Shown: piece after piece, positions 1-64,000 of the stretch | How positions within the stretch are numbered: position 1 is the stretch's first letter | Layout: every line of letters starts with the position of its first letter | Position numbers and translations under genes: made by a program | DNA from: Candidatus Jettenia caeni | GTDB lineage: Bacteria > Planctomycetota > Brocadiia > Brocadiales > Brocadiaceae | Reading direction: 5' to 3' | Assembly: GCA_000296795.1 (NCBI GenBank) | Contig: BAFH01000004.1 | Coordinates: forward strand, 186,001-250,000 | DNA: 64,000 nt | Notes under the pieces: model-generated | The model's input: the letters and a program-made list of their open reading frames with translations, nothing else | Told to the model about the DNA's origin: nothing | The model's database searches: none

Positions 1-40
1 GTCGCATATCAACAAATTCCCCTCCTTCGATTAGCGTATT

Positions 41-439
41 AACAAATTCCCCTCCCTCGACGGGAGGGGTTAGGGGAGGGTGCCTCAATCAATGCCTTTC
101 TTATAACATCCCATACTCCCTGCGTATTTTTCAAAACTTCATTATTCCAGAATCTTAAGACTTTAAAGCCTTGTCCTTCAAACCACCGAGTTGGCTTCCA
201 TCAACCTCCACGATAATTCTTTTCTCATAACAGACAAAATCTGCTACGTAATTACCAATAGGTTCTTGTCTTCTAAATTTAAAACCTTCTAACTGTTTTC
301 CTCTCAAATATCTCCAGAGTCTTTTTTCTGCACTAGTAGGTCGTTTTCTGAGAATTTTAGCTCTATGCCGTAGTTCTTTTTTCAATTCTGAGTCACCCCC
401 ACCTTAATCCTCCCCCGTCGAGGGGGAGGAAATTTTGTT
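41..439. repeat. Inverted repeat pair bracketing the DUF559 relic
   Basis: A GC-rich segment at 41-82 (core CCTCCCTCGACGGGAGG) reappears inverted at 394-439. A partial third copy sits at 11-30. Together they behave like terminal inverted repeats around the broken DUF559 gene. The same type of paired element, with Cs on one arm and Gs on the other, recurs at 4768-4842, 4957-5036, 10362-10500, 19806-19912 and 35441-35536. That the pair marks a mobile unit is inference; no target duplication was identified. Confidence 0.7.
48..385 (-). pseudogene. DUF559 endonuclease-like protein, broken by a deletion
   Basis: The start (385) and the first ~65 residues match the DUF559 family (Vsr/PD-(D/E)XK-like): RPTSAEKRLWRYLRG, then FRRQEPIGNYVADFVC and VEVDGSQ. 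The frame then stops at 155. The conserved C-terminal part is present in another frame directly after it (RWFEGQGFKVLRFWNNEVL), so roughly 15 codons are missing and the frame is shifted at about 175-195. The C-terminal frame runs on into the flanking GC-rich repeat before stopping near 48. Family members are usually about 115-130 residues. Their biochemical role is not established. Confidence 0.75.
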
Positions 440-492
440 ATCACAATCTTCCACTTTTCGCCGCGATCTTCCACCTTGTTTCCTGAAGGGCT

Positions 493-681
493 TTAATCTT
501 TATCCTCAACAGGAATATCTTCAGGCTGGATCCAGATAATCTTGCCATCTTTCCATGATACAACGGGATTGCCTGCTTTTTTATGTTTTAAGAGTGCCTC
601 TTTTACAGCTTATTGTAAAGCTTCATCTATTTCACGGCCATTACTGAAAAATTCATCAATACTCTTTTTTGTTTTACTCAT
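493..681 (-). pseudogene. Small hypothetical protein with a nonsense codon
   Basis: An ATG at 681 opens a 62-residue reading frame beginning MSKTKKSIDEFFSNGREIDE and ending WKDGKIIWIQPEDIPVEDKD. It is interrupted by a TAA at 610-612 (codon 24). Sequence on both sides of the stop looks like one small acidic protein, so a single point change is the simplest explanation. Size and style resemble small antitoxin-like or chaperone-like proteins, but I do not recognise the family. No partner toxin gene is visible: the IS5-type element begins 36 bases upstream of the start. Confidence 0.5.
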
Positions 682-717
682 AATATTTCTCTCTCATCAT
701 ATTCCATAAGTCAGTAT

Positions 718-1868
718 GGCTTTGTTGCACAAAGCCGGATAAATATCTGATATACTAAGAGAATAAGGGAAAGAGTACCATAAATTATTTTGTAGGATAA
801 GTATATCAGTATGAAGCAACAGAAACGGGACGTAAAGAAACTAGCAGGAACAGATAAAAGGCCGCTCCAAGAACAGAAAAAGAAGAAATCAAAGAAGGAC
901 TACCGGGTAAGAAACTGGTCAGAGTATACAGAGGCATTAAGACAAAGAGGGTCTCTTGATGTATGGATAGATGAGGGGGTACAAGAGAAATGGAATGCAG
1001 AGCCAACGGGCCAAAGAGGGTCTCCCCCTACGTATAGTGATCTGGCCATAACATCAACGCTTCAGTTGGGTATCGTATTTCATCAAAGACTTCGTCAAAC
1101 AGAAGGATTAGTCAAATCACTGTTTCGGCTCATGAATATCCCTCTGAAGGTTCCTGATTATTCAACCCTGTCTCGAAGAGGTGAAACAGTGGGAATTTCT
1201 TTAGCGAAAGAGAAGAAAGAGAATCTGGTATTAGTCCTTGATAGCAGTGGGTTAAAGGTCTATGGGGAAGGGGAATGGAAGGTAAGACAGCATGGATATA
1301 CCAAGAGAAGAACATGGAGAAAGATTCATTTGTCCATTACTCCTGATGGAGAGATAAGAGCACAAGAGCTTACCGAGAATAGTACTGGTGATTCAGAGGT
1401 AGTAGATAAGCTTCTAAGCCAGGAAGAGTCAAGGATTGATACCTTTGCCGGTGATGGCTCCTATGATAAGAGGAAGGTCTATGAGAGTTGTAAGAGAAGA
1501 GGGATTCTCAGAATACTTATTCCTCCGAGGAAGGATGCAAAGATATGGCAGCATGGCAACTGCAGTACAGAGCCACATGTCCGAGATGAGACGATAAGGC
1601 ATATCAGAAGAACTTCCCTAAGACAGTGGAAAGAGCGTGTTGGTTACCACGTCCGCTCTCTGGTTGAGAATGCGATATTTCGATTCAAAATCATCTTTGG
1701 CGATAGGCTTTATGCCAGAAATCTTGCTCAACAAAGAACAGAAGTAGGTATCAAGGCATCTGTTTTAAACCGTATGATGAAATTAGGAATGCCGGAAAGT
1801 TATGCGATCTCATAAATTGCATACTACAGGGAAAAACTGCTTTTTTATCGGATTTGTGCAACAAAGCC
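718..1868 (+). mobile_element. IS5-family (IS903-like) insertion sequence, copy 1
   Basis: A 1151-bp element bounded by inverted ends that begin GGCTTTGTTGCACAAA. It is the same length as the copy at 49938-51088, and the two transposases differ at two residues. Unlike copy 2, the flanks do not match (left ...GTCAGTAT, right GACTCCAAT), so there is no target duplication here. The right flank runs straight into the middle of an IS4-type transposase gene whose 5' part is missing. A deletion or recombination at this copy after insertion is the likeliest history. Confidence 0.9.
811..1815 (+). CDS. IS5-family DDE transposase (IS903 group)
   Basis: 334 residues. The N-terminal half carries the family pattern VRNWSEYTEALRQRGSLDVW followed by LRQTEGLVKSLFRLM and VPDYSTLSRR. 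The catalytic core shows LDSSGLKVYGEGEW (first Asp), TFAGDGSYDKRKVYE (second Asp) and the Y...R...E helix region GYHVRSLVENAIFRFK (Glu). The basic, Lys-rich N terminus is probably DNA-binding. It appears intact and differs from the copy at 50031-51035 only by Ile/Thr and Val/Phe changes near the C terminus. Confidence 0.92.
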   Translation: MKQQKRDVKKLAGTDKRPLQEQKKKKSKKDYRVRNWSEYTEALRQRGSLDVWIDEGVQEKWNAEPTGQRGSPPTYSDLAITSTLQLGIVFHQRLRQTEGLVKSLFRLMNIPLKVPDYSTLSRRGETVGISLAKEKKENLVLVLDSSGLKVYGEGEWKVRQHGYTKRRTWRKIHLSITPDGEIRAQELTENSTGDSEVVDKLLSQEESRIDTFAGDGSYDKRKVYESCKRRGILRILIPPRKDAKIWQHGNCSTEPHVRDETIRHIRRTSLRQWKERVGYHVRSLVENAIFRFKIIFGDRLYARNLAQQRTEVGIKASVLNRMMKLGMPESYAIS

Positions 1869-2444
1869 GACTCCAATCGAAAGATTACCATCAAGGGATA
1901 CACCCGGCATACTGCTGATTTTAAGAAAGAATACTTACCAGCCCTTAAAAAGATATCCATTTCTTGTAATGGACGAAAAAATACTTTAAAAGTTATGTCA
2001 ATCAGCGCTGAAGTATCAAAGGTTGGCCCTGCCACCGTAGTGCTCTCTCAGCGTGATCGTCAAACCCTTGCCCTTATAGGTGTTGGTAAAAGACTTTCTC
2101 TCAGAGCAATCTGTTATGCCTATCTCTTGCGATGGAGAATAGAGATTCTCTTTAAGGAACTCAAACAGTATCTGCATTTTGGCTCGTATCATTGCAGAGA
2201 TTTTGAAGCTTATATGAACCATATTCTTTTGGTGATTCTGGCATATAACATTCTGAAGTCTCTGTATCCAAAATTTTCAATTGCTGAAGCGAAAAAACAG
2301 GTAAGTCAGTCTTCCCAAGCAGTATTTTTGTACGAACTGAAGCATGACTTAACAAAATTTCACGGCAATAGAATCGTTAAGAACAAGATTTTTCAGGCTC
2401 TCTCAGCCATGACTGCCATCTTTCCCTTATCTATGGCTGGTTAG
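1869..2444 (+). pseudogene. IS4-type transposase, 3' fragment
   Basis: About 190 codons matching the C-terminal half of the 396-residue transposase at 40064-41254, starting at SNRKITIKGYTRHTADFKKE. The fragment keeps the IS4 signature YLLRWRIEILFKELK (Y-2-R-3-E-6-K), so the last catalytic Glu is present. The upstream catalytic residues are lost. An ATG inside the IS5 end (1854) could by chance give a fusion beginning MCNKADSNRK, but this is unlikely to be functional. Confidence 0.88.
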
Positions 2445-2479
2445 CACGATTTTTGTCTGGTTTATGCGCAACTTATGTG
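1869..2479 (+). mobile_element. Truncated IS4-type element (3' part)
   Basis: This is the 3' end of the element found complete at 40029-41424 (opposite strand there). It includes the outer end CTTATGTG at 2472-2479. Everything upstream of the transposase sequence GACTCCAATCGAAAG is missing and replaced by IS5 copy 1. The remaining coding part shows only scattered changes against the intact copy, so the truncation looks fairly recent. Confidence 0.88.
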
Positions 2480-2488
2480 TAGTAATAC

Positions 2489-2997
2489 AAGCTCCGTAGG
2501 AGCGGCCTGTTCATTCTATCCACTCAAACAAATATTTTTTATCATATTTGATTTCGTATTTCTTCAAAAAATCAAGATATTCTTCCTTGAAGGTTTTCTT
2601 TTTGTGATGTTCCTCCTGATGGAGGATGTATTTGATAACGGCGTCTATATGGCTTCTGGAATAAGAGAACGCCCCAAACCCCTCCTGCCAATTGAATTTT
2701 CCCGGCACCCATCTGTTATCATTGATGAAATTTGAAGAGCCGGCTTTTATGTCTCTTACCAAATCAGAAATTGCAATGGATGGTTTTAACCCAACCAGCA
2801 AATGGGTATGATCGGGCATGCAAAAAATGGATAACATTTTGTGTTCGCGGTTTTGCACAATGCCCGTGATGTATTTATGCAACTCCTCCCGATGCCGGCT
2901 TTGAATTAAATTCAGTCTGTCTTTTACGGCAAAGACAATTTGAATGTAAATTTGTGAATAGGTATTAGGCATGACACAGGCCGCTCCTACGGAGCTT
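2489..2997. repeat. 22-bp inverted repeat bracketing a REP-type transposase
   Basis: The sequence at 2489-2510 (AAGCTCCGTAGGAGCGGCCT...) is repeated as its exact reverse complement at 2976-2997. Each arm contains a small palindrome around CTCCGTAGGAG. The pair encloses the transposase gene at 2511-2972 with almost no spare sequence. This is the arrangement expected of a REP-associated tyrosine transposase with its REP sequences. Confidence 0.8.
2511..2972 (-). CDS. REP-associated (IS200-like, Y1) tyrosine transposase
   Basis: 153 residues of the IS200/IS605 Y1 transposase fold. The metal-binding HUH motif is seen as MPDHTHLLVGL near residue 55. The catalytic Tyr region lies near residue 115 (SRSHIDAVIKYILHQEEHH). 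The N terminus, MPNTYSQIYIQIVFAVKDR, is typical of small 'TnpA-like' RAYT proteins. Such proteins act on single-stranded DNA with hairpins and are thought to disperse REP palindromes. Its stop codon touches the left repeat and its start lies three bases from the right repeat. It is full length. Confidence 0.88.
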   Translation of the reverse strand: MPNTYSQIYIQIVFAVKDRLNLIQSRHREELHKYITGIVQNREHKMLSIFCMPDHTHLLVGLKPSIAISDLVRDIKAGSSNFINDNRWVPGKFNWQEGFGAFSYSRSHIDAVIKYILHQEEHHKKKTFKEEYLDFLKKYEIKYDKKYLFEWIE

Positions 2998-3237
2998 TCC
3001 TTTTCTTTTTGTATTGATTTCTACAAACAGGTCGCCCCTGCCGGGCTGTAAAGAGATTCATCGATATTCTTACATAAATATAGTAATGTTAAAAAAAATG
3101 TCGCTTTTATCGTCTTCAAAAGCCCTTTATTTCCCAGCAAAATTTGCTATGCTATGTGACATTTTGTTTTGAGATCACTATAATAGCGATATTGTATCTC
3201 ATGTGCTTTGAATTAATTGGGCAAACAGCTTGTTGCC

Positions 3238-3496
3238 TAATATTTGTTTCCAATTGCGAAACAGGTTGTTTCGCAATCGTGCTTTTCTGATTGAAACATA
3301 AATTCTACCGGAAATCTTTCGATGTTGCGTCTTACCGCCTGATTCAACGCTTTTACCTCTATCCGTTACAGTTCCGCCAGATTGCTATCAATCATCACCT
3401 GAAGGCCTCTGATTGTATAGATGCATGATTGAATTCTGTCGGATTTATGGCATCGTATTTTGCGATACCTTTTTCATTAGATCCTATATTACTCAT
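3238..3496 (-). pseudogene. ORF6N-domain protein relic
   Basis: An ATG at 3496 opens MSNIGSNEKGIAKYDAINPT. After a frameshift near 3418 the conserved ORF6N pattern follows: IYTIRGLQVMIDSNLAEL, a TAA where the family has Tyr, then IEVKALNQAVRRNIERFP and EFMF. The rest of the domain is gone, replaced by two short palindromes (3218-3264). ORF6N/KilA-N proteins are DNA-binding accessory genes often found in restriction operons and phages. This one lies just downstream of the YhcG-type nuclease, which fits that context. Confidence 0.68.
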
Positions 3497-3512
3497 ACCA
3501 TCTTCACCTTCT

Positions 3513-4541
3513 TCACTTATCAACGCCACCCAATTCCGCTTCAATCTCTTCAATACTAGGCAGAGAGGATTTAAACTCATCGGGCAGGCTTCTGGTGATG
3601 CTATATTCGCTTACGCCAATAGGCTTGTGAACATCCTTCAGCGCATATTCCACAACGGTATTGTTTTTTGATTTGCAGATCAAAATGCCGATAGTGGGAT
3701 TATCCTGTTCTGTTTTCAAAATACCATCAACTGCAGAAATATAGAAATTGAGTTTTCCTGCAAACTCAGGTTTGAACTTCGATGCCTTGAGTTCAATTAC
3801 CACATAACAATGTAATCGGACATGGTAGAATAGCAGATCAACAAAGAACTCATCACCGTCAACTTCCAGTCTGAACTGTCTGCCGATGTAAGAAAAACCT
3901 GCTCCTAATTCCAACAAAAATCTGGTGACATGATTGATCAGGGCATCTTCCAGTTCTTTTTCATCGTGCTTTTGTTGCAACATCAAAAAATCAAAGTTAT
4001 AAGGGTCTTTGAGAGTTTGATGTGCTAAATCAGAATGTGGTGCAGGTAAGGTGGTCTGAAAGTTTGTTATAGCCTTGCCTTCGCGCGAGTATAGGTTGCT
4101 TTCAATATGATGAGTCAGAACCGCCCGCGACCAGTTGTTCTGGATTGTTTTTTGAACATAAAAAATCGCTTCGTTGATGTTTTTGCACCTGGTTATAATC
4201 GTAATATTATGTCCCCATGGGATTTGCGTTGTTTGGCCAACAACCTGTTGGCTTTTTTCAAAGAAAAGATACCATTGCCGCATGTATTTCAGATTAGAGA
4301 GCGAAAATCCCTTCATACCAGGAAATTCTTTTTGCAAATCCCGGCTCATCTGGCCGATAAAGTCATCACCCCATGCGGTTTCTTTTTGTTTGGCAACCAT
4401 TCGTTCAGCCAAATCCCAGTATAGACGCAAAAGCCCCTGGTTGACCGCAACAGCCGCTTTGATCTGCGCAGATTGAATACGTTGTTTTATCTCCTGAATA
4501 AACCGCTTGTAATCATTGGTTTTAATGATATTGCTTTTCAT
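3513..4541 (-). CDS. YhcG/DUF1016-family PD-(D/E)XK nuclease-domain protein
   Basis: 342 residues. The N-terminal DUF1016_N part has INQ-like [14 protein letters not shown] and the helical segment [19 protein letters not shown]. The C-terminal nuclease-like domain shows [21 protein letters not shown] and then [15 protein letters not shown]. These give the D...ExK pattern of the PD-(D/E)XK fold (about residues 220-260). The start codon overlaps the stop of hsdM by 4 bases, so the two are translated together. YhcG-type genes are common passengers in type I restriction loci; their function is not firmly established. The gene looks intact. Confidence 0.88.
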
Positions 4542-6232
4542 ACCAGCTTTACCTTTTTCAGGTTTTCCTTTATCAGCGTATTCAGTTTCTCTTCCTCTTT
4601 CAACTGTTCTTCAAATTCCTTCTTCAAACTGGTAAAACGCTCATTAAAATCAAAATCATCCTCATCGTCAGGCAAACCGACATACCTTCCAGGTGTGAGT
4701 ACATAATCAAGTTCTCGCACGCGTTCAATGGATGCGGAATTACAGAAGCCCCTGATGTCTTGATAGACACCCTCACCCCCGCCTCTCCCAGAGGGAGAGG
4801 GGCTTTTGTTCTCCTCCTTTTGGGAGGAGTTAGAGGAGGGTGAAGATTTCCATGTATGATAAGTATTGGCAATCTTCATGATATCTTCAGACGAAAGCTC
4901 CCGTGTTCTCCGGTTTATCAAATGACCAATGTTGCGGGCGTCAATGAAAAGGATTTCACCCTCTCTTCCACCCTCTCTTCTGTCTCTCCCAAAGGGAGAG
5001 AAACTTCCCGCCTTTTGGGAGGGATTGAGGGAGGGTTCGGCGCGGCCGCGCCGAATAAACCAGAGGCAGGCGGGGATCTGGGTATTCAGGAACAGCTTGG
5101 CAGGAAGATTGACAATGCAATCAACCAAACGTGCTTCGATTAATGCCTTGCGGATTTCTCCTTCACCGGAAGTCTTGGAGGTGAGCGAGCCTTTCGCCAG
5201 GACAAAACCGGCAACCCCACTAGGGCTAAGATGATAAAGGAAATGTTGTATCCATGCGTAATTTGCATTGCCGGCCGGTGGTACGCCGTATTTCCATCTC
5301 CCGTCTTTGCGGAGCAGATCGCCGCTCCAGTCGCTGTCATTAAAGGGGGGATTGGCGATAACGAAATCGGCTTTTAAATCTTTGTGAACGTCGTTCAGGA
5401 AGGAACCTTCGTTGTTCCATTTGACCTGTGAACTATCAATGCCTCGAATGGCAAGGTTCATCTTCGCTAGCCGCCAGGTAGTCAAATTACTCTCCTGCCC
5501 GTAAATGGAGATATCGTTCACCTTGCCATGATGGTTAGCAACAAACTTTTCCGACTGAACAAACATACCGCCTGAGCCGCAACAGGGGTCAAACACGCGG
5601 CCTTTATGTGGTTCAAGCATTTCTACCAGTAACTCAACAACACTGCGCGGTGTATAGAACTGCCCGCCCTTCTTTCCTTCGGCAAGGGCAAATTCTCCGA
5701 GAAAGTATTCAAACACATGTCCAAGCACATCGGCGCTGCGGGCTTTTGCATCGCCAAGGGCAATGTTCCCGATAAGGTCTATCAATCCGCCAAGATTCGT
5801 GGGGTCAAGGTTTCCGCGCGCAAAGACCTTTGGCAGCACATCTTTGAGCGATGGATTATCCTTCTCGATAGCATCCATCGCATTATCAACTTCTTTGCCG
5901 ATGGTGGGAAGCTTTGCTTTGGATTGCAGATATGACCAACGGGCAATTTCGGGAACAAAAAAGACATTCTCCGCCTTGTATTCGTCTTTATCTTCCGGGT
6001 CTGCCCCGGCGTATTCACCCTTGCCGTTTTTCAGTCTGGTATGCAAGTCTTCAAAGGCGTCGGAAATGTATCTCAAGAAAATCAAACCGAGCACAATGTG
6101 CTTGTATTCTGCTGCGTCAATATTCTTACGGAGCTTATCTGCTGCCTTCCAAAGTTGCTTTTCAATCGGCTCCCCGCTTATGCGTTGCACGCGGACAGGT
6201 TCTTTTGTGCTATTCTCTTTAATCTTTGCCAT
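4538..6232 (-). CDS. hsdM: Type I restriction-modification methyltransferase subunit M
   Basis: 564 residues. An N-terminal HsdM helical domain ([19 protein letters not shown]) is followed by the N6-adenine methyltransferase core. That core has motif [12 protein letters not shown] near residue 213 and motif IV IANPPF near 293. The conserved tail [10 protein letters not shown]...[12 protein letters not shown] is split by an inserted Ser/Pro/Gly-rich stretch (about residues 399-425). A second insert of the same composition lies near 464-488. Both inserts derive from a palindromic DNA repeat and keep the frame. No specificity (hsdS) or restriction (hsdR) gene is in the window, so the enzyme is probably an orphan and its activity is doubtful. 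Confidence 0.93.
4768..4842. repeat. Palindromic GC-rich element inside hsdM (copy 2)
   Basis: 75 bases (25 codons) made of CTCCC/GGGAG arms, starting CACCCTCACCCCCGCC and ending GAGGAGGGTG. It is inserted into hsdM without shifting its frame. In the protein it reads [20 protein letters not shown]. The sequence class matches the inverted repeat pair at 41-439. Confidence 0.75.
4957..5036. repeat. Palindromic GC-rich element inside hsdM (copy 1)
   Basis: About 80 bases of the same element family as 4768-4842. It is in the same orientation and the same reading frame, giving [18 protein letters not shown] in HsdM. The shared peptide pattern PSxNxSQK...SPxGR between the two copies shows that both entered in one frame. 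It sits between the conserved blocks CLWFIRR and [10 protein letters not shown]. Confidence 0.75.
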
Positions 6233-6419
6233 CTTCGTCTCCGGTCAATTATTCAATTTTCTTGCACAGAGGTATTGTTTTATTCATAGGGCTAACTACA
6301 GCATGAGCGGCGAGCAATCATGCAGGAAGGGACTTTCATAATGTCCTAAAATTTATGCATAGTTGCTCGTCCGCTTGGTGTAAAGTTAGATGAATCTTCA
6401 AGATAAACTATCAGGGTAT

Positions 6420-7139
6420 TCAACACCGCCATTTACTCAATAGGTCGCCAATTCTATCGACTGTCAACCTCGCCTGATCTGAGATATTTACGTATGACTC
6501 GTTTATGTTTTTGACAATTTGTTCATAGTTTTTTGCCGATATACTAGAGCTAAATGTTTGGTTAAAATAGAAGCGGTACTGATCAATCTCTTCATTTACA
6601 AGAAACAGTTGAGTTCGGATTTCGAAAATGAACTGCCGAGAGAGTTCATCAAGGACACTGAGTCTTGAAATCCTGGAATCGAGAAGAGGTGTTGTGTGTT
6701 TCTTCAAAGATAGTCCACTATCTTCCTGCTTTTTTGTCAAAGCCGCGACAGTCGATAACTCTTGATCAGTTAGCTTGAGTAGAGATTCAATCGCATTGAG
6801 GAGAGTGACATCACGGTGGATACCTGTGTAACTGATCATGTTTGACTGAATCCATTTTAGCAACTGACGGTCATAGATACCTTTTTTATGAGCAATCAAA
6901 TAGACCATGGCAAGTAGATGGAATCGAAGTGCCTGCAACTCGGTAGTCAAAGCAGTCTTAATCTCTTGCCGTTCCTGTTTACGTTTAGTGAAGTCGACGA
7001 TAATAGGGCTCAACAGGCCCAAAAACCAGCCGGCAAATACTAACAAAATCTTCTCAAAGGTGGCAGAAAGGCATGGGGTCAAATCTTTATTGTTGACAAA
7101 GTATTTTTTTCTGGTATGATTTTGTTGTGGCAAGACCAT
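6420..7139 (-). CDS. Hypothetical protein with one N-terminal membrane segment
   Basis: Up to 239 residues. One hydrophobic segment lies at about residues 29-46 (ILLVFAGWFLGLLSPIIV), followed by a Lys/Arg/Glu-rich stretch and a long alpha-helical cytoplasmic part with coiled-coil character. I do not recognise the family. The first ~23 codons (from 7139) are antisense to the promoter and start of the transposase gene at 7127. They probably arose when that element landed here, so the native start may be lost or be a non-ATG codon near 7070. The gene may therefore be 5'-damaged. Confidence 0.55.
   Translation of the reverse strand: MVLPQQNHTRKKYFVNNKDLTPCLSATFEKILLVFAGWFLGLLSPIIVDFTKRKQERQEIKTALTTELQALRFHLLAMVYLIAHKKGIYDRQLLKWIQSNMISYTGIHRDVTLLNAIESLLKLTDQELSTVAALTKKQEDSGLSLKKHTTPLLDSRISRLSVLDELSRQFIFEIRTQLFLVNEEIDQYRFYFNQTFSSSISAKNYEQIVKNINESYVNISDQARLTVDRIGDLLSKWRC
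7093..7120 (+). promoter_or_regulatory. Sigma70-type promoter of the DnaA-C RAYT gene
   Basis: TTGACA at 7093-7098 and TATGAT at 7115-7120 are separated by 16 bases. The expected transcription start coincides with the GTG start codon at 7127, so the mRNA would be leaderless or nearly so. Confidence 0.65.
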
Positions 7140-8104
7140 TACGAATACAATACGAAGGTGCAGTGTATCATGTAACCTGCCGGGGAAACGAGAAAAAGAC
7201 TATCTTTAAAGACGACTATGATAAGAATATATTTCTTGAGTCATTGAGCGATGGCTTAAAAACATACACGATCATCCTGTATTGCTACGTCCTCATGGAC
7301 AACCACTTCCATCTGCTTTTAGAAACCCCTCTCAGTAATCTCAGTGAATTTATGAGATGGTTTAATATCACCTATACATCTCACTATAATAGAAGACACA
7401 AAAGATCAGGCCATTTGTATCAGGGAAGGTTCAAGAGTATCCTTGTGGAAAAGGAGAGTTATCTGCATATTTTATCCCGATATATCCACTTGAATCCCAT
7501 CAGGACGAAACAACATGAAATGGCATCGTTACCAGAAAAGAAGAAATATTTAAGGAACTACACGTGGAGCAGTCTTTTGGGTTATAAAAACGAATCCCAA
7601 AAAGATATTTTTATTGATTATGCAAAGGTACTTGAGGCATATGGGGGAGAAAACAGGGAAGGAAGGAAATTGTATTGGGAGGCTATCTCTCATGATTTAT
7701 CGATGGGAATTAGTATAAAAGAAAAAGTAATTGGTGGAAGTATTCTTGGAAGTGATACCTTTCTACGCTGGATAAGAGATAGATTTTTACCAGAAAAGTC
7801 CCGGGAAATTCCCGCAGTTAAACGTCTGAGAAAATATACCACAAAAGAGGAAATCATTGAAGCTCTCTGTAAAGAGATGGGAAAAGGTTTTGATGAGATA
7901 AAAAAAGAACATGGCATTATAAGGCAGATAGCCATGGATTTATTGTATCGGGTGGGTGGATTAAAAGGAACCGAGATAGGAAGAATGATGGGTATAGACT
8001 ATAGTACCGTTAGCCAGGGAAGGAAGCGATTACGGGAAAAACTAAAAAGGGACAAGAGCCTTGCTAAAACCATTAAAAAAATCGAAATGGATTTGTCATT
8101 TTGA
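7127..8104 (+). CDS. Y1 transposase fused to a DnaA C-terminal (DnaA box-binding-like) domain
   Basis: 325 residues, GTG start (MARPLRIQYEGAVYHVTCRG). The Y1/HUH part shows VLMDNHFHLLLETP near residue 55 and the catalytic helix SYLHILSRYIHLNPIR. The C-terminal ~75 residues (IAMDLLYRVGGLKGTEIGRM then DYSTVSQGRKRL) match the helix-turn-helix of DnaA domain IV. This is the common 'REP-associated tyrosine transposase with DnaA-C domain' layout. It is intact and has its own promoter. The element's left border may begin near 7076 (GGGGTCAAATCTTTA). Confidence 0.9.
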   Translation: MARPLRIQYEGAVYHVTCRGNEKKTIFKDDYDKNIFLESLSDGLKTYTIILYCYVLMDNHFHLLLETPLSNLSEFMRWFNITYTSHYNRRHKRSGHLYQGRFKSILVEKESYLHILSRYIHLNPIRTKQHEMASLPEKKKYLRNYTWSSLLGYKNESQKDIFIDYAKVLEAYGGENREGRKLYWEAISHDLSMGISIKEKVIGGSILGSDTFLRWIRDRFLPEKSREIPAVKRLRKYTTKEEIIEALCKEMGKGFDEIKKEHGIIRQIAMDLLYRVGGLKGTEIGRMMGIDYSTVSQGRKRLREKLKRDKSLAKTIKKIEMDLSF

Positions 8105-8330
8105 AAGTACTTGAAGAGAAGAGTGGCTATTTGTGACCCGTTATTCCTATCATATTGGACTGGCCCATGCCGGATAGCCAGAATCTCATTCCCTTTGTTT
8201 CCTGTCTGCATTTTCAATAATCTGCAAAGGTGGTATTGATGCGACGAGTAGTTTTTACCTTATGATATTTTTATCAGAGAGCCATGTGCTGATATAAGAC
8301 CTGGCTCAATTTCAACCAGAAGGAGTTTCT

Positions 8331-9656
8331 GTGAATTTTGAATCATTTAATTTCCATCCGCATATCGCGGCCGGTGTAAGGGCGTTGGGCTACATTACAC
8401 CAACACCTATCCAACTTCAGGCAATACCTTTCATTCTTCAAGGCCAGGACATCATGGCCCTGGCTCAAACCGGAACCGGTAAAACTGCCGCTTTTGTGTT
8501 GCCAATTTTGCAGCGACTGATGCAAGGGCCACGCGGTTGTGTCCGCGCCCTGATAATCGCACCCACGCGTGAATTGGCTGAGCAAATACACGAAGCTATT
8601 GGTGGGCTTGGCCAACAAACAAGGTTGCGCAGCGTAACTGTTTATGGCGGCGTGAACATGAGACCGCAAGTTCAAAAGCTGCGAGGCAAAGCCGAAATCG
8701 CCGTGTCCTGCCCTGGTCGTTTACTTGACCACATCCGTCAGGGTACAATTGATCTGTCACGCCTGGAAGTGCTTGTGTTAGATGAAGCAGACCGGATGTT
8801 TGACATGGGCTTTTTACCCGATATACGGAAGATTTTAAAGCACTTGCCGGCACAACGGCAGACGCTGTTTTTCTCGGCCACTATGCCCGATGATATCCGG
8901 CGTTTGGCACATGACATCTTGCATACTCCGGCCACGGTGCAAGTAAACCATACCATGCCGGTGACTACCATATCGCATGCATTATATCCGGTTGAACAGC
9001 ATCTTAAGACCCCTCTGCTGATGGCACTCTTGAATCATACGGACATGGAGTCGGTACTCGTTTTTACCCGTACCAAGCACCGTGCCAAACAAGTCGCTCA
9101 CCAATTGGGAAGAGCAGGCTACAGTTCAACATCGCTGCAAGGCAATCTGTCTCAAAGCCAGCGACAGGCAGCGCTTAATGGTTTTCGTAACGGCTCGTTC
9201 AAGATTCTGGTGGCAACAGACATTGCCGCTCGCGGCATCGATGTTTCCCGGATTTCGCATGTTATTAACTATGATATGCCCGATACCTCTGATGCCTATA
9301 CGCATCGTATCGGACGTACAGGGCGTGCCGCCAAAACAGGCGATGCTTTTACCCTTATAACCCGGGAAGATGCACAAATGGTACGCGCCATCGAAAACGT
9401 ACTGGGCGAGGAATTGGAGCGGTGTACACTGCAAGGCTTCGATTATACCGCGAATTCTTTCCATACAGAGCATACACGCCATCAACCGCAGCGCCATCGC
9501 AAGCAAAAGAAGGCGAAACAGGCTAAGGCACAACGATCCGCGGCTTCAAAGCGCGGTACTCAAGGGAAGGCTATTTCACAGGTAGCGAAGCAACGTTTCC
9601 TGCATGCTTCGCACCTGACTGGCTCGCCGACCCGTAATTCTCGCGACTCATGTTAA
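8331..9656 (+). CDS. DEAD-box RNA helicase (RhlE-like)
   Basis: 441 residues with GTG start and an AGAAGGAG ribosome site. Motifs in order: Q motif (TPTPIQLQAIP), Walker A AQTGTGKT, PTRELAEQI, DEADRMFDMGF (DEAD), SAT, then VATDIAARGIDV and HRIGRTGRA in the second RecA lobe. The last ~60 residues are a basic tail (HRKQKKAKQAKAQR) typical of RhlE-type helicases that act on ribosomal RNA or mRNA. It overlaps the downstream DUF429 gene by 7 bases. It is full length. Confidence 0.93.
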   Translation: MNFESFNFHPHIAAGVRALGYITPTPIQLQAIPFILQGQDIMALAQTGTGKTAAFVLPILQRLMQGPRGCVRALIIAPTRELAEQIHEAIGGLGQQTRLRSVTVYGGVNMRPQVQKLRGKAEIAVSCPGRLLDHIRQGTIDLSRLEVLVLDEADRMFDMGFLPDIRKILKHLPAQRQTLFFSATMPDDIRRLAHDILHTPATVQVNHTMPVTTISHALYPVEQHLKTPLLMALLNHTDMESVLVFTRTKHRAKQVAHQLGRAGYSSTSLQGNLSQSQRQAALNGFRNGSFKILVATDIAARGIDVSRISHVINYDMPDTSDAYTHRIGRTGRAAKTGDAFTLITREDAQMVRAIENVLGEELERCTLQGFDYTANSFHTEHTRHQPQRHRKQKKAKQAKAQRSAASKRGTQGKAISQVAKQRFLHASHLTGSPTRNSRDSC

Positions 9657-10261
9657 ACCATAAACCGTTTGTTGTTGTAGGTGTAGATCTTGCAGGATCC
9701 CCGCGCCGTCCAACAGGTGTGTGCGTTCTGTATGGGATAAAAGCACTGACACACATTGCATTCACAGATGAGGAAATACTGAACCCGATACACCAGACAC
9801 AGCCCGACATCGTTCCAATTGACGCACCGCTTAGTTTACCCAACAGACGAAAGACAATCCATGACCGGTCTGGCGAGCATTTGCGCGATTGCGACCGTGA
9901 ACTACAAAAACGCGGTATCCGGTTCTTTCCTGTTACGCTTGGTCCAATGAGAATGCTGACGGAACGTGGCATTGCGCTCAAAGGGAAGATTGAAGAAATG
10001 GGCTATCGTACAGTTGAGTGTTACCCTGGCGGAGCACAGGATGTATGGGGTATTCCTCGTCAGCGCCGGGATATTAAAGGACTTTGGCTAGGATTAAAGA
10101 AGTTAGGAGTGAGAGGATTGACAGAGACGATGACAGGTGATGAATTAGACGCAGTAACAGCGGCCCTGGTTGGCCGATGGTTTCTGTTGGGTAAGGGAGA
10201 AATGCTTGGGGGTGAGGAAGGAATTGTTATGCCATCTGATAACCGAAAATCAAAAACCTGA
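9650..10261 (+). CDS. DUF429 family protein (predicted RNase H-like fold)
   Basis: 203 residues. The N terminus VVVGVDLAGSPRRPTGVCVL carries the first acidic residue of the RNase H-like fold. IVPIDAPLSLP and RDCDRELQKRGIRFFPVT follow, then VECYPGGAQDVWG and TGDELDAVTAALVG, all DUF429 hallmarks. The family is predicted to be a nuclease or nucleotide-binding protein; no reaction is established. The start lies inside the end of the helicase gene, so translational coupling is likely. Confidence 0.85.
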   Translation: MLNHKPFVVVGVDLAGSPRRPTGVCVLYGIKALTHIAFTDEEILNPIHQTQPDIVPIDAPLSLPNRRKTIHDRSGEHLRDCDRELQKRGIRFFPVTLGPMRMLTERGIALKGKIEEMGYRTVECYPGGAQDVWGIPRQRRDIKGLWLGLKKLGVRGLTETMTGDELDAVTAALVGRWFLLGKGEMLGGEEGIVMPSDNRKSKT

Positions 10262-10361
10262 TCACGAATTCTAACAAATCAACGGAGTTGAGACCGTCAT
10301 TGGTTTAGCCAGGCAAGGTAGTAGGCCATATGCATCAAGCTAAGGAGAATAACAAGCCACC

Positions 10362-10500
10362 CATAATCCCCCTTGATCCCCCTTTAAAAAAGGGGGAAAT
10401 ATATGGGTGTTTTAGAAAAGAGGGAAATCTCTCGTTCCCTCTTTTCTAACCTTATCCTTCTTTCCCCCTTTTTTAAAGGGAGGTTAGGGGGATTAGCGGG
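10362..10500. repeat. Paired GC-rich inverted elements upstream of a membrane protein gene
   Basis: CCCTTTAAAAAAGGG (10379-10393) and CCCTTTTTTAAAGGG (near 10467-10482) occupy an inverted arrangement between outer arms ATAATCCCCCTTGATCCC and GTTAGGGGGATTA. An inner pair around GAAAAGAGGGAAA forms a further hairpin. It is the same class as the repeats at 41-439 and 19806-19912. It occupies most of the 447-base gap before the next gene. Confidence 0.7.
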
Positions 10501-10708
10501 AAACATGGGCACACATTGCTCTTTCTCCAGGGGGATACCTCCTTTTTCATGGAACACTATTCTTAGCTTGATGCACATGGGTAGTAGGCGCTGCTTACCA
10601 AAGATCAGGCAATCGGGGTGGTTCTGTATGAAGGACATATCCTCGCGAAAATTGAGAAGTACGTGCGTCTCTCTGCTAAATCTTAAAGAGAAAGGAGCCG
10701 GAATAGAA

Positions 10709-11305
10709 ATGGTTCAGATTGATATACCAATAGCTTTTGCGCTGGGGCAAATCTTTGCGGATGCTGCAAGGAAACAATTGCTGACGGGAAGGCCGGAATA
10801 TTACTTTAGTGCATTGGCAAAGAATAATTTGTTTCACATATTCTTCTTTAGCTGGATACCTGTTTATTTTTTAGTAAATTACTTTGGCTGGGAGACTACG
10901 CATATGTGGTGGCGCAAGGATGTTGTTACTGATTATCCTTTCTTCCTGCCTGTTTTCCTTATTGCGTTCTTTTTCTCCGCAAATAGTGGGTTCTGGTTGT
11001 CGACGTTCCTGATAAGAAAGGGGAAATTCCTTTTCGTAAGGGCGAGTTATGCCGGTATTTTCCTGTATTCCTTTCTCTGGGTTTTTGGTCTTTGGAAACG
11101 AACAAGTTATCTCGGTTCATATAAAGAGTGGGCACAGGGAACAGCTAAAAGGGCGTGGGACACTTCAGGTGGGGAACCCTTTCTTTACATGCTTTTCTTC
11201 AGCATTATTCTATGGTTTGCAGCCCTTGTCTTTTTCATTATTATACTCCGGGCTGAGGGAAAAAACCTGATACTTAAAGGAGATAAAAGGAAAAGTACAG
11301 AATAG
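10709..11305 (+). CDS. Hypothetical integral membrane protein (about 4-5 helices)
   Basis: 198 residues from the ATG at 10709, which has AAAGGAG 11 bases upstream. A longer in-frame start at 10403 lies inside the repeat element and is rejected. Hydrophobic segments are seen near FHIFFFSWIPVYFLVNYF, FFLPVFLIAFFFSA, YAGIFLYSFLWVFGL and YMLFFSIILWFAALVFFIII. The N terminus (ALGQIFADAARKQLLTGRPE) and the tail are hydrophilic. No recognised family or enzymatic motif. Confidence 0.75.
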   Translation: MVQIDIPIAFALGQIFADAARKQLLTGRPEYYFSALAKNNLFHIFFFSWIPVYFLVNYFGWETTHMWWRKDVVTDYPFFLPVFLIAFFFSANSGFWLSTFLIRKGKFLFVRASYAGIFLYSFLWVFGLWKRTSYLGSYKEWAQGTAKRAWDTSGGEPFLYMLFFSIILWFAALVFFIIILRAEGKNLILKGDKRKSTE

Positions 11306-11419
11306 CATTATTACACTGAAATCATTGTCTGTTCTTTCTGTAACGATAAAAGCCAGATAGAGTTGGACCGCCTGCCAAAAGAGCCAATGGGGTCATCCAT
11401 CGGCCTTTGTATTTAAAAA

Positions 11420-13729
11420 TTATTTGTACACACCAGGCGAGGCGCCTCCAGGGAGCGAGCCTTCCTCCGGGTCGATCTCACATATACTGCCAAGGCAGGC
11501 AGATTCTTTTGCCCCTACCGTGGAATCTTCTCTTTCGTATATCACAATATGAGAAAAATCGGTCACGGGAAGATTTTTACTCCGCGTCCTGTATTCATCT
11601 TCGGTAATTTCTTCAAAAGGTGAAAGCTGATATACCGTTTTCGACTTTGGCAGGAACGATAGTCCACCGAGCATGTCCCAGTTTTTGTAAAGCCAATGTA
11701 CTGCCTCAATCCATTCATCTTCTGCTACGGAAATCGTTACAGAAGGATTGTGTTCGGTATAGTTCTCCTTGATCATTTTCCAATATTCAAGCTGGTCAAT
11801 GGCATTGAAATCTTTCCCTGTTATACTTCCCTCCGGGGATTGTACCGGAAATTCTAACACGTATGTTGTGGCCGTTGCCACATCCTGCCCAACTTCCGGA
11901 TAGTACGGAAATTTTTGTTCTTTTAGCATCATGAACAATGGATCCGTTGCAGAAATACGGACCCTGCGGACATAATACCTGGCAAAACGCGGGTGCATCC
12001 CTGAGGCTGCGTCAACAAGTTGAGAAACAGTTCCGGAAGGTTTAACACAGGTTACTGCAGTAGATTCATTGATACCAAATCGTCTGGCGTAGATGCGGTT
12101 CGTTTCAACAGCATGATCTCTTAGCTTTGCTAAAATCTTTGGATCGCGTACTGCGGGAGAGTCCCACTGCCCGGTAATAGAGACACCCAGAAGCCGTTCT
12201 TCTTCACAATTCGTTTTCCACTCCGGCGAAAGATAGGGAAAGTCTGTCAGCATGGATTGGTACGTGCCCAGTATCGAAGCAATCCTGATTTTTTCCCGTA
12301 ATGTTGTTTCTGTGTCATCCGGACGGGCAACTACCTCGCTCAGATTACAGAATTGCTTTGAGCGTAAGATAATCTCCCCGCACGGATTAATACCGCTTGT
12401 CGTCCAGTACGGCTCGAATTTCTTCCATCGGCGGGCAGGGATTTGTTTCGGCAGGCCAATGCGATTAAACAGTCCTCGTTCACCAGTTCCAGCCATTGCC
12501 AGGGCAAGCCACTCTTTCAGTAAGTCGGTAGTTTTCGGTTTTACACTATAAACGGCTGAATTATTCGCCATTGCACGCTGCGGTTCGTTCATATAGAAAT
12601 AACCGCTTTTGGCCTGGCGCATGTCATCATCATCAAAATCCGATAAAGAAATCAGCGCAGAGCGGCGCACCCCCCCCATTTCTACCATCTCACCAATTTT
12701 GCAGATGATATCATGCACATCGATATTGCGCAAACGTCTACCCTGGGCGCCAAGGATTTTCGCGCGTGCATAGTTCAGTAAGGACTGAAGTGGCCCCGGA
12801 CCGGAGCTGCGCCCACCCATCGTATACAAACGGGATCCAGCCGGTCTAACCTGTGAGTAATCAAATTGGATATCTTTCCCGTCATACCAGGCGCGCAACC
12901 CGGTTTTAAGCGCATTTGCCCAGCCTTCCTTGCTATCCCCAACTGCATGAACAGGAAGTAGTTCTCCTCTCTGCCTCTGAATCATCGGTAGTTGTTGAAT
13001 ATTCTGACTTTCAACAGAAAAGCCTACTCCAACGCCAGACATTAAAAGATACATAATTTCAGACAAATCATCGGGAAGTGAAGGAGCAATAAACGAGCAA
13101 TTGTATGCTGCAACATTATTCGTCCGGACTGCTTTACCGGCAGACCATAAAAGCCGCATGGAAGGCATTACCTGCTGGTTCAGAATTGCCTGTCTGATTT
13201 CTTCATACTCCTGCGGATTTAATCGGTTGCCCAGATACTCCTGCATGAAACGCAGGTATCTGTCCACGGTTTCTATCCATGTTTCACGCCTTCCTTCCTC
13301 ATCGATCCAGCGCGAATATGTTCGGTAATAGATAAACTCAGCAAGGGTATTGGAAAAATATCTTTTGCTTTCTGTCACAAGGTGTTTAACCCGATCAGGA
13401 ATACTCAGGGTCTTTTTACGGATTTCCGTCCGCTCATGCCGATACAGGATATAAGCCTTGGCCGTTTTAGGAAATTCGAGTAAGATCAGCGCCTCTTCGA
13501 CAAGGTCCTGAATCTCCTCAACATGGGGAATATAAGCTATCTGATAACGTCTGGTAAGTTCTGATATGACTTCATTTGAGACCCGCATGGGGTCTTTTCC
13601 CGGATCACCTTCTCTACTTGCCTGCATAGCCCGGTAAACTGCGTTCGTAATGCGTTTTTGGTCGAACGGCACAACCCTTCCATCCCGCTTTCTGATATGA
13701 GTAAATTTGCTCTGTACTGAGTTGGACAT
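11420..13729 (-). CDS. nrdJ: Adenosylcobalamin-dependent (class II) ribonucleoside-triphosphate reductase
   Basis: 769 residues from the ATG at 13729, preceded by GAGGG; a GTG four codons earlier is less likely. An N-terminal ATP-cone (RKRDGRVVPFDQKRITNAV) precedes the barrel. Barrel signatures are NNVAAYNCSF, SGVGVGFSVE, GINPCGEIILRSKQFCNLSE (active-site Cys) and SITGQWDSPAV. The C-terminal pair CLGSIC probably re-reduces the active site. It makes dNTPs using B12, independent of oxygen, which suits an anaerobe that also carries the corrinoid-dependent Wood-Ljungdahl genes. No cobalamin riboswitch was seen upstream. Confidence 0.92.
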   Translation of the reverse strand: MSNSVQSKFTHIRKRDGRVVPFDQKRITNAVYRAMQASREGDPGKDPMRVSNEVISELTRRYQIAYIPHVEEIQDLVEEALILLEFPKTAKAYILYRHERTEIRKKTLSIPDRVKHLVTESKRYFSNTLAEFIYYRTYSRWIDEEGRRETWIETVDRYLRFMQEYLGNRLNPQEYEEIRQAILNQQVMPSMRLLWSAGKAVRTNNVAAYNCSFIAPSLPDDLSEIMYLLMSGVGVGFSVESQNIQQLPMIQRQRGELLPVHAVGDSKEGWANALKTGLRAWYDGKDIQFDYSQVRPAGSRLYTMGGRSSGPGPLQSLLNYARAKILGAQGRRLRNIDVHDIICKIGEMVEMGGVRRSALISLSDFDDDDMRQAKSGYFYMNEPQRAMANNSAVYSVKPKTTDLLKEWLALAMAGTGERGLFNRIGLPKQIPARRWKKFEPYWTTSGINPCGEIILRSKQFCNLSEVVARPDDTETTLREKIRIASILGTYQSMLTDFPYLSPEWKTNCEEERLLGVSITGQWDSPAVRDPKILAKLRDHAVETNRIYARRFGINESTAVTCVKPSGTVSQLVDAASGMHPRFARYYVRRVRISATDPLFMMLKEQKFPYYPEVGQDVATATTYVLEFPVQSPEGSITGKDFNAIDQLEYWKMIKENYTEHNPSVTISVAEDEWIEAVHWLYKNWDMLGGLSFLPKSKTVYQLSPFEEITEDEYRTRSKNLPVTDFSHIVIYEREDSTVGAKESACLGSICEIDPEEGSLPGGASPGVYK

Positions 13730-14056
13730 AGTTGCCCTCACGAAAGAACTGAAACTAAAGTTGAAGTGAACAGTAACGTGGAATCAATTTTATCTCAATT
13801 TGAAGAGAAAAGAAATAGTATTATCTGACATGCCAGAGGTTTTATGGGTATCTACAGATGGTGATTGATTTTTGAGAAGGTTACATGAGTCTCCCCAGGG
13901 AAAACCTTTGGAAAGGAAAGAAAAAGGTATGCCGGGGAGTGATTCTTTTGAAGTTCTTGCTGCCAGGAAACGGGATCATCCTATAGTATTTAAAGGATGA
14001 AACCGGACGGAACATAATGAAACCAAATAAAATGAATCATGATTTGATTGCGTCAT

Positions 14057-14310
14057 CACGGACAAACGAGTTTGCCCGTGCCACCCTATCAAAAATATAT
14101 TCGGTTTCATATCTTGCGTACTATATAATTAGGCCTTCGGCGACTTTTGTTTTGCGGCCAGGCGTAGGGCTGAGACTCTAGCCTTGCCGCCCCGCCAGAA
14201 TATCTACACACGAGGATAGCAACCCTAAAGGGTTGCCCTACAAAATTGAAATTTCCATACATCAAGTTAAACACAGGAACACGGACAAACGAGTTTGTCC
14301 GTGCCACCCT
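14057..14310. repeat. Mosaic of dispersed intergenic repeats
   Basis: Two copies of a hairpin-forming unit (CACGGACAAACGAGTTTG...CCGTGCCACCCT) lie at 14057-14087 and 14280-14310. Between them are ATTAGGCCTTCGGCGACTTT (14128) and a copy of the GGCTTTAGCCTTGC-type unit (near 14161-14193). These units recur at 16765, 19782-20082, 27612-27750 and 56677-56902. The rest of the 615-base gap 13730-14344 shows nothing gene-like. Confidence 0.75.
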
Positions 14311-14344
14311 GAAAACCGCTTAATTAAAATAAAAACTCCTCAAT

Positions 14345-15685
14345 TTATTTATTCACGGTATCTCTTACTTCAGGTTTTTTCTCTTCAACCTCAGACTCAA
14401 CCAATGGTAAATATATCCTACATATCGTACCCTCCCCCGGTTTACTATCAATATGTATGTATCCCTGATGCTGCTTAACGATTCCATATACGATTGCAAG
14501 TCCGAGTCCTGTCCCCTTTCCTGTCTCTTTTGTCGTAGAAAACGGCTCAAAAATCTTCTTTTTCGTCTCTTCATCCATGCCTATACCAGTATCTGAAATC
14601 ATTATAAGGGCATACTTCCCTTTTTTGCCATACCCATGTGTCTTTACAAATTCATTATCTATTTCTCCACTATCCGTGCTTATGGTTAAGGCCCCTCCAT
14701 AAGGCATGGCATCCCGCGCATTCATTACCAGGTTTATCAAAACCTGTTCTATCTGACCACTATCCGCCATGATGATGCAATCTTTACGAGTAAGTGATAT
14801 CTCAAGCTTAATATTCTCAGAGATTAGTCTCAGGAAAATATGTTCGGCACATTTTATAATCATATTCAAATTTACCGGTTTCGGATTGCTACTTTGTCTC
14901 CTGCTAAACATAAGAAGATTTTGTGTTAATTTTGTAGCTCTTTCCGTTGTTCCAAGTATCCTCTGAACATAAACATTTAATGAATCATCCTCTTTCACCT
15001 TATTCTGTAATAGTTCTGTATATCCAATAATTGCCGTGAGTATGTTATTAAAATCATGTGCAATATTTCCGGCGAATTTACTCAGAGATTCTAGTCTTTG
15101 CGCATGAAGAAGCTGTTCTCTCTCACGTAATGATTCTTCCATTTGCTTATGCCGGATAGTAGCGCCCAATTGAACAACAATCGATGAGATAAGATTCACG
15201 AATCGCTCATCCTCCTCGCGTTGCTCCCGCACAAAAAATAGTATTATAGCAAGAACCTCATCATTCGCTATTACAGGAATACCCATTGCAGTTTTAAGGC
15301 CAGAATCCTTTGCAACAGATGCGCAGGAAATATCTCTCTGTATTATGGCATCAGGCGCCCATACCGGTTTCTTTGAAGACCATACACGGCCAGGCAAACC
15401 AATTCCCATGGGAAGGGTAAATTTTTTACCTTGTTCCTTAAACTCTTCCAATTTTCTTGAATCGGTGTGCCATGCCATGTGGCGCTCAAGGTATTTTTTA
15501 TCAGGAGAGGAAAGCCAAACCTCACCATAAATCCACCCAGTGAATTCACATAAATTACGCAGCACAACAGAGAGTGCATCATGAGAATTTTCTGCTTCAG
15601 CAATTTCTAAAGCTATTGATTGCAATAGCTTAAACTCTTCTTCTACACACTTTTGCTCTCCTATATTTTGTAATTTTTCAATCAT
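14345..15685 (-). CDS. GAF-domain sensor histidine kinase
   Basis: 446 residues from the ATG at 15685, which has AGGAGG nine bases upstream; the upstream TTG at 15721 lacks this. Residues ~30-180 form a GAF sensor domain (FTGWIYGEVWLSS ... LKTAMGIPVI). A short coiled coil leads to the phospho-acceptor H box FAGNIAHDFNNILTAIIGY, then the ATPase: N box LVMNARDAM, G1 SDTGIGMDEE and G2 GTGLGLAIVYGIV. No membrane segment or receiver domain, so it is a cytosolic kinase with the response regulator elsewhere. The signal is unknown. Confidence 0.9.
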   Translation of the reverse strand: MIEKLQNIGEQKCVEEEFKLLQSIALEIAEAENSHDALSVVLRNLCEFTGWIYGEVWLSSPDKKYLERHMAWHTDSRKLEEFKEQGKKFTLPMGIGLPGRVWSSKKPVWAPDAIIQRDISCASVAKDSGLKTAMGIPVIANDEVLAIILFFVREQREEDERFVNLISSIVVQLGATIRHKQMEESLREREQLLHAQRLESLSKFAGNIAHDFNNILTAIIGYTELLQNKVKEDDSLNVYVQRILGTTERATKLTQNLLMFSRRQSSNPKPVNLNMIIKCAEHIFLRLISENIKLEISLTRKDCIIMADSGQIEQVLINLVMNARDAMPYGGALTISTDSGEIDNEFVKTHGYGKKGKYALIMISDTGIGMDEETKKKIFEPFSTTKETGKGTGLGLAIVYGIVKQHQGYIHIDSKPGEGTICRIYLPLVESEVEEKKPEVRDTVNK

Positions 15686-15979
15686 CCGGGTAATCCTCCT
15701 CATGTCATTATTTCCTTGCAAAATTTTTCCCTATATTTTCTGTTATCAAGGATAAGAAAAATACGTGCCAATACATCAAGAATGGATAAAAATAATTAAA
15801 TTCTGAATTTACTCATAAGAATTGCGCTGAAAGAATTCCTGTACATTTCAATTGATAAATTATTGCGAGCAAGTAAAATGTTAAAGATTAATTCGGTATT
15901 AATGAATAATAGTGTAGTCCTTTAACCCCTTAAGTCATGATTACACAAGTTATGGCATATCAAAAGGAGGTAGTTTTCT

Positions 15980-16675
15980 ATGGAACCGGCGTCGGCCTGG
16001 AATAGTCTGGAAATAATAAAGCTGGTGTTTTCGACCCTTACCCCTCTTGCAATTCTTCTTCTTGGCATATGGATAAATATACGACTGCATAAGTTTGAGC
16101 AGGATAGAGAAGCAGACCGGAGAGAGAAAAAACAGGAACGTGAAGAGCAGAAATGTATAGACAAGGAAGAAAAAGAGAGCGCACGCCAAAAGGAAGAACG
16201 TGCATGCGAAGAACGAGCGCGTCGCTATCAAGAGAAAAAAGAGAAAGAGCTAATTCAGAACGAGCAAATACATATCCCTCACATCGAGTTTACTATACAG
16301 TGCATCTTTTTTGGTCCACAGAACGGGATGTACATTGCCGAATTTATCCTGAACGTTCATAACCGGGGTTGCACAGCTCAAAGGTTTCCCAGAATCATAT
16401 TACGTGTTCTTGGAATTCGAAGTGGTGAAAGGCTCTCTTTTCGGGAAGGCAACGAACCCCGGCTAAGATTTCCCGAAAAGATTTTTGAAACGGATGTAGT
16501 TCCAAAAGACTGGGATTTTATTTTGGTAGAACCGGGTATAAAACATGACATTAATTTTACTACTATTATACCACACGAGTATCGATTCATTATTGCCCGG
16601 GCAGAATTTCATTATGAGAAATACCTGCCACAAAGCACTGAAAAGGTATTTGAGCTTCCCCTCAACTACTGCTAA
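15980..16675 (+). CDS. Hypothetical membrane-anchored coiled-coil protein
   Basis: 231 residues; AAAGGAGG lies 11 bases before the ATG. One membrane segment at about residues 14-33 (LVFSTLTPLAILLLGIWINI) is followed by ~65 residues of charged coiled coil (Arg/Glu/Lys, e.g. REKKQEREEQKCIDKEEKE). A C-terminal globular beta-rich domain begins near residue 98 (HIPHIEFTIQCIFFGPQNG). No recognised family. The coiled coil may place the C-terminal domain away from the membrane. Confidence 0.7.
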   Translation: MEPASAWNSLEIIKLVFSTLTPLAILLLGIWINIRLHKFEQDREADRREKKQEREEQKCIDKEEKESARQKEERACEERARRYQEKKEKELIQNEQIHIPHIEFTIQCIFFGPQNGMYIAEFILNVHNRGCTAQRFPRIILRVLGIRSGERLSFREGNEPRLRFPEKIFETDVVPKDWDFILVEPGIKHDINFTTIIPHEYRFIIARAEFHYEKYLPQSTEKVFELPLNYC

Positions 16676-16764
16676 TGCATATGCTTAATAAGGAAAGCAG
16701 AGAACTACAAGACCCAATAGTTATAGATACCTTTATCAGAATTATTATATATCCTAATTGCTCT

Positions 16765-16791
16765 CGGCAAGGCTAAAGTCTCGCCCTGCAT
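16765..16791. repeat. Dispersed GGCTAAAGTCTCGCC-type repeat
   Basis: One copy of the widespread unit (CGGCAAGGCTAAAGTCTCGC) just downstream of the DUF748 gene. Related copies are at 14161, 20056, 27644 and 56879, in both orientations. Confidence 0.6.
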
Positions 16792-16816
16792 CGACCCCGT
16801 TTTTTCATATCGTATC

Positions 16817-19732
16817 TTATCTCAGGGCAAACTGAACACGACTTCTTTTTCCTTTTTTGTCGTCTCTACGAGAGTAAATTTTTGATTCTACAATAAATAT
16901 CCTTTCCGGCTCAACTTTTTTACTCTTCAGAATATAATCCTTTACCTGGATCGCTCTTCTATCAGCCAATAATCGGAGATCGCCATCTGTGATTACGATA
17001 TGATCCATAAGAAGTTTTTCCATTTTTTGAACTGGAATATTTTCCACAAATCCAAAAACATTTCTTGATTTAGGAAAATCGGCTGCTTTGTATGCCTTTC
17101 TAAGATATGTCTCATATTCACCAGCATAGATTTCTACTTCGCTTAAAGGCACAGCCGGTTTACCTTTTTTTGCTCTATCTTTAAGCTTTTGGACTTTTAA
17201 AAGATCTGTAAACCGGCGGAGCTTGAGGGCATTTCGATCTCCTTTCTGATCCGTCCCACCCCGGATCTCCAATCTCAGGAAAGGCCGTTCATACAGCGCT
17301 GTTATCAGGTCTTTAAGCTTTTTAATGTCTTCCCTGCCAATCCGGTCACTACCGTAATCAAATTCTAAAAAAGCAAGTTTCTTTCCACTTCCGAATATAT
17401 TTCCTAACAGCGCCAAAGGAGAGGTAACGACCTTTTTAATGAGATTTACCATGCCATCCAAAACAACCTTTCCAAGCTTAAATTTAGGATCATCTATATT
17501 CCCTTTTACAGGAAAGTCTAATCTTATCTCACCTTTTCTATCCTTAAGGAAATTGATAGCAGATTTTATTGGTAGTGAAATTGCTTCCTGGCTGTCAAGC
17601 TTATCACCTAAAGTAAATCGATCGAGAATAATTCGATTTTCCCCATAAAGCTCATTTCCGGATATCGTATACCCCAAATTGAGGTATAGTTTCCCTTTTT
17701 CTATAGTATAACCGATATATCTTCCGACATATGGAGTAAGGAAAGGTAAATCAAAACCACGTAAGACTACATTGATATCTGCATATTTCTTTTCAGGGAA
17801 AGGATCTATCTTTCCGGTAATTTCCAATGGGTAAACGCCTTTTAATCTCCCTGTAAGAGAAATATGAGCAGGCTTCGTGTCTTCCGACGAAAACCCGGAT
17901 ATCGTTGCTTTAATGTCTTCCAGTTTGCTCTTAAAACCAGGGTTTATGTATCGGTCAATAAAATCGATTTTTCCGTTTTGAAGATTAATCGTATCGATTG
18001 TAACAGGCGGCATAAATTTTTTGTAAACAGGAGGAATCTCTTTCTCCTGATCCATGCTCAACGATTCTTCTTTTTTTGTTTCCTGAACCAGGATCACATG
18101 AAAATCCGGTGTACCATCGGAATGGACGAGCAGGTTAACGGAAAAATCATCAAGGAACACCTCGTCTATATATATTTCTGTAGGGTTATACTTTATACGG
18201 GCATTCAATAAGGAAAATATTTTCCACTGAAGAAAAGTGTGTTTGTACAATTTTTCAATAGACACGAAGTCGGATAGAGAAATATCGCCCCGGTAACTCA
18301 TCGTTGGACTACTTTCTTCCCCGTAGCCAAAGGTGATATCTCCGTCTGCATGAACATTAGCTTTGGCGATGGCGAGATTGACCGCATCGGTTACATAAGA
18401 ATGCAGGGGAGAGATATCAACGTTAGCAGCAGATATCTTTCCCTCAGCAATAATTGGATCGACTCCAATACTCCCTTCCACAGATACCGTCCCCGTTTTA
18501 TTCCAGCGTAAAGAAAGGGAGGCCAGGCCCTTCTCTCCACTCTTAGTGGTTAAACCACTACCATGAAGATTAACCTGATCTAACGTTACAAGCACAGGGC
18601 TGGATGACATCAGATCCTCACCCTGAATTGTAAATTCCCTTACAAGGAATTCACGAACAGTTAACAACCATGGACGCTTTGGTTGTTCTGACTGTTCTGG
18701 CTGTTCTGGCTGTTTAACAGGTGGAACAATATCCTGAAAATTGAAAGTCCCGTTTGCAAATCTCTTCAGAAGAAGAGAACCATTCTCAGTAAAAATCTCT
18801 TCAATAGTAATTTCCCTGTCTGTAACATCCACCTTGGTGTTGTTAATAGAAAATTTTGGTATGATCACAAATTCCTCTTTTTCCTCCTTGTGTTTCAGTG
18901 TTAAGGAATCGAGAGAGACGAAAGCCTGAGAAAACACTAATTCCCGGGAAGAAACGCTGCCATTTTTTTGGGAATACGAAAGCGCCGTTTTGACGTTCAT
19001 ATATCCGGAAAGGATATTCACCTTTGTACTGAGAGGAAGATAAGATGAGTATTGGGGAATATCCAATTTCTGAATATCTATCTGGAGAAAAACTTGTTGA
19101 GTATCTGAAAATGGCCTGCTTTTTCCCGTGAGAAAAATGGGTGTATCGTTCAATAGTGCAGAACAATTGAGAATAACTTCACCGTTAACGTGCCGGGGAA
19201 GATTCGATAGAAAAGGAATTATCACATTAAGGTTATTGAGTGTATGTTTTACTTCTTTCACCTCATCCCAAAAGTCAACTTTTCCATCGATAACTTTTAT
19301 TTCATGCAAAGAGAACCGTATTGGAGCAGCGTTATTGCCTTTCTCCGGTATCAAATCAGAAAAGTTAAAGCTGGTTTCTCCGTTTCGGACGACCCGTATA
19401 TAGGGCTGTTTTATATGAAGTCCCTTAATAATGAGTGCCTTTTGGAATACAGAAGAAAACTGCAAATTGACAAAAAGCTCATCAAGCGATGCAAATATCT
19501 CACCATCTTCATCCTTTATTACCAAATTATCTACTATCAATGAGAGCAGGTAAGGATTAAACTTCACTCTGTGGATAAGGACTTCGCGTTGAACATTTGC
19601 AGAAAGCTTCTTCACCAGCATTGATTTAATGAAAACCGGTATAATAAAGAAACCGATAAGCGTGAAGACAAGAATAGAAGCAAATACCCCTGCCAAGATC
19701 TTTTCCCACCGTTGTTGCAGTATTTTTTTCAT
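16817..19732 (-). CDS. AsmA-like DUF748 domain protein
   Basis: 971 residues from the ATG at 19732 (AGAGGG upstream; an earlier GTG is possible). A single N-terminal membrane segment (AGVFASILVFTLIGFFIIPV) is followed by a long beta-rich periplasmic part with the DUF748/AsmA signatures REVLIHRVKFNPYLLSLIV, LFVNLQFSSVFQKALIIKGL and MPPVTIDTINLQNGKIDFID. A Pro/Glu/Gln linker (VKQPEQPEQSEQPKRPW) lies near residue 345. The tail ends in an OmpA-like segment (DRRAIQVKDYILKSKKVEPE). Such proteins are linked to envelope lipid transport; the exact substrate cannot be read from the sequence. Confidence 0.88.
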   Translation of the reverse strand: MKKILQQRWEKILAGVFASILVFTLIGFFIIPVFIKSMLVKKLSANVQREVLIHRVKFNPYLLSLIVDNLVIKDEDGEIFASLDELFVNLQFSSVFQKALIIKGLHIKQPYIRVVRNGETSFNFSDLIPEKGNNAAPIRFSLHEIKVIDGKVDFWDEVKEVKHTLNNLNVIIPFLSNLPRHVNGEVILNCSALLNDTPIFLTGKSRPFSDTQQVFLQIDIQKLDIPQYSSYLPLSTKVNILSGYMNVKTALSYSQKNGSVSSRELVFSQAFVSLDSLTLKHKEEKEEFVIIPKFSINNTKVDVTDREITIEEIFTENGSLLLKRFANGTFNFQDIVPPVKQPEQPEQSEQPKRPWLLTVREFLVREFTIQGEDLMSSSPVLVTLDQVNLHGSGLTTKSGEKGLASLSLRWNKTGTVSVEGSIGVDPIIAEGKISAANVDISPLHSYVTDAVNLAIAKANVHADGDITFGYGEESSPTMSYRGDISLSDFVSIEKLYKHTFLQWKIFSLLNARIKYNPTEIYIDEVFLDDFSVNLLVHSDGTPDFHVILVQETKKEESLSMDQEKEIPPVYKKFMPPVTIDTINLQNGKIDFIDRYINPGFKSKLEDIKATISGFSSEDTKPAHISLTGRLKGVYPLEITGKIDPFPEKKYADINVVLRGFDLPFLTPYVGRYIGYTIEKGKLYLNLGYTISGNELYGENRIILDRFTLGDKLDSQEAISLPIKSAINFLKDRKGEIRLDFPVKGNIDDPKFKLGKVVLDGMVNLIKKVVTSPLALLGNIFGSGKKLAFLEFDYGSDRIGREDIKKLKDLITALYERPFLRLEIRGGTDQKGDRNALKLRRFTDLLKVQKLKDRAKKGKPAVPLSEVEIYAGEYETYLRKAYKAADFPKSRNVFGFVENIPVQKMEKLLMDHIVITDGDLRLLADRRAIQVKDYILKSKKVEPERIFIVESKIYSRRDDKKGKRSRVQFALR

Positions 19733-19779
19733 ACCATACACAACCCTCTTATGAAATCAGAACATTCAAATTCCCCTTA

Positions 19780-20110
19780 TTATTAGGCCTTCGGCAACTT
19801 ACCTACAAATTTTTCCCTCCCTTGATGGGAGGGACTAAGGGAGGGTGATCTGCTTGCTTGTCCACCCCCACCTAACCTCCCCCATCAAGGGGGAGGAACT
19901 GGCAATTTGAAATTCCTATACATGAAATTAGGCCGTCCGGCGACTTTTTTATAACACCGGCCGTAGGAGCAAGTTTGAAACCTGCCCCTACAACAGAACA
20001 TTGGAATTACTATGCATTACATTAGGCCTTCAGCACTTTTATCTCTTAATAACATGTAGGGCGAGGCTTTAGCCTTGCTTCTTTTTTGGAGAAGGCAAAC
20101 GCAGGGGTTT
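19780..20110. repeat. Cluster of dispersed repeats in the gap 19733-20215
   Basis: Holds three copies of ATTAGGCC-type units (19782, 19927, 20031), a paired GC-rich inverted element at 19806-19912 (TCCCTTGATGGGA against CCCCATCAAGGGG) and a GGCTTTAGCCTTGC unit near 20056-20082. No gene or clear promoter is seen in this 483-base gap. Confidence 0.75.
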
Positions 20111-20215
20111 GTCCCTGTAAAAGAGAGAATAATTCCAGAGGTGGTATAATCAAATAATATGCCAAAAAGCAGAAAAATTTTGAGAACTTAAAATTCTTTA
20201 TCCTCAGACTATCAG

Positions 20216-22660
20216 TCAGGACGTAACCCTATGCCCTGATACATTACCCAAAAAATCTTTTGATCTTTTTAGCGCTTTCTCGAAATCAGCCAATTGCCGG
20301 CTAACTTTCTCATTTACCGTGTCAGGGGGAAATGTGCCGTCATTCTGCATATCTCCTGATGTTACCCCCGTCAATAGTTCAATACCCTCATCAATAGTGT
20401 TAACCGCCCAAATAGTAAATTTTTTCAGTATAACCGCTTCTATTACATCCTCACGCAACATCAAATTTTGCACATTGCTTTTAGGAATCACAACCCCTTG
20501 ATCTCCTGTTAACCCTTTTACCCTGCATACATCGTAATATCCTTCAATTTTCTGGTTAATTCCACCGACAGCCTGAATTTGACCCAGTTGGTTTACAGAA
20601 CCTGTAACGGCAATTCCCTGTTTAATTGGTATATTTGCCAATGCCGATAGTAAAGAATACAGTTCTGCTGCTGAGGCGCTGTCACCTTCAATACCTTCAT
20701 AACTTTGTTCAAAAACAACTCTTGCGGTCAACGTTGACATCTTTCCTTTCATGTATTTATTTACCAGATAACCGCTCACAATCAAAACCCCTTTACTATA
20801 AATAGGACCCGCGAGTTTCACTTCACGTTCAATATCGATAATGCCATTATCGCCCGGACCAACAGTCACTGTTATCCGGTTGGGTTTACCAAATTGATAA
20901 TCACCCAAATTAATTACTGAGAGACCATTAACCTGTCCAATTTTTTCCCCAACCGTATCAATCAGGATGAGTCCACGATCAATCATCTCCCGGATTCGCT
21001 CTTCAATGAGATTTGACCGGTAAATTTTTCCGTCCAATGCCTTCCGTATATGTCTTGATTTAATAAGAGATTCTCCCTCCTGCATCGTCCAGAAATTTGC
21101 CTCTCGTATAATATCGGCCAGATGACCAAACTTCGTTGAGAGTTTCTCTTTATCTTCTGCTAACCGGGAAGCATACTCTATAATACCGGCAGTAGCTTCG
21201 TTATCCAGGTGCTTCATTTTTTCTTTATCACAAAACGTTGCTATAAATGACAGAAAGTCATTTATATTTTCTTCCGTCATATCCATACGTATATCAAACT
21301 CTGCTTTCACCTTAAAGAGTTCTGCAAATTCATGATCGTAGAAATACAAGGTGTGGTAAAACCAGGGTTGGCCAACCAACACCACCTTCACATTAATAGG
21401 GATGGCCTGGGGACGAATAGTCTTTGTGGTCATGTAACCCAACCTTTCTCCCAGTTCCTCTACCTGTACTTCACAACTGCAAAGCGCCTGCTTTAATGCA
21501 TCCCAGCTGTTAAAATTTCGTAAAACATCCTCAATCGAAATAACCAGAAAGCCACCATTGGCCCGGAGCAGGGAGCCAGCTCTGATCATGGTAAAGTCTG
21601 TTGTTAATGCCCCGAATAGTACCTCCTTTTCTATCCGGCCAATGAGATTATTATAGGTAGGATTGCGTTCCTGGATAACCGGCAGGCCTTTCTGTTTACT
21701 GTTATCAACAAGCACATTCACTTCATATTTCCTCAACATCGCCTGTTGCATAGTTTCGAGCTGAAGGTCAGAAGGAGTGGAAGATGGTGGATAAGTTGCG
21801 CCCTTTTGTTGCCGGAGGATTTTAAAAGTCTCAATATTTTTCAATACATCCTCCTGAGTCTCATGCAAGAAATTTACAATTTTAGGAAAATTATTATATT
21901 TTTCAACCAGTTCATCGATTACTTCTTCAACTACATGCAAGGCGATTTTTTGATCAAGCTCTTTCACCTTTTCTCTTGTGCAATGTTCTAATTTACGAAT
22001 ATTCTTCATGACACTTTTTATTTCACTCTGCAATCTATCTTGCCTTTTCTGCAATTCCTCGCGTTTGGATTCAGATAATGCCAGGAATTCCACATCTCCA
22101 AGCACCCCTCCATCTTTTATCGGCATAATAACCATCCCCATGGGAGTCGCCTGTATAGCAAAACCTTCTTCCGTTGCCTTTTGACTAAGTTCCTGAGAGG
22201 CTTTCTCTTTTTGTTTTGCTAATTTATTCAATATTTCTTCGCGGTGAGCAGTATATTCATCAGCCTCGTATACCTTTGGCAACTCTTTTTGAATATGATT
22301 AAAAAAGGTATTCATATCTTCTTTCAATTTACTTCCTTGCCCGGCTGGTAATTGAATCACTCTGGGATTATATGGGTCATCAAAATTGTTTACATAACAC
22401 CAATCCGGGGGCGTCTCTTTCTCCCTCGCAATGTCTTCTAAAAAAGATTTTACTGAGCACATTTTGCCAATGCCGGATTGGCCTGCTACAAAGATATTAA
22501 ATCCAACATCCTTAATTTTAAGGCCAAATTGCAATGCATCCACAGCTCGTTTTTGTCCGATAATTCCTTGAAGACGCCTGATATGAGAGGTATCTTTGAT
22601 TCCCAAACTTACCGGATCAACCCTTTTTCTCAGCTCATGAACAGATAGCTCATAATTCAT
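20216..22660 (-). CDS. Lon-family ATP-dependent protease with AAA_32-type N-terminal region
   Basis: 814 residues from the ATG at 22660 (GGAGG nine bases upstream; a second ATG six bases earlier is too close to it). Walker A GQSGIGK is near residue 60. A long coiled-coil insert follows (about 150-300), then the AAA core (ANGGFLVISIEDVLRNF). The C-terminal S16 peptidase has the catalytic Ser in EGDSASAAELYSLL and Lys in GGINQKIEGYYDVC. It belongs to the LonB/'AAA family S16' group rather than classical LonA (no LAN domain). Role: ATP-dependent protein turnover in the cytoplasm. Confidence 0.9.
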   Translation of the reverse strand: MNYELSVHELRKRVDPVSLGIKDTSHIRRLQGIIGQKRAVDALQFGLKIKDVGFNIFVAGQSGIGKMCSVKSFLEDIAREKETPPDWCYVNNFDDPYNPRVIQLPAGQGSKLKEDMNTFFNHIQKELPKVYEADEYTAHREEILNKLAKQKEKASQELSQKATEEGFAIQATPMGMVIMPIKDGGVLGDVEFLALSESKREELQKRQDRLQSEIKSVMKNIRKLEHCTREKVKELDQKIALHVVEEVIDELVEKYNNFPKIVNFLHETQEDVLKNIETFKILRQQKGATYPPSSTPSDLQLETMQQAMLRKYEVNVLVDNSKQKGLPVIQERNPTYNNLIGRIEKEVLFGALTTDFTMIRAGSLLRANGGFLVISIEDVLRNFNSWDALKQALCSCEVQVEELGERLGYMTTKTIRPQAIPINVKVVLVGQPWFYHTLYFYDHEFAELFKVKAEFDIRMDMTEENINDFLSFIATFCDKEKMKHLDNEATAGIIEYASRLAEDKEKLSTKFGHLADIIREANFWTMQEGESLIKSRHIRKALDGKIYRSNLIEERIREMIDRGLILIDTVGEKIGQVNGLSVINLGDYQFGKPNRITVTVGPGDNGIIDIEREVKLAGPIYSKGVLIVSGYLVNKYMKGKMSTLTARVVFEQSYEGIEGDSASAAELYSLLSALANIPIKQGIAVTGSVNQLGQIQAVGGINQKIEGYYDVCRVKGLTGDQGVVIPKSNVQNLMLREDVIEAVILKKFTIWAVNTIDEGIELLTGVTSGDMQNDGTFPPDTVNEKVSRQLADFEKALKRSKDFLGNVSGHRVTS

Positions 22661-22981
22661 TATCATCTTCCTCCATTAAAAAGATTACTGGTGAGAACTT
22701 CCATACTCTATTTCATTTACAAATTTACAAAATGTATGCCTATTGACAGATAAAGTATTTTTTATCAAACGATGAGGTTCCATGTACTTCGGGCACTACG
22801 AAAGGATCTTCTTGAGGAGGTACATCTTCCTTCAGGATGAAGAAAACCAGGGCATTACCGTAAATTTTCCCGGTTTTCTTTAAATACATGCCGAAATGAG
22901 CACCGTTACTTAGTAAACTACAACAGGTTGCCCAAAAAGTCAAAACTTTAAAATATTAAATTTTTTTGTACAGCAATATTC
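22661..22981. other. Gap with one doubtful short reading frame
   Basis: A minus-strand frame at 22740-22943 could encode up to 67 residues (TTG start, ...KTGKIYGNALVFFILKED...). It has no ribosome site and no family that I recognise. Nothing else of note is seen here. Confidence 0.3.
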
Positions 22982-23509
22982 TTAAGGGCGATATCGTTTA
23001 TTATTTTTAAACAGAAAGAGCTGGGAATCAAGGAGTAAATGGGTATTCCAGCCGATAATACAAGCGATAACAAGCCACAGACGGTCTATAAAGTGCTCAT
23101 ACATGCAGTAAAATGGCCAGTCATGAGATTGATTCTTTGCCAGGACATATTCATAAAAACCAGCAAGAAACAACGGGATCAGTACAGATGAGAAATAATG
23201 ATGAGTCCATCCCCGATGGTGATCTGTTCTTGGAGTAATGGCAACAATAGCCAGTAGGGTAGCAAGCCCATAATGCTTCTTATATCCAAGATACAGCAGT
23301 AAAAGAAATACTGTTCTATAAAACCATCGTTGTGGAATTGACTCAGTATCGAGATCCGGAAAGATACTGAAAAAAACAGTTATTCCAAAAATAAGAGCCG
23401 CTTCCTGAGGAAAAGAGGAAAAATCCAAAGAGCCATCGGATAATAATTTTACCGCAGTAATGGCGGTTCCACTTATACATCCACCGATAATGTGTCCTTT
23501 AAAATTCAT
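22982..23509 (-). CDS. YdjM-like membrane-bound metal-dependent hydrolase (DUF457)
   Basis: 175 residues. The family's metal-binding motifs are present: N-terminal GHIIGGC, FSIFPDLDTESIPQRW (Asp pair), TPRTDHHRGWTHHYFSS (His cluster) and THLLLDSQLF near the C terminus. Several hydrophobic segments place it in the inner membrane. The family is described as predicted hydrolases (LexA-regulated YdjM in E. coli); substrates are unknown. It stands alone; the neighbouring asparaginase-like gene is divergent. Confidence 0.85.
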   Translation of the reverse strand: MNFKGHIIGGCISGTAITAVKLLSDGSLDFSSFPQEAALIFGITVFFSIFPDLDTESIPQRWFYRTVFLLLLYLGYKKHYGLATLLAIVAITPRTDHHRGWTHHYFSSVLIPLFLAGFYEYVLAKNQSHDWPFYCMYEHFIDRLWLVIACIIGWNTHLLLDSQLFLFKNNKRYRP

Positions 23510-23633
23510 AATTTGCTTCTTTCTTTACTGTTAAAAAAGTGATACGATAATTTTCGTATAGTGAAGAATTTCCTGAGAATAGAGTATCCTATGGTACTAT
23601 ACTTTTTCAAAGAGAATTCTCTTTAATTGTCAA

Positions 23634-24542
23634 ATGGGTATTATGAACAAAAGATATCAATCTAATGCCAGACCTCCAATCCTTCTGGTTCATGGAGGCG
23701 CCGGCTCATATAAAGACAACCCAAAGATGCTTGAACGAAAAAACAACAGTATCGCTGAGATTATCTCAGAGGTTTGGCCTGTGCTTCTTCAGGGAGAATC
23801 ATCGGTAAAAACGGTATGCCGTGTGGTTGAGCTTCTGGAAGCTTGTCCTGACTTTAACGCCGGACTCGGCTCGGTGATTCAAAGTGATGGGATGGCGCGT
23901 CTATCTGCTTCTTTAATGGATGGAAATAAACAAAAATTTTCCGGCGTACTGTTAGCAACGCATATCATTCACCCTTCAAAGTTAGCATATGCCCTCCAGG
24001 ACAGAGACCAAACAGTCGTGGGGCCATTAGGGGTGCAGTTGCTTGCCCGTGAATTGGGAATTCCTCCTCAAAACCCGGTAACACCTGCGCAAGCAACACA
24101 ATGGATCTCATATTTGGAGAAACAGAAGCGGCCGTCTGATGAACACGGTACAGTCGGGGCTGTAGCCCTGGACCAACATGGGTGTTTGGCGGCTGCAACT
24201 TCTACCGGTGGAAGTGGCACGAATATCCCCGAGCGGGTATCAGATTCAGCGACTGTCGCCGGAAACTATGCCTCAAAGTTTGCAGCTATAAGCTGCACCG
24301 GAATAGGAGAACAAATTATGAATGATGGTGTTGCCGTTAAACTAGAAACAAGGGTTCGGGACGGGCGTTCTGTTATTGAAGCATCTGACATAATGTATGA
24401 AGAAGCAAATAACCGTCAGTATCGCTATGGATGGATTGGGGTTGATCATAAAGGCAATTGGGTAATGTACTGTACTACGGAAGATATGTCCTGTGGAGTA
24501 ATGAGTCAAGATATGGGAAATAAAATGATATTCCACGGATGA
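23634..24542 (+). CDS. Isoaspartyl peptidase / L-asparaginase (Ntn hydrolase, T2 family)
   Basis: 302 residues. The N-terminal ILLVHGGAGSY and FNAGLGSVIQSDG are family motifs. Autocleavage should occur before the nucleophile Thr in SDEHGTVGAVALDQHG. ERVSDSATVAGNYAS and SCTGIGEQIM complete the beta-subunit signature. The usual GRVGD motif is slightly changed (ERVSD). The enzyme would hydrolyse isoaspartyl peptides or asparagine. No clear ribosome site; the start could be the ATG at 23634 or at 23643. Confidence 0.87.
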   Translation: MGIMNKRYQSNARPPILLVHGGAGSYKDNPKMLERKNNSIAEIISEVWPVLLQGESSVKTVCRVVELLEACPDFNAGLGSVIQSDGMARLSASLMDGNKQKFSGVLLATHIIHPSKLAYALQDRDQTVVGPLGVQLLARELGIPPQNPVTPAQATQWISYLEKQKRPSDEHGTVGAVALDQHGCLAAATSTGGSGTNIPERVSDSATVAGNYASKFAAISCTGIGEQIMNDGVAVKLETRVRDGRSVIEASDIMYEEANNRQYRYGWIGVDHKGNWVMYCTTEDMSCGVMSQDMGNKMIFHG

Positions 24543-24604
24543 AATCTTTCCATACGTATTTGCCAGATCACATTGGTTCTGTACCGGCATACCGGCAATA
24601 CTGT

Positions 24605-25276
24605 TTAAACGCTTATACTTTCTCCGACCATCAATAGTACACCTCTTGTAGGAGAACTGCGCAGACCTTCTACAAATTGACCTGGGTCTTGTTTTATCAT
24701 ATCAAAGGTATTATAGTGCATCGGTATCGCAATCTTAGGCTTGAGAAACTCTACTGCTTTCAGGGCATCGGTAATTCCCATAGTAAAATTATCACCTATT
24801 GGAAGTAACGCAACGTCGATAGTATTAAGCTCTCCAATAAGTCTCATATCGGAAAAAAGCCCTGTATCGCCAGCATGATATAGTACCTTATCCTCCATGA
24901 TAAGTATAAAACCACAAGGATTTCCGGCAGTCCCTGCCTCCGTTGTAGAGCCATGATGGGCAATGGTAAGTTTTACAGTTCCAAAGAGAAAATGGTATGC
25001 ACCACCGATATTCATCGGATGACTTTTTGCTCCCTTACTCTGAAAGTAGCTTGCCAGTTCAAATGGCGCAACAATCGTGGCATCGTTATTTTTACTCATC
25101 TCAACAGCATCGCCAACATGATCGAAATGACCATGACTCACAAGAATAGCGTCTACTTTTACATCTTCTGGCTTTATCTTCGCCAGAGGATTACCTTTGA
25201 GAAAAGGATCAAATATAACTGAGTACCTGCTTCCTTCAATGAAAAAGCATGAGTGACCATGGTATGTTATTTTCAT
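24605..25276 (-). CDS. UPF0173 metal-dependent hydrolase (metallo-beta-lactamase fold)
   Basis: 223 residues from the ATG at 25276, giving the family's usual start MKITYHGHSCF; an upstream TTG is rejected. Metal-ligand motifs are VSHGHFDHVGDA (HxHxDH), IAHHGS, YHAGDTGLFSDM and IPMHYNTF. Family members are about 225 residues, so it is full length. It lies 5 bases downstream of the decarboxylase-like gene on the same strand and is very probably co-transcribed with it. The substrate is unknown. Confidence 0.9.
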   Translation of the reverse strand: MKITYHGHSCFFIEGSRYSVIFDPFLKGNPLAKIKPEDVKVDAILVSHGHFDHVGDAVEMSKNNDATIVAPFELASYFQSKGAKSHPMNIGGAYHFLFGTVKLTIAHHGSTTEAGTAGNPCGFILIMEDKVLYHAGDTGLFSDMRLIGELNTIDVALLPIGDNFTMGITDALKAVEFLKPKIAIPMHYNTFDMIKQDPGQFVEGLRSSPTRGVLLMVGESISV

Positions 25277-25281
25277 AATTT

Positions 25282-25608
25282 TTATTTCTTCCAATTTTTT
25301 ATAATATCCTCAGCCCAACTGAGTGCAGCAACAACGGTCGGAAATCCTATCGTACTGGTAAGAAGGAGAATCGCATGGTATATCTCATCAGGCTTTGCCC
25401 CTGCTTTTAGAGCTCTTCTGACATGACTATGAACAGCACCTTCAGAATGGACAGTTGCTGCAGCCGCAAGCTGAATCAGATGGGTAGTCTTTTCATCGAG
25501 GGGGCCTTCCTGCCTGATAACCTTACCAAGTTCTTCAACAGCATGAAAAAACTTCCCATACTTTTCTTTTATGGCAAGGAACTGTTCTGGCAAATTCTCG
25601 TCTGGCAT
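25282..25608 (-). CDS. Carboxymuconolactone decarboxylase (AhpD-like) family protein
   Basis: 108 residues from the ATG at 25608 with AAAGGAGG upstream. A longer frame to 25671 reads into the neighbouring IS and is rejected. The conserved helix reads LIQLAAAATVHSEGAVHSHV. In peroxidase-active AhpD proteins this helix has a CxxC pair; here both Cys are replaced, while the Glu and His remain. It is thus unlikely to be a thiol peroxidase. An insertion sequence ends 24 bases upstream of the ATG, between the ribosome site and any native promoter. Confidence 0.87.
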   Translation of the reverse strand: MPDENLPEQFLAIKEKYGKFFHAVEELGKVIRQEGPLDEKTTHLIQLAAAATVHSEGAVHSHVRRALKAGAKPDEIYHAILLLTSTIGFPTVVAALSWAEDIIKNWKK

Positions 25609-25631
25609 AGCATACCTCCTTTTTCGGAAAT

Positions 25632-27517
25632 GAGTGTCTTGCAAGGCTTGAAAAGCCTTGCAAATAGCCATATTTCAGCTATTTTTCTTTTTAAAATCCT
25701 CCTTACATCCTGTATAATACCTGCAGTATTTTTTCCTATAAAATCTTAAGGAAACCTTTCCCTATGCTCTTTACCAGAGACGTTCATAAACCAATTTATA
25801 ATTCCCTTCATGATTTGAAATCTGACAAGACAATCAATGAATGGTTCAATCTCGCTGTCTATGACGAATCTACTCTTTCGCAAACGGCTCAAGAAATCGA
25901 CTCCATACTCAAAAAGATTCCCCCATCGTTTCTTTCCCATCCTCCGCTCAGCTTTAAAAATTTCCAGTCACCTCACAAACAACTCACCTTTAGCGATGTT
26001 GACGATTATGAATGGTTCAGACAGTTCTTCCATTCTCCCAAACAACTCCAAAAACATTACCCCCTGGCCATCCTCGCATTCTTTGACTTCTCTTTCCTGA
26101 ACTTCATCCTTGAAGAAAATCCCCATGTGTCCCTTTCTCGTTCCCTCTTCAAGAAATCTTCTGATGAAAAAATCTCTTCCTACTACTCTCCGGTTTCCAA
26201 GTTCAAGATGCTCTTACTTCGACCTCTGAAAAACCTTCCCTGCGATGCCGAAATCCCACGATTCTTAGAGGAAAACGACAAGTATGCAAAAGCCTGTGGC
26301 TTATCTCCTCTGGCAATACCCCATGAATCCCAGATTAACCGCTTTAAAAACCATGAGATCACCCCTATTGAGCTCCTTGCTATTTTTTACTTCATGGTGA
26401 CCGTTGCCATTACTCACAAAATCGCTGATTCGTATCTGGCTGCAATCGACTCGCCGATTCTTGATAGCCATGCCAACCCTTTGCACAAGACGCTTACGGG
26501 AAGTTGTAAAACCTGTCCCTATGCTCACACATGCTCTCACCCAGCCGAGTGGGTCTCCACAGATGTCAATGCCTCATTTACCGTAAAACACAGCAATTAC
26601 TCCTATGGACATAAAGTTCATACCATGGTTGACTCAGTATCAAATCTCGTCATGGGACTTTTTGTATCTCCATCGAACCTGAACGATAATCCCCTTTTTA
26701 TCCCCCTCTTAAAGGTCATTGATACTATCGTTCGATTCCGCTTCAAAAAGTATGCTGCCGATAAAGGGTACGACGATAAAGATAACTATCATTTCGTGGT
26801 GAATGAACTCAAAGCAGAACTCATTATCCCCCATCGGGAGGAAACAAAAACCTCACCCTCTTTAGAACTCTTTCGCATCAAAGATCAGGTATACCACTGT
26901 ACCAAAGTTGATATGCCTCTCAGACCGAATGGCTCTGATAAAAAACAAAACGCAGTTATGTTCAAATGCCCCAATGGATTTGACGGCTTCTCATGCCCTC
27001 ATGCCACTGGATGCCTGAAACAGGGACAAACGCACAAAACGTTCAAAGTTCAGATACAAGACGACCTCCGTATCTTTGGAACTCCTACTACCCCAAAAGG
27101 CTCTCTCCAGTGGAAAGATGACTTTAAAAAAAGAACTTCCGTCGAGCGGGTATTCTCCGACAACAAACGGGTTCGTCAGGTTGCTTCATTTCTGAATTTC
27201 AATCTTACCGCCATCTTTACCCATGTGGTTGTTGCCTTTGTAGCTCACAACCTTACCGTTATTTTCGACCACTTCAAGGATACTTTCCGGACATGAATCC
27301 ATTATCTCTTGATAAAATCCATACAATTTCTCATTCGCACGGAGATACTCCATCCGGAAACGCCTGTTTTACGATATATTTTCCCTGTTTTGCCTACTTT
27401 TGCCTATTTCTCTTCCTTTCCATATCTTCCTGTCCGGATTCCGGGTCTCCGGCTTTTTGAAAATTATCCTACGGATTCTCCACACGGATCTTTTTCTGCC
27501 CCCCTTGCAAGACACTC
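25632..27517 (+). mobile_element. DDE-type insertion sequence with 5-bp target duplication
   Basis: The ends GAGTGTCTTGCAAGG (25632) and its reverse complement (ending 27517) flank one transposase gene. The duplicated target GAAAT lies at 25627-25631 and 27518-27522. The element is 1886 bp. It landed directly upstream of the ribosome site of the decarboxylase-like gene. The transposase resembles the IS5/IS1182 superfamily; I cannot fix the family more closely. Confidence 0.85.
25764..27296 (+). CDS. DDE transposase (IS5/IS1182-superfamily-like)
   Basis: 510 residues. A catalytic-domain layout is visible: first Asp in VSTDVNASFTVKH, second in KYAADKGYDDKDNY, and the Glu in KRTSVERVFSDNKRVRQV. 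A Cys-rich pair (GSCKTCPYAHTC) and a second group (FKCPNGFDGFSCPHATGC) suggest zinc binding. The frame is intact across the whole element. The start ATG at 25764 has no strong ribosome site. Confidence 0.85.
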   Translation: MLFTRDVHKPIYNSLHDLKSDKTINEWFNLAVYDESTLSQTAQEIDSILKKIPPSFLSHPPLSFKNFQSPHKQLTFSDVDDYEWFRQFFHSPKQLQKHYPLAILAFFDFSFLNFILEENPHVSLSRSLFKKSSDEKISSYYSPVSKFKMLLLRPLKNLPCDAEIPRFLEENDKYAKACGLSPLAIPHESQINRFKNHEITPIELLAIFYFMVTVAITHKIADSYLAAIDSPILDSHANPLHKTLTGSCKTCPYAHTCSHPAEWVSTDVNASFTVKHSNYSYGHKVHTMVDSVSNLVMGLFVSPSNLNDNPLFIPLLKVIDTIVRFRFKKYAADKGYDDKDNYHFVVNELKAELIIPHREETKTSPSLELFRIKDQVYHCTKVDMPLRPNGSDKKQNAVMFKCPNGFDGFSCPHATGCLKQGQTHKTFKVQIQDDLRIFGTPTTPKGSLQWKDDFKKRTSVERVFSDNKRVRQVASFLNFNLTAIFTHVVVAFVAHNLTVIFDHFKDTFRT

Positions 27518-27611
27518 GAAATATTCAATCTAGAGGTAACCCTGAATGGACTATATATAGATAACTTAAGGAAAAATGCTCCGTTGTCATTCTTTTCCTG
27601 TTTACGTTAAA

Positions 27612-27750
27612 ACAGGCCCGCGGTGACTCTTATCCCTTCATAAGATGCAGAGCAAGGCTTTAGCCTTGCCGCTCCCCGCCTGAACATATACACGAGGAGC
27701 AACCTTAAAGGATTGCCCTACAGAATTGAAATTCCTATACATTCAGTGAG
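27612..27750. repeat. Mosaic of dispersed repeats
   Basis: Contains the GCAAGGCTTTAGCCTTGCCG unit (27652-27671) and a unit ending AATTGAAATTCCTATACATT that also occurs near 14247 and 19910. It fills much of the gap between the IS and the dodecin gene. No gene is seen in 27523-27854. Confidence 0.65.
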
Positions 27751-27854
27751 ATTGTAAATCAGGATATACCGTAATTCTGATGAATTTATCTATAGCGTTA
27801 CACACTGCCCAAAAATTGTTACCCTGTAGTAATACATAAGTAACTACCACCAAA

Positions 27855-28070
27855 TTAAAGAGTATCCTCCAGCACAAATCCAACTTTTATGATAACCTCC
27901 CAGCGAGCAACCTTTCCATTTTCAATACGGCCTCTGGTTTCAATAACCTCAAACCATCGCATATTTCGGATAGTTTTTGATGCTCTGGCAATTGCATTTT
28001 GAATAGCATCTTCTACGGTAGTTGTGGAAGAACCTGCCAATTCAATAATTTTATATATATGATCACCCAT
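27855..28070 (-). CDS. Dodecin (flavin-binding)
   Basis: 71 residues. The dodecin pattern is clear: [19 protein letters not shown], then [18 protein letters not shown] (the Trp stacks on flavin) and [15 protein letters not shown]. Dodecins form hollow dodecamers that store or buffer flavins in the cytoplasm. AAAGGAGA lies upstream of the ATG. It is full length and a single-gene unit. Confidence 0.92.
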
Positions 28071-28550
28071 ACAACATCTCCTTTATATAAATTTTACCGA
28101 AATATCAATTTCCCTAATCATTTCACCCCTTCGGGGTTACTTATCCTGCAAGCATATCAGCCCTTTGGAATTTGAACCATGCCTCAAAAATAAAAAATAC
28201 TATCCGAGATATACACAGAACGGATATTCATCATCCAGAATGGTTCCATAATGACTGGCTAATCAGTAAAATGCAAATGAAATTTTTGAAGTTCCATTAT
28301 GTCTGGATATGTTACCAATAAGGGCGATATTAACTTCTTAACTAACATAAAATTTCATAGTCCAGTCTTATGGGAATAAACGCAATCTTCAGTTTATTTC
28401 GCCTTGATTTATCTACCTATTCGATTAATATATTAACATGGTAAGAACAAAGCATTTACACAACAGATAAAAATATATTTGGCTCATGCTGGCAAATGCA
28501 TCACCCTGCAAAAATAACAAAATCAGTATCCGATATTCTTTTTCGTACCT
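28071..28550. other. Gap without gene
   Basis: 480 bases between the divergent dodecin and dehydrogenase genes. A small hairpin CCCCTTCGGGG lies near 28126-28136. The right half is AT-rich and presumably holds the promoter of the dehydrogenase, but I could not pick a convincing -35/-10 pair. Confidence 0.4.
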
Positions 28551-29486
28551 ATGAGAGTTATGAAGATTGTTATTCTTGATCATATTCAATTAGCAGAACG
28601 GCACATTACAATACTGAAGGAACTTGGAAATGTGGTAAGGTATAATGGTTACCCTTTAACTGAAATGGAGAGCATTGAGAGGATTGCAGGCGCAGAGATA
28701 CTTATATCTGGTTGGACAAATATCACAACACATATTATTCAAAATTCTCCTTCACTAAAATTCATCATTGTGCCGGCAGTAGGATATGAGAATGTAGATG
28801 TAAAAGCGGCATCGCAGATGGGGATTATGGTATCAAACTGCCCTACACACAATACTCAAGCTGTAGCCGAACATACGATAGCGTTAATGCTTTTGATTGC
28901 CCGCAGAATTACTGAAGCAAATACCCGCCTTAAAAATGGCGAATGGAAGCCATCGGAATATATGGGTATAGAACTGAGAAATAAGAAATTAGGACTTATA
29001 GGATATGGCAATATAGGAAGAACCGTAGCACACATTGCCCAAAACATAGGAATGAAAGTTTCTCACGCAAATTCCAAAACCCCGCCGGACGGATTAGATC
29101 AACTTATCGCAAACTCGGATTTTGTCAGCTTACACCTCCCTGTTACTGATAAAACCAGGCATCTTATGAATGAAAGAAGACTGCGGCTTATGAAAAAAGA
29201 TGCATATCTTATCAATACTGCACGGGGTGCAATACTGGACCAAAAAGCGCTTATCAAGGTACTAAAATCAGGCCATTTGGCAGGCGTCGCTTTGGATGTA
29301 TTCGAAAACGAGCCGCATGCCGGTAAATTATCAGGAGAATTATTGGATTTGGTGAAATGTCACAATGTTATCGCTACACCTCACATGGGATTTAACACAC
29401 AAGAGGCATCATATCGGCTAGGTGAAGAACTCATAGCAAACATACAAGCAATAATGAGTGGAAATCCGATAAATATTGTATCCTGA
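28551..29486 (+). CDS. D-isomer-specific 2-hydroxyacid dehydrogenase, NAD-dependent
   Basis: 311 residues. The nucleotide-binding site is LGLIGYGNIGRTVAHIA near residue 147. The catalytic triad is visible as Arg in INTARGAILDQ, Glu in VALDVFENEPH and His in VIATPHMGFNT. The fold and length match glycerate/lactate/phosphoglycerate dehydrogenase relatives; the substrate cannot be assigned. The start may be the ATG at 28551 or at 28560 (MKIVILDHIQ). Confidence 0.9.
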   Translation: MRVMKIVILDHIQLAERHITILKELGNVVRYNGYPLTEMESIERIAGAEILISGWTNITTHIIQNSPSLKFIIVPAVGYENVDVKAASQMGIMVSNCPTHNTQAVAEHTIALMLLIARRITEANTRLKNGEWKPSEYMGIELRNKKLGLIGYGNIGRTVAHIAQNIGMKVSHANSKTPPDGLDQLIANSDFVSLHLPVTDKTRHLMNERRLRLMKKDAYLINTARGAILDQKALIKVLKSGHLAGVALDVFENEPHAGKLSGELLDLVKCHNVIATPHMGFNTQEASYRLGEELIANIQAIMSGNPINIVS

Positions 29487-29624
29487 TAACTCGCAGAAAG
29501 TATAAAAATCGAAAACCAGTTCCGTGAAATACTCTCCTGATATTGATTAACGCAGCGGTTTCAATAAATATTCCAATCCATTCAGTTTGATCTCATAGAC
29601 ACACTCAAGCATATTACCTATTAT

Positions 29625-31412
29625 TCATGATAATGATTTATACTCTGCCAGTAATTTCCTGAATTTGTTAACCGTCACTTCATACGCTTCTTTTCCGGTA
29701 AGGTCAACTCCGGCATCTTTCAGAATTTCAAGCGGTTCCTTGTGTAATCCTGCTTTCAGGAATGTCAGATAATCTTCGACAGCACCTTTTTCACCGGAGG
29801 TTACACGTTCGGATAAAGCGATTGCCGCGGATAAACTGGTAGCATATTTGTACACATAAAATGCATGGTAAAAATGGGGAATTCTTGCCCACTCGTAGTT
29901 TAACTGATCATCAATAACTATGCCCTTACCCAGATATGTTTCAAGATTTTTCCGGTATATGCCGGTTATGCTTTTTGCGATCAGTGCCTTGCCGGATTCG
30001 GCCATCTCATGAATATCTTTTTCGAAATTTGCGAACATGGTCTGTCTGTAGAAGGTTGCCTCTATGCGTTTCATGTTGTGATACAGAAAAAATTTCCTCT
30101 CTTCACTGGATTTAGCAATCTTTGACATATGATCAAACAGCAAAGCTTCATTAAATGTCGATGCTATCTCAGCCAAAAAGATTGGATTTTGATAATAGAT
30201 GTAGGGTTGATTTTCAATGGAGTAGTCCCGATGCAGGCAATGGCCGAATTCATGGGTAAATGTTGAAACATCAGAGAATTTTTCCGTGTAATTTAAAAAA
30301 ATTAATCCCCTGCTCGCATAACTACCCCAGGAGAACGCCCCTGATCTCTTGCCGGGGGATTCAAATACATCAATTACCCTCGCATGAACAGTAGAATCGT
30401 ACTTCCTGAGATATTCTGCGCCGAGGGGTTCAAGCGCTGTACGAACCAGATCGATTGCTTCTTCATAGGAATATTTCTTATCAACCTCATGAACCAGGGG
30501 AACATAATTATCATAGAAGTGTAATTTTTCAATTCCAAGCTCTTCCTGTTTCAGGACATTGAATTCACTGATCGCATCAATATTCTCTTTTACAACCTCA
30601 ATGAGATTACTGAATACCGTAGTTGGCACATAATCGGGAAACAGAGACATCTCCAGCATAGACGAATAGTTCCGAACCTTCGCCAGTTTAATATTTGCAA
30701 GTACATGTGCTGCATAGGTATTTGCCAGGACGTCAATATTCTGCCGGTAAGGCCGGTAATAAAAATCAAACACTTTTTGCCGGAGAGCCCGGTCGGGTGA
30801 TTCCAGCAATTGCGCATACTTTGCATGAGAAAGACGAATTATTTCTCCCTTGTGTTCAAATTCCCCGAACGAAATATTGTTATCATTATAAGCCGAAAAA
30901 ATATCATCAGACTTATCCAGGGCAATTTTCAGTTCCGCTAAAACAGTTTCCGTTTCTTCAGAAAGGATATGAGGATTGTACCGGGCATAGCCTTCCAGGA
31001 AGAAGCGATACCCCGCCAGATGAGGATTTTCATGAATCATGGTATCGATATCATTCTGTGATAAAGAGGACAGCTCTTTTTTAATGAAAACAGTTTGTGC
31101 GGAAATCTTTGAGACGAGCAGTTCGATACGCCCTTTCATCTCTTCATATCTGGCGTTTCGGGTATTCTCAAAAAAGCGGACATTTGCATACACATATAAA
31201 TTTTCTCTCATGATAGAATGGTTAACATAAAACTGCATAAACTGCTCAAGTTTACGGGGATCGGCAAGAGAGCCTTTGAACTTGAGAAGCTGAGGAAATT
31301 CTTTTTCTACCTTGCAATAGTCTTCTTCCCAGCTATCATCCGATACATACAAAACAGACACATCCCATTTATAGGTATCTTCTATTTGATCCCGGATTTT
31401 AATCTTACTCAT
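29625..31412 (-). CDS. pepF: Oligoendopeptidase F (M3B metallopeptidase)
   Basis: 595 residues. The zinc motif THEFGHCLHRDYS (HExxH variant HEFGH) lies near residue 385, followed by the distal Glu in IFLAEIASTFNEALL. The N-terminal helical region (WEEDYCKVEKEFPQLLKFKG) is typical of PepF. It cleaves short peptides in the cytoplasm. It stands alone on the minus strand and is full length. Confidence 0.92.
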   Translation of the reverse strand: MSKIKIRDQIEDTYKWDVSVLYVSDDSWEEDYCKVEKEFPQLLKFKGSLADPRKLEQFMQFYVNHSIMRENLYVYANVRFFENTRNARYEEMKGRIELLVSKISAQTVFIKKELSSLSQNDIDTMIHENPHLAGYRFFLEGYARYNPHILSEETETVLAELKIALDKSDDIFSAYNDNNISFGEFEHKGEIIRLSHAKYAQLLESPDRALRQKVFDFYYRPYRQNIDVLANTYAAHVLANIKLAKVRNYSSMLEMSLFPDYVPTTVFSNLIEVVKENIDAISEFNVLKQEELGIEKLHFYDNYVPLVHEVDKKYSYEEAIDLVRTALEPLGAEYLRKYDSTVHARVIDVFESPGKRSGAFSWGSYASRGLIFLNYTEKFSDVSTFTHEFGHCLHRDYSIENQPYIYYQNPIFLAEIASTFNEALLFDHMSKIAKSSEERKFFLYHNMKRIEATFYRQTMFANFEKDIHEMAESGKALIAKSITGIYRKNLETYLGKGIVIDDQLNYEWARIPHFYHAFYVYKYATSLSAAIALSERVTSGEKGAVEDYLTFLKAGLHKEPLEILKDAGVDLTGKEAYEVTVNKFRKLLAEYKSLS

Positions 31413-31557
31413 ATATTTTTATTTCATCATCCCTTCTTTATATTCAAATATGTATGGCAGTCTGCGTAAACCTGTCGCAATAGCCGGACTTGCCGTAGTA
31501 TGTCTTCTCTAGTAATCCAAAACAGAGAACAAAAAATTGGTTAAAAAATCAAATAAA

Positions 31558-31606
31558 AAATCCCAATATCCTTTTACCGATACTGGGATTCCTTATTTTG
31601 TTATTA
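31558..31606 (-). terminator. Rho-independent terminator of the cold-shock gene
   Basis: On the minus strand AATCCCAGTATC pairs with GATATTGGGATT and is followed by TTTTTTATTTGATTTTTT. It lies about 95 bases beyond the stop of the cold-shock gene. Confidence 0.75.
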
Positions 31607-31699
31607 TAATTATATTGAGTCGATTACTCTATATTCTTTTATATACTATAACTATTTAGTTGTTTCTACTTTAAAATAAGAGTACGCTTTTACATACAT

Positions 31700-31900
31700 T
31701 TATAATTTAACAACTTTTGCTGCCTTATAACCCTTTTGGTCTTTAATAACCTCGAAGTCGACCTTATCTCCTTCGGCGAGAGTTCTAAATCCACTACCTT
31801 GAATTTCGGTCTGATGTACAAAAACATCAGTTCCGTTATCCTGAGTAATAAAACCAAAACCCTTTTTGTCATTAAACCATTTTACTGTTCCAGCTGCCAT
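31700..31900 (-). CDS. CspA-family cold-shock protein
   Basis: 66 residues. RNP1 (KGFGFI) and RNP2 (DVFVHQ) are present in [18 protein letters not shown] and [19 protein letters not shown] lies upstream of the ATG. It binds single-stranded RNA or DNA. The gene lies between two strong hairpins, so it is a single-gene transcription unit with a long 5' leader, common for regulated csp genes. Confidence 0.94.
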
Positions 31901-31929
31901 TCAAATCACCCCCTTTAAGCATGAAAAAG

Positions 31930-31984
31930 TTAAAAAATAAAAAAAGGCTACAATAGTTGCAACTATTGCAGCCTTATTATCACA
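31930..31984 (-). terminator. Strong hairpin with U-tract upstream of the cold-shock gene
   Basis: The minus strand reads GGCTGCAATAGTTG, a short turn and CAACTATTGTAGCC, then TTTTTTTATTTTTT. It would end transcription coming from the radical SAM gene. Confidence 0.75.
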
Positions 31985-32122
31985 TCAAAACATATAATAC
32001 GAATCTTGTAATACAGCCAAAAGTCAACTATATTCACTATATTACTACATATCACATGTTAAAACAATACTAAATAATAATATATTTTAAATAATATATT
32101 TTATAATCTGAACCTTTCAAAA

Positions 32123-33601
32123 TTAAAGGACGTGTAATTCACTAATTTTGCGAAAATGATGACCGTAAATTGCAAGAGTAACAGAGAGCGATAACAATTC
32201 CCGGCGATGAAAAGACGTCCATAATAAGAGTTTCCAAAATTGGGTACGCTCATTGCCCATGATACCAATGTGGTAGATAACACGAAATAATGCTAATATA
32301 TGACTAAATTCAAATTGGGCTTTAACCTTTGGCATTTTATATTCGCGAAAAAAGGTCTTTATGCGCTGATAATAGTTTTCAGGGGAATAAATATATCTCA
32401 ATATATTTTTATATCCTTCCTGAAATGTATCCATGTCCATGGTAGGAATAATGTTCGTTGTGCCGTCTACATTATCCCCCGACATCTGTCCAAGTAAACG
32501 CCCCTCTTGCTTTAGACGTTCGTATAGTTTTGTTCCTGCAGGGGCCTGAAGCAGCCCAATCATTGCTGACACAATCCCGCTTTTCTGTATAAAATCAATT
32601 TGCCGCTGAAAGATGGATGGAGTATCACTATCAAAACCTACGATAAAGCCTGCTTGTACCTGCAGTCCGGCTCGCTGAATACGCCGCACGTCTTCAATTA
32701 AATTACGGTTTTTGTTCTGTTTTTTGTTACATTCTGCCAGGCCATCCGTATCCGGCGTCTCAATCCCAATAAAAACCGCATCAAAGCCTGCTTCAGACAT
32801 CATTCGCATCAAGTCATCATCATCAGCCAGGTTGATAGAGGCTTCCGTGTTAAACGGTATCGGTACATGTTCTTTTTGCCATGTAATTAAAGCAGGAAGC
32901 AATTCTTCCTTGAGGTTTTTTTTGCTCCCGATGAGGTTATCATCTACGAAGAATACGGGTCCGCGCCACCCCATACGGTAGAAACTATCCAGCTCGGCAA
33001 TGATTTGTTCAGCGGTTTTGGTACGTGGGCGTCTTCCAAATAATGATGTCACATTGCAGAACTCGCAGTGATATGGACAACCCCGGGAGTACTGTATACT
33101 CATCGAGGCATATTGCCTCAGATCGGCTAATTCCCAAAGAGGTGTCGGGGTCTCCTGAATATCAGCAAACTGAGATGTGGTGTATATCCGCCTGGCACAA
33201 TTATTATTCAGATCTTCTAAAAAAGGCGGCAAGGTTAGCTCTGCTTCGTTAAGAACAAAATGGTCGACATGCTCAAATTGCTCATGCTCGCTCGTGAATA
33301 AAGGCCCTCCGGCAACTACCTTAAGGTTGGCTTCCTTGCAGCGTCTGATGATCTGCTGAGCCGACGTTCTTTGTATAACCATACTGCTGATAAATGCATA
33401 ATCCGCCCATAACAGATCTTCATCCTTGAGTCTTGTTACATTGACATCAACTAAACGTTTTGACCACTCAGGTGGGAGCATTGCAGCAACTGTCAGTAAT
33501 CCTAGCGGCGGAAAGGAGGCCTTTTTGCGTATGAACTTAAGTGCATGTTTGAAACTCCAGAATGTATCTGGGAACTCGGGGTATATCAACAGTATATTCA
33601 T
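32123..33601 (-). CDS. B12-binding radical SAM protein with DUF4070 domain
   Basis: 492 residues. The N-terminal cobalamin-binding region (about 1-140; LIYPEFPDTFWSFKHALKF, VVAGGPLFTSEHEQFEHVDH) is followed by the radical SAM core with the cluster motif RGCPYHCEFCNVT (CxxxCxxC) near residue 175. The C-terminal DUF4070 region contains FIVGFDSDTPSIFQRQ and LLQAPAGTKLYERL. This layout is shared with HpnP-type hopanoid methylases and other class B methyltransferases; which substrate applies here cannot be decided. It lies 351 bases downstream of the alpha-oxoamine synthase on the same strand and may share its transcript. Confidence 0.88.
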   Translation of the reverse strand: MNILLIYPEFPDTFWSFKHALKFIRKKASFPPLGLLTVAAMLPPEWSKRLVDVNVTRLKDEDLLWADYAFISSMVIQRTSAQQIIRRCKEANLKVVAGGPLFTSEHEQFEHVDHFVLNEAELTLPPFLEDLNNNCARRIYTTSQFADIQETPTPLWELADLRQYASMSIQYSRGCPYHCEFCNVTSLFGRRPRTKTAEQIIAELDSFYRMGWRGPVFFVDDNLIGSKKNLKEELLPALITWQKEHVPIPFNTEASINLADDDDLMRMMSEAGFDAVFIGIETPDTDGLAECNKKQNKNRNLIEDVRRIQRAGLQVQAGFIVGFDSDTPSIFQRQIDFIQKSGIVSAMIGLLQAPAGTKLYERLKQEGRLLGQMSGDNVDGTTNIIPTMDMDTFQEGYKNILRYIYSPENYYQRIKTFFREYKMPKVKAQFEFSHILALFRVIYHIGIMGNERTQFWKLLLWTSFHRRELLSLSVTLAIYGHHFRKISELHVL

Positions 33602-33952
33602 TATGTTTGTCAGAATAACCTCAATAAATATTAAAAATACTCCTACACAGCTAATTATAATCTTTACCTTTTATAACATAAATAAACATGATGTCAAATG
33701 CAAAAGGAAGGGAAAGGAAATTCGATGAGAATTTTCCAGTAATATCAAGAGGTTAAAGGAGAGAGATGCTTCAAAAGGAGAACGGAGAAACCTTTGAGCT
33801 TATGCTGATGTTCAAGTCACTACAGGCTTACAGAAATGTGAGATAAAAGATATCGGGTAAAGGCGCAACCTTTGACCTCTGCATTCTCAAGTTCATAATA
33901 GTAATCTTTTGAGAAGGAGTTATTCTGCCGCAGGGTTTTATTTAAGTTTTTA
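33602..33952. other. Gap without gene
   Basis: 351 bases between two minus-strand genes. I see no open reading frame with family features, no clear terminator and no structured RNA. The end near 33602 is AT-rich and may contain a secondary promoter for the radical SAM gene. Confidence 0.4.
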
Positions 33953-35323
33953 TTATAATAAAAACTTAAATTTTTCGGCAGCTTTCAGGATGATGTCTAT
34001 ACCCCTATCCAATTGATATCTGGTATGTTCAGAGGTAATAAATATACGAATACGTGCTTCATTTTTTGGTACTGATGGAAATTGCAGGATACTTCCATCA
34101 AAACCTTCTCTCTGGAGAAAGTCGTTGAGTTTTAAGGTATTTCGTTCTGAGCCAAAAATCACCGGAACAATCCAACTTTTACTATTTCTCATATCAACTT
34201 TTCCTGCAAGTTTTTTTCTAAAATACGCCGCATTTTCCCGTAGTAATCTGCGCCTCTTCTCGCCCTCAGGCCCTGACGCCAGTTCGAGCACCTTAATCAT
34301 ACCACCGGTTACTGCAGGATCTAAAGCGCAGGAAAACATGCGGCATTTTGCATACCAATTAACGTAACGGACTACCTCTTTTTTTGCGAGTAATGCGCCA
34401 CCAACCCCACTAAATGCCTTACTAAAAGTAATGACATAAAGATCGATGTCTTCTAAGACGCCAGACTCTTCACTGACTCCTCTGCCATTTTCACCGGCAA
34501 TCAGAGTTGAATGAGCCTCATCAACAAGAATGCTTGCCTGATAATTTTTAACCACCCGTACTATATCACTAAGGTCACCATAATCACCATCTGCACCATA
34601 TAGACTTTCGACGCAAACAAGAACACGTGATTTTCCATGGGAAACTTCTTGTAAAACTTGTTCGAGATGTTCAATATCATTATGTCGAAAATAGGAGCAG
34701 TTTGCCCCGGATATCTTCGCCCCTTCAAGAATTGATGTATGAACCGATTGATCCATTACGATATGATTTCCCGGCTTCATGTAAGCCTGTATAACACCTA
34801 CGTTCGCGCTATAGCCAGAGGGAAATAATGATATTGACCGGTCGTCTAATCCAAAAAAATGCGTGAGATCCTCTTCCAGCTTTTTATGAATACCATACGT
34901 ACCACTGATCACGGGTGAACTAGCCGCACCAAGACCATAGGTATCGAGAGCATCTTTTGCCGCTGCAATTACATCAGGATGATAGCCAAATCCCAGATAG
35001 TTATAGCTGGAAAAATTCAATAGTCTCATTCTATCACCCGTTTCACGCTGGATTTCAATTTCGGTTTTTTGCGCCCCAAGTCTTGGCGATTCAAATGTGT
35101 ATAAACCATCCCTCGTTGCACTCTCTACCCATTCGTTAAAATGCTTTATTTCTGTCAGTTCAGATCCGGGATTGCCGATAAACATATCATAGGTATAGTT
35201 CTGATAATTTTGAGATTTATCATCAGACTCTGCCTGGAATTTAACTTTACGATTCTCCAGAATTTTACGGGTAAGCTCACGTTTTTCTTCTGACGATATA
35301 CTTTTTGCATTAACAGAACTCAT
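33953..35323 (-). CDS. PLP-dependent alpha-oxoamine synthase (KBL/AONS/SPT family)
   Basis: 456 residues. The fold-type I motifs are NFSSYNYLGFGYHPDV, PVISGTYGIHKKLEEDL, the Asp/His pair in ILVDEAHSTLIAG, and the PLP Lys in VITFSKAFSGVGGALLA. The family condenses an acyl-CoA/ACP with an amino acid (aminooxononanoate, aminoketobutyrate, sphinganine or similar). The extra ~60-residue N terminus (to FIGNPGSELTEIKHFNEW) is longer than in BioF or Kbl and resembles serine palmitoyltransferase-like members. GGGAGG precedes the ATG. It lies downstream of a c-di-GMP-type riboswitch leader. Confidence 0.88.
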   Translation of the reverse strand: MSSVNAKSISSEEKRELTRKILENRKVKFQAESDDKSQNYQNYTYDMFIGNPGSELTEIKHFNEWVESATRDGLYTFESPRLGAQKTEIEIQRETGDRMRLLNFSSYNYLGFGYHPDVIAAAKDALDTYGLGAASSPVISGTYGIHKKLEEDLTHFFGLDDRSISLFPSGYSANVGVIQAYMKPGNHIVMDQSVHTSILEGAKISGANCSYFRHNDIEHLEQVLQEVSHGKSRVLVCVESLYGADGDYGDLSDIVRVVKNYQASILVDEAHSTLIAGENGRGVSEESGVLEDIDLYVITFSKAFSGVGGALLAKKEVVRYVNWYAKCRMFSCALDPAVTGGMIKVLELASGPEGEKRRRLLRENAAYFRKKLAGKVDMRNSKSWIVPVIFGSERNTLKLNDFLQREGFDGSILQFPSVPKNEARIRIFITSEHTRYQLDRGIDIILKAAEKFKFLL

Positions 35324-35440
35324 GAAAACCTCCCTTTTCTATGAAAATACCTATTACTGCTCAATATCAGATAAGATTTGTAGAATCCTACTTTCTACGA
35401 AGAATTACGTAGTAATAATACAACAGAAACACAAGATTAA

Positions 35441-35536
35441 TCCTCCCTTCCCTTGATGGGAGAGGGCTATGGTAAGGGTGCACAATGAGATTGTTTTCTT
35501 TCCCTTATTCCCGTCCCACCACGGGGGAGGAGGTAC
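35441..35536. repeat. Paired GC-rich inverted element
   Basis: TCCCTTGATGGGA-type left arm and a CCACCACGGGGGAGG right arm, separated by about 40 bases. Same class as 41-439 and 19806-19912. It sits in the leader between the riboswitch terminator and the synthase gene. Confidence 0.6.
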
Positions 35537-35642
35537 TGAATTTTCTCGTATATATACCGTAATTACACAAAATCAAGCTGAGAGCTTCCCTTGATTTCTC
35601 CCTTGCAGAGGAGAGAAAAGGGGTTATAAATTTCAAGTTCAG

Positions 35643-35700
35643 ATAAAACAAAAAAACCTTACTTCGAGAATATTAAGTCAAATATTCTCAGAGTAAGGTT
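35643..35700 (-). terminator. Terminator in the riboswitch leader
   Basis: On the minus strand AACCTTACT, an internal mismatch and GAGAATATT pair with AATATTCTC and AGTAAGGTT. The stem is long and followed directly by TTTTTTTGTTTT. It lies about 60 bases after the aptamer and about 320 bases before the synthase start, so it is a plausible expression platform or attenuator. Confidence 0.75.
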
Positions 35701-35761
35701 CTCTGATTTATTTCGAATATATTTATCATGTTCGGTAGTAGGGCTATCTTTCATTCATAGG

Positions 35762-35850
35762 AGAGACGCATCATGATGCGCCTCTGCCAGTGTAATTAAA
35801 GATCCTTTACTTTGCGTCCCCTGATCACTCAGGGTTTGCCTTTATCGCTC
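35762..35850 (-). ncRNA. Cyclic di-GMP-I (GEMM-I) type riboswitch
   Basis: The minus strand reads GGCAAACC (35840-35833), stem CCCTGA / TCAGGG closed by a GTGA (GNRA) tetraloop, then GGGACGCAAAG (35820-35810). That is the hallmark order and spacing of the GEMM-I aptamer core. A second hairpin (GGCGCATCATGATGCG) follows in the P3 position. A sigma70 promoter ends about 25 bases upstream. A c-di-GMP ligand is expected for this class, but a few GEMM variants bind cGAMP; the P3 arm here is not canonical enough to be certain. Confidence 0.72.
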
Positions 35851-35873
35851 TGTCTTAATTTTTAAACGCTACC

Positions 35874-35902
35874 TATATAACAAGTATGTTGTCTTATGTC
35901 AA
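35874..35902 (-). promoter_or_regulatory. Sigma70 promoter of the riboswitch leader
   Basis: On the minus strand TTGACA (35902-35897) and TATATA (35879-35874) are separated by 17 bases. A start near 35866 puts the GEMM aptamer at the very 5' end of the transcript. Confidence 0.78.
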
Positions 35903-35949
35903 ATAAAATAATATTTTTATTTAAAAGCTATAAAAGAAGTGACGAAAAA

Positions 35950-36870
35950 CTAACCTGATTTCTTGGATCGTTTTAGTTTCTTTCCCAGCCTGAGTATCGA
36001 TAGGAAGCGAGGTACAAACTGATCAAATAGGTGAAAAGAATTATTTCTCCTTACCATTTTACTTTGATTCTTAAGATTATCTTTCTTTCTTGGATCAAAA
36101 CGGTCTATAGGATCATCAACAAGCTCTCTGGTGTCTTTATCTCGTTCATCAAGGATAAAAGACGGGACAGATTCTGTTATCCTCGTCCTCCGATTCAGCC
36201 TCATATTCGAATTGTCACCTAACTTTGCGATAATCTTGAAGTCAAAAGCCCTGATCATTTCTGGTGTAGCTCCAAAAGCAAAATTTACACAGCCATAGTC
36301 TGAAGATACAATTACATGGGCTAGTTCTTTTAAACCATTTTTATCAAACGGAATATAGACCGGTTCACCTATGGATAGTTCATCAAATCTCTCAAGGGTG
36401 AATTTTGATGTTTTAATTAATTCTGCAAGCGATTTATCCAACAAGTCGAGTTTGAAAAAACAATCCTCCGATGCACGACGCACGATGTCATCAGCAGCAG
36501 GAAAATCTACTTTTCTCCACGTATTTAACAAATTCTCACCATCGTAATTAGCCAATATCCAGGGAAGGATAAACCAAAAATGCCTTCTGTACTCAGGGGG
36601 AATGCTAATGCCCTGTAAATGGTAAATGTTTCGGCCATCTTTATCTTTATGGTTTGATAAACCGCAACTCACAAGAAACGTAGTTTGTAAATGGTTTAAG
36701 CAGTAAAGAGGCAAAACCGGCGATTTGCAGAAAGCATTTTTGTACTTATCATACAGATTGTAAAGCTGATTTAATAGCTTAAGACTATCTGAAGAAATTT
36801 TCGGTGGAACAATCATCCATCGATAATCTTTCGATAAAGAACGGGAATATAAAAGTTCCTGGTATTTCAT
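35950..36870 (-). CDS. GTPase-associated protein (GAP1-N-like), third gene of GTPase module
   Basis: 306 residues. The N-terminal ~190 residues (YSRSLSKDYRWMIVPPKISS, then LPLYCLNHLQTTFLVSCGLS and KDKDGRNIYHLQGISIPPE) have the look of the 'GTPase-associated protein 1' N-terminal domain that accompanies prokaryotic conflict-type GTPases. This is pattern recall, not a search result. The C-terminal ~80 residues are charged and probably disordered (KKDNLKNQSKMVRRN). The start overlaps the end of the GTPase gene by 4 bases. No catalytic motif is visible. Confidence 0.6.
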   Translation of the reverse strand: MKYQELLYSRSLSKDYRWMIVPPKISSDSLKLLNQLYNLYDKYKNAFCKSPVLPLYCLNHLQTTFLVSCGLSNHKDKDGRNIYHLQGISIPPEYRRHFWFILPWILANYDGENLLNTWRKVDFPAADDIVRRASEDCFFKLDLLDKSLAELIKTSKFTLERFDELSIGEPVYIPFDKNGLKELAHVIVSSDYGCVNFAFGATPEMIRAFDFKIIAKLGDNSNMRLNRRTRITESVPSFILDERDKDTRELVDDPIDRFDPRKKDNLKNQSKMVRRNNSFHLFDQFVPRFLSILRLGKKLKRSKKSG

Positions 36871-37940
36871 TTGATCTGCCTTACCCTCTCCATTGCTTTG
36901 CCCAAGAGCGGTTCTATATGTGTCTCAAATTGGCTTAAAATTTCGTAATCCTTATTTTTTTCTTCTAAAATAGCTCTGGCGATACTCTCGGCATCAGGCT
37001 TACGCATGATGAGAGACCAGATTTTATTTACCAGCCCCGCTTTTTTCAGGATTTCTGAAAGTTCTTTTTCCCTTTGCCTTATACTCTTGCTGGCTTCCTC
37101 TCTCATCTGCTTTAAAGTTTGCCCTAAACAATAAAACAAAACATGTTCTGCATTCACCGGTTGTGGAAATCCCACAATCTTATCTTCGGACCTAAAAGGA
37201 TGTTTAACATCCTCTGTAGGAGTAACAGACCGATGAACATTACCCTCTCCTACTGCAGAGACAGGAACAATACACCCCTCCCAGGAGGGATTTTGCTTCT
37301 GTAAAGATACCATCTGATTAAATACTTCCAGGCCCCGTTCAATCAACGGCGCATAATTGTCAGTTTTCCACCTGGCATCAACCGTATCTGCCTTTGTTAA
37401 CATGATTACAAATATTAAATTCCTATTCGGATAAATCCTGCTATAGGTTGTGAATATCTCATGGATCCTGCGTGCTCCTGACCGATGTCGTGCTTCTTTA
37501 ATATTCGGATAATACGTCAGGACAAAGGCATCTGCAACCAGGATAACAGCATTACTGAGTTCAATATGAGAAGCCAGGTCAGTAATTTCAGATCTGACCA
37601 TATCCGGGGATTCCTGAGTATCCGTTGTATCCGTAATTTCTGTTAAAATACCTCCGCGATAATCTATCCAATCAAAATAGGTTACCGGCCTTGAATTATG
37701 ATACACAGTAAAAGGCCATACCGTTGTCTGCTGTGTACCGTCAGGCCATTTTAACTTATCGGCAAGTGAAAACCTGCTAAAATCGCCAACACTCAATATG
37801 GCTTTATCAAATTGCTGTACAGAACGCGGGGCAATGTAAAAACCTGCCTCATTTTGCCCTGCATCTCCAAGCGTTTCATAAAGTGCTGACATATATGCCG
37901 TTTTGCCAGAACCTGATATACCTACCATAGTTACTTTCAT
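36867..37940 (-). CDS. P-loop GTPase of a GTPase-associated (conflict-like) module
   Basis: 357 residues. Walker A/G1 VGISGSGKTAYMSALYE is at the N terminus, the G3 region is probably FDWIDYRGG, and G4 is VIMLTKADTVDAR with a probable G5 VPVSAVGEG. These place it in the TRAFAC class. The C-terminal ~80 residues are a coiled-coil helix (SKSIRQREKELSEILKK). AGAGG precedes the ATG. It is flanked by a small two-helix membrane protein and a GAP1-N-like protein, all on one strand. Possible roles are defence, stress sensing or membrane remodelling; none is proven. Confidence 0.78.
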   Translation of the reverse strand: MKVTMVGISGSGKTAYMSALYETLGDAGQNEAGFYIAPRSVQQFDKAILSVGDFSRFSLADKLKWPDGTQQTTVWPFTVYHNSRPVTYFDWIDYRGGILTEITDTTDTQESPDMVRSEITDLASHIELSNAVILVADAFVLTYYPNIKEARHRSGARRIHEIFTTYSRIYPNRNLIFVIMLTKADTVDARWKTDNYAPLIERGLEVFNQMVSLQKQNPSWEGCIVPVSAVGEGNVHRSVTPTEDVKHPFRSEDKIVGFPQPVNAEHVLFYCLGQTLKQMREEASKSIRQREKELSEILKKAGLVNKIWSLIMRKPDAESIARAILEEKNKDYEILSQFETHIEPLLGKAMERVRQIK

Positions 37941-38026
37941 ATCTCATTTACCTCTCATAAATCATTTCATAATTACTGTGGGAAGTTTTGGAATACATGC
38001 TATCTCATGATAAAACCATACCCATA

Positions 38027-38299
38027 CTATGCCTTCGTTTTCTGCCTCATCATTTCAAAAACTATACCAAAAATACCTCCCATGAATGGCGCTATAATCG
38101 CTAGTTTTGAAAAACCTGCAATAATCCAAATTACTACAAAAAGAGAAAACCCTACCATTGCACCCAGGAAAAATGCCTGTATGAGTTGCGCAGGCGCTCT
38201 TTGAATTTGCCCAGATGCTCGTTGCTCCGGGAGTTTCTGCTCGTTCGGCATTAAAACCCTCTTACTGAGGTCCTTATGTCTTTCAATATTGTCTGACAT
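38027..38299 (-). CDS. Small membrane protein of the GTPase module
   Basis: 90 residues, first gene of the minus-strand unit. A polar N-terminal half (KDLSKRVLMPNEQKLPEQRA) is followed by two membrane segments (FFLGAMVGFSLFVVIWIIAG and a shorter one around LAIIAPFMGGIFGIVF). AAGGT lies upstream of the ATG. It is 86 bases ahead of the GTPase gene. It could anchor the GTPase or be its effector; the family is unrecognised. Confidence 0.7.
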   Translation of the reverse strand: MSDNIERHKDLSKRVLMPNEQKLPEQRASGQIQRAPAQLIQAFFLGAMVGFSLFVVIWIIAGFSKLAIIAPFMGGIFGIVFEMMRQKTKA

Positions 38300-38439
38300 T
38301 TGTTTACCTTCAAATAAAATGAAAAATCTTGCGTATATTACTTAAGCTATTATATTACTAAAATAGGTACTTTTTTAGCAACCTTTTTGTCAATTAAGCG
38401 CATATAAAAAACGTGCTGCAAATTTATTTAAAAAAACAT

Positions 38440-38467
38440 TTGACATTATATTCCTATTTGCTATTGT
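38440..38467 (+). promoter_or_regulatory. Probable sigma70 promoter of cas6
   Basis: TTGACA at 38440-38445 and TATTGT at 38462-38467, 16-base spacing, about 35 bases before the cas6 ATG. The gap 38300-38502 is very AT-rich and should also hold the divergent promoter of the GTPase module. Confidence 0.6.
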
Positions 38468-38502
38468 TGCAAAAAATATAAAAAATTCTAAAACAGATAT
38501 CT

Positions 38503-39414
38503 ATGAGAATAAAGATAACGCTTTCAGCAGATAGGCCAGCCATTATCGACTTCAACTATCAACATCAGATACAGGCGTTAATCTATGGATTTCTCTTCAC
38601 ATCAAACCCAGACTATTCCCGATGGCTTCATGAACAAGGCTTTGTTTACAAAAAGGACAAACGGTTCAAGTTCTTTGTCTTCTCGGGGATACTATTCCAT
38701 GGTCCAATCAAGATTATCCGTTCAGGCCACACAAATCATGGAAATAATAAAACGAATCAATCACCAAACAATTTCAGCAGCTCACATGGTGGTTTTTCAT
38801 TCAAAGCCTCTCAATCCAGTCATTTCACCTTTTCCTTTCAAATAGCATCACCCGTCGATCTGTTTATCCAACATCTGGTAGATGGTATATTTACTGAAGG
38901 GCAGGCGGTGAGGCTTGGCAGACAAACGTTCAACGTCTGTCAGGTAGAAACATTGCCGGATCCTCTAAACTACTTAAACGGCTTAAACGATTTAAACGGG
39001 TTAAATAATTTAACCCTGCGTCCTTTAGAATCCCCTATTTTCATCAAAAAACCCATGCCGCAAGGCCAGCAGGATGTCTTTCTGTATCCTGGCGATGAAG
39101 GTTACGAGGAATTTTTGAGACAAAACCTCATGCACAAATACGAAACGCTTTATGATAAACCCTTTGGCGGCGACAGCAAGCGCCTAAAGTTTACCTTCTA
39201 TCCCATTGCTGGAAAATCAATAAAACAGTTTACTGTTTTTAGTACCGGATTAGACAGCAGTGTGAGACCCATCAATATAAAAGGCACCTTACAGCCCTTT
39301 ATTGTTACCGGTCATAAAGAATTAATCAAGATAGGCCTGAAATGTGGCTTTGGGCAAAATAATAGTATGGGATGTGGGTATGTGGAAGTCATACAAACAG
39401 TTCAAACCGTTTAA
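38503..39414 (+). CDS. cas6: CRISPR-associated endoribonuclease Cas6
   Basis: 303 residues. The start MRIKITLSADRPAIIDFNYQ and the Gly-rich C-terminal loop LKCGFGQNNSMGCGYVEVI are typical of Cas6, which cuts the CRISPR transcript within repeats to leave an AUUGAAAC handle. Around residues 154-171 a (x-Leu-Asn) tripeptide repeat (YLNGLNDLNGLNNLT) is encoded by a 9-bp tandem repeat. The last residues QTVQTV and the stop lie in a 26-bp palindrome of the same repeat family. Both look like invasions that left the frame open. Other cas genes begin 5 kb away, beyond two IS elements. Confidence 0.88.
   Translation: MRIKITLSADRPAIIDFNYQHQIQALIYGFLFTSNPDYSRWLHEQGFVYKKDKRFKFFVFSGILFHGPIKIIRSGHTNHGNNKTNQSPNNFSSSHGGFSFKASQSSHFTFSFQIASPVDLFIQHLVDGIFTEGQAVRLGRQTFNVCQVETLPDPLNYLNGLNDLNGLNNLTLRPLESPIFIKKPMPQGQQDVFLYPGDEGYEEFLRQNLMHKYETLYDKPFGGDSKRLKFTFYPIAGKSIKQFTVFSTGLDSSVRPINIKGTLQPFIVTGHKELIKIGLKCGFGQNNSMGCGYVEVIQTVQTV
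38963..39014. repeat. 9-bp-period tandem repeat inside cas6
   Basis: Successive units TACTTAAAC, GGCTTAAAC, GATTTAAAC, GGGTTAAAT and AATTTAACC. The period is nine, so it translates as a tripeptide repeat. Same unit family as 39400-39425, 39930-40016 and 43404-43462. Confidence 0.8.
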
Positions 39415-39425
39415 ACGGTTTGAAC
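39400..39425. repeat. 26-bp perfect palindrome over the cas6 stop codon
   Basis: GTTCAAACCGTTT and its exact reverse complement AAACGGTTTGAAC, centred at 39412/39413. The TAA stop of cas6 is at its centre. It belongs to the 9-bp repeat family around the neighbouring four-helix-bundle gene. Confidence 0.85.
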
Positions 39426-39469
39426 TATTCTTATATTACTTCTTTAAAACCTCTAACAGGAGATTCCCT

Positions 39470-39934
39470 ATGCACTTCGAAGACCTTGAGATCTGGAAGG
39501 CAGCGAGGGTATTAACAAATAAAATTTATGGAATTACCAAAGAGGGCGCTTTTGTAAAAGATCGCAGCCTCAGAGACCAAATCAGGCGAGCATCCGTTTC
39601 CATCATGTCGAACATAGCCGAAGGGTATGAAAGAGGGGGCAATCAGGAATTAATCCAATTTCTATCAATAGCCAAGGGGTCATGTGGTGAGGTGCGATGC
39701 CAACTATATATAGCAGGTGATCAGAGGTATATTCCTCTAAAAGATTTAAATCCCATTCTTGAACAATGTAAACGTATTTCAATAATGATTAACAATTTTA
39801 TGGAACACTTGAAGGACAGCCGATATAAAGGGTCAAAATATAAATTACCAAGGCAAAAAAGCATAAAAGAAATAGTAGATGAAATTGCAAACAGAGTTAA
39901 AGCAAATCCCGATCAGACAACCGAACCGTCTTGA
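39470..39934 (+). CDS. Four-helix-bundle (S23/IVS-like) protein 1
   Basis: 154 residues from the ATG at 39470 with AACAGGAGA upstream. The signature is MHFEDLEIWKAARVLTNKIY, then SLRDQIRRASVSIMSNIAEG and SIAKGSCGEVRCQLYIA. The family includes proteins encoded in 23S rRNA intervening sequences, and Avd of diversity-generating retroelements is a structural relative. The function of free-standing members is unknown. It is bordered on both sides by 9-bp-period degenerate repeats and lies directly downstream of cas6. There is no reverse transcriptase in the window. Confidence 0.9.
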   Translation: MHFEDLEIWKAARVLTNKIYGITKEGAFVKDRSLRDQIRRASVSIMSNIAEGYERGGNQELIQFLSIAKGSCGEVRCQLYIAGDQRYIPLKDLNPILEQCKRISIMINNFMEHLKDSRYKGSKYKLPRQKSIKEIVDEIANRVKANPDQTTEPS

Positions 39935-40016
39935 ACGGCTTATTAAACGGCTTAAACGGTTTGAACAGTTTAAACCGCTTAAAAACTACTTATTAAACCG
40001 TTTGAACGGCTTAAAT
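39930..40016. repeat. 9-bp-period degenerate repeat downstream of four-helix-bundle gene 1
   Basis: Units such as CTTGAACGG, CTTAAACGG, TTTGAACAG, TTTAAACCG and TTTGAACGG follow each other with occasional slips. It starts in the last codons of the four-helix-bundle gene and runs nearly to the IS4-type element. Confidence 0.82.
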
Positions 40017-40028
40017 TGTATTTAATTC

Positions 40029-41424
40029 CACATAAGTTGCGCATAAACTAGACAAAAATCGTGCTAACCAGCCATAGATAAGGGAAAGATGGCAGTCATG
40101 GCTGAGAGAGCCTGAAAAATCTTGTTCTTAACGATTCTATTGCCGTGAAATTTTGTTAAGTCATGCTTCAGTTCGTACAAAAATACTGCTTGGGAAGACT
40201 GACTTACCTGTTTTTTCGCTTCAGCAATTGAAAATTTTGGATACAGAGACTTCAGAATGTTATATGCCAGAATCACCAAAAGAATATGGTTCATATAAGC
40301 TTCAAAATCTCTGCAATGATACGAGCCAAAATGCAGATACTGTTTGAGTTCCTTAAAGAGAATCTCTATTCTCCATCGCAAGAGATAGGCATAACAGATT
40401 GCTCTGAGAGAAAGTCTTTTACCAACACCTATAAGGGCAAGGGTTTGACGATCACGCTGAGAGAGCACTACGGTGGCAGGGCCAACCTTTGATACTTCAG
40501 CGCTGATTGACATAACTTTTAAAGTATTTTTTCGTCCATTACAAGAAATGGATATCTTTTTAAGGGCTGGTAAGTATTCTTTCTTAAAATCAGCAGTATG
40601 CCGGGTGTATCCCTTGATGGTAATCTTTCGATTGGAGTCTAAAGAACTGACAAATGACCATTGGGGATGAGTGGTAATTTCTGATACGATAAAGTGCGCT
40701 ACAAAGGCAGAGTCGGCAACCACGATGACATGGGTTTCTAACGGAAGAGAGACCTCCTGTAAGATCTCTACGGCTAATTGGTTTTGGGTCTTAAACTCTT
40801 GGTTGGTTCTTCTACAAAATGCTTTGGTAAGATAGGGTTTTACGGCTATAATCCATGATGAATTGTCTTCACAGATAAGCAGGGCAAAGACAAAACAGTG
40901 GCCAATAATGAATCCACGGGAAGTCTTGAACTTCTGAAGATTGCAGAGCTTTTTCCCTCTTTTGGCCTTCATTGTAGAATCGATAATCAGATGTGCCTTT
41001 TTCCCAATTCTTCCGGAGAGTTCTTTGGGAAGCATTTTCTGAGAGAGATTATCTAAGAATAGATTGTTCTTCATGTGTCTGGATACTTGTGCTTTATGTC
41101 GTTTGAGATATTGGGCAACTAAGCTGATACTGAAATGACCCCAATAAGTCATTAGTGTCCACAGATAAACAGCAATAAGTTTTTCCTGAACGGATTTAGG
41201 GGTACGGTGAAACAGCATCTGTGAAAGCAAAGGGATTGAGAATGGTTTCTTCATGGTGGCTTCTCCTTATGAAAAATACTTGAACTATTCTTTCATAAAG
41301 AATGCCATACGTTGGGACTGTTCTCAACCCTTATTTTTCAGGCTTTTTCAGCCATACGGTCCTTAATTTCCTGGTATTTGGCTACTCTTGGACAAATTTA
41401 TCCTATTTCTGCGCAACTTATGTG
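40029..41424 (-). mobile_element. IS4-type insertion sequence, complete
   Basis: 1396 bp with ends CACATAAGTTGCGCA at both termini and a duplicated target TAATTC (40023-40028 and 41425-41430). A truncated copy in opposite orientation lies at 1869-2479. Confidence 0.9.
40064..41254 (-). CDS. IS4-type DDE transposase
   Basis: 396 residues. DDE core: first Asp in AHLIIDSTMKAKRG, second in IVVADSAFVAHF, and Glu in the YREK signature YLLRWRIEILFKELK. AAGGAG lies upstream of the ATG at 41254. It is intact and presumably functional. Confidence 0.92.
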   Translation of the reverse strand: MKKPFSIPLLSQMLFHRTPKSVQEKLIAVYLWTLMTYWGHFSISLVAQYLKRHKAQVSRHMKNNLFLDNLSQKMLPKELSGRIGKKAHLIIDSTMKAKRGKKLCNLQKFKTSRGFIIGHCFVFALLICEDNSSWIIAVKPYLTKAFCRRTNQEFKTQNQLAVEILQEVSLPLETHVIVVADSAFVAHFIVSEITTHPQWSFVSSLDSNRKITIKGYTRHTADFKKEYLPALKKISISCNGRKNTLKVMSISAEVSKVGPATVVLSQRDRQTLALIGVGKRLSLRAICYAYLLRWRIEILFKELKQYLHFGSYHCRDFEAYMNHILLVILAYNILKSLYPKFSIAEAKKQVSQSSQAVFLYELKHDLTKFHGNRIVKNKIFQALSAMTAIFPLSMAG

Positions 41425-41593
41425 TAATTCCCTTTCTGAAAATGGGGACATTATTTTCTCAACAAAAGAGATAAAAGTCTTTAGGTTGTTTAAGAATTGC
41501 AATTGCCTCTTTTTACCCCAGGATGATATTGTAGGTGCAATTAATTTTCTTAGTTTGATTGCCCGGAATGGATTACTGAAGCTATAAAATTAA
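41425..41593 (+). pseudogene. Unrecognised coding fragment cut by the IS4-type element
   Basis: Directly after the IS a frame reads NSLSENGDIIFSTKEIKVFR through DDIVGAINFLSLIARNGLLK to a stop at 41585-41587. If the IS is removed, a stop appears four codons upstream without an ATG, so only a 3' fragment survives. The family is unknown. Confidence 0.35.
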
Positions 41594-41619
41594 CATGATT
41601 TTTATATAGTGGAGGCAAC

Positions 41620-41949
41620 ATGAAAGAAAAAGATAAAGAGATTATGCTGGAATTCAAGAGATGATTGACAGAGGATATTCGGGTTCAGATAGAAAAAGTA
41701 ATAGCATTTGGTTCAAGGGCGAGGGATGAAGCGACGGAAGACTCTGACCTGGATGTTATTGTTCTCGTAAGAGAAAAAACTCCTGAAATCGGGAAAAGGC
41801 TGAAGGATGTCGCCTATCGTGTACTGTGGGATTATGACTTTAAACCAATAATCTCTCTTAAGGTTTTCAGCAAATTACAGTTTGAAGAAGCAACTGCCAG
41901 GGGTTTTTCTTTTTATAAACACATTCAAAACGAAGGTATTTCTGTATGA
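41620..41949 (+). pseudogene. MNT-type nucleotidyltransferase (antitoxin) with a nonsense codon
   Basis: The ATG at 41620 has GGAGG at the right distance and begins MKEKDKEIMLEFKR, but TGA follows at 41662-41664. The same frame then continues with the intact minimal nucleotidyltransferase core IEKVIAFGSRARDEATEDSD, LDVIVLVREKTPE and a C-terminal region. The GSxAR...DxD metal/nucleotide motif is complete. MNT proteins AMPylate partner HEPN toxins. A restart at the TTG 41665 is possible but would lack the N-terminal helix. Its HEPN partner immediately downstream is also broken. Confidence 0.7.
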
Positions 41950-42103
41950 GCGAGGAAGTCAAAAGGCTTATAGCAGCCAGAAAATAAGAGAGACAGCAGA
42001 CTATGATATTCAGGAAGAGGTTATTGAACCTGTTGCATCGCTTAAGATTGAAGAAGGAAAGGATTTCTTAACAGCAATCAAAAATCTCCTCGGAGTTTTA
42101 TAA
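41946..42103 (+). pseudogene. HEPN-domain toxin relic
   Basis: An ATG at 41946 overlaps the MNT stop and gives MSEEVKRLIAARK and a stop. The last part of a HEPN domain continues in another frame: KIRETADYDIQEEVIEPVAS, then LKIEEGKDFLTAIKNLLGVL. About 70-80 residues in the middle, including the RNase R(x4-6)H motif, are missing. Together with the upstream gene this is a dead HEPN/MNT toxin-antitoxin pair. Confidence 0.65.
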
Positions 42104-42117
42104 GGAAATTCAAACTA

Positions 42118-43361
42118 GTATAAGGTTTCATTAAAACATCGACAATATCAGTGATATTTGCTATAATACTTGCCAAAAACTTCGAAAGGAGAGATCATGG
42201 CAAGAAAAACAAAGAGGAGTATCTTATTGCTTAAGGATGATCAATTGCAAGAACTTAACAGAATTATCCGAACACGCACGTCTCCTGCTCAAGAAATCCA
42301 GAGGGCAAAGATTTTATTATCATATCACGGAAACCCAAACATTTCAAAAGTAGCTCAAGACGTAGAAGTTGCCCGTGATACCGTATACAAGTGCATTGAC
42401 AAGGCGCTTGAAATGGGAGTCGAAAGTGCCTTGAAGGATTTATACCACCGTCCAAAAGATCCAACAATAACAATGGAAGCAAAGGCCTGGCTTGTGAACA
42501 TAGCCTGCTGCAAACCAAAAGACCTTGGAATGGCTGCGGAGTTGTGGACACAAAAAGCGCTTGCAGGCTATGCGCGTAAGCATGCTACACAAGCCGGACA
42601 TCCATCATTAAGCCGGGCAGGAAAGGCCACGGTAAATCGAATACTAAAAAATCAAACATTACAACCCCACAAGGTTAAGTACTATCTTGAAAAACGCGAT
42701 CCTGCGTTTGAATCAAAAATGAAAGAGGTTCTCTTGGTTTACCAAGAGGTTTCTCTGCAAAAGGATTCCCCAAATATGGATGATAAAAAACAATTATACA
42801 CTGTTTGCGTTGATGAAAAACCGGGTGTTCAAGCTCTTGCAAATGTTGCACCCGATCTGCCACCTCAACCTAATCAGTATCCTCAGATTGCAAGAGACCA
42901 TGAATACAAACGTCTCGGAACTGCTTCGATTTTAGCGGGCATAGACTTGCACGATGGCCATGTGTTTGCTCAAGTTCAACACCGTCATCGAAGCAGGGAA
43001 TTTATTGAGCTGTTGAAGGAAATAGATGCATACTATCCTCTTAATGCTCAAATTCGAATAATTCTGGACAATCATTCTTCCCATATTTCCCGGGAAACAC
43101 GGGCATATCTTGCAACACGGCCGGGACGGTTTATTTATGTTCACACGCCAACTCATGGGTCTTGGCTTAACCTTGCGGAAACGTTATTTGGCAAAATGGC
43201 ACGCACCTTTCTTCGCCATATGAGAGTCTCTTCATGGGATGACCTTAAGAAAAGAATAGTGTTAGGGGTACAAGAAATCAATGAGCAACCCGTGGTGCAC
43301 CGATGGCGCAAATTTGAATTTTTAACAAACTAATTGTCGATGTTTTAATGAAACGTTATAC
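42118..43361 (+). mobile_element. IS630-type insertion sequence
   Basis: 1244 bp; 28-bp inverted ends beginning GTATAAGGTTTCATTAAAAC (one mismatch between ends), flanked by TA dinucleotides (42116-42117 and 43362-43363) as expected of IS630/Tc1-like transposition. Confidence 0.9.
42197..43333 (+). CDS. IS630-family transposase
   Basis: 378 residues from the ATG at 42197 (AAAGGAGA upstream). An N-terminal helix-turn-helix (GNPNISKVAQDVEVARDTVY) is followed by the DDE core: VCVDEKPGVQAL, RIILDNHSSHISRET and HTPTHGSWLNLAETLFGKM. It is full length for the family. Confidence 0.92.
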   Translation: MARKTKRSILLLKDDQLQELNRIIRTRTSPAQEIQRAKILLSYHGNPNISKVAQDVEVARDTVYKCIDKALEMGVESALKDLYHRPKDPTITMEAKAWLVNIACCKPKDLGMAAELWTQKALAGYARKHATQAGHPSLSRAGKATVNRILKNQTLQPHKVKYYLEKRDPAFESKMKEVLLVYQEVSLQKDSPNMDDKKQLYTVCVDEKPGVQALANVAPDLPPQPNQYPQIARDHEYKRLGTASILAGIDLHDGHVFAQVQHRHRSREFIELLKEIDAYYPLNAQIRIILDNHSSHISRETRAYLATRPGRFIYVHTPTHGSWLNLAETLFGKMARTFLRHMRVSSWDDLKKRIVLGVQEINEQPVVHRWRKFEFLTN

Positions 43362-43403
43362 TAGGAACATTATGCCATTATTCATTTTCATCTGCTTGAA
43401 GAG

Positions 43404-43462
43404 TCTGGTTAATTTAAACGGCTTCACTTGCTTGAGCAGCTTGTACGGCTTAAACTGTTTGA
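43404..43462. repeat. 9-bp-period degenerate repeat upstream of the cas8 operon
   Basis: Units TTTAAACGG, CTTCACTTG, CTTGAGCAG, CTTGTACGG, CTTAAACTG and TTTGAATAC. It is the same family as the repeats in and after cas6, 3.4 kb to the left across two insertion sequences. Confidence 0.78.
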
Positions 43463-43484
43463 ATACTTTTATAAGGAGTTAATC

Positions 43485-43517
43485 ATGTCATTATTCAATT
43501 GGACAGGAAATTCGTGA
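43485..43517 (+). pseudogene. Ten-codon remnant or leader peptide before the cas8 operon
   Basis: ATAAGGAGTTAATCATG is an excellent ribosome site and start, but the peptide is only MSLFNWTGNS. The string resembles the first residues of Cst1/Cas8a1-type proteins (a WTGNPFVD-like start), so it may be the stump of a lost cas8. Alternatively it is a leader that couples translation to the next gene, whose ATG lies 2 bases after this stop. Confidence 0.4.
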
Positions 43518-43519
43518 AG

Positions 43520-44287
43520 ATGAATGATATGAAAGCGTTTAATATAAAGGAATCTTTAAATAAGTTAGGAATCATATTAGATGATATCCAGATCGTATCA
43601 GATGGGATACAAGGATATATTGTGATATTGACATCTAATTTGGTAGATGATGATAAGCATAAAATAGTAGATTTGGGTTTCAAACAAATTAATGAAGAGT
43701 TATGGTATAAACCAGGCGATGTTTCTGATGAAATTACACGGGATCAACTCTTTTCAATACTTGAGCGAAAAAAGGATCAAGATTTTTATAAAAATAAAGC
43801 AGAGTTTGTTAAGGTTGTATCGGTTATATGGGAGAGAATTGTTAATAATTTTAAGTGTGCATGTGAATCATTTAGGGAAAAACTTCAACCAACATATAGA
43901 CAGGTAGCCATAGCATGTAAATTTAAGGATTTTGTATGTACAAACGAAGATGAGTTTAAGATATTTATAAGCTATCTAAAGCAGTTCAGCTCTGAAAGTT
44001 TTAAAGACCTTAAAGAAGAAGAATTTGGGAAGAAACTCAAGAAAAATTTTTCAAGTCATGAATTTTATAAAAAATTAGACTTGCGAAACTACTTTGACCA
44101 CGATCCAGGTAAAGACCAAAATCCAGAGATCAAACAGGAAGAAATAAGAAATTTGTACATTGATTTGCTAGGTAAGCCAATAGCACGTAAACCTGTGGAT
44201 TTTTATAATATGCAGAAAAGATTACTTGAATTATGTGATGAATGGTTTGAAGAAATTATTAAGTACTGTGAGGGCAATTATAGATAA
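43520..44287 (+). CDS. Unknown protein, first gene of the cas8-cas7-cas5-cas3 operon
   Basis: 255 residues from ATG 43520. It is AT-rich like the cas genes after it and ends 11 bases before cas8. The sequence is Lys/Glu/Phe-rich and mostly helical (FYKNKAEFVKVVSVIWERIV, ...FKCACESFREKLQ). The C-terminal part, ending RLLELCDEWFEEIIKYCEGN, has no visible catalytic motif. I do not recognise it as a core Cas protein. Its place suggests an accessory CRISPR gene, or half of a split large subunit. Confidence 0.6.
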   Translation: MNDMKAFNIKESLNKLGIILDDIQIVSDGIQGYIVILTSNLVDDDKHKIVDLGFKQINEELWYKPGDVSDEITRDQLFSILERKKDQDFYKNKAEFVKVVSVIWERIVNNFKCACESFREKLQPTYRQVAIACKFKDFVCTNEDEFKIFISYLKQFSSESFKDLKEEEFGKKLKKNFSSHEFYKKLDLRNYFDHDPGKDQNPEIKQEEIRNLYIDLLGKPIARKPVDFYNMQKRLLELCDEWFEEIIKYCEGNYR

Positions 44288-44298
44288 AGGAGTACTTC

Positions 44299-45921
44299 AT
44301 GATTAAATTTGTTATATCAACCTTCAACGATTTCTGGATGGACAATGCTGCTGAAAATTTTTATCGAATTGTTAAAGAGATTGCAGAGGTAGAACCAGAA
44401 GTTGTTGAATCTGACTTATCTGAAAATAATATCGAAATTAGAATTACCAATAAAGAAAAATTTGCTTCCTTTCTTAAAGATAAAATTATAAGCCGAAGAG
44501 ATAAATATATTTTTTTTGAGAAGGAAGACACTAAAACTAAACTGATAAATAATGTAAAAAAAGACTTCGTGATTATGCAATATGGCACAAAAATAAAAGG
44601 TAAAAATGTGTTAAAGGAGCAGGTTTATTCCGATGGTGATCTAGCTTCTTTATTAGAAGAACTTATAAAGGATTTAGAATCAGAAAAGAAGAAGAAAACC
44701 TGTGTCCTCTGTAATCGTAGCTTTGCAAAATCAATTGGAAATTTAAAGCAATCGATTTATCCATTTTCCACAAAAATAAAAAGCCTATCAGGGATTAGAA
44801 CAGAGTTAGATTCCGACCATAATATCCAACAAATGAAAGACTACTTTGATAATGTTTGTCCTGTTTGTTATGTGGTGGGTGCTTTAGAATGGTCAGATGG
44901 TGGTATTATTTATAGATGTTATCTGAATAGCGGAAAATCTATATTTTTACTTCCTTCTTATGGAGATTTAAAAAAACTCCATCAATTAAAATCAAAATAT
45001 ATAAGTAGACTACCCATTGGAGAATCAAGGTCAAATGTAATTTTTAAGTTTAAGAAGGCTACCGGTGAAGAAGGTTCTACTGTTCCTGTTGGAAACAATA
45101 CCTTAATGCTCGGCTTTTTAGAGAAAGCAATTGATGAGTGTTTGGTAGAAAATGAAAATAGAATTAGTTTTTGGGAGGTGAGGAAAAAATATGGACTGGA
45201 TAGCTGGGTTCTGGTTGAAGTACCTTCCGGGACAGTAAAAAACATTAGACAACACCACTTAAAAATTAAGGATAATGCATTAAATTTAATTGGATTGATG
45301 TTGGAAAACAAATTCAAGACATATGAGCAAATTATATACAAATGTAATATGAGATACATGGAAGACAACTCTATCTTCTGGGAAGAAACAGAAGTTTTAA
45401 AGGAAGATATGGCAAGATGTATTATAAATGATGCCTATGATGGATTTGCATCTGCAATGCTTCCAAGAAAAAAGGCTTATTTTGACATCTTTCTTGATAA
45501 AGAAGAAAGAGAGAATTTTCCCAATAAATTTATCTATGAATGGAGGTGGAAAAAGATGGGATTAACAAAAGAAGAACTTGAGAGGCTAAGCAAAGCAGCC
45601 GAGGTTGTTGCTAAGGTTGCTAATGAACACATTGGAGATTTGTATAAGTTAGATAAGGCAAGAAATTTGACAGAATTACTTGAAGGTTTGCAACAGATTA
45701 GTAAAAGAACAATTGGAGTTACAGAAAGAAAAGAGATGGAAAAGGATCAAAACATACAATACCTATCTTTTAAGTCATTGGAAGACTTCAGCGAGCTTTT
45801 ACATCTGAAAGGTTCAATGGGTGGTAATGATTTTAAAAATCTTAAAAGTACATTGATGATTTTTGCTTGTATGAAACTGGCAAATGAGAAAAGAAATCGA
45901 AATAAAAAGGAGGAAAAATAA
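44299..45921 (+). CDS. cas8: Cas8 large subunit, CXXC-CXXC (Cst1-like) type
   Basis: 540 residues, AAAGGAG before the ATG. A zinc-finger-like pair KTCVLCNRSF and VCPVCYVVGALEW (about residues 133-195) fits the Cst1 'CXXC-CXXC' Cas8 group of type I-B. The N terminus STFNDFWMDNAAENFYRIVK is typical in style of that group. The large subunit recognises the PAM and holds the 5' handle. The C-terminal 121 residues can also be made separately (see 45556). It is followed without a gap by cas7. Confidence 0.8.
   Translation: MIKFVISTFNDFWMDNAAENFYRIVKEIAEVEPEVVESDLSENNIEIRITNKEKFASFLKDKIISRRDKYIFFEKEDTKTKLINNVKKDFVIMQYGTKIKGKNVLKEQVYSDGDLASLLEELIKDLESEKKKKTCVLCNRSFAKSIGNLKQSIYPFSTKIKSLSGIRTELDSDHNIQQMKDYFDNVCPVCYVVGALEWSDGGIIYRCYLNSGKSIFLLPSYGDLKKLHQLKSKYISRLPIGESRSNVIFKFKKATGEEGSTVPVGNNTLMLGFLEKAIDECLVENENRISFWEVRKKYGLDSWVLVEVPSGTVKNIRQHHLKIKDNALNLIGLMLENKFKTYEQIIYKCNMRYMEDNSIFWEETEVLKEDMARCIINDAYDGFASAMLPRKKAYFDIFLDKEERENFPNKFIYEWRWKKMGLTKEELERLSKAAEVVAKVANEHIGDLYKLDKARNLTELLEGLQQISKRTIGVTERKEMEKDQNIQYLSFKSLEDFSELLHLKGSMGGNDFKNLKSTLMIFACMKLANEKRNRNKKEEK
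45556..45921 (+). CDS. Cas11-like small subunit from internal start in cas8
   Basis: Within cas8, GGAGGTGG (45542-45549) lies nine bases (from GGAGG) upstream of an in-frame ATG at 45556. The product is 121 residues (MGLTKEELERLSKAAEVVAK ... KRNRNKKEEK), basic and all-helical. In several type I-B, I-C and I-D systems Cas11 is translated from such an internal site. The length and position here match. This is inference from the sequence; it needs proteomic or mutational proof. Confidence 0.65.
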   Translation: MGLTKEELERLSKAAEVVAKVANEHIGDLYKLDKARNLTELLEGLQQISKRTIGVTERKEMEKDQNIQYLSFKSLEDFSELLHLKGSMGGNDFKNLKSTLMIFACMKLANEKRNRNKKEEK

Positions 45922-46875
45922 ATGGCAAATTTACAAAATATTAAAGGAATCAATATTACATGGTTAGCCACAACTGACCTTACCAACTTAAATTCTGGTG
46001 AGGGAGGTAGTAATTATGTTGATGTTAAGAAATATAAATTTCAGGACAAGGAATATCCATATGTCAGCGGCCAGGCAATGAGGTATTACCTGAAAGAGGG
46101 AATCAGGAGACTAAGAACAACAAATGATTGTTGTGTGCCTGATGATAAGGGAGAAGCTTGTGGAAATGTAACTACTTGTCCACTTTGCGACCTATTTGGT
46201 TTTATGGCAACGATAAAAGGAGAAGGAGCAAAGGTTAGGGTATCTCCTGTCAAGGTTTCTCCAGCAATAGGACTTTTACCATTCGATGCCAATTCGACAA
46301 TTGATTTTTTGACAAGAAAAAAACATAAACCTGAAGGTGAAAAGGCAAGTGGTGATATTGTTAATGTTGAACTGGGTATGAATTTGTATAAAGGTGGTAT
46401 ATCAATTGATGTTGCAAAGGTTGGTTTTGAAGAGGAGTATGATGAGACTAACAAGAAGATGAAGTTTAAAGATATGAGAGGCGGAGACGATAACGAGAAA
46501 GGAAACGAGACAAGGAATAGGATTGCACAGGTATTAGAATCCCTTTCTTTTCTTTCTGATTATTCTAAACAGGCAAGACTCTTGACCGATTTCACCCCTG
46601 ATTTTATCATTATCTCCTTTCAAAACAATTACTCTCACCGATTGCAAAAGGCATTGGAATTGAAATCAGATGAAGAGATAAATCTGAATACAGATAGGTT
46701 AAAGGAAATACTTGCCGACATTAGTGAGTATTCAAATTCAATTTATGTTGGGATGATTACAGGGATATTGGATAATGAGGCTGATGTAAAAAAGATTTTG
46801 AGTGAAAAAAGTATCGCAATCAAGACTCCAAATGAGGCTGTTAAAGAAGCGATAAAGTCTATACGAGGTAACTGA
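45922..46875 (+). CDS. cas7: Cas7 (DevR/Cst2-type) backbone protein
   Basis: 317 residues with AAAGGAGG before the ATG. The DevR/Csa2 pattern is seen: [39 protein letters not shown], and the Cys motif [33 protein letters not shown] follows. Cas7 subunits form the crRNA-binding backbone of the Cascade complex. It is directly coupled to cas8 and followed two bases later by cas5. Confidence 0.9.
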
Positions 46876-46876
46876 T

Positions 46877-47539
46877 ATGAAAGGGATAACCTTTATACTT
46901 GAATGTCCATATTTTTGTTGTTTCAGAAGACCCACTTCAACAAGTACTATGATAACATATCCAGTTATCCCCTTAACGACATTACGAGGATTTGTTGCCA
47001 ATGCTATGGGATTACAAAGAAACGATTTTGTCTTGCAGGATAAGATGCGTATTGGAATAGCCCCGCTCTCTTCTCCTTTTGTCTTTACAGAACTTGCGAA
47101 GATATTAAAATTAAAAGAAGGGGAGAAGCGGGATAGACCTCAAATCTATCCGTCCTCCCCAATGTATAAGGAATTGTTAATCAATGTTAGTATGAAGATA
47201 TATCTTGGCATAGAAGACGGTAATTATTTTGATTTTATTATTAATGCGTTAAATAATCCTGCAAGACCTCTTTACATAGGACAATCTGATGATATGGTGG
47301 TAATTTCGGATATTAAAGGCTTTGATATGGTTAAAAAAGATACCGCTTTATCTTTAATGGGTATTGCATTAGGTATTCACAATGATTGTGAACTCGTAAA
47401 ACTTCCGTACAGATTTAAAGACCTTTCAACATTAGAATATACATCGGTTTTATCTATTCCCAAACCAAATAACCCGATAACCTTAAAAAACCCAGCCGAG
47501 TGTTATTATTTTGGAGATGAAGGAGTTCAACTTTTGTGA
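46877..47539 (+). CDS. cas5: Cas5 Cascade subunit
   Basis: 220 residues. The N-terminal RAMP strand (GITFILECPYFCCFRRPTST) and TYPVIPLTTLRGFVANAMGL are typical of Cas5. LSIPKPNNPITLKNPAECYY closes the fold. It binds the 5' handle of crRNA with Cas7. The stop overlaps the cas3 GTG by four bases. Confidence 0.88.
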   Translation: MKGITFILECPYFCCFRRPTSTSTMITYPVIPLTTLRGFVANAMGLQRNDFVLQDKMRIGIAPLSSPFVFTELAKILKLKEGEKRDRPQIYPSSPMYKELLINVSMKIYLGIEDGNYFDFIINALNNPARPLYIGQSDDMVVISDIKGFDMVKKDTALSLMGIALGIHNDCELVKLPYRFKDLSTLEYTSVLSIPKPNNPITLKNPAECYYFGDEGVQLL

Positions 47540-49929
47540 AGCTTATTGGAAAATATTACAAAGAGAAAAAACTATATCAATCCTTATATGGTCATGCATA
47601 TGATTCCCTTGCCTTTTTAAAAGATTATCTCCACAAAGAGTTCTGTGTTATTAAAACATTTTGCAAGAGGTGGCAGATAAAAGAGGATGATTTGATTAAA
47701 TCTCTATTTTTGACAATCCTTCTGCATGATATGGGTAAACTAACCAAAACATTTCAAAAAAATATTTTAGCAGGTAAACATACGTTCTATATGCCCCATC
47801 CTTTGGCTAGTTTGCCGATTTTAATTGCATTTCAAAACCACTTTCCTAAACTCCTTGAAGATGTTGACCCTTCATATTTAGAAATTACTGCTATTTTAAG
47901 TCATCACACACAGGCATATTCTGGACTTTATTCAACAACTGATTGTAAACCGGATTTCGAGACAGAATCTGTCAATAATTTTATAAAAGCGGCTATTTGT
48001 ATTTATGATAAGTTAGAGTTTGGAAATTACTTTAAAAGAGAATTTACTGAAATAAAAATAAATTGTCTAAACAGAAAATCGGATGAATTGAAGAATGGCG
48101 TTGATTGCCTAAAAGAAATAAATGGTAACAAAACTGCCATTAAAGCCATTTTTTCTTTTATCTTCAGCCTTCTTAAAATGTCTGACATCCTTGCAAGTAT
48201 TAATTTTGTTGAAAAAGTAAAAAATGAAAATGTTAAGGAAGGCTTTATTTTTGATGAGTTATATGATCCAAATAATCAAATTGTATTTTCGGGAATCACA
48301 AATAAGATGGGGACATGGCATCGAAAATCAAAGAGATCATTTCAAGAAAACATATATAATAATCCGAAACCATTTACAATGCTCTTTGCCCCTTGTGGAC
48401 GAGGAAAAACAGACGCCGCTCTATATTGGGCAACTGAATTAATAGAGAAAAGTGAGGCAAATCGTATCATCTTTGCCTTGCCAACTCAGGTTACATGTAA
48501 TGCAATGTTTAATACGCTTTCCAATAATGATTATTTTGGTGAAAAGAAGGTTGGTCTCTATCATAGCAGGAGTGCATTAGAGCTTTCTGAAAGGAAAAAA
48601 GAAGAACACGAAGAAGTAGAAGACCATCTATCTTTTGTAAAAGATGAAACTTTTAAAGGTGAGGTATTTTTTTATCCTGTAACTGTAACAACTGTTGACC
48701 ATCTCCTTTATGCCTTTATACATGGCTATTCAAAGGCTGATTTTTCCCTTGGCAATATTCAAACTTCTGTCATTATCTTTGATGAGATTCATTATTATGA
48801 TGATATGATGTTAAGTAATTTGAAGCAATTATTCGGAATTCTTAGGGAGATGAGAATTCCTCATTTTTTAATGAGTGGAACATTTCCTGAGTTTTTGCAA
48901 TCAGAAATTAATAAGGCAAAAGAATATCATTTGGAAGAAGATAACGAAGGGCTTGGCTTCAAGCCGTTTGAAATTATTAAAAAAGAAGAAAAATCAATAA
49001 TCACTAATGATGTATTAGATAAAGAGGTAGGGGATAAATTAATTGCCGGTTATAAAAAGGGACTAAAACAATTTATCATTTTAAATACAATTCAATCGGC
49101 ACAATTGACCTATATACAACTAAAGGAGCATTTCAAAGAGGTCGGTATTAATAAGCCAAATATGATACTGCTACACTCACGTTTTATTTATAGCGATAGA
49201 AGAGATATTGAGAAAAAAATTTTAAGACAGGCAAAGGCCGAAAAAGAAATACAGGAAAATAATATTCCCTTTATCCTTGTAGCTACACAGGTCATTGAAG
49301 TAAGCTTAGACATTAGTTCCCACCGCCTTTTTACAGAATGTGCACCAGTTGATGCTGTTGGTCAAAGAGGTGGTAGACTCAATAGGGGTGGTCAAAATGC
49401 AGGAGAAAACAGGATGATACTTTTTAAAACATCTAATGCAAAACCCTATGATGAGAGACTTTTGGAAAACAGTTGGACAGCAATCCCAAAAGGTATTGTA
49501 AGTTATTTAGATTTCAAAAAGGCGTGCGATGATGTCTACAATGGTAGATGTATTAGTCTGTCTGATTTTGATGTGTTTTTCAAAGAGTGTACTTTATTTG
49601 GCAGAAGCCCTAAAGAAATTCGTTGGAATGAGGATGAAGGCAAAGGCTTTAAGACACGGAAAAAAGATTATCAAACAATTGATGTATATCCTATCCATTT
49701 TTTTTATTCTTATGGAGATGAGCTATTTAAAATGAATAATGAAGTAATTAAGGTACCAGCATGGTGGTATTGGTATGACAAGAAGGAAAAAAAAGATTTA
49801 TTTTGCGAGCATGTCTTTGATGACAAAACATATTTATTATGTAAATTGCCATATAACAATGAAGTGGGATTATCAACTTTAAATACTGCATATGTAAATA
49901 TTGAACAAAACTATCCACAAATTTTGTAA
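47536..49929 (+). CDS. cas3: Cas3 HD nuclease-helicase
   Basis: 797 residues, GTG start inside the end of cas5. HD domain: ILLHDMGKLTKTFQ (H64, D65) and LSHHTQAYSGLY. Helicase: Walker A FAPCGRGKTDAALYWA near residue 283, Walker B IIFDEIHYYDD near 415, SGTFPEF, LLHSRFIYSDRRD, VATQVIEVSLDI and VGQRGGRLNRGG. All motifs needed for target unwinding and degradation are present. An IS5-type element begins 8 bases after the stop. Confidence 0.93.
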   Translation: MKLIGKYYKEKKLYQSLYGHAYDSLAFLKDYLHKEFCVIKTFCKRWQIKEDDLIKSLFLTILLHDMGKLTKTFQKNILAGKHTFYMPHPLASLPILIAFQNHFPKLLEDVDPSYLEITAILSHHTQAYSGLYSTTDCKPDFETESVNNFIKAAICIYDKLEFGNYFKREFTEIKINCLNRKSDELKNGVDCLKEINGNKTAIKAIFSFIFSLLKMSDILASINFVEKVKNENVKEGFIFDELYDPNNQIVFSGITNKMGTWHRKSKRSFQENIYNNPKPFTMLFAPCGRGKTDAALYWATELIEKSEANRIIFALPTQVTCNAMFNTLSNNDYFGEKKVGLYHSRSALELSERKKEEHEEVEDHLSFVKDETFKGEVFFYPVTVTTVDHLLYAFIHGYSKADFSLGNIQTSVIIFDEIHYYDDMMLSNLKQLFGILREMRIPHFLMSGTFPEFLQSEINKAKEYHLEEDNEGLGFKPFEIIKKEEKSIITNDVLDKEVGDKLIAGYKKGLKQFIILNTIQSAQLTYIQLKEHFKEVGINKPNMILLHSRFIYSDRRDIEKKILRQAKAEKEIQENNIPFILVATQVIEVSLDISSHRLFTECAPVDAVGQRGGRLNRGGQNAGENRMILFKTSNAKPYDERLLENSWTAIPKGIVSYLDFKKACDDVYNGRCISLSDFDVFFKECTLFGRSPKEIRWNEDEGKGFKTRKKDYQTIDVYPIHFFYSYGDELFKMNNEVIKVPAWWYWYDKKEKKDLFCEHVFDDKTYLLCKLPYNNEVGLSTLNTAYVNIEQNYPQIL

Positions 49930-49937
49930 TTGATACT

Positions 49938-51088
49938 GGCTTTGTTGCACAAAGCCGGATAAATATCTGATATACTAAGAGAATAAGGGAAAGAGTACCA
50001 TAAATTATTTTGTAGGATAAGTATATCAGTATGAAGCAACAGAAACGGGACGTAAAGAAACTAGCAGGAACAGATAAAAGGCCGCTCCAAGAACAGAAAA
50101 AGAAGAAATCAAAGAAGGACTACCGGGTAAGAAACTGGTCAGAGTATACAGAGGCATTAAGACAAAGAGGGTCTCTTGATGTATGGATAGATGAGGGGGT
50201 ACAAGAGAAATGGAATGCAGAGCCAACGGGCCAAAGAGGGTCTCCCCCTACGTATAGTGATCTGGCCATAACATCAACGCTTCAGTTGGGTATCGTATTT
50301 CATCAAAGACTTCGTCAAACAGAAGGATTAGTCAAATCACTGTTTCGGCTCATGAATATCCCTCTGAAGGTTCCTGATTATTCAACCCTGTCTCGAAGAG
50401 GTGAAACAGTGGGAATTTCTTTAGCGAAAGAGAAGAAAGAGAATCTGGTATTAGTCCTTGATAGCAGTGGGTTAAAGGTCTATGGGGAAGGGGAATGGAA
50501 GGTAAGACAGCATGGATATACCAAGAGAAGAACATGGAGAAAGATTCATTTGTCCATTACTCCTGATGGAGAGATAAGAGCACAAGAGCTTACCGAGAAT
50601 AGTACTGGTGATTCAGAGGTAGTAGATAAGCTTCTAAGCCAGGAAGAGTCAAGGATTGATACCTTTGCCGGTGATGGCTCCTATGATAAGAGGAAGGTCT
50701 ATGAGAGTTGTAAGAGAAGAGGGATTCTCAGAATACTTATTCCTCCGAGGAAGGATGCAAAGATATGGCAGCATGGCAACTGCAGTACAGAGCCACATGT
50801 CCGAGATGAGACGATAAGGCATATCAGAAGAACTTCCCTAAGACAGTGGAAAGAGCGTGTTGGTTACCACGTCCGCTCTCTGGTTGAGAATGCGATATTT
50901 CGATTCAAAACCATCTTTGGCGATAGGCTTTATGCCAGAAATCTTGCTCAACAAAGAACAGAAGTAGGTATCAAGGCATCTTTTTTAAACCGTATGATGA
51001 AATTAGGAATGCCGGAAAGTTATGCGATCTCATAAATTGCATACTACAGGGAAAAACTGCTTTTTTATCGGATTTGTGCAACAAAGCC
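49938..51088 (+). mobile_element. IS5-family (IS903-like) insertion sequence, copy 2
   Basis: 1151 bp with the same ends as copy 1. A 9-bp target duplication ATTGATACT is exact (49929-49937 and 51089-51097), its first base being the last base of the cas3 stop. This is a recent, simple insertion that separates cas3 from the adaptation genes. Confidence 0.95.
50031..51035 (+). CDS. IS5-family DDE transposase (IS903 group), copy 2
   Basis: 334 residues, differing from the product of 811-1815 by Thr for Ile (RFKTIFGD) and Phe for Val (KASFLNR). All catalytic motifs are present (LDSSGLKVYGEGEW, FAGDGSYDKRK, RSLVENAIFRF). Confidence 0.93.
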   Translation: MKQQKRDVKKLAGTDKRPLQEQKKKKSKKDYRVRNWSEYTEALRQRGSLDVWIDEGVQEKWNAEPTGQRGSPPTYSDLAITSTLQLGIVFHQRLRQTEGLVKSLFRLMNIPLKVPDYSTLSRRGETVGISLAKEKKENLVLVLDSSGLKVYGEGEWKVRQHGYTKRRTWRKIHLSITPDGEIRAQELTENSTGDSEVVDKLLSQEESRIDTFAGDGSYDKRKVYESCKRRGILRILIPPRKDAKIWQHGNCSTEPHVRDETIRHIRRTSLRQWKERVGYHVRSLVENAIFRFKTIFGDRLYARNLAQQRTEVGIKASFLNRMMKLGMPESYAIS

Positions 51089-51279
51089 ATTGATACTTGA
51101 AGATTTGATACAGGGATTTCGGATTTTCGATTCCTTAAGAATTTCAAGGATGAAGAATTTTCTCAAAAAATAAAAGGTAACAATTTGGCTTTTTAAAAGA
51201 TATCTTTAAACTGCTTGCTTACAAATAACAAATCGTGCCTGAACAGGCTTTTTGGCTATGATTACTGGAATTTTAGAAC

Positions 51280-51540
51280 TCATGGAGATAATCCAATGGA
51301 GATTTCTTTCACATGCATTAACCTTTCTGCCTGCGGGATCTCTTTGGACTGTTTCAAGAGGGATTCTAAATGAAGTTCGATTGCCTCCCGAATATTTTTA
51401 CGCGTGGTTTCGATTGTCGGCCCGTTGGAATAACATCAGGAAGGGTGGGAGAATATGCATAGTAGTCTAGTCTTCGCCATCATCCTCCTTTTCGATTATA
51501 GTTTCACTGGAGATTTTTAGTTCTTCATGTACTTCGGGCT
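51280..51540 (-). pseudogene. HicB-like antitoxin relic
   Basis: Three frames must be joined to read a HicB-type protein: KISSETIIEKEDDGED, then LDYYAYSPTLPDVIPTG, then GPTIETTRKNIREAIELHLE and SLLKQSKEIPQAERL. The DxxYxAYxPxLPxxxxxG and NIREAIELHLE patterns are characteristic. There are two frameshifts (near 51468 and 51425) and no clear start codon. No HicA toxin is visible nearby. Confidence 0.65.
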
Positions 51541-51706
51541 TTTTGTGGTAAAATATGGAGAATCTAAATGAACAGGGATAGGACGAACGGGATAAGAATG
51601 ATGTACTCAAAATTATAGCATCCAAGAGATGAAATCGAACAGAATAGGGAAAAAGTTGAGTCTTTGGCTGTATGAGAGTGTATGAAATGTATGGGATTCT
51701 TAACAT

Positions 51707-51842
51707 GTCATTGCGAGGAGTGAAGCGGTTGCGAGGCGAAGCCGAAGCAAACTCGGAGATCCCTTGCTGATACGCTCGGAACAGGCTCCGCAATCTCTGC
51801 CTTTGGGATTGCTTCGGAAAAGACCCTCGCAATGACCGGCAG
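51707..51842. repeat. TCATTGCGAGG inverted repeat
   Basis: TCATTGCGAGGAGTGAAGCG on the left pairs with a CCTCGCAATGACC end on the right, with GGGATTGCTTCGGAAAAGAC in between. A second member lies at 56579-56665. This is a repeat type found in many unrelated bacterial genomes. The remainder of the gap 51098-51987 holds the HicB relic and an ATTCGTG-type tandem repeat at 51915-51955. Confidence 0.75.
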
Positions 51843-51987
51843 GATAGTCTTTCCTCAGTCCAAGATATGTTCGGTTTTCATCCTTTGGCTTACTATAAGT
51901 TGAAAATCATTACGTATATCCATTCGTGCCTATTCGTGTTCATTCGTGGCTAATCTCAAATATTGTATGCATTAAGAAGGGGTTGCT

Positions 51988-52881
51988 ATGGTGGATTACC
52001 AAACATTGGATGACGAGTCGCTCGTAAAACTTCTTTTCACTGAAGCAGATCGGCTGCCACGAGCGGCGGTGGATGAATTTGTTAGACGTGGTGAACGGAT
52101 GATAAAGCCACTCGATGAGATCGTATCAAAAGAGTCCTGCTGGAGAAGCAGCATACCAGAATGGTGGGCCGTGATACATGCCGTATTTATTCTCGGTGCA
52201 ATCGATACAAAGGAGGCTGTTTTACCCCTGATGCGTGCTTTACGATTGGCAGAAACGCATGATGTTGATTGGATTACTACGGTACTCCCATCGATATTTG
52301 GTAAATTAGGAATGCCAGCAATAGATGAACTGAAAAAGATTGTAAAGGATAAGATGAATGATTGGAGGGTTAAGGATTCAGCAGTAATGGGATTGGCAGC
52401 TATTACTATTAACCATCCAGAGATTGAAGATGATATTTTTCCTCTTATCCATTCCGTGTTAACCGATACGGAAGAGGATATCGATGTGAGAGGATGCGCA
52501 GGAAATGTACTCCTCGATTTTGTACGCAGCGAATACAAGGAGTCACTTCTTGCTTTTTGTGAGGAAGAGGAAAAAGCAGAAAAGGATGAATTTGAAATTG
52601 TTGCATTCAGCGTGGAAGATGTCAAAGAAGTTTTTTCCAAAAATGAAAAAAATATCGACTATTACACAAAAGATTGGTTGTCTTTTTATGATGAAGACGA
52701 GATAAAGAAACGGCAAGAACGGTGGAGAAGAGAAGAAGAGGAAGAATTAGAATACCTTGAAGAGGATGAGGAGTTTTTAGAGCCTTTTACCCCTGAAAAG
52801 CGAAAAATCGGTCGTAATGAACCCTGCCCATGCGGCAGCGGAAAGAAATATAAGAAATGTTGTATGAATAAAGAAAAATGA
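51988..52881 (+). CDS. HEAT-like repeat protein with C-terminal SEC-C zinc motif
   Basis: 297 residues, AGAAGGGG before the ATG. The N-terminal ~190 residues are helical repeats of the HEAT type (AVLPLMRALRLAE, VLPSIFGKLGMPAIDELKKI, VKDSAVMGLAAITINHPEIE). A strongly acidic stretch follows (RREEEEELEYLEEDEEFLEP), then the SEC-C zinc knuckle IGRNEPCPCGSGKKYKKCC. SEC-C domains are found on SecA and many adaptor-like proteins. It lies between the cas3-side IS and cas4, but a CRISPR role is only positional. Confidence 0.8.
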   Translation: MVDYQTLDDESLVKLLFTEADRLPRAAVDEFVRRGERMIKPLDEIVSKESCWRSSIPEWWAVIHAVFILGAIDTKEAVLPLMRALRLAETHDVDWITTVLPSIFGKLGMPAIDELKKIVKDKMNDWRVKDSAVMGLAAITINHPEIEDDIFPLIHSVLTDTEEDIDVRGCAGNVLLDFVRSEYKESLLAFCEEEEKAEKDEFEIVAFSVEDVKEVFSKNEKNIDYYTKDWLSFYDEDEIKKRQERWRREEEEELEYLEEDEEFLEPFTPEKRKIGRNEPCPCGSGKKYKKCCMNKEK

Positions 52882-52884
52882 TTG

Positions 52885-53014
52885 AAGGCAGAATATAGAA
52901 GTCAGAATTCAGGAGCCAGAATCCAGAATTCAAAATAAAGACGTTTTTATTTTTTCCATTCTGACTCCTGACTTCTGGCTCCTGAATTCTTACTCCTGAA
53001 TTCTGTATTCAGAA
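52885..53014. repeat. 7-bp-period degenerate repeats upstream of cas4, two arms in opposite orientation
   Basis: Left arm 52885-52938 runs as AGAATAT, AGAAGTC, AGAATTC, AGGAGCC, AGAATCC, AGAATTC. The right arm 52962-53014 runs as TTCTGAC, TCCTGAC, TTCTGGC, TCCTGAA, TTCTTAC, TCCTGAA, TTCTGTA. The arms can pair into one long imperfect hairpin. Confidence 0.82.
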
Positions 53015-53038
53015 AAAAATTGTAACAGGTGCAAAGTT

Positions 53039-53548
53039 ATGAATAGCTCTCTGCATAATATCCGCTTCACCGGTACCCAAATTAACTATTTCTTCCTTTG
53101 CAAGAAAAAGCTCTGGTACTTTTCCCATGATATCCAGATGGAACAGAACAGCGATGCCGTCTACCTCGGAAAGTTGATTCATGAGACATCGTATGAACGG
53201 GAGAAGAAGGAGATTGATATTGATGATACCATTAAGATCGATTTCATTGGGAACGACAGGGTTATTCATGAGGTAAAGAAATCTGATAAGGTGGAAGAAC
53301 CGCATATCTGGCAGTTGAAGTATTATATCTGGTATCTGAAGCAGAAGGGTGCTGATGGTATTACCGGTAAAATAAATTATCCCAAACTGAGAAAGACCCT
53401 GGATGTATTCTTGGAACCGGAGGATGAAGAGAAGATTCAATCGATTTTAAAGGAAATACAAGGGATTATAAACACTGAACTACCACCAGCAGTAGAGCGG
53501 ATGAAGATGTGTAGAAATTGTAGTTATGGGGATATTTGCTGGGTGTGA
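53039..53548 (+). CDS. cas4: CRISPR-associated exonuclease Cas4
   Basis: 169 residues. The Fe-S cysteines are Cys in YFFLCKKKLWYF at the N terminus and the trio MKMCRNCSYGDIC at the C terminus. The RecB-like nuclease core shows YLGKLIHETSYER, IDFIGNDRVIHEVKKSDKVE (D and ExK) and HIWQLKYYIWYL. Cas4 trims prespacers and helps select the PAM with Cas1-Cas2. It is complete and belongs to the short type I-B form. 7-bp-period repeats lie on both sides. Confidence 0.9.
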   Translation: MNSSLHNIRFTGTQINYFFLCKKKLWYFSHDIQMEQNSDAVYLGKLIHETSYEREKKEIDIDDTIKIDFIGNDRVIHEVKKSDKVEEPHIWQLKYYIWYLKQKGADGITGKINYPKLRKTLDVFLEPEDEEKIQSILKEIQGIINTELPPAVERMKMCRNCSYGDICWV

Positions 53549-53549
53549 T

Positions 53550-53600
53550 GAGGCAGAATTCAGAATCCAGGAGACAGAATTCAGGAGCCAAAATATAGAG
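53550..53600. repeat. 7-bp-period repeat between cas4 and four-helix-bundle gene 2
   Basis: Units CAGAATT, CAGAATC, CAGGAGA, CAGAATT, CAGGAGC and CAAAATA follow directly after the cas4 stop. Same family as 52885-53014 and 54010-54072. Confidence 0.78.
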
Positions 53601-53621
53601 GTGAAGAGAAAGGAGTGTGGT

Positions 53622-53990
53622 ATGGAAAGGTTGCCGGCAAAAAGTTTTCAGGACTTGATTGTTTGGCAAAAGGCGCATCAATTTGTATTAGCTGTTTACG
53701 GTTTCAGCAACGACTTCCCTAAAAAAGAGTTGTATGGGTTGACATCTCAAATAAGGAGAGCTGCGATTTCTATTGCAGCAAATATTGCTGAAGGGTTTAA
53801 GAAAAAGACCAGGGCTGATAAAGTACGGTTTATGAACATTTCCCAGGGTTCCCTGGAAGAGTGTAGATACTATTTAATCTTAACAGAGGATCTCAAATAT
53901 GGTAATGGTTTAAAGTTAATGTCACAGCTTGAAGAAGTCAGCAAATTATTAGAATCATACTCTACTTCTATTCTAAAATCTTATTTATAA
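53622..53990 (+). CDS. Four-helix-bundle (S23/IVS-like) protein 2
   Basis: 122 residues from the ATG at 53622 (AAAGGAG upstream; a longer in-frame start would run through the repeat). The signature is FQDLIVWQKAHQFVLAVYGF, TSQIRRAAISIAANIAEGFK and ISQGSLEECRYYLILTEDL. It has the same fold as the product of 39470-39934 but is clearly diverged in sequence. It is wedged between cas4 and cas1 with 7-bp-period repeats on both sides, so it looks inserted. Confidence 0.92.
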   Translation: MERLPAKSFQDLIVWQKAHQFVLAVYGFSNDFPKKELYGLTSQIRRAAISIAANIAEGFKKKTRADKVRFMNISQGSLEECRYYLILTEDLKYGNGLKLMSQLEEVSKLLESYSTSILKSYL

Positions 53991-54009
53991 TTAGATGTTA
54001 TCTAAGTTT

Positions 54010-54072
54010 TATTATCTTCTGACTCCTGACTCCAGACTCCTGGCTTCTGTCTTCTGTCTTCTGGATTCTACA
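54010..54072. repeat. 7-bp-period repeat between four-helix-bundle gene 2 and cas1
   Basis: Units TCTGACT, CCTGACT, CCAGACT, CCTGGCT, TCTGTCT, TCTGTCT and TCTGGAT. Orientation is opposite to the block before the gene (53550-53600). Confidence 0.82.
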
Positions 54073-54079
54073 ATCACTT

Positions 54080-55072
54080 ATGAAACAAAACTACTACATC
54101 TTTAACAACGGCCGCCTGAAACGGCAGGAGAATACGATCTTCTTTGAAAAGGAAGATGGCTCGAAGTCCGTTATCCCTATCGAGAATACAGAAGCCCTTT
54201 ACGCCTTTGGGGAAATTGACTTCAATACGAAGCTCTTTAATTACCTGGCACAGAAGGGCATACCGGTACATGTCTTTAACTATTATGGATTTTATTCGGG
54301 TAGCTATTATCCGCGAGAATATTTAAACTCGGGACAACTCCTGGTAAAACAGGTGAGCCATTACACGAGCCGTCAAAAGAGGATTGCGATTGCAAGGGCG
54401 TTTGTGGATGCAGCCAGTTTTAATATCCTGAAGAATCTGAGATATTACAGTAACAGGGGCAAGGGATTAGACGAATATATTAATACGATTGAAGGATTCA
54501 AGGCGCAGGTCGATAAAGTAGAATCAGTTGAAGAGTTGATGGGACTTGAGGGGAATATCCGAAATACCTATTATAAGGCATGGCCTATGATTATTGACCA
54601 GGAGATAAAATTTGAACGCAGGGTGAAACAGCCGCCCGATAATATGATCAATGCCCTTATTTCATATCTGAACTCAATGGTCTATACAACATGTCTTGAT
54701 GAAATATACCATACCCAGTTGAGCCCGCTTATCTCTTATCTCCATGAGCCGGGAGACCGCAGATTTTCGTTAAGTTTAGACCTGGCTGAAATATTTAAAC
54801 CCATTTTTAGTGATAGAACGATATTTACCCTACTGAACAGACAGCAAATTACCGAGACGGACTTTATGACGGAAGTAAATCTCTGTTATCTTAATGAGAA
54901 GGGAAGAAAGGTTGTAATTAAGGAATATGATGAAAGGCTGAAAACCGTAATAACCCATAAGAGACTTGAAAGGCAGGTTTCTTATCGGTACTTAATAAGA
55001 CTGGAATGTTATAAGCTGGTTAAGCATATTATTGGTGAGCAGGAGTATGAGGGGTTTAAAATTTGGTGGTGA
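54080..55072 (+). CDS. cas1: CRISPR integrase Cas1 (type I-B)
   Basis: 330 residues. The N-terminal beta domain (YYIFNNGRLKRQENTIFFEK) is followed by the catalytic alpha domain with Glu in LEGNIRNTYYKAW, His in TTCLDEIYHTQLSPLISYLH and Asp in SLSLDLAEIFKP. The C-terminal KRLERQVSYRYLIRLECYKL is typical of type I-B Cas1. It inserts new spacers with Cas2. No strong ribosome site precedes the ATG, and a 7-bp-period repeat lies just upstream. Confidence 0.93.
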   Translation: MKQNYYIFNNGRLKRQENTIFFEKEDGSKSVIPIENTEALYAFGEIDFNTKLFNYLAQKGIPVHVFNYYGFYSGSYYPREYLNSGQLLVKQVSHYTSRQKRIAIARAFVDAASFNILKNLRYYSNRGKGLDEYINTIEGFKAQVDKVESVEELMGLEGNIRNTYYKAWPMIIDQEIKFERRVKQPPDNMINALISYLNSMVYTTCLDEIYHTQLSPLISYLHEPGDRRFSLSLDLAEIFKPIFSDRTIFTLLNRQQITETDFMTEVNLCYLNEKGRKVVIKEYDERLKTVITHKRLERQVSYRYLIRLECYKLVKHIIGEQEYEGFKIWW

Positions 55073-55304
55073 GTTTTTAGCCACAAATGGACACAAATTT
55101 ACACGAATGGGTTTGCAGAGGCAGATTTAAAATCTTCCTCTTAAAGTAACAGGGGCAGGTAAGATGGGTAAGATAGGAAATGACTGTTTATCCAGCTCAT
55201 ATAAAAAATGGAAATCCTTATCAAACCAATATCGGTTCCTATAGTATTCGATTCGTGTTTATTCGTGACCAACTAATAAAGTGGCTAAAAGGAGAGGGGA
55301 AAGA
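55073..55304. repeat. ATTCGTG-type tandem repeats separating cas1 and cas2
   Basis: Inverted arms TAGCCACAAATGGACACAAA (55079) and ATTCGTGTTTATTCGTGACC (near 55252) border a 232-base gap without a gene. The same unit is seen at 51915-51955 and 55594-55620, with a period of about ten bases. Confidence 0.65.
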
Positions 55305-55571
55305 ATGTATGTAATCGCCGTTTACGATGTAGATCAAAAGAGGTGTGGAAAGATGTTGAAGCTGTGCAGGAGTTATCTTCACCATATCCAAAATTCTGTA
55401 TTTGAAGGAGAGATTACCGAAGGCAAGTTGGAAGAGTTGAAGGTAAGTGCCAAAAAGATAATGAATGAAGACGATGAGGATTCGCTCATTTTATTTAAGT
55501 CAAGAAATGAAAAATGGCTGGATAAGGAGATCGTTGGTTCTGAAAAAAGATCTGTGGACAATATACTTTAG
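55305..55571 (+). CDS. cas2: CRISPR-associated protein Cas2
   Basis: 88 residues from the ATG at 55305, with AAAGGAGAGGGG upstream; a GTG eight codons earlier is rejected. MYVIAVYDVDQKRCGKMLKL and SYLHHIQNSVFEGEITEGKL are the ferredoxin-like Cas2 core. The conserved first Asp is D8. It forms the central dimer of the integrase. It sits 325 bases before the first repeat. Confidence 0.93.
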   Translation: MYVIAVYDVDQKRCGKMLKLCRSYLHHIQNSVFEGEITEGKLEELKVSAKKIMNEDDEDSLILFKSRNEKWLDKEIVGSEKRSVDNIL

Positions 55572-55896
55572 TCTTCAGAACAGAGTAATATTTTAGCCAC
55601 GAATGAGCACGAATAAAAAGGGAGCGAATATTTTTATCATATGTGGAAATTTTTGTCTATGTATGGTTAAATACGGAAGTAAAGTCTGTCAACCACAGGG
55701 AAAATAGTTACAAAAACATCTTGGATGATCTGTCTCGGAAGTTAAAAAGAAGACTATAGTGTTATCAGAAGGTGACTTAAATATATCCTGTCAACCTATG
55801 AGTATTTTTACATAACTGGAGGTCGACGAAAAAAATGATAATTTCTCACATCCAAACGAGCCGAAAACCCTCATATTTCCTGTACCCATAAAGCGG
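55572..55896 (+). promoter_or_regulatory. CRISPR leader region
   Basis: AT-rich segment between cas2 and the first repeat, with no gene. A short ATTCGTG-family repeat lies at 55594-55620. The proximal part contains CTGTCAACCTATGAG and GGAGGTCGACG. The leader position fits the array polarity: exact repeats start here and degenerate at the far end. Confidence 0.65.
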
Positions 55897-56568
55897 CTTT
55901 CATTGAACCTATAAGGAATTGAAACCGATCTGGAATAAGTTCATATCCCTGAACCGATTCCTTTCATTGAACCTATAAGGAATTGAAACTTTTTTACATG
56001 GGCATCACTCAGACCACAATAAATGCTTTCATTGAACCTATAAGGAATTGAAACTGATGAGATCATCTACGATGAAGACGAATCCGAAGCTTTCATTGAA
56101 CCTATAAGGAATTGAAACACAAATATCCAAAGTAATCGGTATGGAAAATACCATCTTTCATTGAACCTATAAGGAATTGAAACTCCATTGTGAATGTGAT
56201 TTCCCGAAGGCTTTCTTTCTTTCATTGAACCTATAAGGAATTGAAACGGTAGCAAGGGGTTCTGCCTGCCCTGATTGTGCAATCTTTCATTGAACCTATA
56301 AGGAATTGAAACTACGATGAGGGGCTTGAAAAGAAATTTCTTTCTGCCTTTCATTGAACCTATAAGGAATTGAAACGAAAATATTACCTTGAATTTCCTG
56401 CAAGGTGGTTCCTTTCATTGAACCTATAAGGAATTGAAACGGGGTTCTTTAATATTGCCCTGTGCGTCTACGGGCTTTCATTGAACCTATAAGAAATTGA
56501 AACAATCATACAAAGAAAGAATTGTTCCGCTTCACAAGTCTTTCATTCAACATAATTTACAATAAGAG
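55897..56568 (+). CRISPR. CRISPR array, 10 spacers, type I-B repeat
   Basis: Repeats of 29 bases start at 55897, 55961, 56026, 56090, 56155, 56219, 56284, 56348, 56412 and 56475, plus a decayed terminal repeat at 56540-56568. The unit begins CTTTCATTGAACC and ends GGAATTGAAAC; its last eight bases ATTGAAAC are the usual type I-B 5' handle, so the array is read on the plus strand. Spacers are 34-36 bases. The tenth repeat has one G-to-A change and the last shares only its first half with the others. Expansion from the cas2 side is inferred. No spacer matches another part of this window by eye. Confidence 0.97.
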
Positions 56569-56578
56569 GCTCCAGAGT

Positions 56579-56665
56579 ATTTGTCATTGCGAGGGGTTTT
56601 TTCCCGAAGCAATCTTTTCTCAACTATTCAAGAGATTGCTTCGGACAATACCCTCGCAATGACAA
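56579..56665. repeat. TCATTGCGAGG inverted repeat after the array
   Basis: GTCATTGCGAGGGGTTTTTT pairs with a CCCTCGCAATGAC end; inner arms CCGAAGCAATCT and AGATTGCTTCGG. A second member of the family is at 51707-51842. Confidence 0.8.
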
Positions 56666-56676
56666 GTTAAACACTA

Positions 56677-56902
56677 CACGGACAAACCATGTCCCCGTAC
56701 GCCTTGAACGGGGGCATGTCCCTGTAAGCATCGTTTGTGTGTGCCACCCTGAAAACCGCTTACATACAATGAAAATTCCTCTACAATGAACCTATAAGGA
56801 ATTGAAATAACTGTTCGAAAAATATATTTTGTAAGAAACTTATGTAGGATGAACCTTTCGGTTTGCTTCTCTATAATAACAAGGCTAAAACCTCGCCATA
56901 CA
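56677..56902. repeat. Mosaic of dispersed repeats containing an orphan CRISPR repeat
   Basis: Includes a broken copy of the CACGGACAAAC...GTGCCACCCTGAAAACC unit, then at 56785-56808 AATGAACCTATAAGGAATTG followed by AAAT, which matches 23 of the last 25 bases of the CRISPR repeat. A GGCTAAAACCTCGCC unit follows at 56879-56902. The gap 56569-56993 has no gene. Confidence 0.75.
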
Positions 56903-56993
56903 TTTTTCCTCCGATGTGAATACAAGAGATTAAAACCCTATGGATAAAGAATAAAAAGAAATCAAAAAGACCTGATATCGTTTCCGCAAGACT

Positions 56994-58010
56994 TTAATTC
57001 ATAGTATCGTACCTTTCCGTTTTTCGACTTGTATGAGTTTGATTTTCATGTAAATAACAGTACCCATCAGGATTCTTCGTCTTATTCTTACATCTCTTAC
57101 CAGACTTGGTTATGCTTTTGCATTGCATCACCGCCATACTTGATTTCCCTACAATATCTGGTGTATCGAATCTCCAATTCTTGAGATTTAACGTTGATTC
57201 GATAAGCTCTTCCTGCTCATCAGGAAGAAGATGAAAAAAATCAATTCCTGTTAACTTTTCAATGTTATCAATCGTTAAAGCATATTTTTGTAATGATTCA
57301 TTTGATCTCATATTCGGAATAACAAAACCGATACCCTTAATATCAGGCTCTCTATAATCTAAAATTATCTTATAAAAATATTTCGGCACAGAAACTTTAT
57401 TTTTACCAATGGTAGGTAAACCTTTTTTTAAAACAGGACCGGTGACAATATATATTGACCGATTATCCCTTGCCCATTGCCTGACCAACTCTTCTAATTT
57501 TTTCCAAATCCCCCTGTTAAAACCAGGCTCTTGCGGACTAATATTACTATAATAAAATGATTCCTGCATTGCTACTGAAGACCATGCCATATCACCAGCA
57601 GGCGCTAAATGACCTTTATCATAACCAAATCCCTTGTAATCCTTACCATCTGCCGTTTGCCCTTTAACCCTAAGATCGGGAATAAACTTATCAGACCTCT
57701 CATACATGGCATAGGTCTCTTCTCTCGTTAATTCATAAGCAACCCAACTTGCCTGTTCATGCTCTTCGTTATAAGAAAGGACAAATGCTGAATAGGTAAG
57801 TATTTCATCATTTTGAGTGCATTTTGGGATTTCTAAATGTTGGATAGTCCGTGGTTTTAGATTGCAAAGAGGCTCCTTTATCAGACAAGTGTGAGCCTTA
57901 TTCTCGCGAGCAAGAGTTTCTTCTTGCACAGGAGGATTACTCATAATAAATAAAATCAAGATACCTAAGAGGGTAATGGTTTTTATCGTTTTTGTTGAAT
58001 AGGTTCTCAT
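56994..58010 (-). CDS. Secreted or anchored DNA/RNA non-specific endonuclease (NUC1, beta-beta-alpha-Me)
   Basis: 338 residues from the ATG at 58010 (GGAAG upstream). A signal or anchor segment TITLLGILILFIMSNPP is near the N terminus. The nuclease motif reads YDKGHLAPAGDMAWS, with Lys where DRGH is usual; the general-base His is kept. NISPQEPGFNRGIWKKLEEL supplies the metal-binding Asn. A C-terminal Cys/His knuckle, MQCKSITKSGKRCKNKTK followed by YCYLHE, may bind zinc. It probably degrades nucleic acid outside the cytoplasm. It is next to the CRISPR array but on the opposite strand, so no link is assumed. Confidence 0.87.
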   Translation of the reverse strand: MRTYSTKTIKTITLLGILILFIMSNPPVQEETLARENKAHTCLIKEPLCNLKPRTIQHLEIPKCTQNDEILTYSAFVLSYNEEHEQASWVAYELTREETYAMYERSDKFIPDLRVKGQTADGKDYKGFGYDKGHLAPAGDMAWSSVAMQESFYYSNISPQEPGFNRGIWKKLEELVRQWARDNRSIYIVTGPVLKKGLPTIGKNKVSVPKYFYKIILDYREPDIKGIGFVIPNMRSNESLQKYALTIDNIEKLTGIDFFHLLPDEQEELIESTLNLKNWRFDTPDIVGKSSMAVMQCKSITKSGKRCKNKTKNPDGYCYLHENQTHTSRKTERYDTMN

Positions 58011-58641
58011 TGTTCTTCCCAAATAACGTTAGTGTTCTAAGTTTTTAATATTCCTGGTACTCACAGTAATATATGAATAATCCAAAGAAGTTGATTACTT
58101 CGGGATTACCCTATTATGCGGGAACTGTCTTTTACCTTTTGGCTGATTATGGTTCTCTTAATTTTCCTTTATCAGCAGTAGGCAGAATTTTTTTAAAAAA
58201 TCAGAGGGAAAGAGGAGGATATCCACCCTGTAAGATAGAAAGCTTATCGGACAGCAATTTTCTAACAGGGTAAAGGGAATATCTTCTACCGATTTTGGAT
58301 AATTACGGAATAACTACCTTTTATAGAAAAGTTGGCTCGCAAAGGAGCATCGAAAAATATGTGAGATGGTTGAGACATTGAACTGCGATAGGATGAGGAT
58401 TTGAACTGGCAGGTATTGATTGTTGCACAACGAAAAATACTGGGATGCAAGCACACACATGGTGAGAAACAAAAAAAATAAGACTGCCTGCATACCGGAT
58501 TCGATGAGATGATGAGGATGAGATTCGGATTGATTATACATATTGATAATCAAAACAGGCCTGTGCTGAGCAGGATATGCTTTAACAAAATGATTCTTTG
58601 TACTATAACACAGAGCTGCCGTTATCAAATGTTTACATCTC
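58011..58641. other. Gap without gene
   Basis: 631 bases between two minus-strand genes. Short reading frames on both strands lack ribosome sites and family features. No repeat of the families described elsewhere in the window was noticed. Confidence 0.4.
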
Positions 58642-59037
58642 TCATTGCAAGAGTTTCTTTAGCTTTTCAGGCATGGCGGTAGGCTTACGGCTGGCATTGA
58701 GGCAGGCTAGCTTTGTAAAACCTTCGGCGATAAGTTTATTATCGCCTTCGCGGATAATTTTATGTTTAAATTCTACGGTGGCATGTTTTAGTTCTGAAAC
58801 GAAGGTCTGAATGATCAGGATATCATCGTAATGAGCAGGCACGCGAAACCGGCAATGAGCCTCAGTAACGGGAAAGTAGATATGCTCCCGCTCCAATTCT
58901 GAATATGGCAATCCAAGATTTCTCAAAAATTCTGTTCTTCCCATTTCAAAATAAACAAGAAAATTGGCATAATAGACAATACCCATCTGGTCAGTTTCCT
59001 GATAACGAACGCGTGTTTTGATTTCGTGAATTTTCAT
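58642..59037 (-). CDS. Acyl-CoA thioesterase, YbgC/4HBT family
   Basis: 131 residues from the ATG at 59037. The hot-dog fold signature is RVRYQETDQMGIVYYANFLV, with the catalytic Asp in the ETDQMG motif, then FEMGRTEFLRNLGLPYSELE. It hydrolyses short acyl-CoA thioesters. The ATG follows directly on the U-tract of a hairpin (59038-59065), with no ribosome site between. Expression may thus depend on read-through or on a transcript starting close to the ATG. Confidence 0.88.
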   Translation of the reverse strand: MKIHEIKTRVRYQETDQMGIVYYANFLVYFEMGRTEFLRNLGLPYSELEREHIYFPVTEAHCRFRVPAHYDDILIIQTFVSELKHATVEFKHKIIREGDNKLIAEGFTKLACLNASRKPTAMPEKLKKLLQ

Positions 59038-59065
59038 AAAAAAAGGCACGGTTTTAACGTGCCTT
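59038..59065 (-). terminator. Terminator abutting the thioesterase start
   Basis: On the minus strand AAGGCACG, loop TTAAAAC, CGTGCC and TTTTTTT, immediately followed by the ATG at 59037. It should end transcription from the acsE side. Confidence 0.8.
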
Positions 59066-59158
59066 ATATAAAGAGCCGAAATAGTAAGTTACAGAAGAAA
59101 GATAATTGCAGAAAAAAATGTGCCGTGTAAGCCTGAATTCTCTCCATGTTAATCCAAT

Positions 59159-59944
59159 TTATTTTCTACATGCCGTAAGATAGGAATCACTGTAAACGTG
59201 CTGATTCATAATAATCTCTGCTGTTATTGCAGCATCCATTAAATCCTTATCAAGCACATCCATGACAGCAGCATCCAGTCCATATGAGATTCCCATGGTT
59301 AAAAATATACGGGCTAAAAGTCTTTTTTCCTTTGTTCCCTGAGAGAAATTACTGAGCCCTACATTTCGGTGTGGCGGCGGATCAGAGATCATTTTGATCT
59401 GGTTGAAGATGTCAAACATGAGCGCAGGCTGTTTCTGATCGACATTAATAGGGAAAAGTACGGGGTCTATGTATACCTTTGACAGTTCATACTCATGCTC
59501 TACCGCCTTTTCCACAATCTTCATGGCAATCTCCATACGCCGTTCAACATCCTGGGGAATACCACATTTATCCATCGTAAGACATATCAGCGATGCGTTG
59601 TATTCCTTAGCCAAAGGCATGTATTTATCTAATTCTTCAGGGTCACCCTTTGAGGAATTGATTAAGACCTCATTTTTAATCACCGATAAACCGGCCTTTA
59701 CGATATCAAATTTTTGACTGTCAATCGCAATGGGCGTCTTTACTGTATCCTGAATAACCTCAATTAACCATTTCATCGCTCCGGCAGGATCAGCCGTAGC
59801 AGTGCCCACATTCACGTCCAGAAAACTAGCCCCGGCCTCTGTCTGTTTTATCGCAAGTTCTTGCACAGCCTTTGGGTCCTTATTTTTTATAGCTTCACGT
59901 ACATCTTTAAACATACCGTTGATACGTTCCCCTATAGAAATCAT
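59159..59944 (-). CDS. acsE: Methyltetrahydrofolate:corrinoid/Fe-S protein methyltransferase
   Basis: 261 residues of the pterin-binding TIM barrel: MISIGERINGMFKDVREAI, AGASFLDVNVGTATADP, IAIDSQKFDIVKAGL and NVGLSNFSQGTKEKRLLAR. It transfers the methyl group from methyl-THF to the cobalt of the corrinoid iron-sulfur protein in the Wood-Ljungdahl pathway. AAAGGG precedes the ATG. It follows acsD in the same direction with a 154-base repeat-containing gap. Confidence 0.93.
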   Translation of the reverse strand: MISIGERINGMFKDVREAIKNKDPKAVQELAIKQTEAGASFLDVNVGTATADPAGAMKWLIEVIQDTVKTPIAIDSQKFDIVKAGLSVIKNEVLINSSKGDPEELDKYMPLAKEYNASLICLTMDKCGIPQDVERRMEIAMKIVEKAVEHEYELSKVYIDPVLFPINVDQKQPALMFDIFNQIKMISDPPPHRNVGLSNFSQGTKEKRLLARIFLTMGISYGLDAAVMDVLDKDLMDAAITAEIIMNQHVYSDSYLTACRK

Positions 59945-59984
59945 CGTATGTTTACCCTTTCTCTTTCATAAATTGTCACACCTT

Positions 59985-60080
59985 AACTTCACCGCAAAGT
60001 CTTCTATTACGAGAATTTCATATTTCGTGTTTCTTATTTCCCGTTACACGAGAAACACGAAACGCAAAACATCTTTGCGC
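59985..60080. repeat. Inverted repeat between acsD and acsE
   Basis: TTCACCGCAAAG on the left and CATCTTTGCGCTGAA on the right, with an inner pair TTTCGTGTTTCTTATTTCCC / ACACGAGAAACACGAAACGC. It resembles the other intergenic repeats of this gene cluster. Confidence 0.6.
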
Positions 60081-60098
60081 TGAACTATTACGCTTTTT

Positions 60099-61061
60099 TT
60101 AGTATAAACGATCAATACATTTTTTTACTGCTGCAACAGCTCTGGGATGATTCATACGAATAATATCAACACCAGATTGCAAAAGGCTGGTGGCAGTAAT
60201 GGTTTCCCACATCGGACCTCTTTCTTCCCGAGGGCCCCACTGGGGAACATCGTTATCGTTAGATTTAGCCTCTTTTGACCGCCATGCCTCATGACCAACA
60301 TCGCAGATTACCGGCATGGACATCATTTTATCGCCCGTAAGAGCGGCCAATCGTTCACGTTCCTGAATAGAATAGGTATACTCCAAACCATAGCCCAGGG
60401 CGCCGGTTGATTGGAACATTACTATTCGGTTGAGCGGAAAATCCATCTCAGACACGAGAATATTAATCTGTTTTCCAATGTTAATATCTACAGGCGCCAT
60501 GGTAATAATGCTGTGTCCATCTGCCAGACATGTAGCGGTAAGTGTCTTATAGTTATCCTGTGATACAATGCCTAACAGACAATTTTCTCCCCTGGCAGCC
60601 TGGCTCACTTTAGGCATTACCTCGTTATCTTTCTCATCATGCTCACACCCCCAGATAATGAGAGGAACACCTACTGCTGCGAGGATAGATTTTACCGTTT
60701 TTACCGCATCTTCTGCACTTTTGTTACCTTTGTCAGGATGGATTCCATCAAGCTTAAGACAGATCAGATCAGCCCCATATTGCTCTACACATTTTTTTGC
60801 CCATTGTGCCGGATCGTTGATGACGTCGGCAAAAGGCTCGGTTAAGGTCTCAGTCCAGTCATCAGGCGGTGTATCATACACATCCATAGCAATTACCGGC
60901 TTATGGCCTGGATTTCCCTCAAAATCCATAAAAGGAATACATTTTGAGCCACCAACGGTGATCGTCTTTTGTCGGCTACCTCCTTTATCCTTTGTAGCAC
61001 CAATAGTAATCTCATTGACACCACTTGTCCACTTGTCCGCTACATTTGGTATTTCCATCAT
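60099..61061 (-). CDS. acsD: Corrinoid/iron-sulfur protein small subunit (CODH/ACS delta)
   Basis: 320 residues. Signatures are NEITIGATKDKGGSRQKTIT, FMDFEGNPGHKPVIAMDVYD, GADLICLKLDGIHPDKGNKS and SMPVICDVGHEAWRSKEAKS. It forms, with AcsC, the protein that carries the methyl group on cobalamin between AcsE and acetyl-CoA synthase. Start at 61061 or three bases later (two consecutive ATGs behind AGGAGA). AcsC is not in the window. Confidence 0.93.
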   Translation of the reverse strand: MMEIPNVADKWTSGVNEITIGATKDKGGSRQKTITVGGSKCIPFMDFEGNPGHKPVIAMDVYDTPPDDWTETLTEPFADVINDPAQWAKKCVEQYGADLICLKLDGIHPDKGNKSAEDAVKTVKSILAAVGVPLIIWGCEHDEKDNEVMPKVSQAARGENCLLGIVSQDNYKTLTATCLADGHSIITMAPVDINIGKQINILVSEMDFPLNRIVMFQSTGALGYGLEYTYSIQERERLAALTGDKMMSMPVICDVGHEAWRSKEAKSNDNDVPQWGPREERGPMWETITATSLLQSGVDIIRMNHPRAVAAVKKCIDRLY

Positions 61062-61184
61062 TTATCTCCTACTATCTATCAAAAACGTAACCACAGAGTA
61101 CACAGAGGAAAAACTTTAATAACCTTTGAAATCCAATCCTCAGTAAAATTTTGAAATTTAAGCATGGAACACTATTAAACAATA

Positions 61185-61976
61185 TTATATGAGATCAGGC
61201 GCCGTCTTCTGAAGCATACTCGCCGGCAGGTGTTTTTGTAAAAACTCACCCAGTTTTCGGTATAATTCATTTTCACGGAAAATCTCAAATATGGGTGCCC
61301 CACACGCTGCAGTATCATACACCTCCTGATCGAACGGGAATATCGCAGATATCTCAATCCCCAAACTATCTAACTTCTGCTGAAGATTCTCATGAATGCC
61401 ATTTTTCGGTACCCGGTTCAATACACAGAACTTTTGCCTAATCGTAATTGGAAGCGAATCGGCTAATTTAAGGATCCGTTGCATGGTCAATGCGCCAACA
61501 ATCGTTGGCTCACTTACAATCATCAGGAAATCTACATTATTCGTAGTCCTGCGGGAGAGATGCTCCATACCAGCTTCATTATCTGTTACAATAAAAGGAT
61601 AGGTTGTTCCTACTTTATCAAGATATTTCCGCAGAAGATTGTTCACATAACAATAGCACTTCGGACCTTCGGGCCTACCCATAGTCAGGAGATCGAATTT
61701 GTCCTTTTCAACAATAGATTCCTCAATAGCATACTCAATGTATCTATCCTTGGACATTCCCGAAAAATCAACCTTCTTTTCTACAATATCCTCACGGAGA
61801 TCAGCAACGGTACTCTGTACATGCAATCCGAGCAACGAACCTAGCGAGGCGTTAGGATCGGCATCGACAGCAGATACAGGCTTACCAATCTCCTCGGTAA
61901 TATATCGAATAATAAGAGCAGAAAGGGTTGACTTTCCCGTTCCGCCTTTTCCGGCGACTGCAATATTAAACGCCAT
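61185..61976 (-). CDS. cooC: CooC-type CODH/ACS maturation ATPase
   Basis: 263 residues of the MinD/SIMIBI family. The deviant Walker A is VAGKGGTGKSTLSAL, switch I is AVDADPNASLGSLLG and the metal-binding CxC pair appears as GPKCYCYVNNLL. IVTDNEAGMEHLSRR is the Walker B region. It inserts nickel into carbon monoxide dehydrogenase or acetyl-CoA synthase. It lies between the activator gene and acsD on the same strand. Confidence 0.92.
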   Translation of the reverse strand: MAFNIAVAGKGGTGKSTLSALIIRYITEEIGKPVSAVDADPNASLGSLLGLHVQSTVADLREDIVEKKVDFSGMSKDRYIEYAIEESIVEKDKFDLLTMGRPEGPKCYCYVNNLLRKYLDKVGTTYPFIVTDNEAGMEHLSRRTTNNVDFLMIVSEPTIVGALTMQRILKLADSLPITIRQKFCVLNRVPKNGIHENLQQKLDSLGIEISAIFPFDQEVYDTAACGAPIFEIFRENELYRKLGEFLQKHLPASMLQKTAPDLI

Positions 61977-62011
61977 ATAAAAACCTCATAATTATTATCT
62001 AAAATCTACTA

Positions 62012-62182
62012 TTACCGCAGAGGACGCAAAGGACGCAGAGAATTAAGTTAAAAGAAAAAAGCCCCATCTTTTATTTAACGCTTTATCATAGTAAAACAGT
62101 CGTCTTGCCTGTTCTAACCACTAGTTTATTAAGTCTTTCATCTTCACCCACCTCCGCGCTCTCTGCGCCCTCTGTGGTGAAT
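62012..62182. repeat. GCAGAGG-type 9-bp-period repeat, two inverted arms
   Basis: ACCGCAGAGGACGCAAAGGA on the left arm and CTCTGCGCCCTCTGTGGTGA on the right arm, each with a nine-base period. A smaller member, ACCACAGAGTACACAGAGG, lies at 61089-61110 between cooC and acsD. Confidence 0.75.
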
Positions 62183-62186
62183 ATTT

Positions 62187-64000
62187 TTATGAAACCTTCA
62201 ATTCCTCTACTACTGATGGAAATTTTTCGATGTCGGTATGAGGTAAAAAGTTTGCCGATATATATTCTTCCATATATTTATTGTTATTCATAAGATCGAA
62301 ATACGTCATCTTTGATGCAATCGCCCTTGATACTTCATAAGCATCTTTGGAGAAGAGAGACATTTTAGCACCGATTACAGAGGTATTTCCAACAAACTGA
62401 ACTTTCGAGATAGAGATATCAGGCAGCATTCCAATGGTGATTGCGCTTCGCACATCCAAATAGTTACCAAACCCCCCGGCAAGGTAGAGCTGCTCGATAT
62501 TATTTATATCCATGCCCATAGATTCAATTAATGTAGAAATTGCCGAATAGATAGCAGCCTTAGATCGTATAAGATTTTGAATATCGGCTTGCATAATGAC
62601 TATATCCTTTTTTGTGGCAGTTTCGCTTTTATCTGCCAGAATAAACTCATATCCATTATCTGTTTTTCTTAACCGGTCTGTATCTATCCCTTTCTGGAAA
62701 TTTCCCGTCCTGTCAATAACACCGCTTCTTACAAGAGTGGCCAAACAATCCAGCAATCCTGAGCCGCATATCCCACTCGGAGGAGTATCACCAATTGTCT
62801 TGTAATTAACATCAAAATTCTTTGTTATGTTTATCTTTTCTATAGCGCCTTTCGCTGCACGCATGCCACATGAAATACCACTACCCTCAAAGGAAGGTCC
62901 CGCCGACGCTGAACAGCATACCATCCAATCTTTATTACCCAGTACAATTTCGCCATTAGTACCTATATCAATAAGGAGTGACAATGCCTCAGCCTTATCT
63001 AACCGTATAGCAAGAACACCGGATGTAATATCACCACCCACATATGCCCCAACACAGGGCAGTGTATACAGCAAACCCTGATTATTAGTTTTTATACCTA
63101 CTTCAGCAGCCCGGAGAGAAGGTATAAAACTGACGGATGGAAGATATGGTTCTTTTCTGATATTCGTAGGGTCTAAACCTACCAGGAAGTGAGTCATTAC
63201 CGTATTTCCAGCACAAACAACAGCGCCGATATCATGAATACTTAATTTATTCCTTTTAACAAGCGTGGATATCAGATGATTTATGTCTTCTATGAGAACC
63301 TCTTGCATAATGTCCATTGCATCATGCTGCTCAGCATGGATAATTCTCTGGATGTAGTCATCTCCGTACTTGATTTGAGAATTATAGGTAGCTTCAATAT
63401 CAATAGTCTCTGCGCGACAAAGGTCAAGAAGATGAGCTACCACGGTAGTTGTACCAACGTCTACAGCAACACCGTAGTTATTTGCGCTCACATCCCCTGC
63501 CTGTACCTCAAGGACCTCAACAGAAGGTCCCCGATATCCAAGGGTAGCTGTAACCTTCCATTTACTATTCCTCAAAATAGCAGGCAAATGTTTCAGGACG
63601 GTGAAATTTGTTGTCAAATTCTCTAACGGGATATCTGTCTTAACCATAATATCCTGACAGAGTCTTTCATAATCTGCCATACTATCATCCAGGCTGGGAG
63701 GGGATAACTCCAGATATAGCTTGCTCACCAGAGGATTTTGCTTAAATTGTTCTGCTCCCAGACTGACCGCCGCAAGTGAACCCGGAAATTGCGGATAATC
63801 ACTAACAAGAATTTGACTTTTATCAAGCCTTGATTCCTCTGGTATTAAAACCTCCAGGTCATCAACTACTTTTGTCCTGCAGGCCAGGACATATCCTTGC
63901 TTTACCTCTGCTGCAGAAATATGAGTGGTCGGCATACTATCTATCTTGCCACTTTTCAGGATTACTTTACATTTACCGCAGGTGCCATCACCACCACAGA
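62187..64000 (-). CDS. Corrinoid activation protein (RACo-like, DUF4445/ASKHA), 5' end outside window
   Basis: At least 604 residues; the frame is open to the right edge. The first visible residues CGGDGTCGKCKVIL are the end of a [2Fe-2S] ferredoxin motif. The C-terminal ASKHA ATPase region shows NYGVAVDVGTTTVVAHLLDL, IGAVVCAGNTVMTHFLVG, LLIDIGTNGEIVLGN and LYLAGGFGNYLDVRSA. It reduces inactive Co(II) corrinoid protein to Co(I) at the expense of ATP. It heads the visible part of the acs cluster. Confidence 0.92.
   Translation of the reverse strand, partial: CGGDGTCGKCKVILKSGKIDSMPTTHISAAEVKQGYVLACRTKVVDDLEVLIPEESRLDKSQILVSDYPQFPGSLAAVSLGAEQFKQNPLVSKLYLELSPPSLDDSMADYERLCQDIMVKTDIPLENLTTNFTVLKHLPAILRNSKWKVTATLGYRGPSVEVLEVQAGDVSANNYGVAVDVGTTTVVAHLLDLCRAETIDIEATYNSQIKYGDDYIQRIIHAEQHDAMDIMQEVLIEDINHLISTLVKRNKLSIHDIGAVVCAGNTVMTHFLVGLDPTNIRKEPYLPSVSFIPSLRAAEVGIKTNNQGLLYTLPCVGAYVGGDITSGVLAIRLDKAEALSLLIDIGTNGEIVLGNKDWMVCCSASAGPSFEGSGISCGMRAAKGAIEKINITKNFDVNYKTIGDTPPSGICGSGLLDCLATLVRSGVIDRTGNFQKGIDTDRLRKTDNGYEFILADKSETATKKDIVIMQADIQNLIRSKAAIYSAISTLIESMGMDINNIEQLYLAGGFGNYLDVRSAITIGMLPDISISKVQFVGNTSVIGAKMSLFSKDAYEVSRAIASKMTYFDLMNNNKYMEEYISANFLPHTDIEKFPSVVEELKVS

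What the first reader, a model, noticed from the sequence alone, without database searches (positions are those of the whole stretch)
35643..35902. Promoter, c-di-GMP-type riboswitch and terminator upstream of an alpha-oxoamine synthase
On the minus strand a TTGACA/TATATA promoter with 17-base spacing is followed by the GEMM-I core (GGCAAACC, GNRA-closed stem, GGGACGCAAAG), then a long hairpin with U-tract, then the PLP synthase and possibly the radical SAM gene. This implies second-messenger control of a lipid-like or amino-ketone product, an unusual target for this riboswitch class.
Basis: partly seen in the sequence, partly recalled or inferred. Interest (0 to 1): 0.74.

Follow-up and report, generated by a model that had tools for sequence, protein, structure and literature searches.

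The report
c-di-GMP riboswitch before amino-ketone synthase
An anammox bacterium carries a real RNA switch for the signal c-di-GMP, with its own promoter-like site and stop signal, in front of a probably borrowed amino-ketone-forming enzyme gene; it is one of about two dozen copies of a dispersed switch cassette in this genome, which come in two layouts that may act in opposite directions.

Summary
Minus strand 35850-35731 is a c-di-GMP-I (GEMM-I, RF01051) aptamer, 57.9 bits against a gathering score of 35. Its pocket bases G20, A47 and C92 are canonical, not the A20 cGAMP type. A promoter-like TTGACA-17-TATATA lies upstream; a strong intrinsic terminator (z -7.1) and an alpha-oxoamine synthase (AOS) gene lie downstream. 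All are conserved in three Jettenia-type anammox genomes. The switch is one of 21 CM matches in this genome, plus 3 more intact and 2 decayed copies, dispersed before unrelated genes (pilins, PilM, glycosyltransferase, kinase, GGDEF protein). Two platforms occur. In type 1 the aptamer's 3' strand is itself the terminator arm (ON layout). In type 2, including this site, aptamer and terminator are separate (layout of a known OFF switch). In 19 of 19 type-2 leaders the terminator's base strands are invariant (CCUUAC/GUAAGG) while the upper stem varies, which suggests they also contact the aptamer. Polarity here is unsettled. The AOS is an apparent horizontal acquisition whose relatives sit in Bacteroidetes fatty-acid/polyketide-type clusters. 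The radical SAM gene is probably not part of the unit. New member of a known kind, unusual target.

The parts
35874..35902 (-). promoter-like site TTGACA-17-TATATA
   Evidence: 10 of 12 consensus bases, shuffle p about 0.05; 96.6-100% conserved in two sister species; not listed by the stricter scan
35731..35850 (-). c-di-GMP-I (GEMM-I) aptamer; G20 at 35840, A47 at 35813, C92 at 35735
   Evidence: RF01051 57.9 bits; RF03167 58.5 bits, below its cut-off of 59
35804..35811 (-). P3 5' strand AGUAAAGG (P strand), possible partner of the terminator arm CCUUACU
   Evidence: sequence, CM pairing, leader comparison
35737..35743 (-). P3 3' strand CCCUACU (A strand)
   Evidence: CM pairing, leader comparison
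35650..35700 (-). intrinsic terminator; T strand CCUUACU 35698-35692, H strand AGUAAGG 35663-35657, U-tract 35656-35650
   Evidence: -21.8 kcal/mol, z -7.1; T and H strands invariant in 19 of 19 type-2 leaders
35324..35649 (-). remaining untranslated leader between terminator and AOS
   Evidence: 63.8% identical to J. ecosi, the least conserved segment; no other full copy in the genome
33953..35323 (-). alpha-oxoamine synthase gene (456 aa), likely target
   Evidence: Aminotran_1_2 133 bits; best NCBIfam hits below cut-off; 91-93% orthologues in the genus, 59-62% relatives in Bacteroidetes

Best explanation
This is a c-di-GMP-I riboswitch in the 5' leader of the AOS transcript. Transcription starts near 35867. 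The aptamer forms within about 140 bases and samples c-di-GMP, and the outcome decides whether RNA polymerase stops at the terminator at 35700-35650 or reads on into the AOS gene. Aptamer and terminator do not share a strand here, which is the layout of the known OFF switch Cd1: ligand-locked P3 leaves the terminator free, so c-di-GMP lowers AOS expression. Without ligand the terminator's CCUUACU strand could pair with the P3 5' strand and hinder termination. Shown: aptamer, canonical pocket, terminator, their conservation, invariance of the terminator base strands. Inferred: ligand binding, termination, control of the AOS, and the OFF direction (about 0.5 on its own). The enzyme probably joins an acyl thioester to an amino acid to give an amino ketone.
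For: CM match far over cut-off. Promoter, aptamer, terminator and AOS conserved together in three species, with a U-A to C-G change on both sides of one terminator pair in J. ecosi. Ten GGDEF domains in the genome. Two platform layouts in the same genome that match the ON and OFF layouts described in PMC9262584. T and H strands invariant in 19 of 19 type-2 leaders against 13 different upper stems, and this motif occurs only at riboswitch-like leaders in the genome.
Against: Predicted pairing of the terminator arm with the P3 5' strand is weak at this site (at most 0.19, falling to 0 when the arm is complete), although strong at other type-2 leaders (0.87). The terminator is far more stable than any predicted antiterminator. 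A 326-base poorly conserved leader separates terminator and gene and could hold another promoter. No binding, transcription or expression data.
Confidence: 0.72

Rival explanations
1. Real aptamer, but the switch acts in the ON direction: ligand binding prevents termination, as predicted for the type-1 majority in the same genome.
For: 56 of 75 leaders with a recognised terminator are type 1, where the aptamer's 3' strand is the terminator arm. The H strand AGUAAGG can still pair with the aptamer strand CCCUACU with one mismatch.
Against: At this site the terminator has its own complete 5' arm and needs no aptamer strand, so a ligand-held aptamer does not obviously block it.
Confidence: 0.15
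2. The aptamer is real but the terminator stops transcription regardless of ligand, and the AOS is expressed from a separate promoter in the 326-base leader; the conserved terminator strands reflect common descent of the cassette.
For: Very stable terminator; weak predicted antiterminator here; long intervening leader; cassette copies are clearly related by descent.
Against: T and H strands are fixed while the rest of the stem changes freely. Aptamer and promoter-like site remain 92-97% conserved to J. ecosi while the following leader falls to 64%. No consensus promoter listed in 35450-35323 or upstream on the minus strand.
Confidence: 0.2
3. The ligand is cGAMP or another dinucleotide, not c-di-GMP.
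For: Geobacter GEMM-Ib aptamers look nearly the same and bind cGAMP (PMC6456294, PMC8835794). The variant family RF03167 scores about as well as RF01051 (58.5 bits).
Against: Base 20 is G and base 47 is A by alignment; A20G turns a cGAMP switch into a c-di-GMP switch (PMC6456294). Ten GGDEF domains; whether any is of the cGAMP-making type was not tested.
Confidence: 0.07
4. AOS and the radical SAM gene form one c-di-GMP-controlled operon for a lipid-like product.
For: Same strand, same order in J. ecosi, no terminator listed in the 351-base gap.
Against: The radical SAM gene has 77-89% relatives in 16 non-Jettenia family genomes, in varied settings, and none of these has the AOS.
Confidence: 0.1

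Closest known systems
c-di-GMP-I (GEMM-I) riboswitch, RF01051
   Same: Full-length CM match, GNRA-capped P2, canonical pocket bases G20, A47, C92
   Different: Long P3 extension (46 inserted bases); placed before an AOS gene; one of many near-identical dispersed copies
Cd1 riboswitch of Clostridioides difficile (OFF; PMC9262584)
   Same: Aptamer and terminator are separate and can coexist
   Different: In Cd1 the switching strand pairs with the aptamer's stabilising strand; here the terminator arm resembles that strand and would pair with its partner, the P3 5' strand, instead
pilM riboswitch of Geobacter metallireducens (ON, cGAMP; PMC9262584)
   Same: The type-1 leaders of this genome share its principle: aptamer strand used as terminator arm
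   Different: The window site is not of this layout and has G, not A, at position 20
Alpha-oxoamine synthases (BioF, KBL, serine palmitoyltransferase)
   Same: Fold-family sequence match; VDEAHS and TFSKAF motifs present; best solved relative 8s1y, 211.7 bits
   Different: Below every curated NCBIfam cut-off; N-terminal part of about 60 residues (39-98) shared with Bacteroidetes relatives from carrier-protein/ketosynthase clusters

Membership tests
c-di-GMP-I riboswitch (RF01051) | Covariance-model score above the gathering score | tested here: met
   57.9 against 35 bits, model 1-87
c-di-GMP-I riboswitch (RF01051) | c-di-GMP pocket bases G20, A47, C92 | tested here: met
   35840 G, 35813 A, 35735 C by CM alignment; numbering from own knowledge of Vc2
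c-di-GMP-I riboswitch (RF01051) | Binds c-di-GMP | not testable with these tools
   needs in-line probing or ITC
c-di-GMP-I riboswitch (RF01051) | Lies in the 5' leader of a gene on the same strand, conserved with it | tested here: met
   same arrangement in three species
GEMM-Ib cGAMP riboswitch | A at position 20 | tested here: not met
   G at 35840
c-di-GMP-I-GGC variant (RF03167) | Score over cut-off and G at position 47 | tested here: not met
   58.5 against 59 bits; A at 35813
OFF-type transcriptional riboswitch | Aptamer and terminator separate, able to coexist | tested here: met
   fold and leader comparison
OFF-type transcriptional riboswitch | Antiterminator that excludes the aptamer or terminator | tested here: inconclusive
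   P:T pairing at most 0.19 here, 0.41-0.61 at the J. ecosi orthologue, 0.74-0.87 at Flp pilin leaders
Serine palmitoyltransferase, BioF or KBL | Score above the curated NCBIfam cut-off | tested here: not met
   bioF 297 of 426, KBL 285 of 460, SPT 248 of 640 bits

The most novel reading that the evidence does not exclude
In Jettenia-type anammox bacteria a dispersed c-di-GMP riboswitch cassette exists in two opposite-acting forms: an ON form that shares a strand with its terminator, and an OFF form with a second copy of the P3 3' strand (CCUUACU) as a private terminator arm that also competes for the aptamer. The OFF form stands before a horizontally acquired amino-ketone synthase, so one signal moves different gene sets in opposite directions.
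Probability: 0.33. Interest if true: 0.62.

Novelty: new member of a known kind. Interest (0 to 1): 0.46.

Why it matters
c-di-GMP has been linked to aggregation of the anammox bacterium Ca. Jettenia caeni (Guo et al. 2017, Water Res. 113:181; seen here only as a citation in PMC9683572 and PMC8851195). No description of the RNA side of that signalling was found in the papers searched. Anammox bacteria are hard to manipulate, so a set of 20 to 56 leader switches per genome gives a testable list of direct c-di-GMP targets, including pili, glycan export and an uncharacterised amino-ketone enzyme. Two layouts in one cassette family would also be a natural experiment on how a riboswitch changes direction.

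Tried and rejected
AOS-radical SAM operon: the radical SAM gene has close relatives in 16 non-Jettenia family genomes, in varied neighbourhoods, without an AOS. Two family genomes have a GEMM-I switch about 1 kb before it, but another gene lies between; taken as coincidence. Acyl carrier protein of the Bacteroidetes cluster in this genome: no match, but an empty search with an 80-residue protein is weak evidence. cGAMP or GGC-variant specificity: rejected on pocket bases. A general genomic terminator as source of CCUUAC/GUAAGG: rejected, the pattern occurs only at riboswitch-like leaders. A dispersed repeat in the AOS leader: no other full copy. A common promoter motif before all leaders: not shown, only about 20-30% of leaders with a terminator pass the shuffle test. 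No structure prediction was run for the AOS; the fold class is clear and a model would not give its substrate.

Full report
Setting. The window lies on a 4.09 Mb genome of an anammox planctomycete of the Jettenia type: the AOS protein is 91% identical to that of Ca. Jettenia ecosi, and two other held genomes are of the same genus.

The observation. On the minus strand the order is: TTGACA 35902-35897, 17 bases, TATATA 35879-35874; aptamer 35850-35731; terminator hairpin 35700-35655 with U-tract 35656-35650; a further 326 bases; AOS 35323-33953. cmscan finds a single Rfam match in the 64 kb window, RF01051 at 57.9 bits, gathering score 35. The P2 loop is GUGA. The terminator folds at -21.8 kcal/mol, shuffles -6.65 +/- 2.14. 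The promoter is plausible but not exceptional (10 of 12, shuffle p about 0.05) and a stricter scan does not list it; its conservation (100% and 96.6% over 29 bases) is the better argument.

Ligand. On the CM alignment the bases that contact the dinucleotide are G at 35840 (position 20), A at 35813 (47) and C at 35735 (92); the numbering follows Vc2 from my own knowledge. An A20G change turns a Geobacter cGAMP switch into a c-di-GMP switch (PMC6456294), and this site has the G. The variant family RF03167 scores 58.5 bits, just under its cut-off of 59, but the base that marks its consensus (GACGCGAA) is the ordinary A here. The genome holds ten GGDEF domains. c-di-GMP is therefore the likely ligand; binding was not tested.

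Conservation at this gene. All three Jettenia genomes have the riboswitch before the orthologous AOS. Identity to J. ecosi by segment: promoter 96.6%, aptamer 91.8%, terminator 76.5%, terminator to start codon 63.8%, start of AOS 91.9%. The terminator of J. ecosi differs in sequence, but the ninth pair of the lower stem changes from U-A to C-G on both sides, so pairing is kept.

One of many. The own genome has 21 CM matches, the sister genomes 24 and 28, and one family member 56. A pattern search for the platform motif adds three intact copies not in the CM list and two whose aptamer core has decayed. The cassette of this site, about 205 bases, occurs elsewhere in the genome at 91, 87 and 85% identity, before a glycosyltransferase followed by an ABC-2 exporter gene (L061), a prepilin (L053) and a PilM-like gene (L054), while the sequences upstream are unrelated (about 50% identity). 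By the same measure the copy at L061 (88%) is as similar as the orthologous cassette of J. ecosi (85%). This fits copying or gene conversion between loci; which of the two is not decided. Other linked genes are an Flp pilin, a histidine kinase, a response regulator with a GGDEF domain, beta-helix, matrixin and PKD-domain proteins, an SDR and a transposase. Targets were assigned by position only. Against this background an AOS is unusual.

Two platforms. Folding of 94 leaders from four genomes gives 56 type-1, 19 type-2 and 19 without a recognised terminator. In type 1 the aptamer's own 3' strand (AGCCUUACUGCCGAA) pairs with a downstream GCAGUAAGGCU next to the U-tract, so ligand-held P3 should block termination: an ON layout, the principle of the pilM switch of G. 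metallireducens (PMC9262584). In type 2 the aptamer strand reads mostly CCCUACU, and a separate hairpin with base AACCUUACU...AGUAAGGUU lies about 30 bases later. This is the arrangement of the OFF switch Cd1 (same paper). All 35 recognised leaders from the 56-copy genome are type 1; type 2 was seen only in the three Jettenia genomes. Only one genome outside the genus was sampled, so this does not show that type 2 arose in Jettenia.

A hint of switching. Over the 19 type-2 terminators the six pairs nearest the U-tract are always CCUUAC/GUAAGG, while the next eight bases of the stem have 13 different sequences and mostly stay paired. In the own genome the pattern occurs 17 times: 12 at CM-matched leaders, 3 at further intact copies, 2 at decayed ones; the reversed control has 0. 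A terminator needs only pairing, so a fixed sequence suggests a second partner. CCUUACU is the natural partner of the P3 5' strand AGUAAAGG and matches it better than the aptamer's own CCCUACU. Common descent is the alternative, and several of the 19 are orthologues of one another. Equilibrium folding does not settle it: for transcripts ending in the terminator arm, pairing of arm and P3 5' strand is 0.74-0.87 at the Flp pilin leaders and 0.41-0.61 at the J. ecosi AOS leader, but at most 0.19 at the window site, falling to 0 when the arm is complete. Given a real aptamer, I put OFF at about 0.5, constitutive termination at about 0.3 and ON at about 0.2.

The enzyme. The AOS belongs with BioF, KBL and serine palmitoyltransferase but scores below all curated cut-offs, so its substrates are not assigned. 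Within the family it is confined to the three Jettenia genomes; other hits there are at most about 37% identical. The nearest relatives found are 56-62% identical, mostly in Bacteroidetes MAGs (that search reaches close relatives only). There the gene sits among an acyl carrier protein, two SDRs, a phosphopantetheinyl transferase, an acyltransferase, a FabA-like dehydratase and a ketosynthase, in some loci with an HMG-CoA-synthase-like protein or a modular polyketide synthase. Horizontal gain and an acyl-thioester substrate are reasonable inferences; no such cluster was seen beside the Jettenia gene in the stretch examined. The motifs VDEAHS and TFSKAF are present.

The radical SAM gene. It has relatives of 77-89% in 16 non-Jettenia family genomes in varied settings, none of which has the AOS. 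No terminator was listed in the 351-base gap, so read-through is possible, but it is not part of the unit on present evidence.

Literature. No paper in the searched library was found that describes GEMM-I switches in anammox bacteria or a c-di-GMP link to an AOS. The library lacks most subscription journals, so this is not proof of novelty.

Noticed in passing
G020:C1 (56 RF01051 matches), G022 (44), G013 (35): Some anammox family genomes hold 35-56 c-di-GMP-I riboswitches, far more than the order-level relatives (0-10).
   Followed up: partly
L171 1-371, L172 1-361: Riboswitch platforms whose terminator survives but whose aptamer core has decayed: apparent riboswitch remnants.
   Followed up: partly
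L050 (G000:C3:542961-543390) and L049: Three near-identical aptamers within about 5.5 kb, two of them 342 bases apart before a near-identical pair of beta-helix protein genes; different aptamer subgroup (AGCCACUG P3 strand) and no terminator recognised.
   Followed up: no
L052 (G000:C4:469774-472361): A c-di-GMP-I riboswitch precedes a response regulator with a partial GGDEF and a methyltransferase domain, a possible feedback loop.
   Followed up: no
L064 (G000:C2:346444-349487): A type-1 riboswitch lies about 0.5 kb before a DDE transposase gene; an insertion may have separated it from its former target.
   Followed up: no
window 36867-38299: Three same-strand genes upstream of the riboswitch (GTPase-like with a weak DO-GTPase2 match, and two without family) conserved in order in J. 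ecosi.
   Followed up: no
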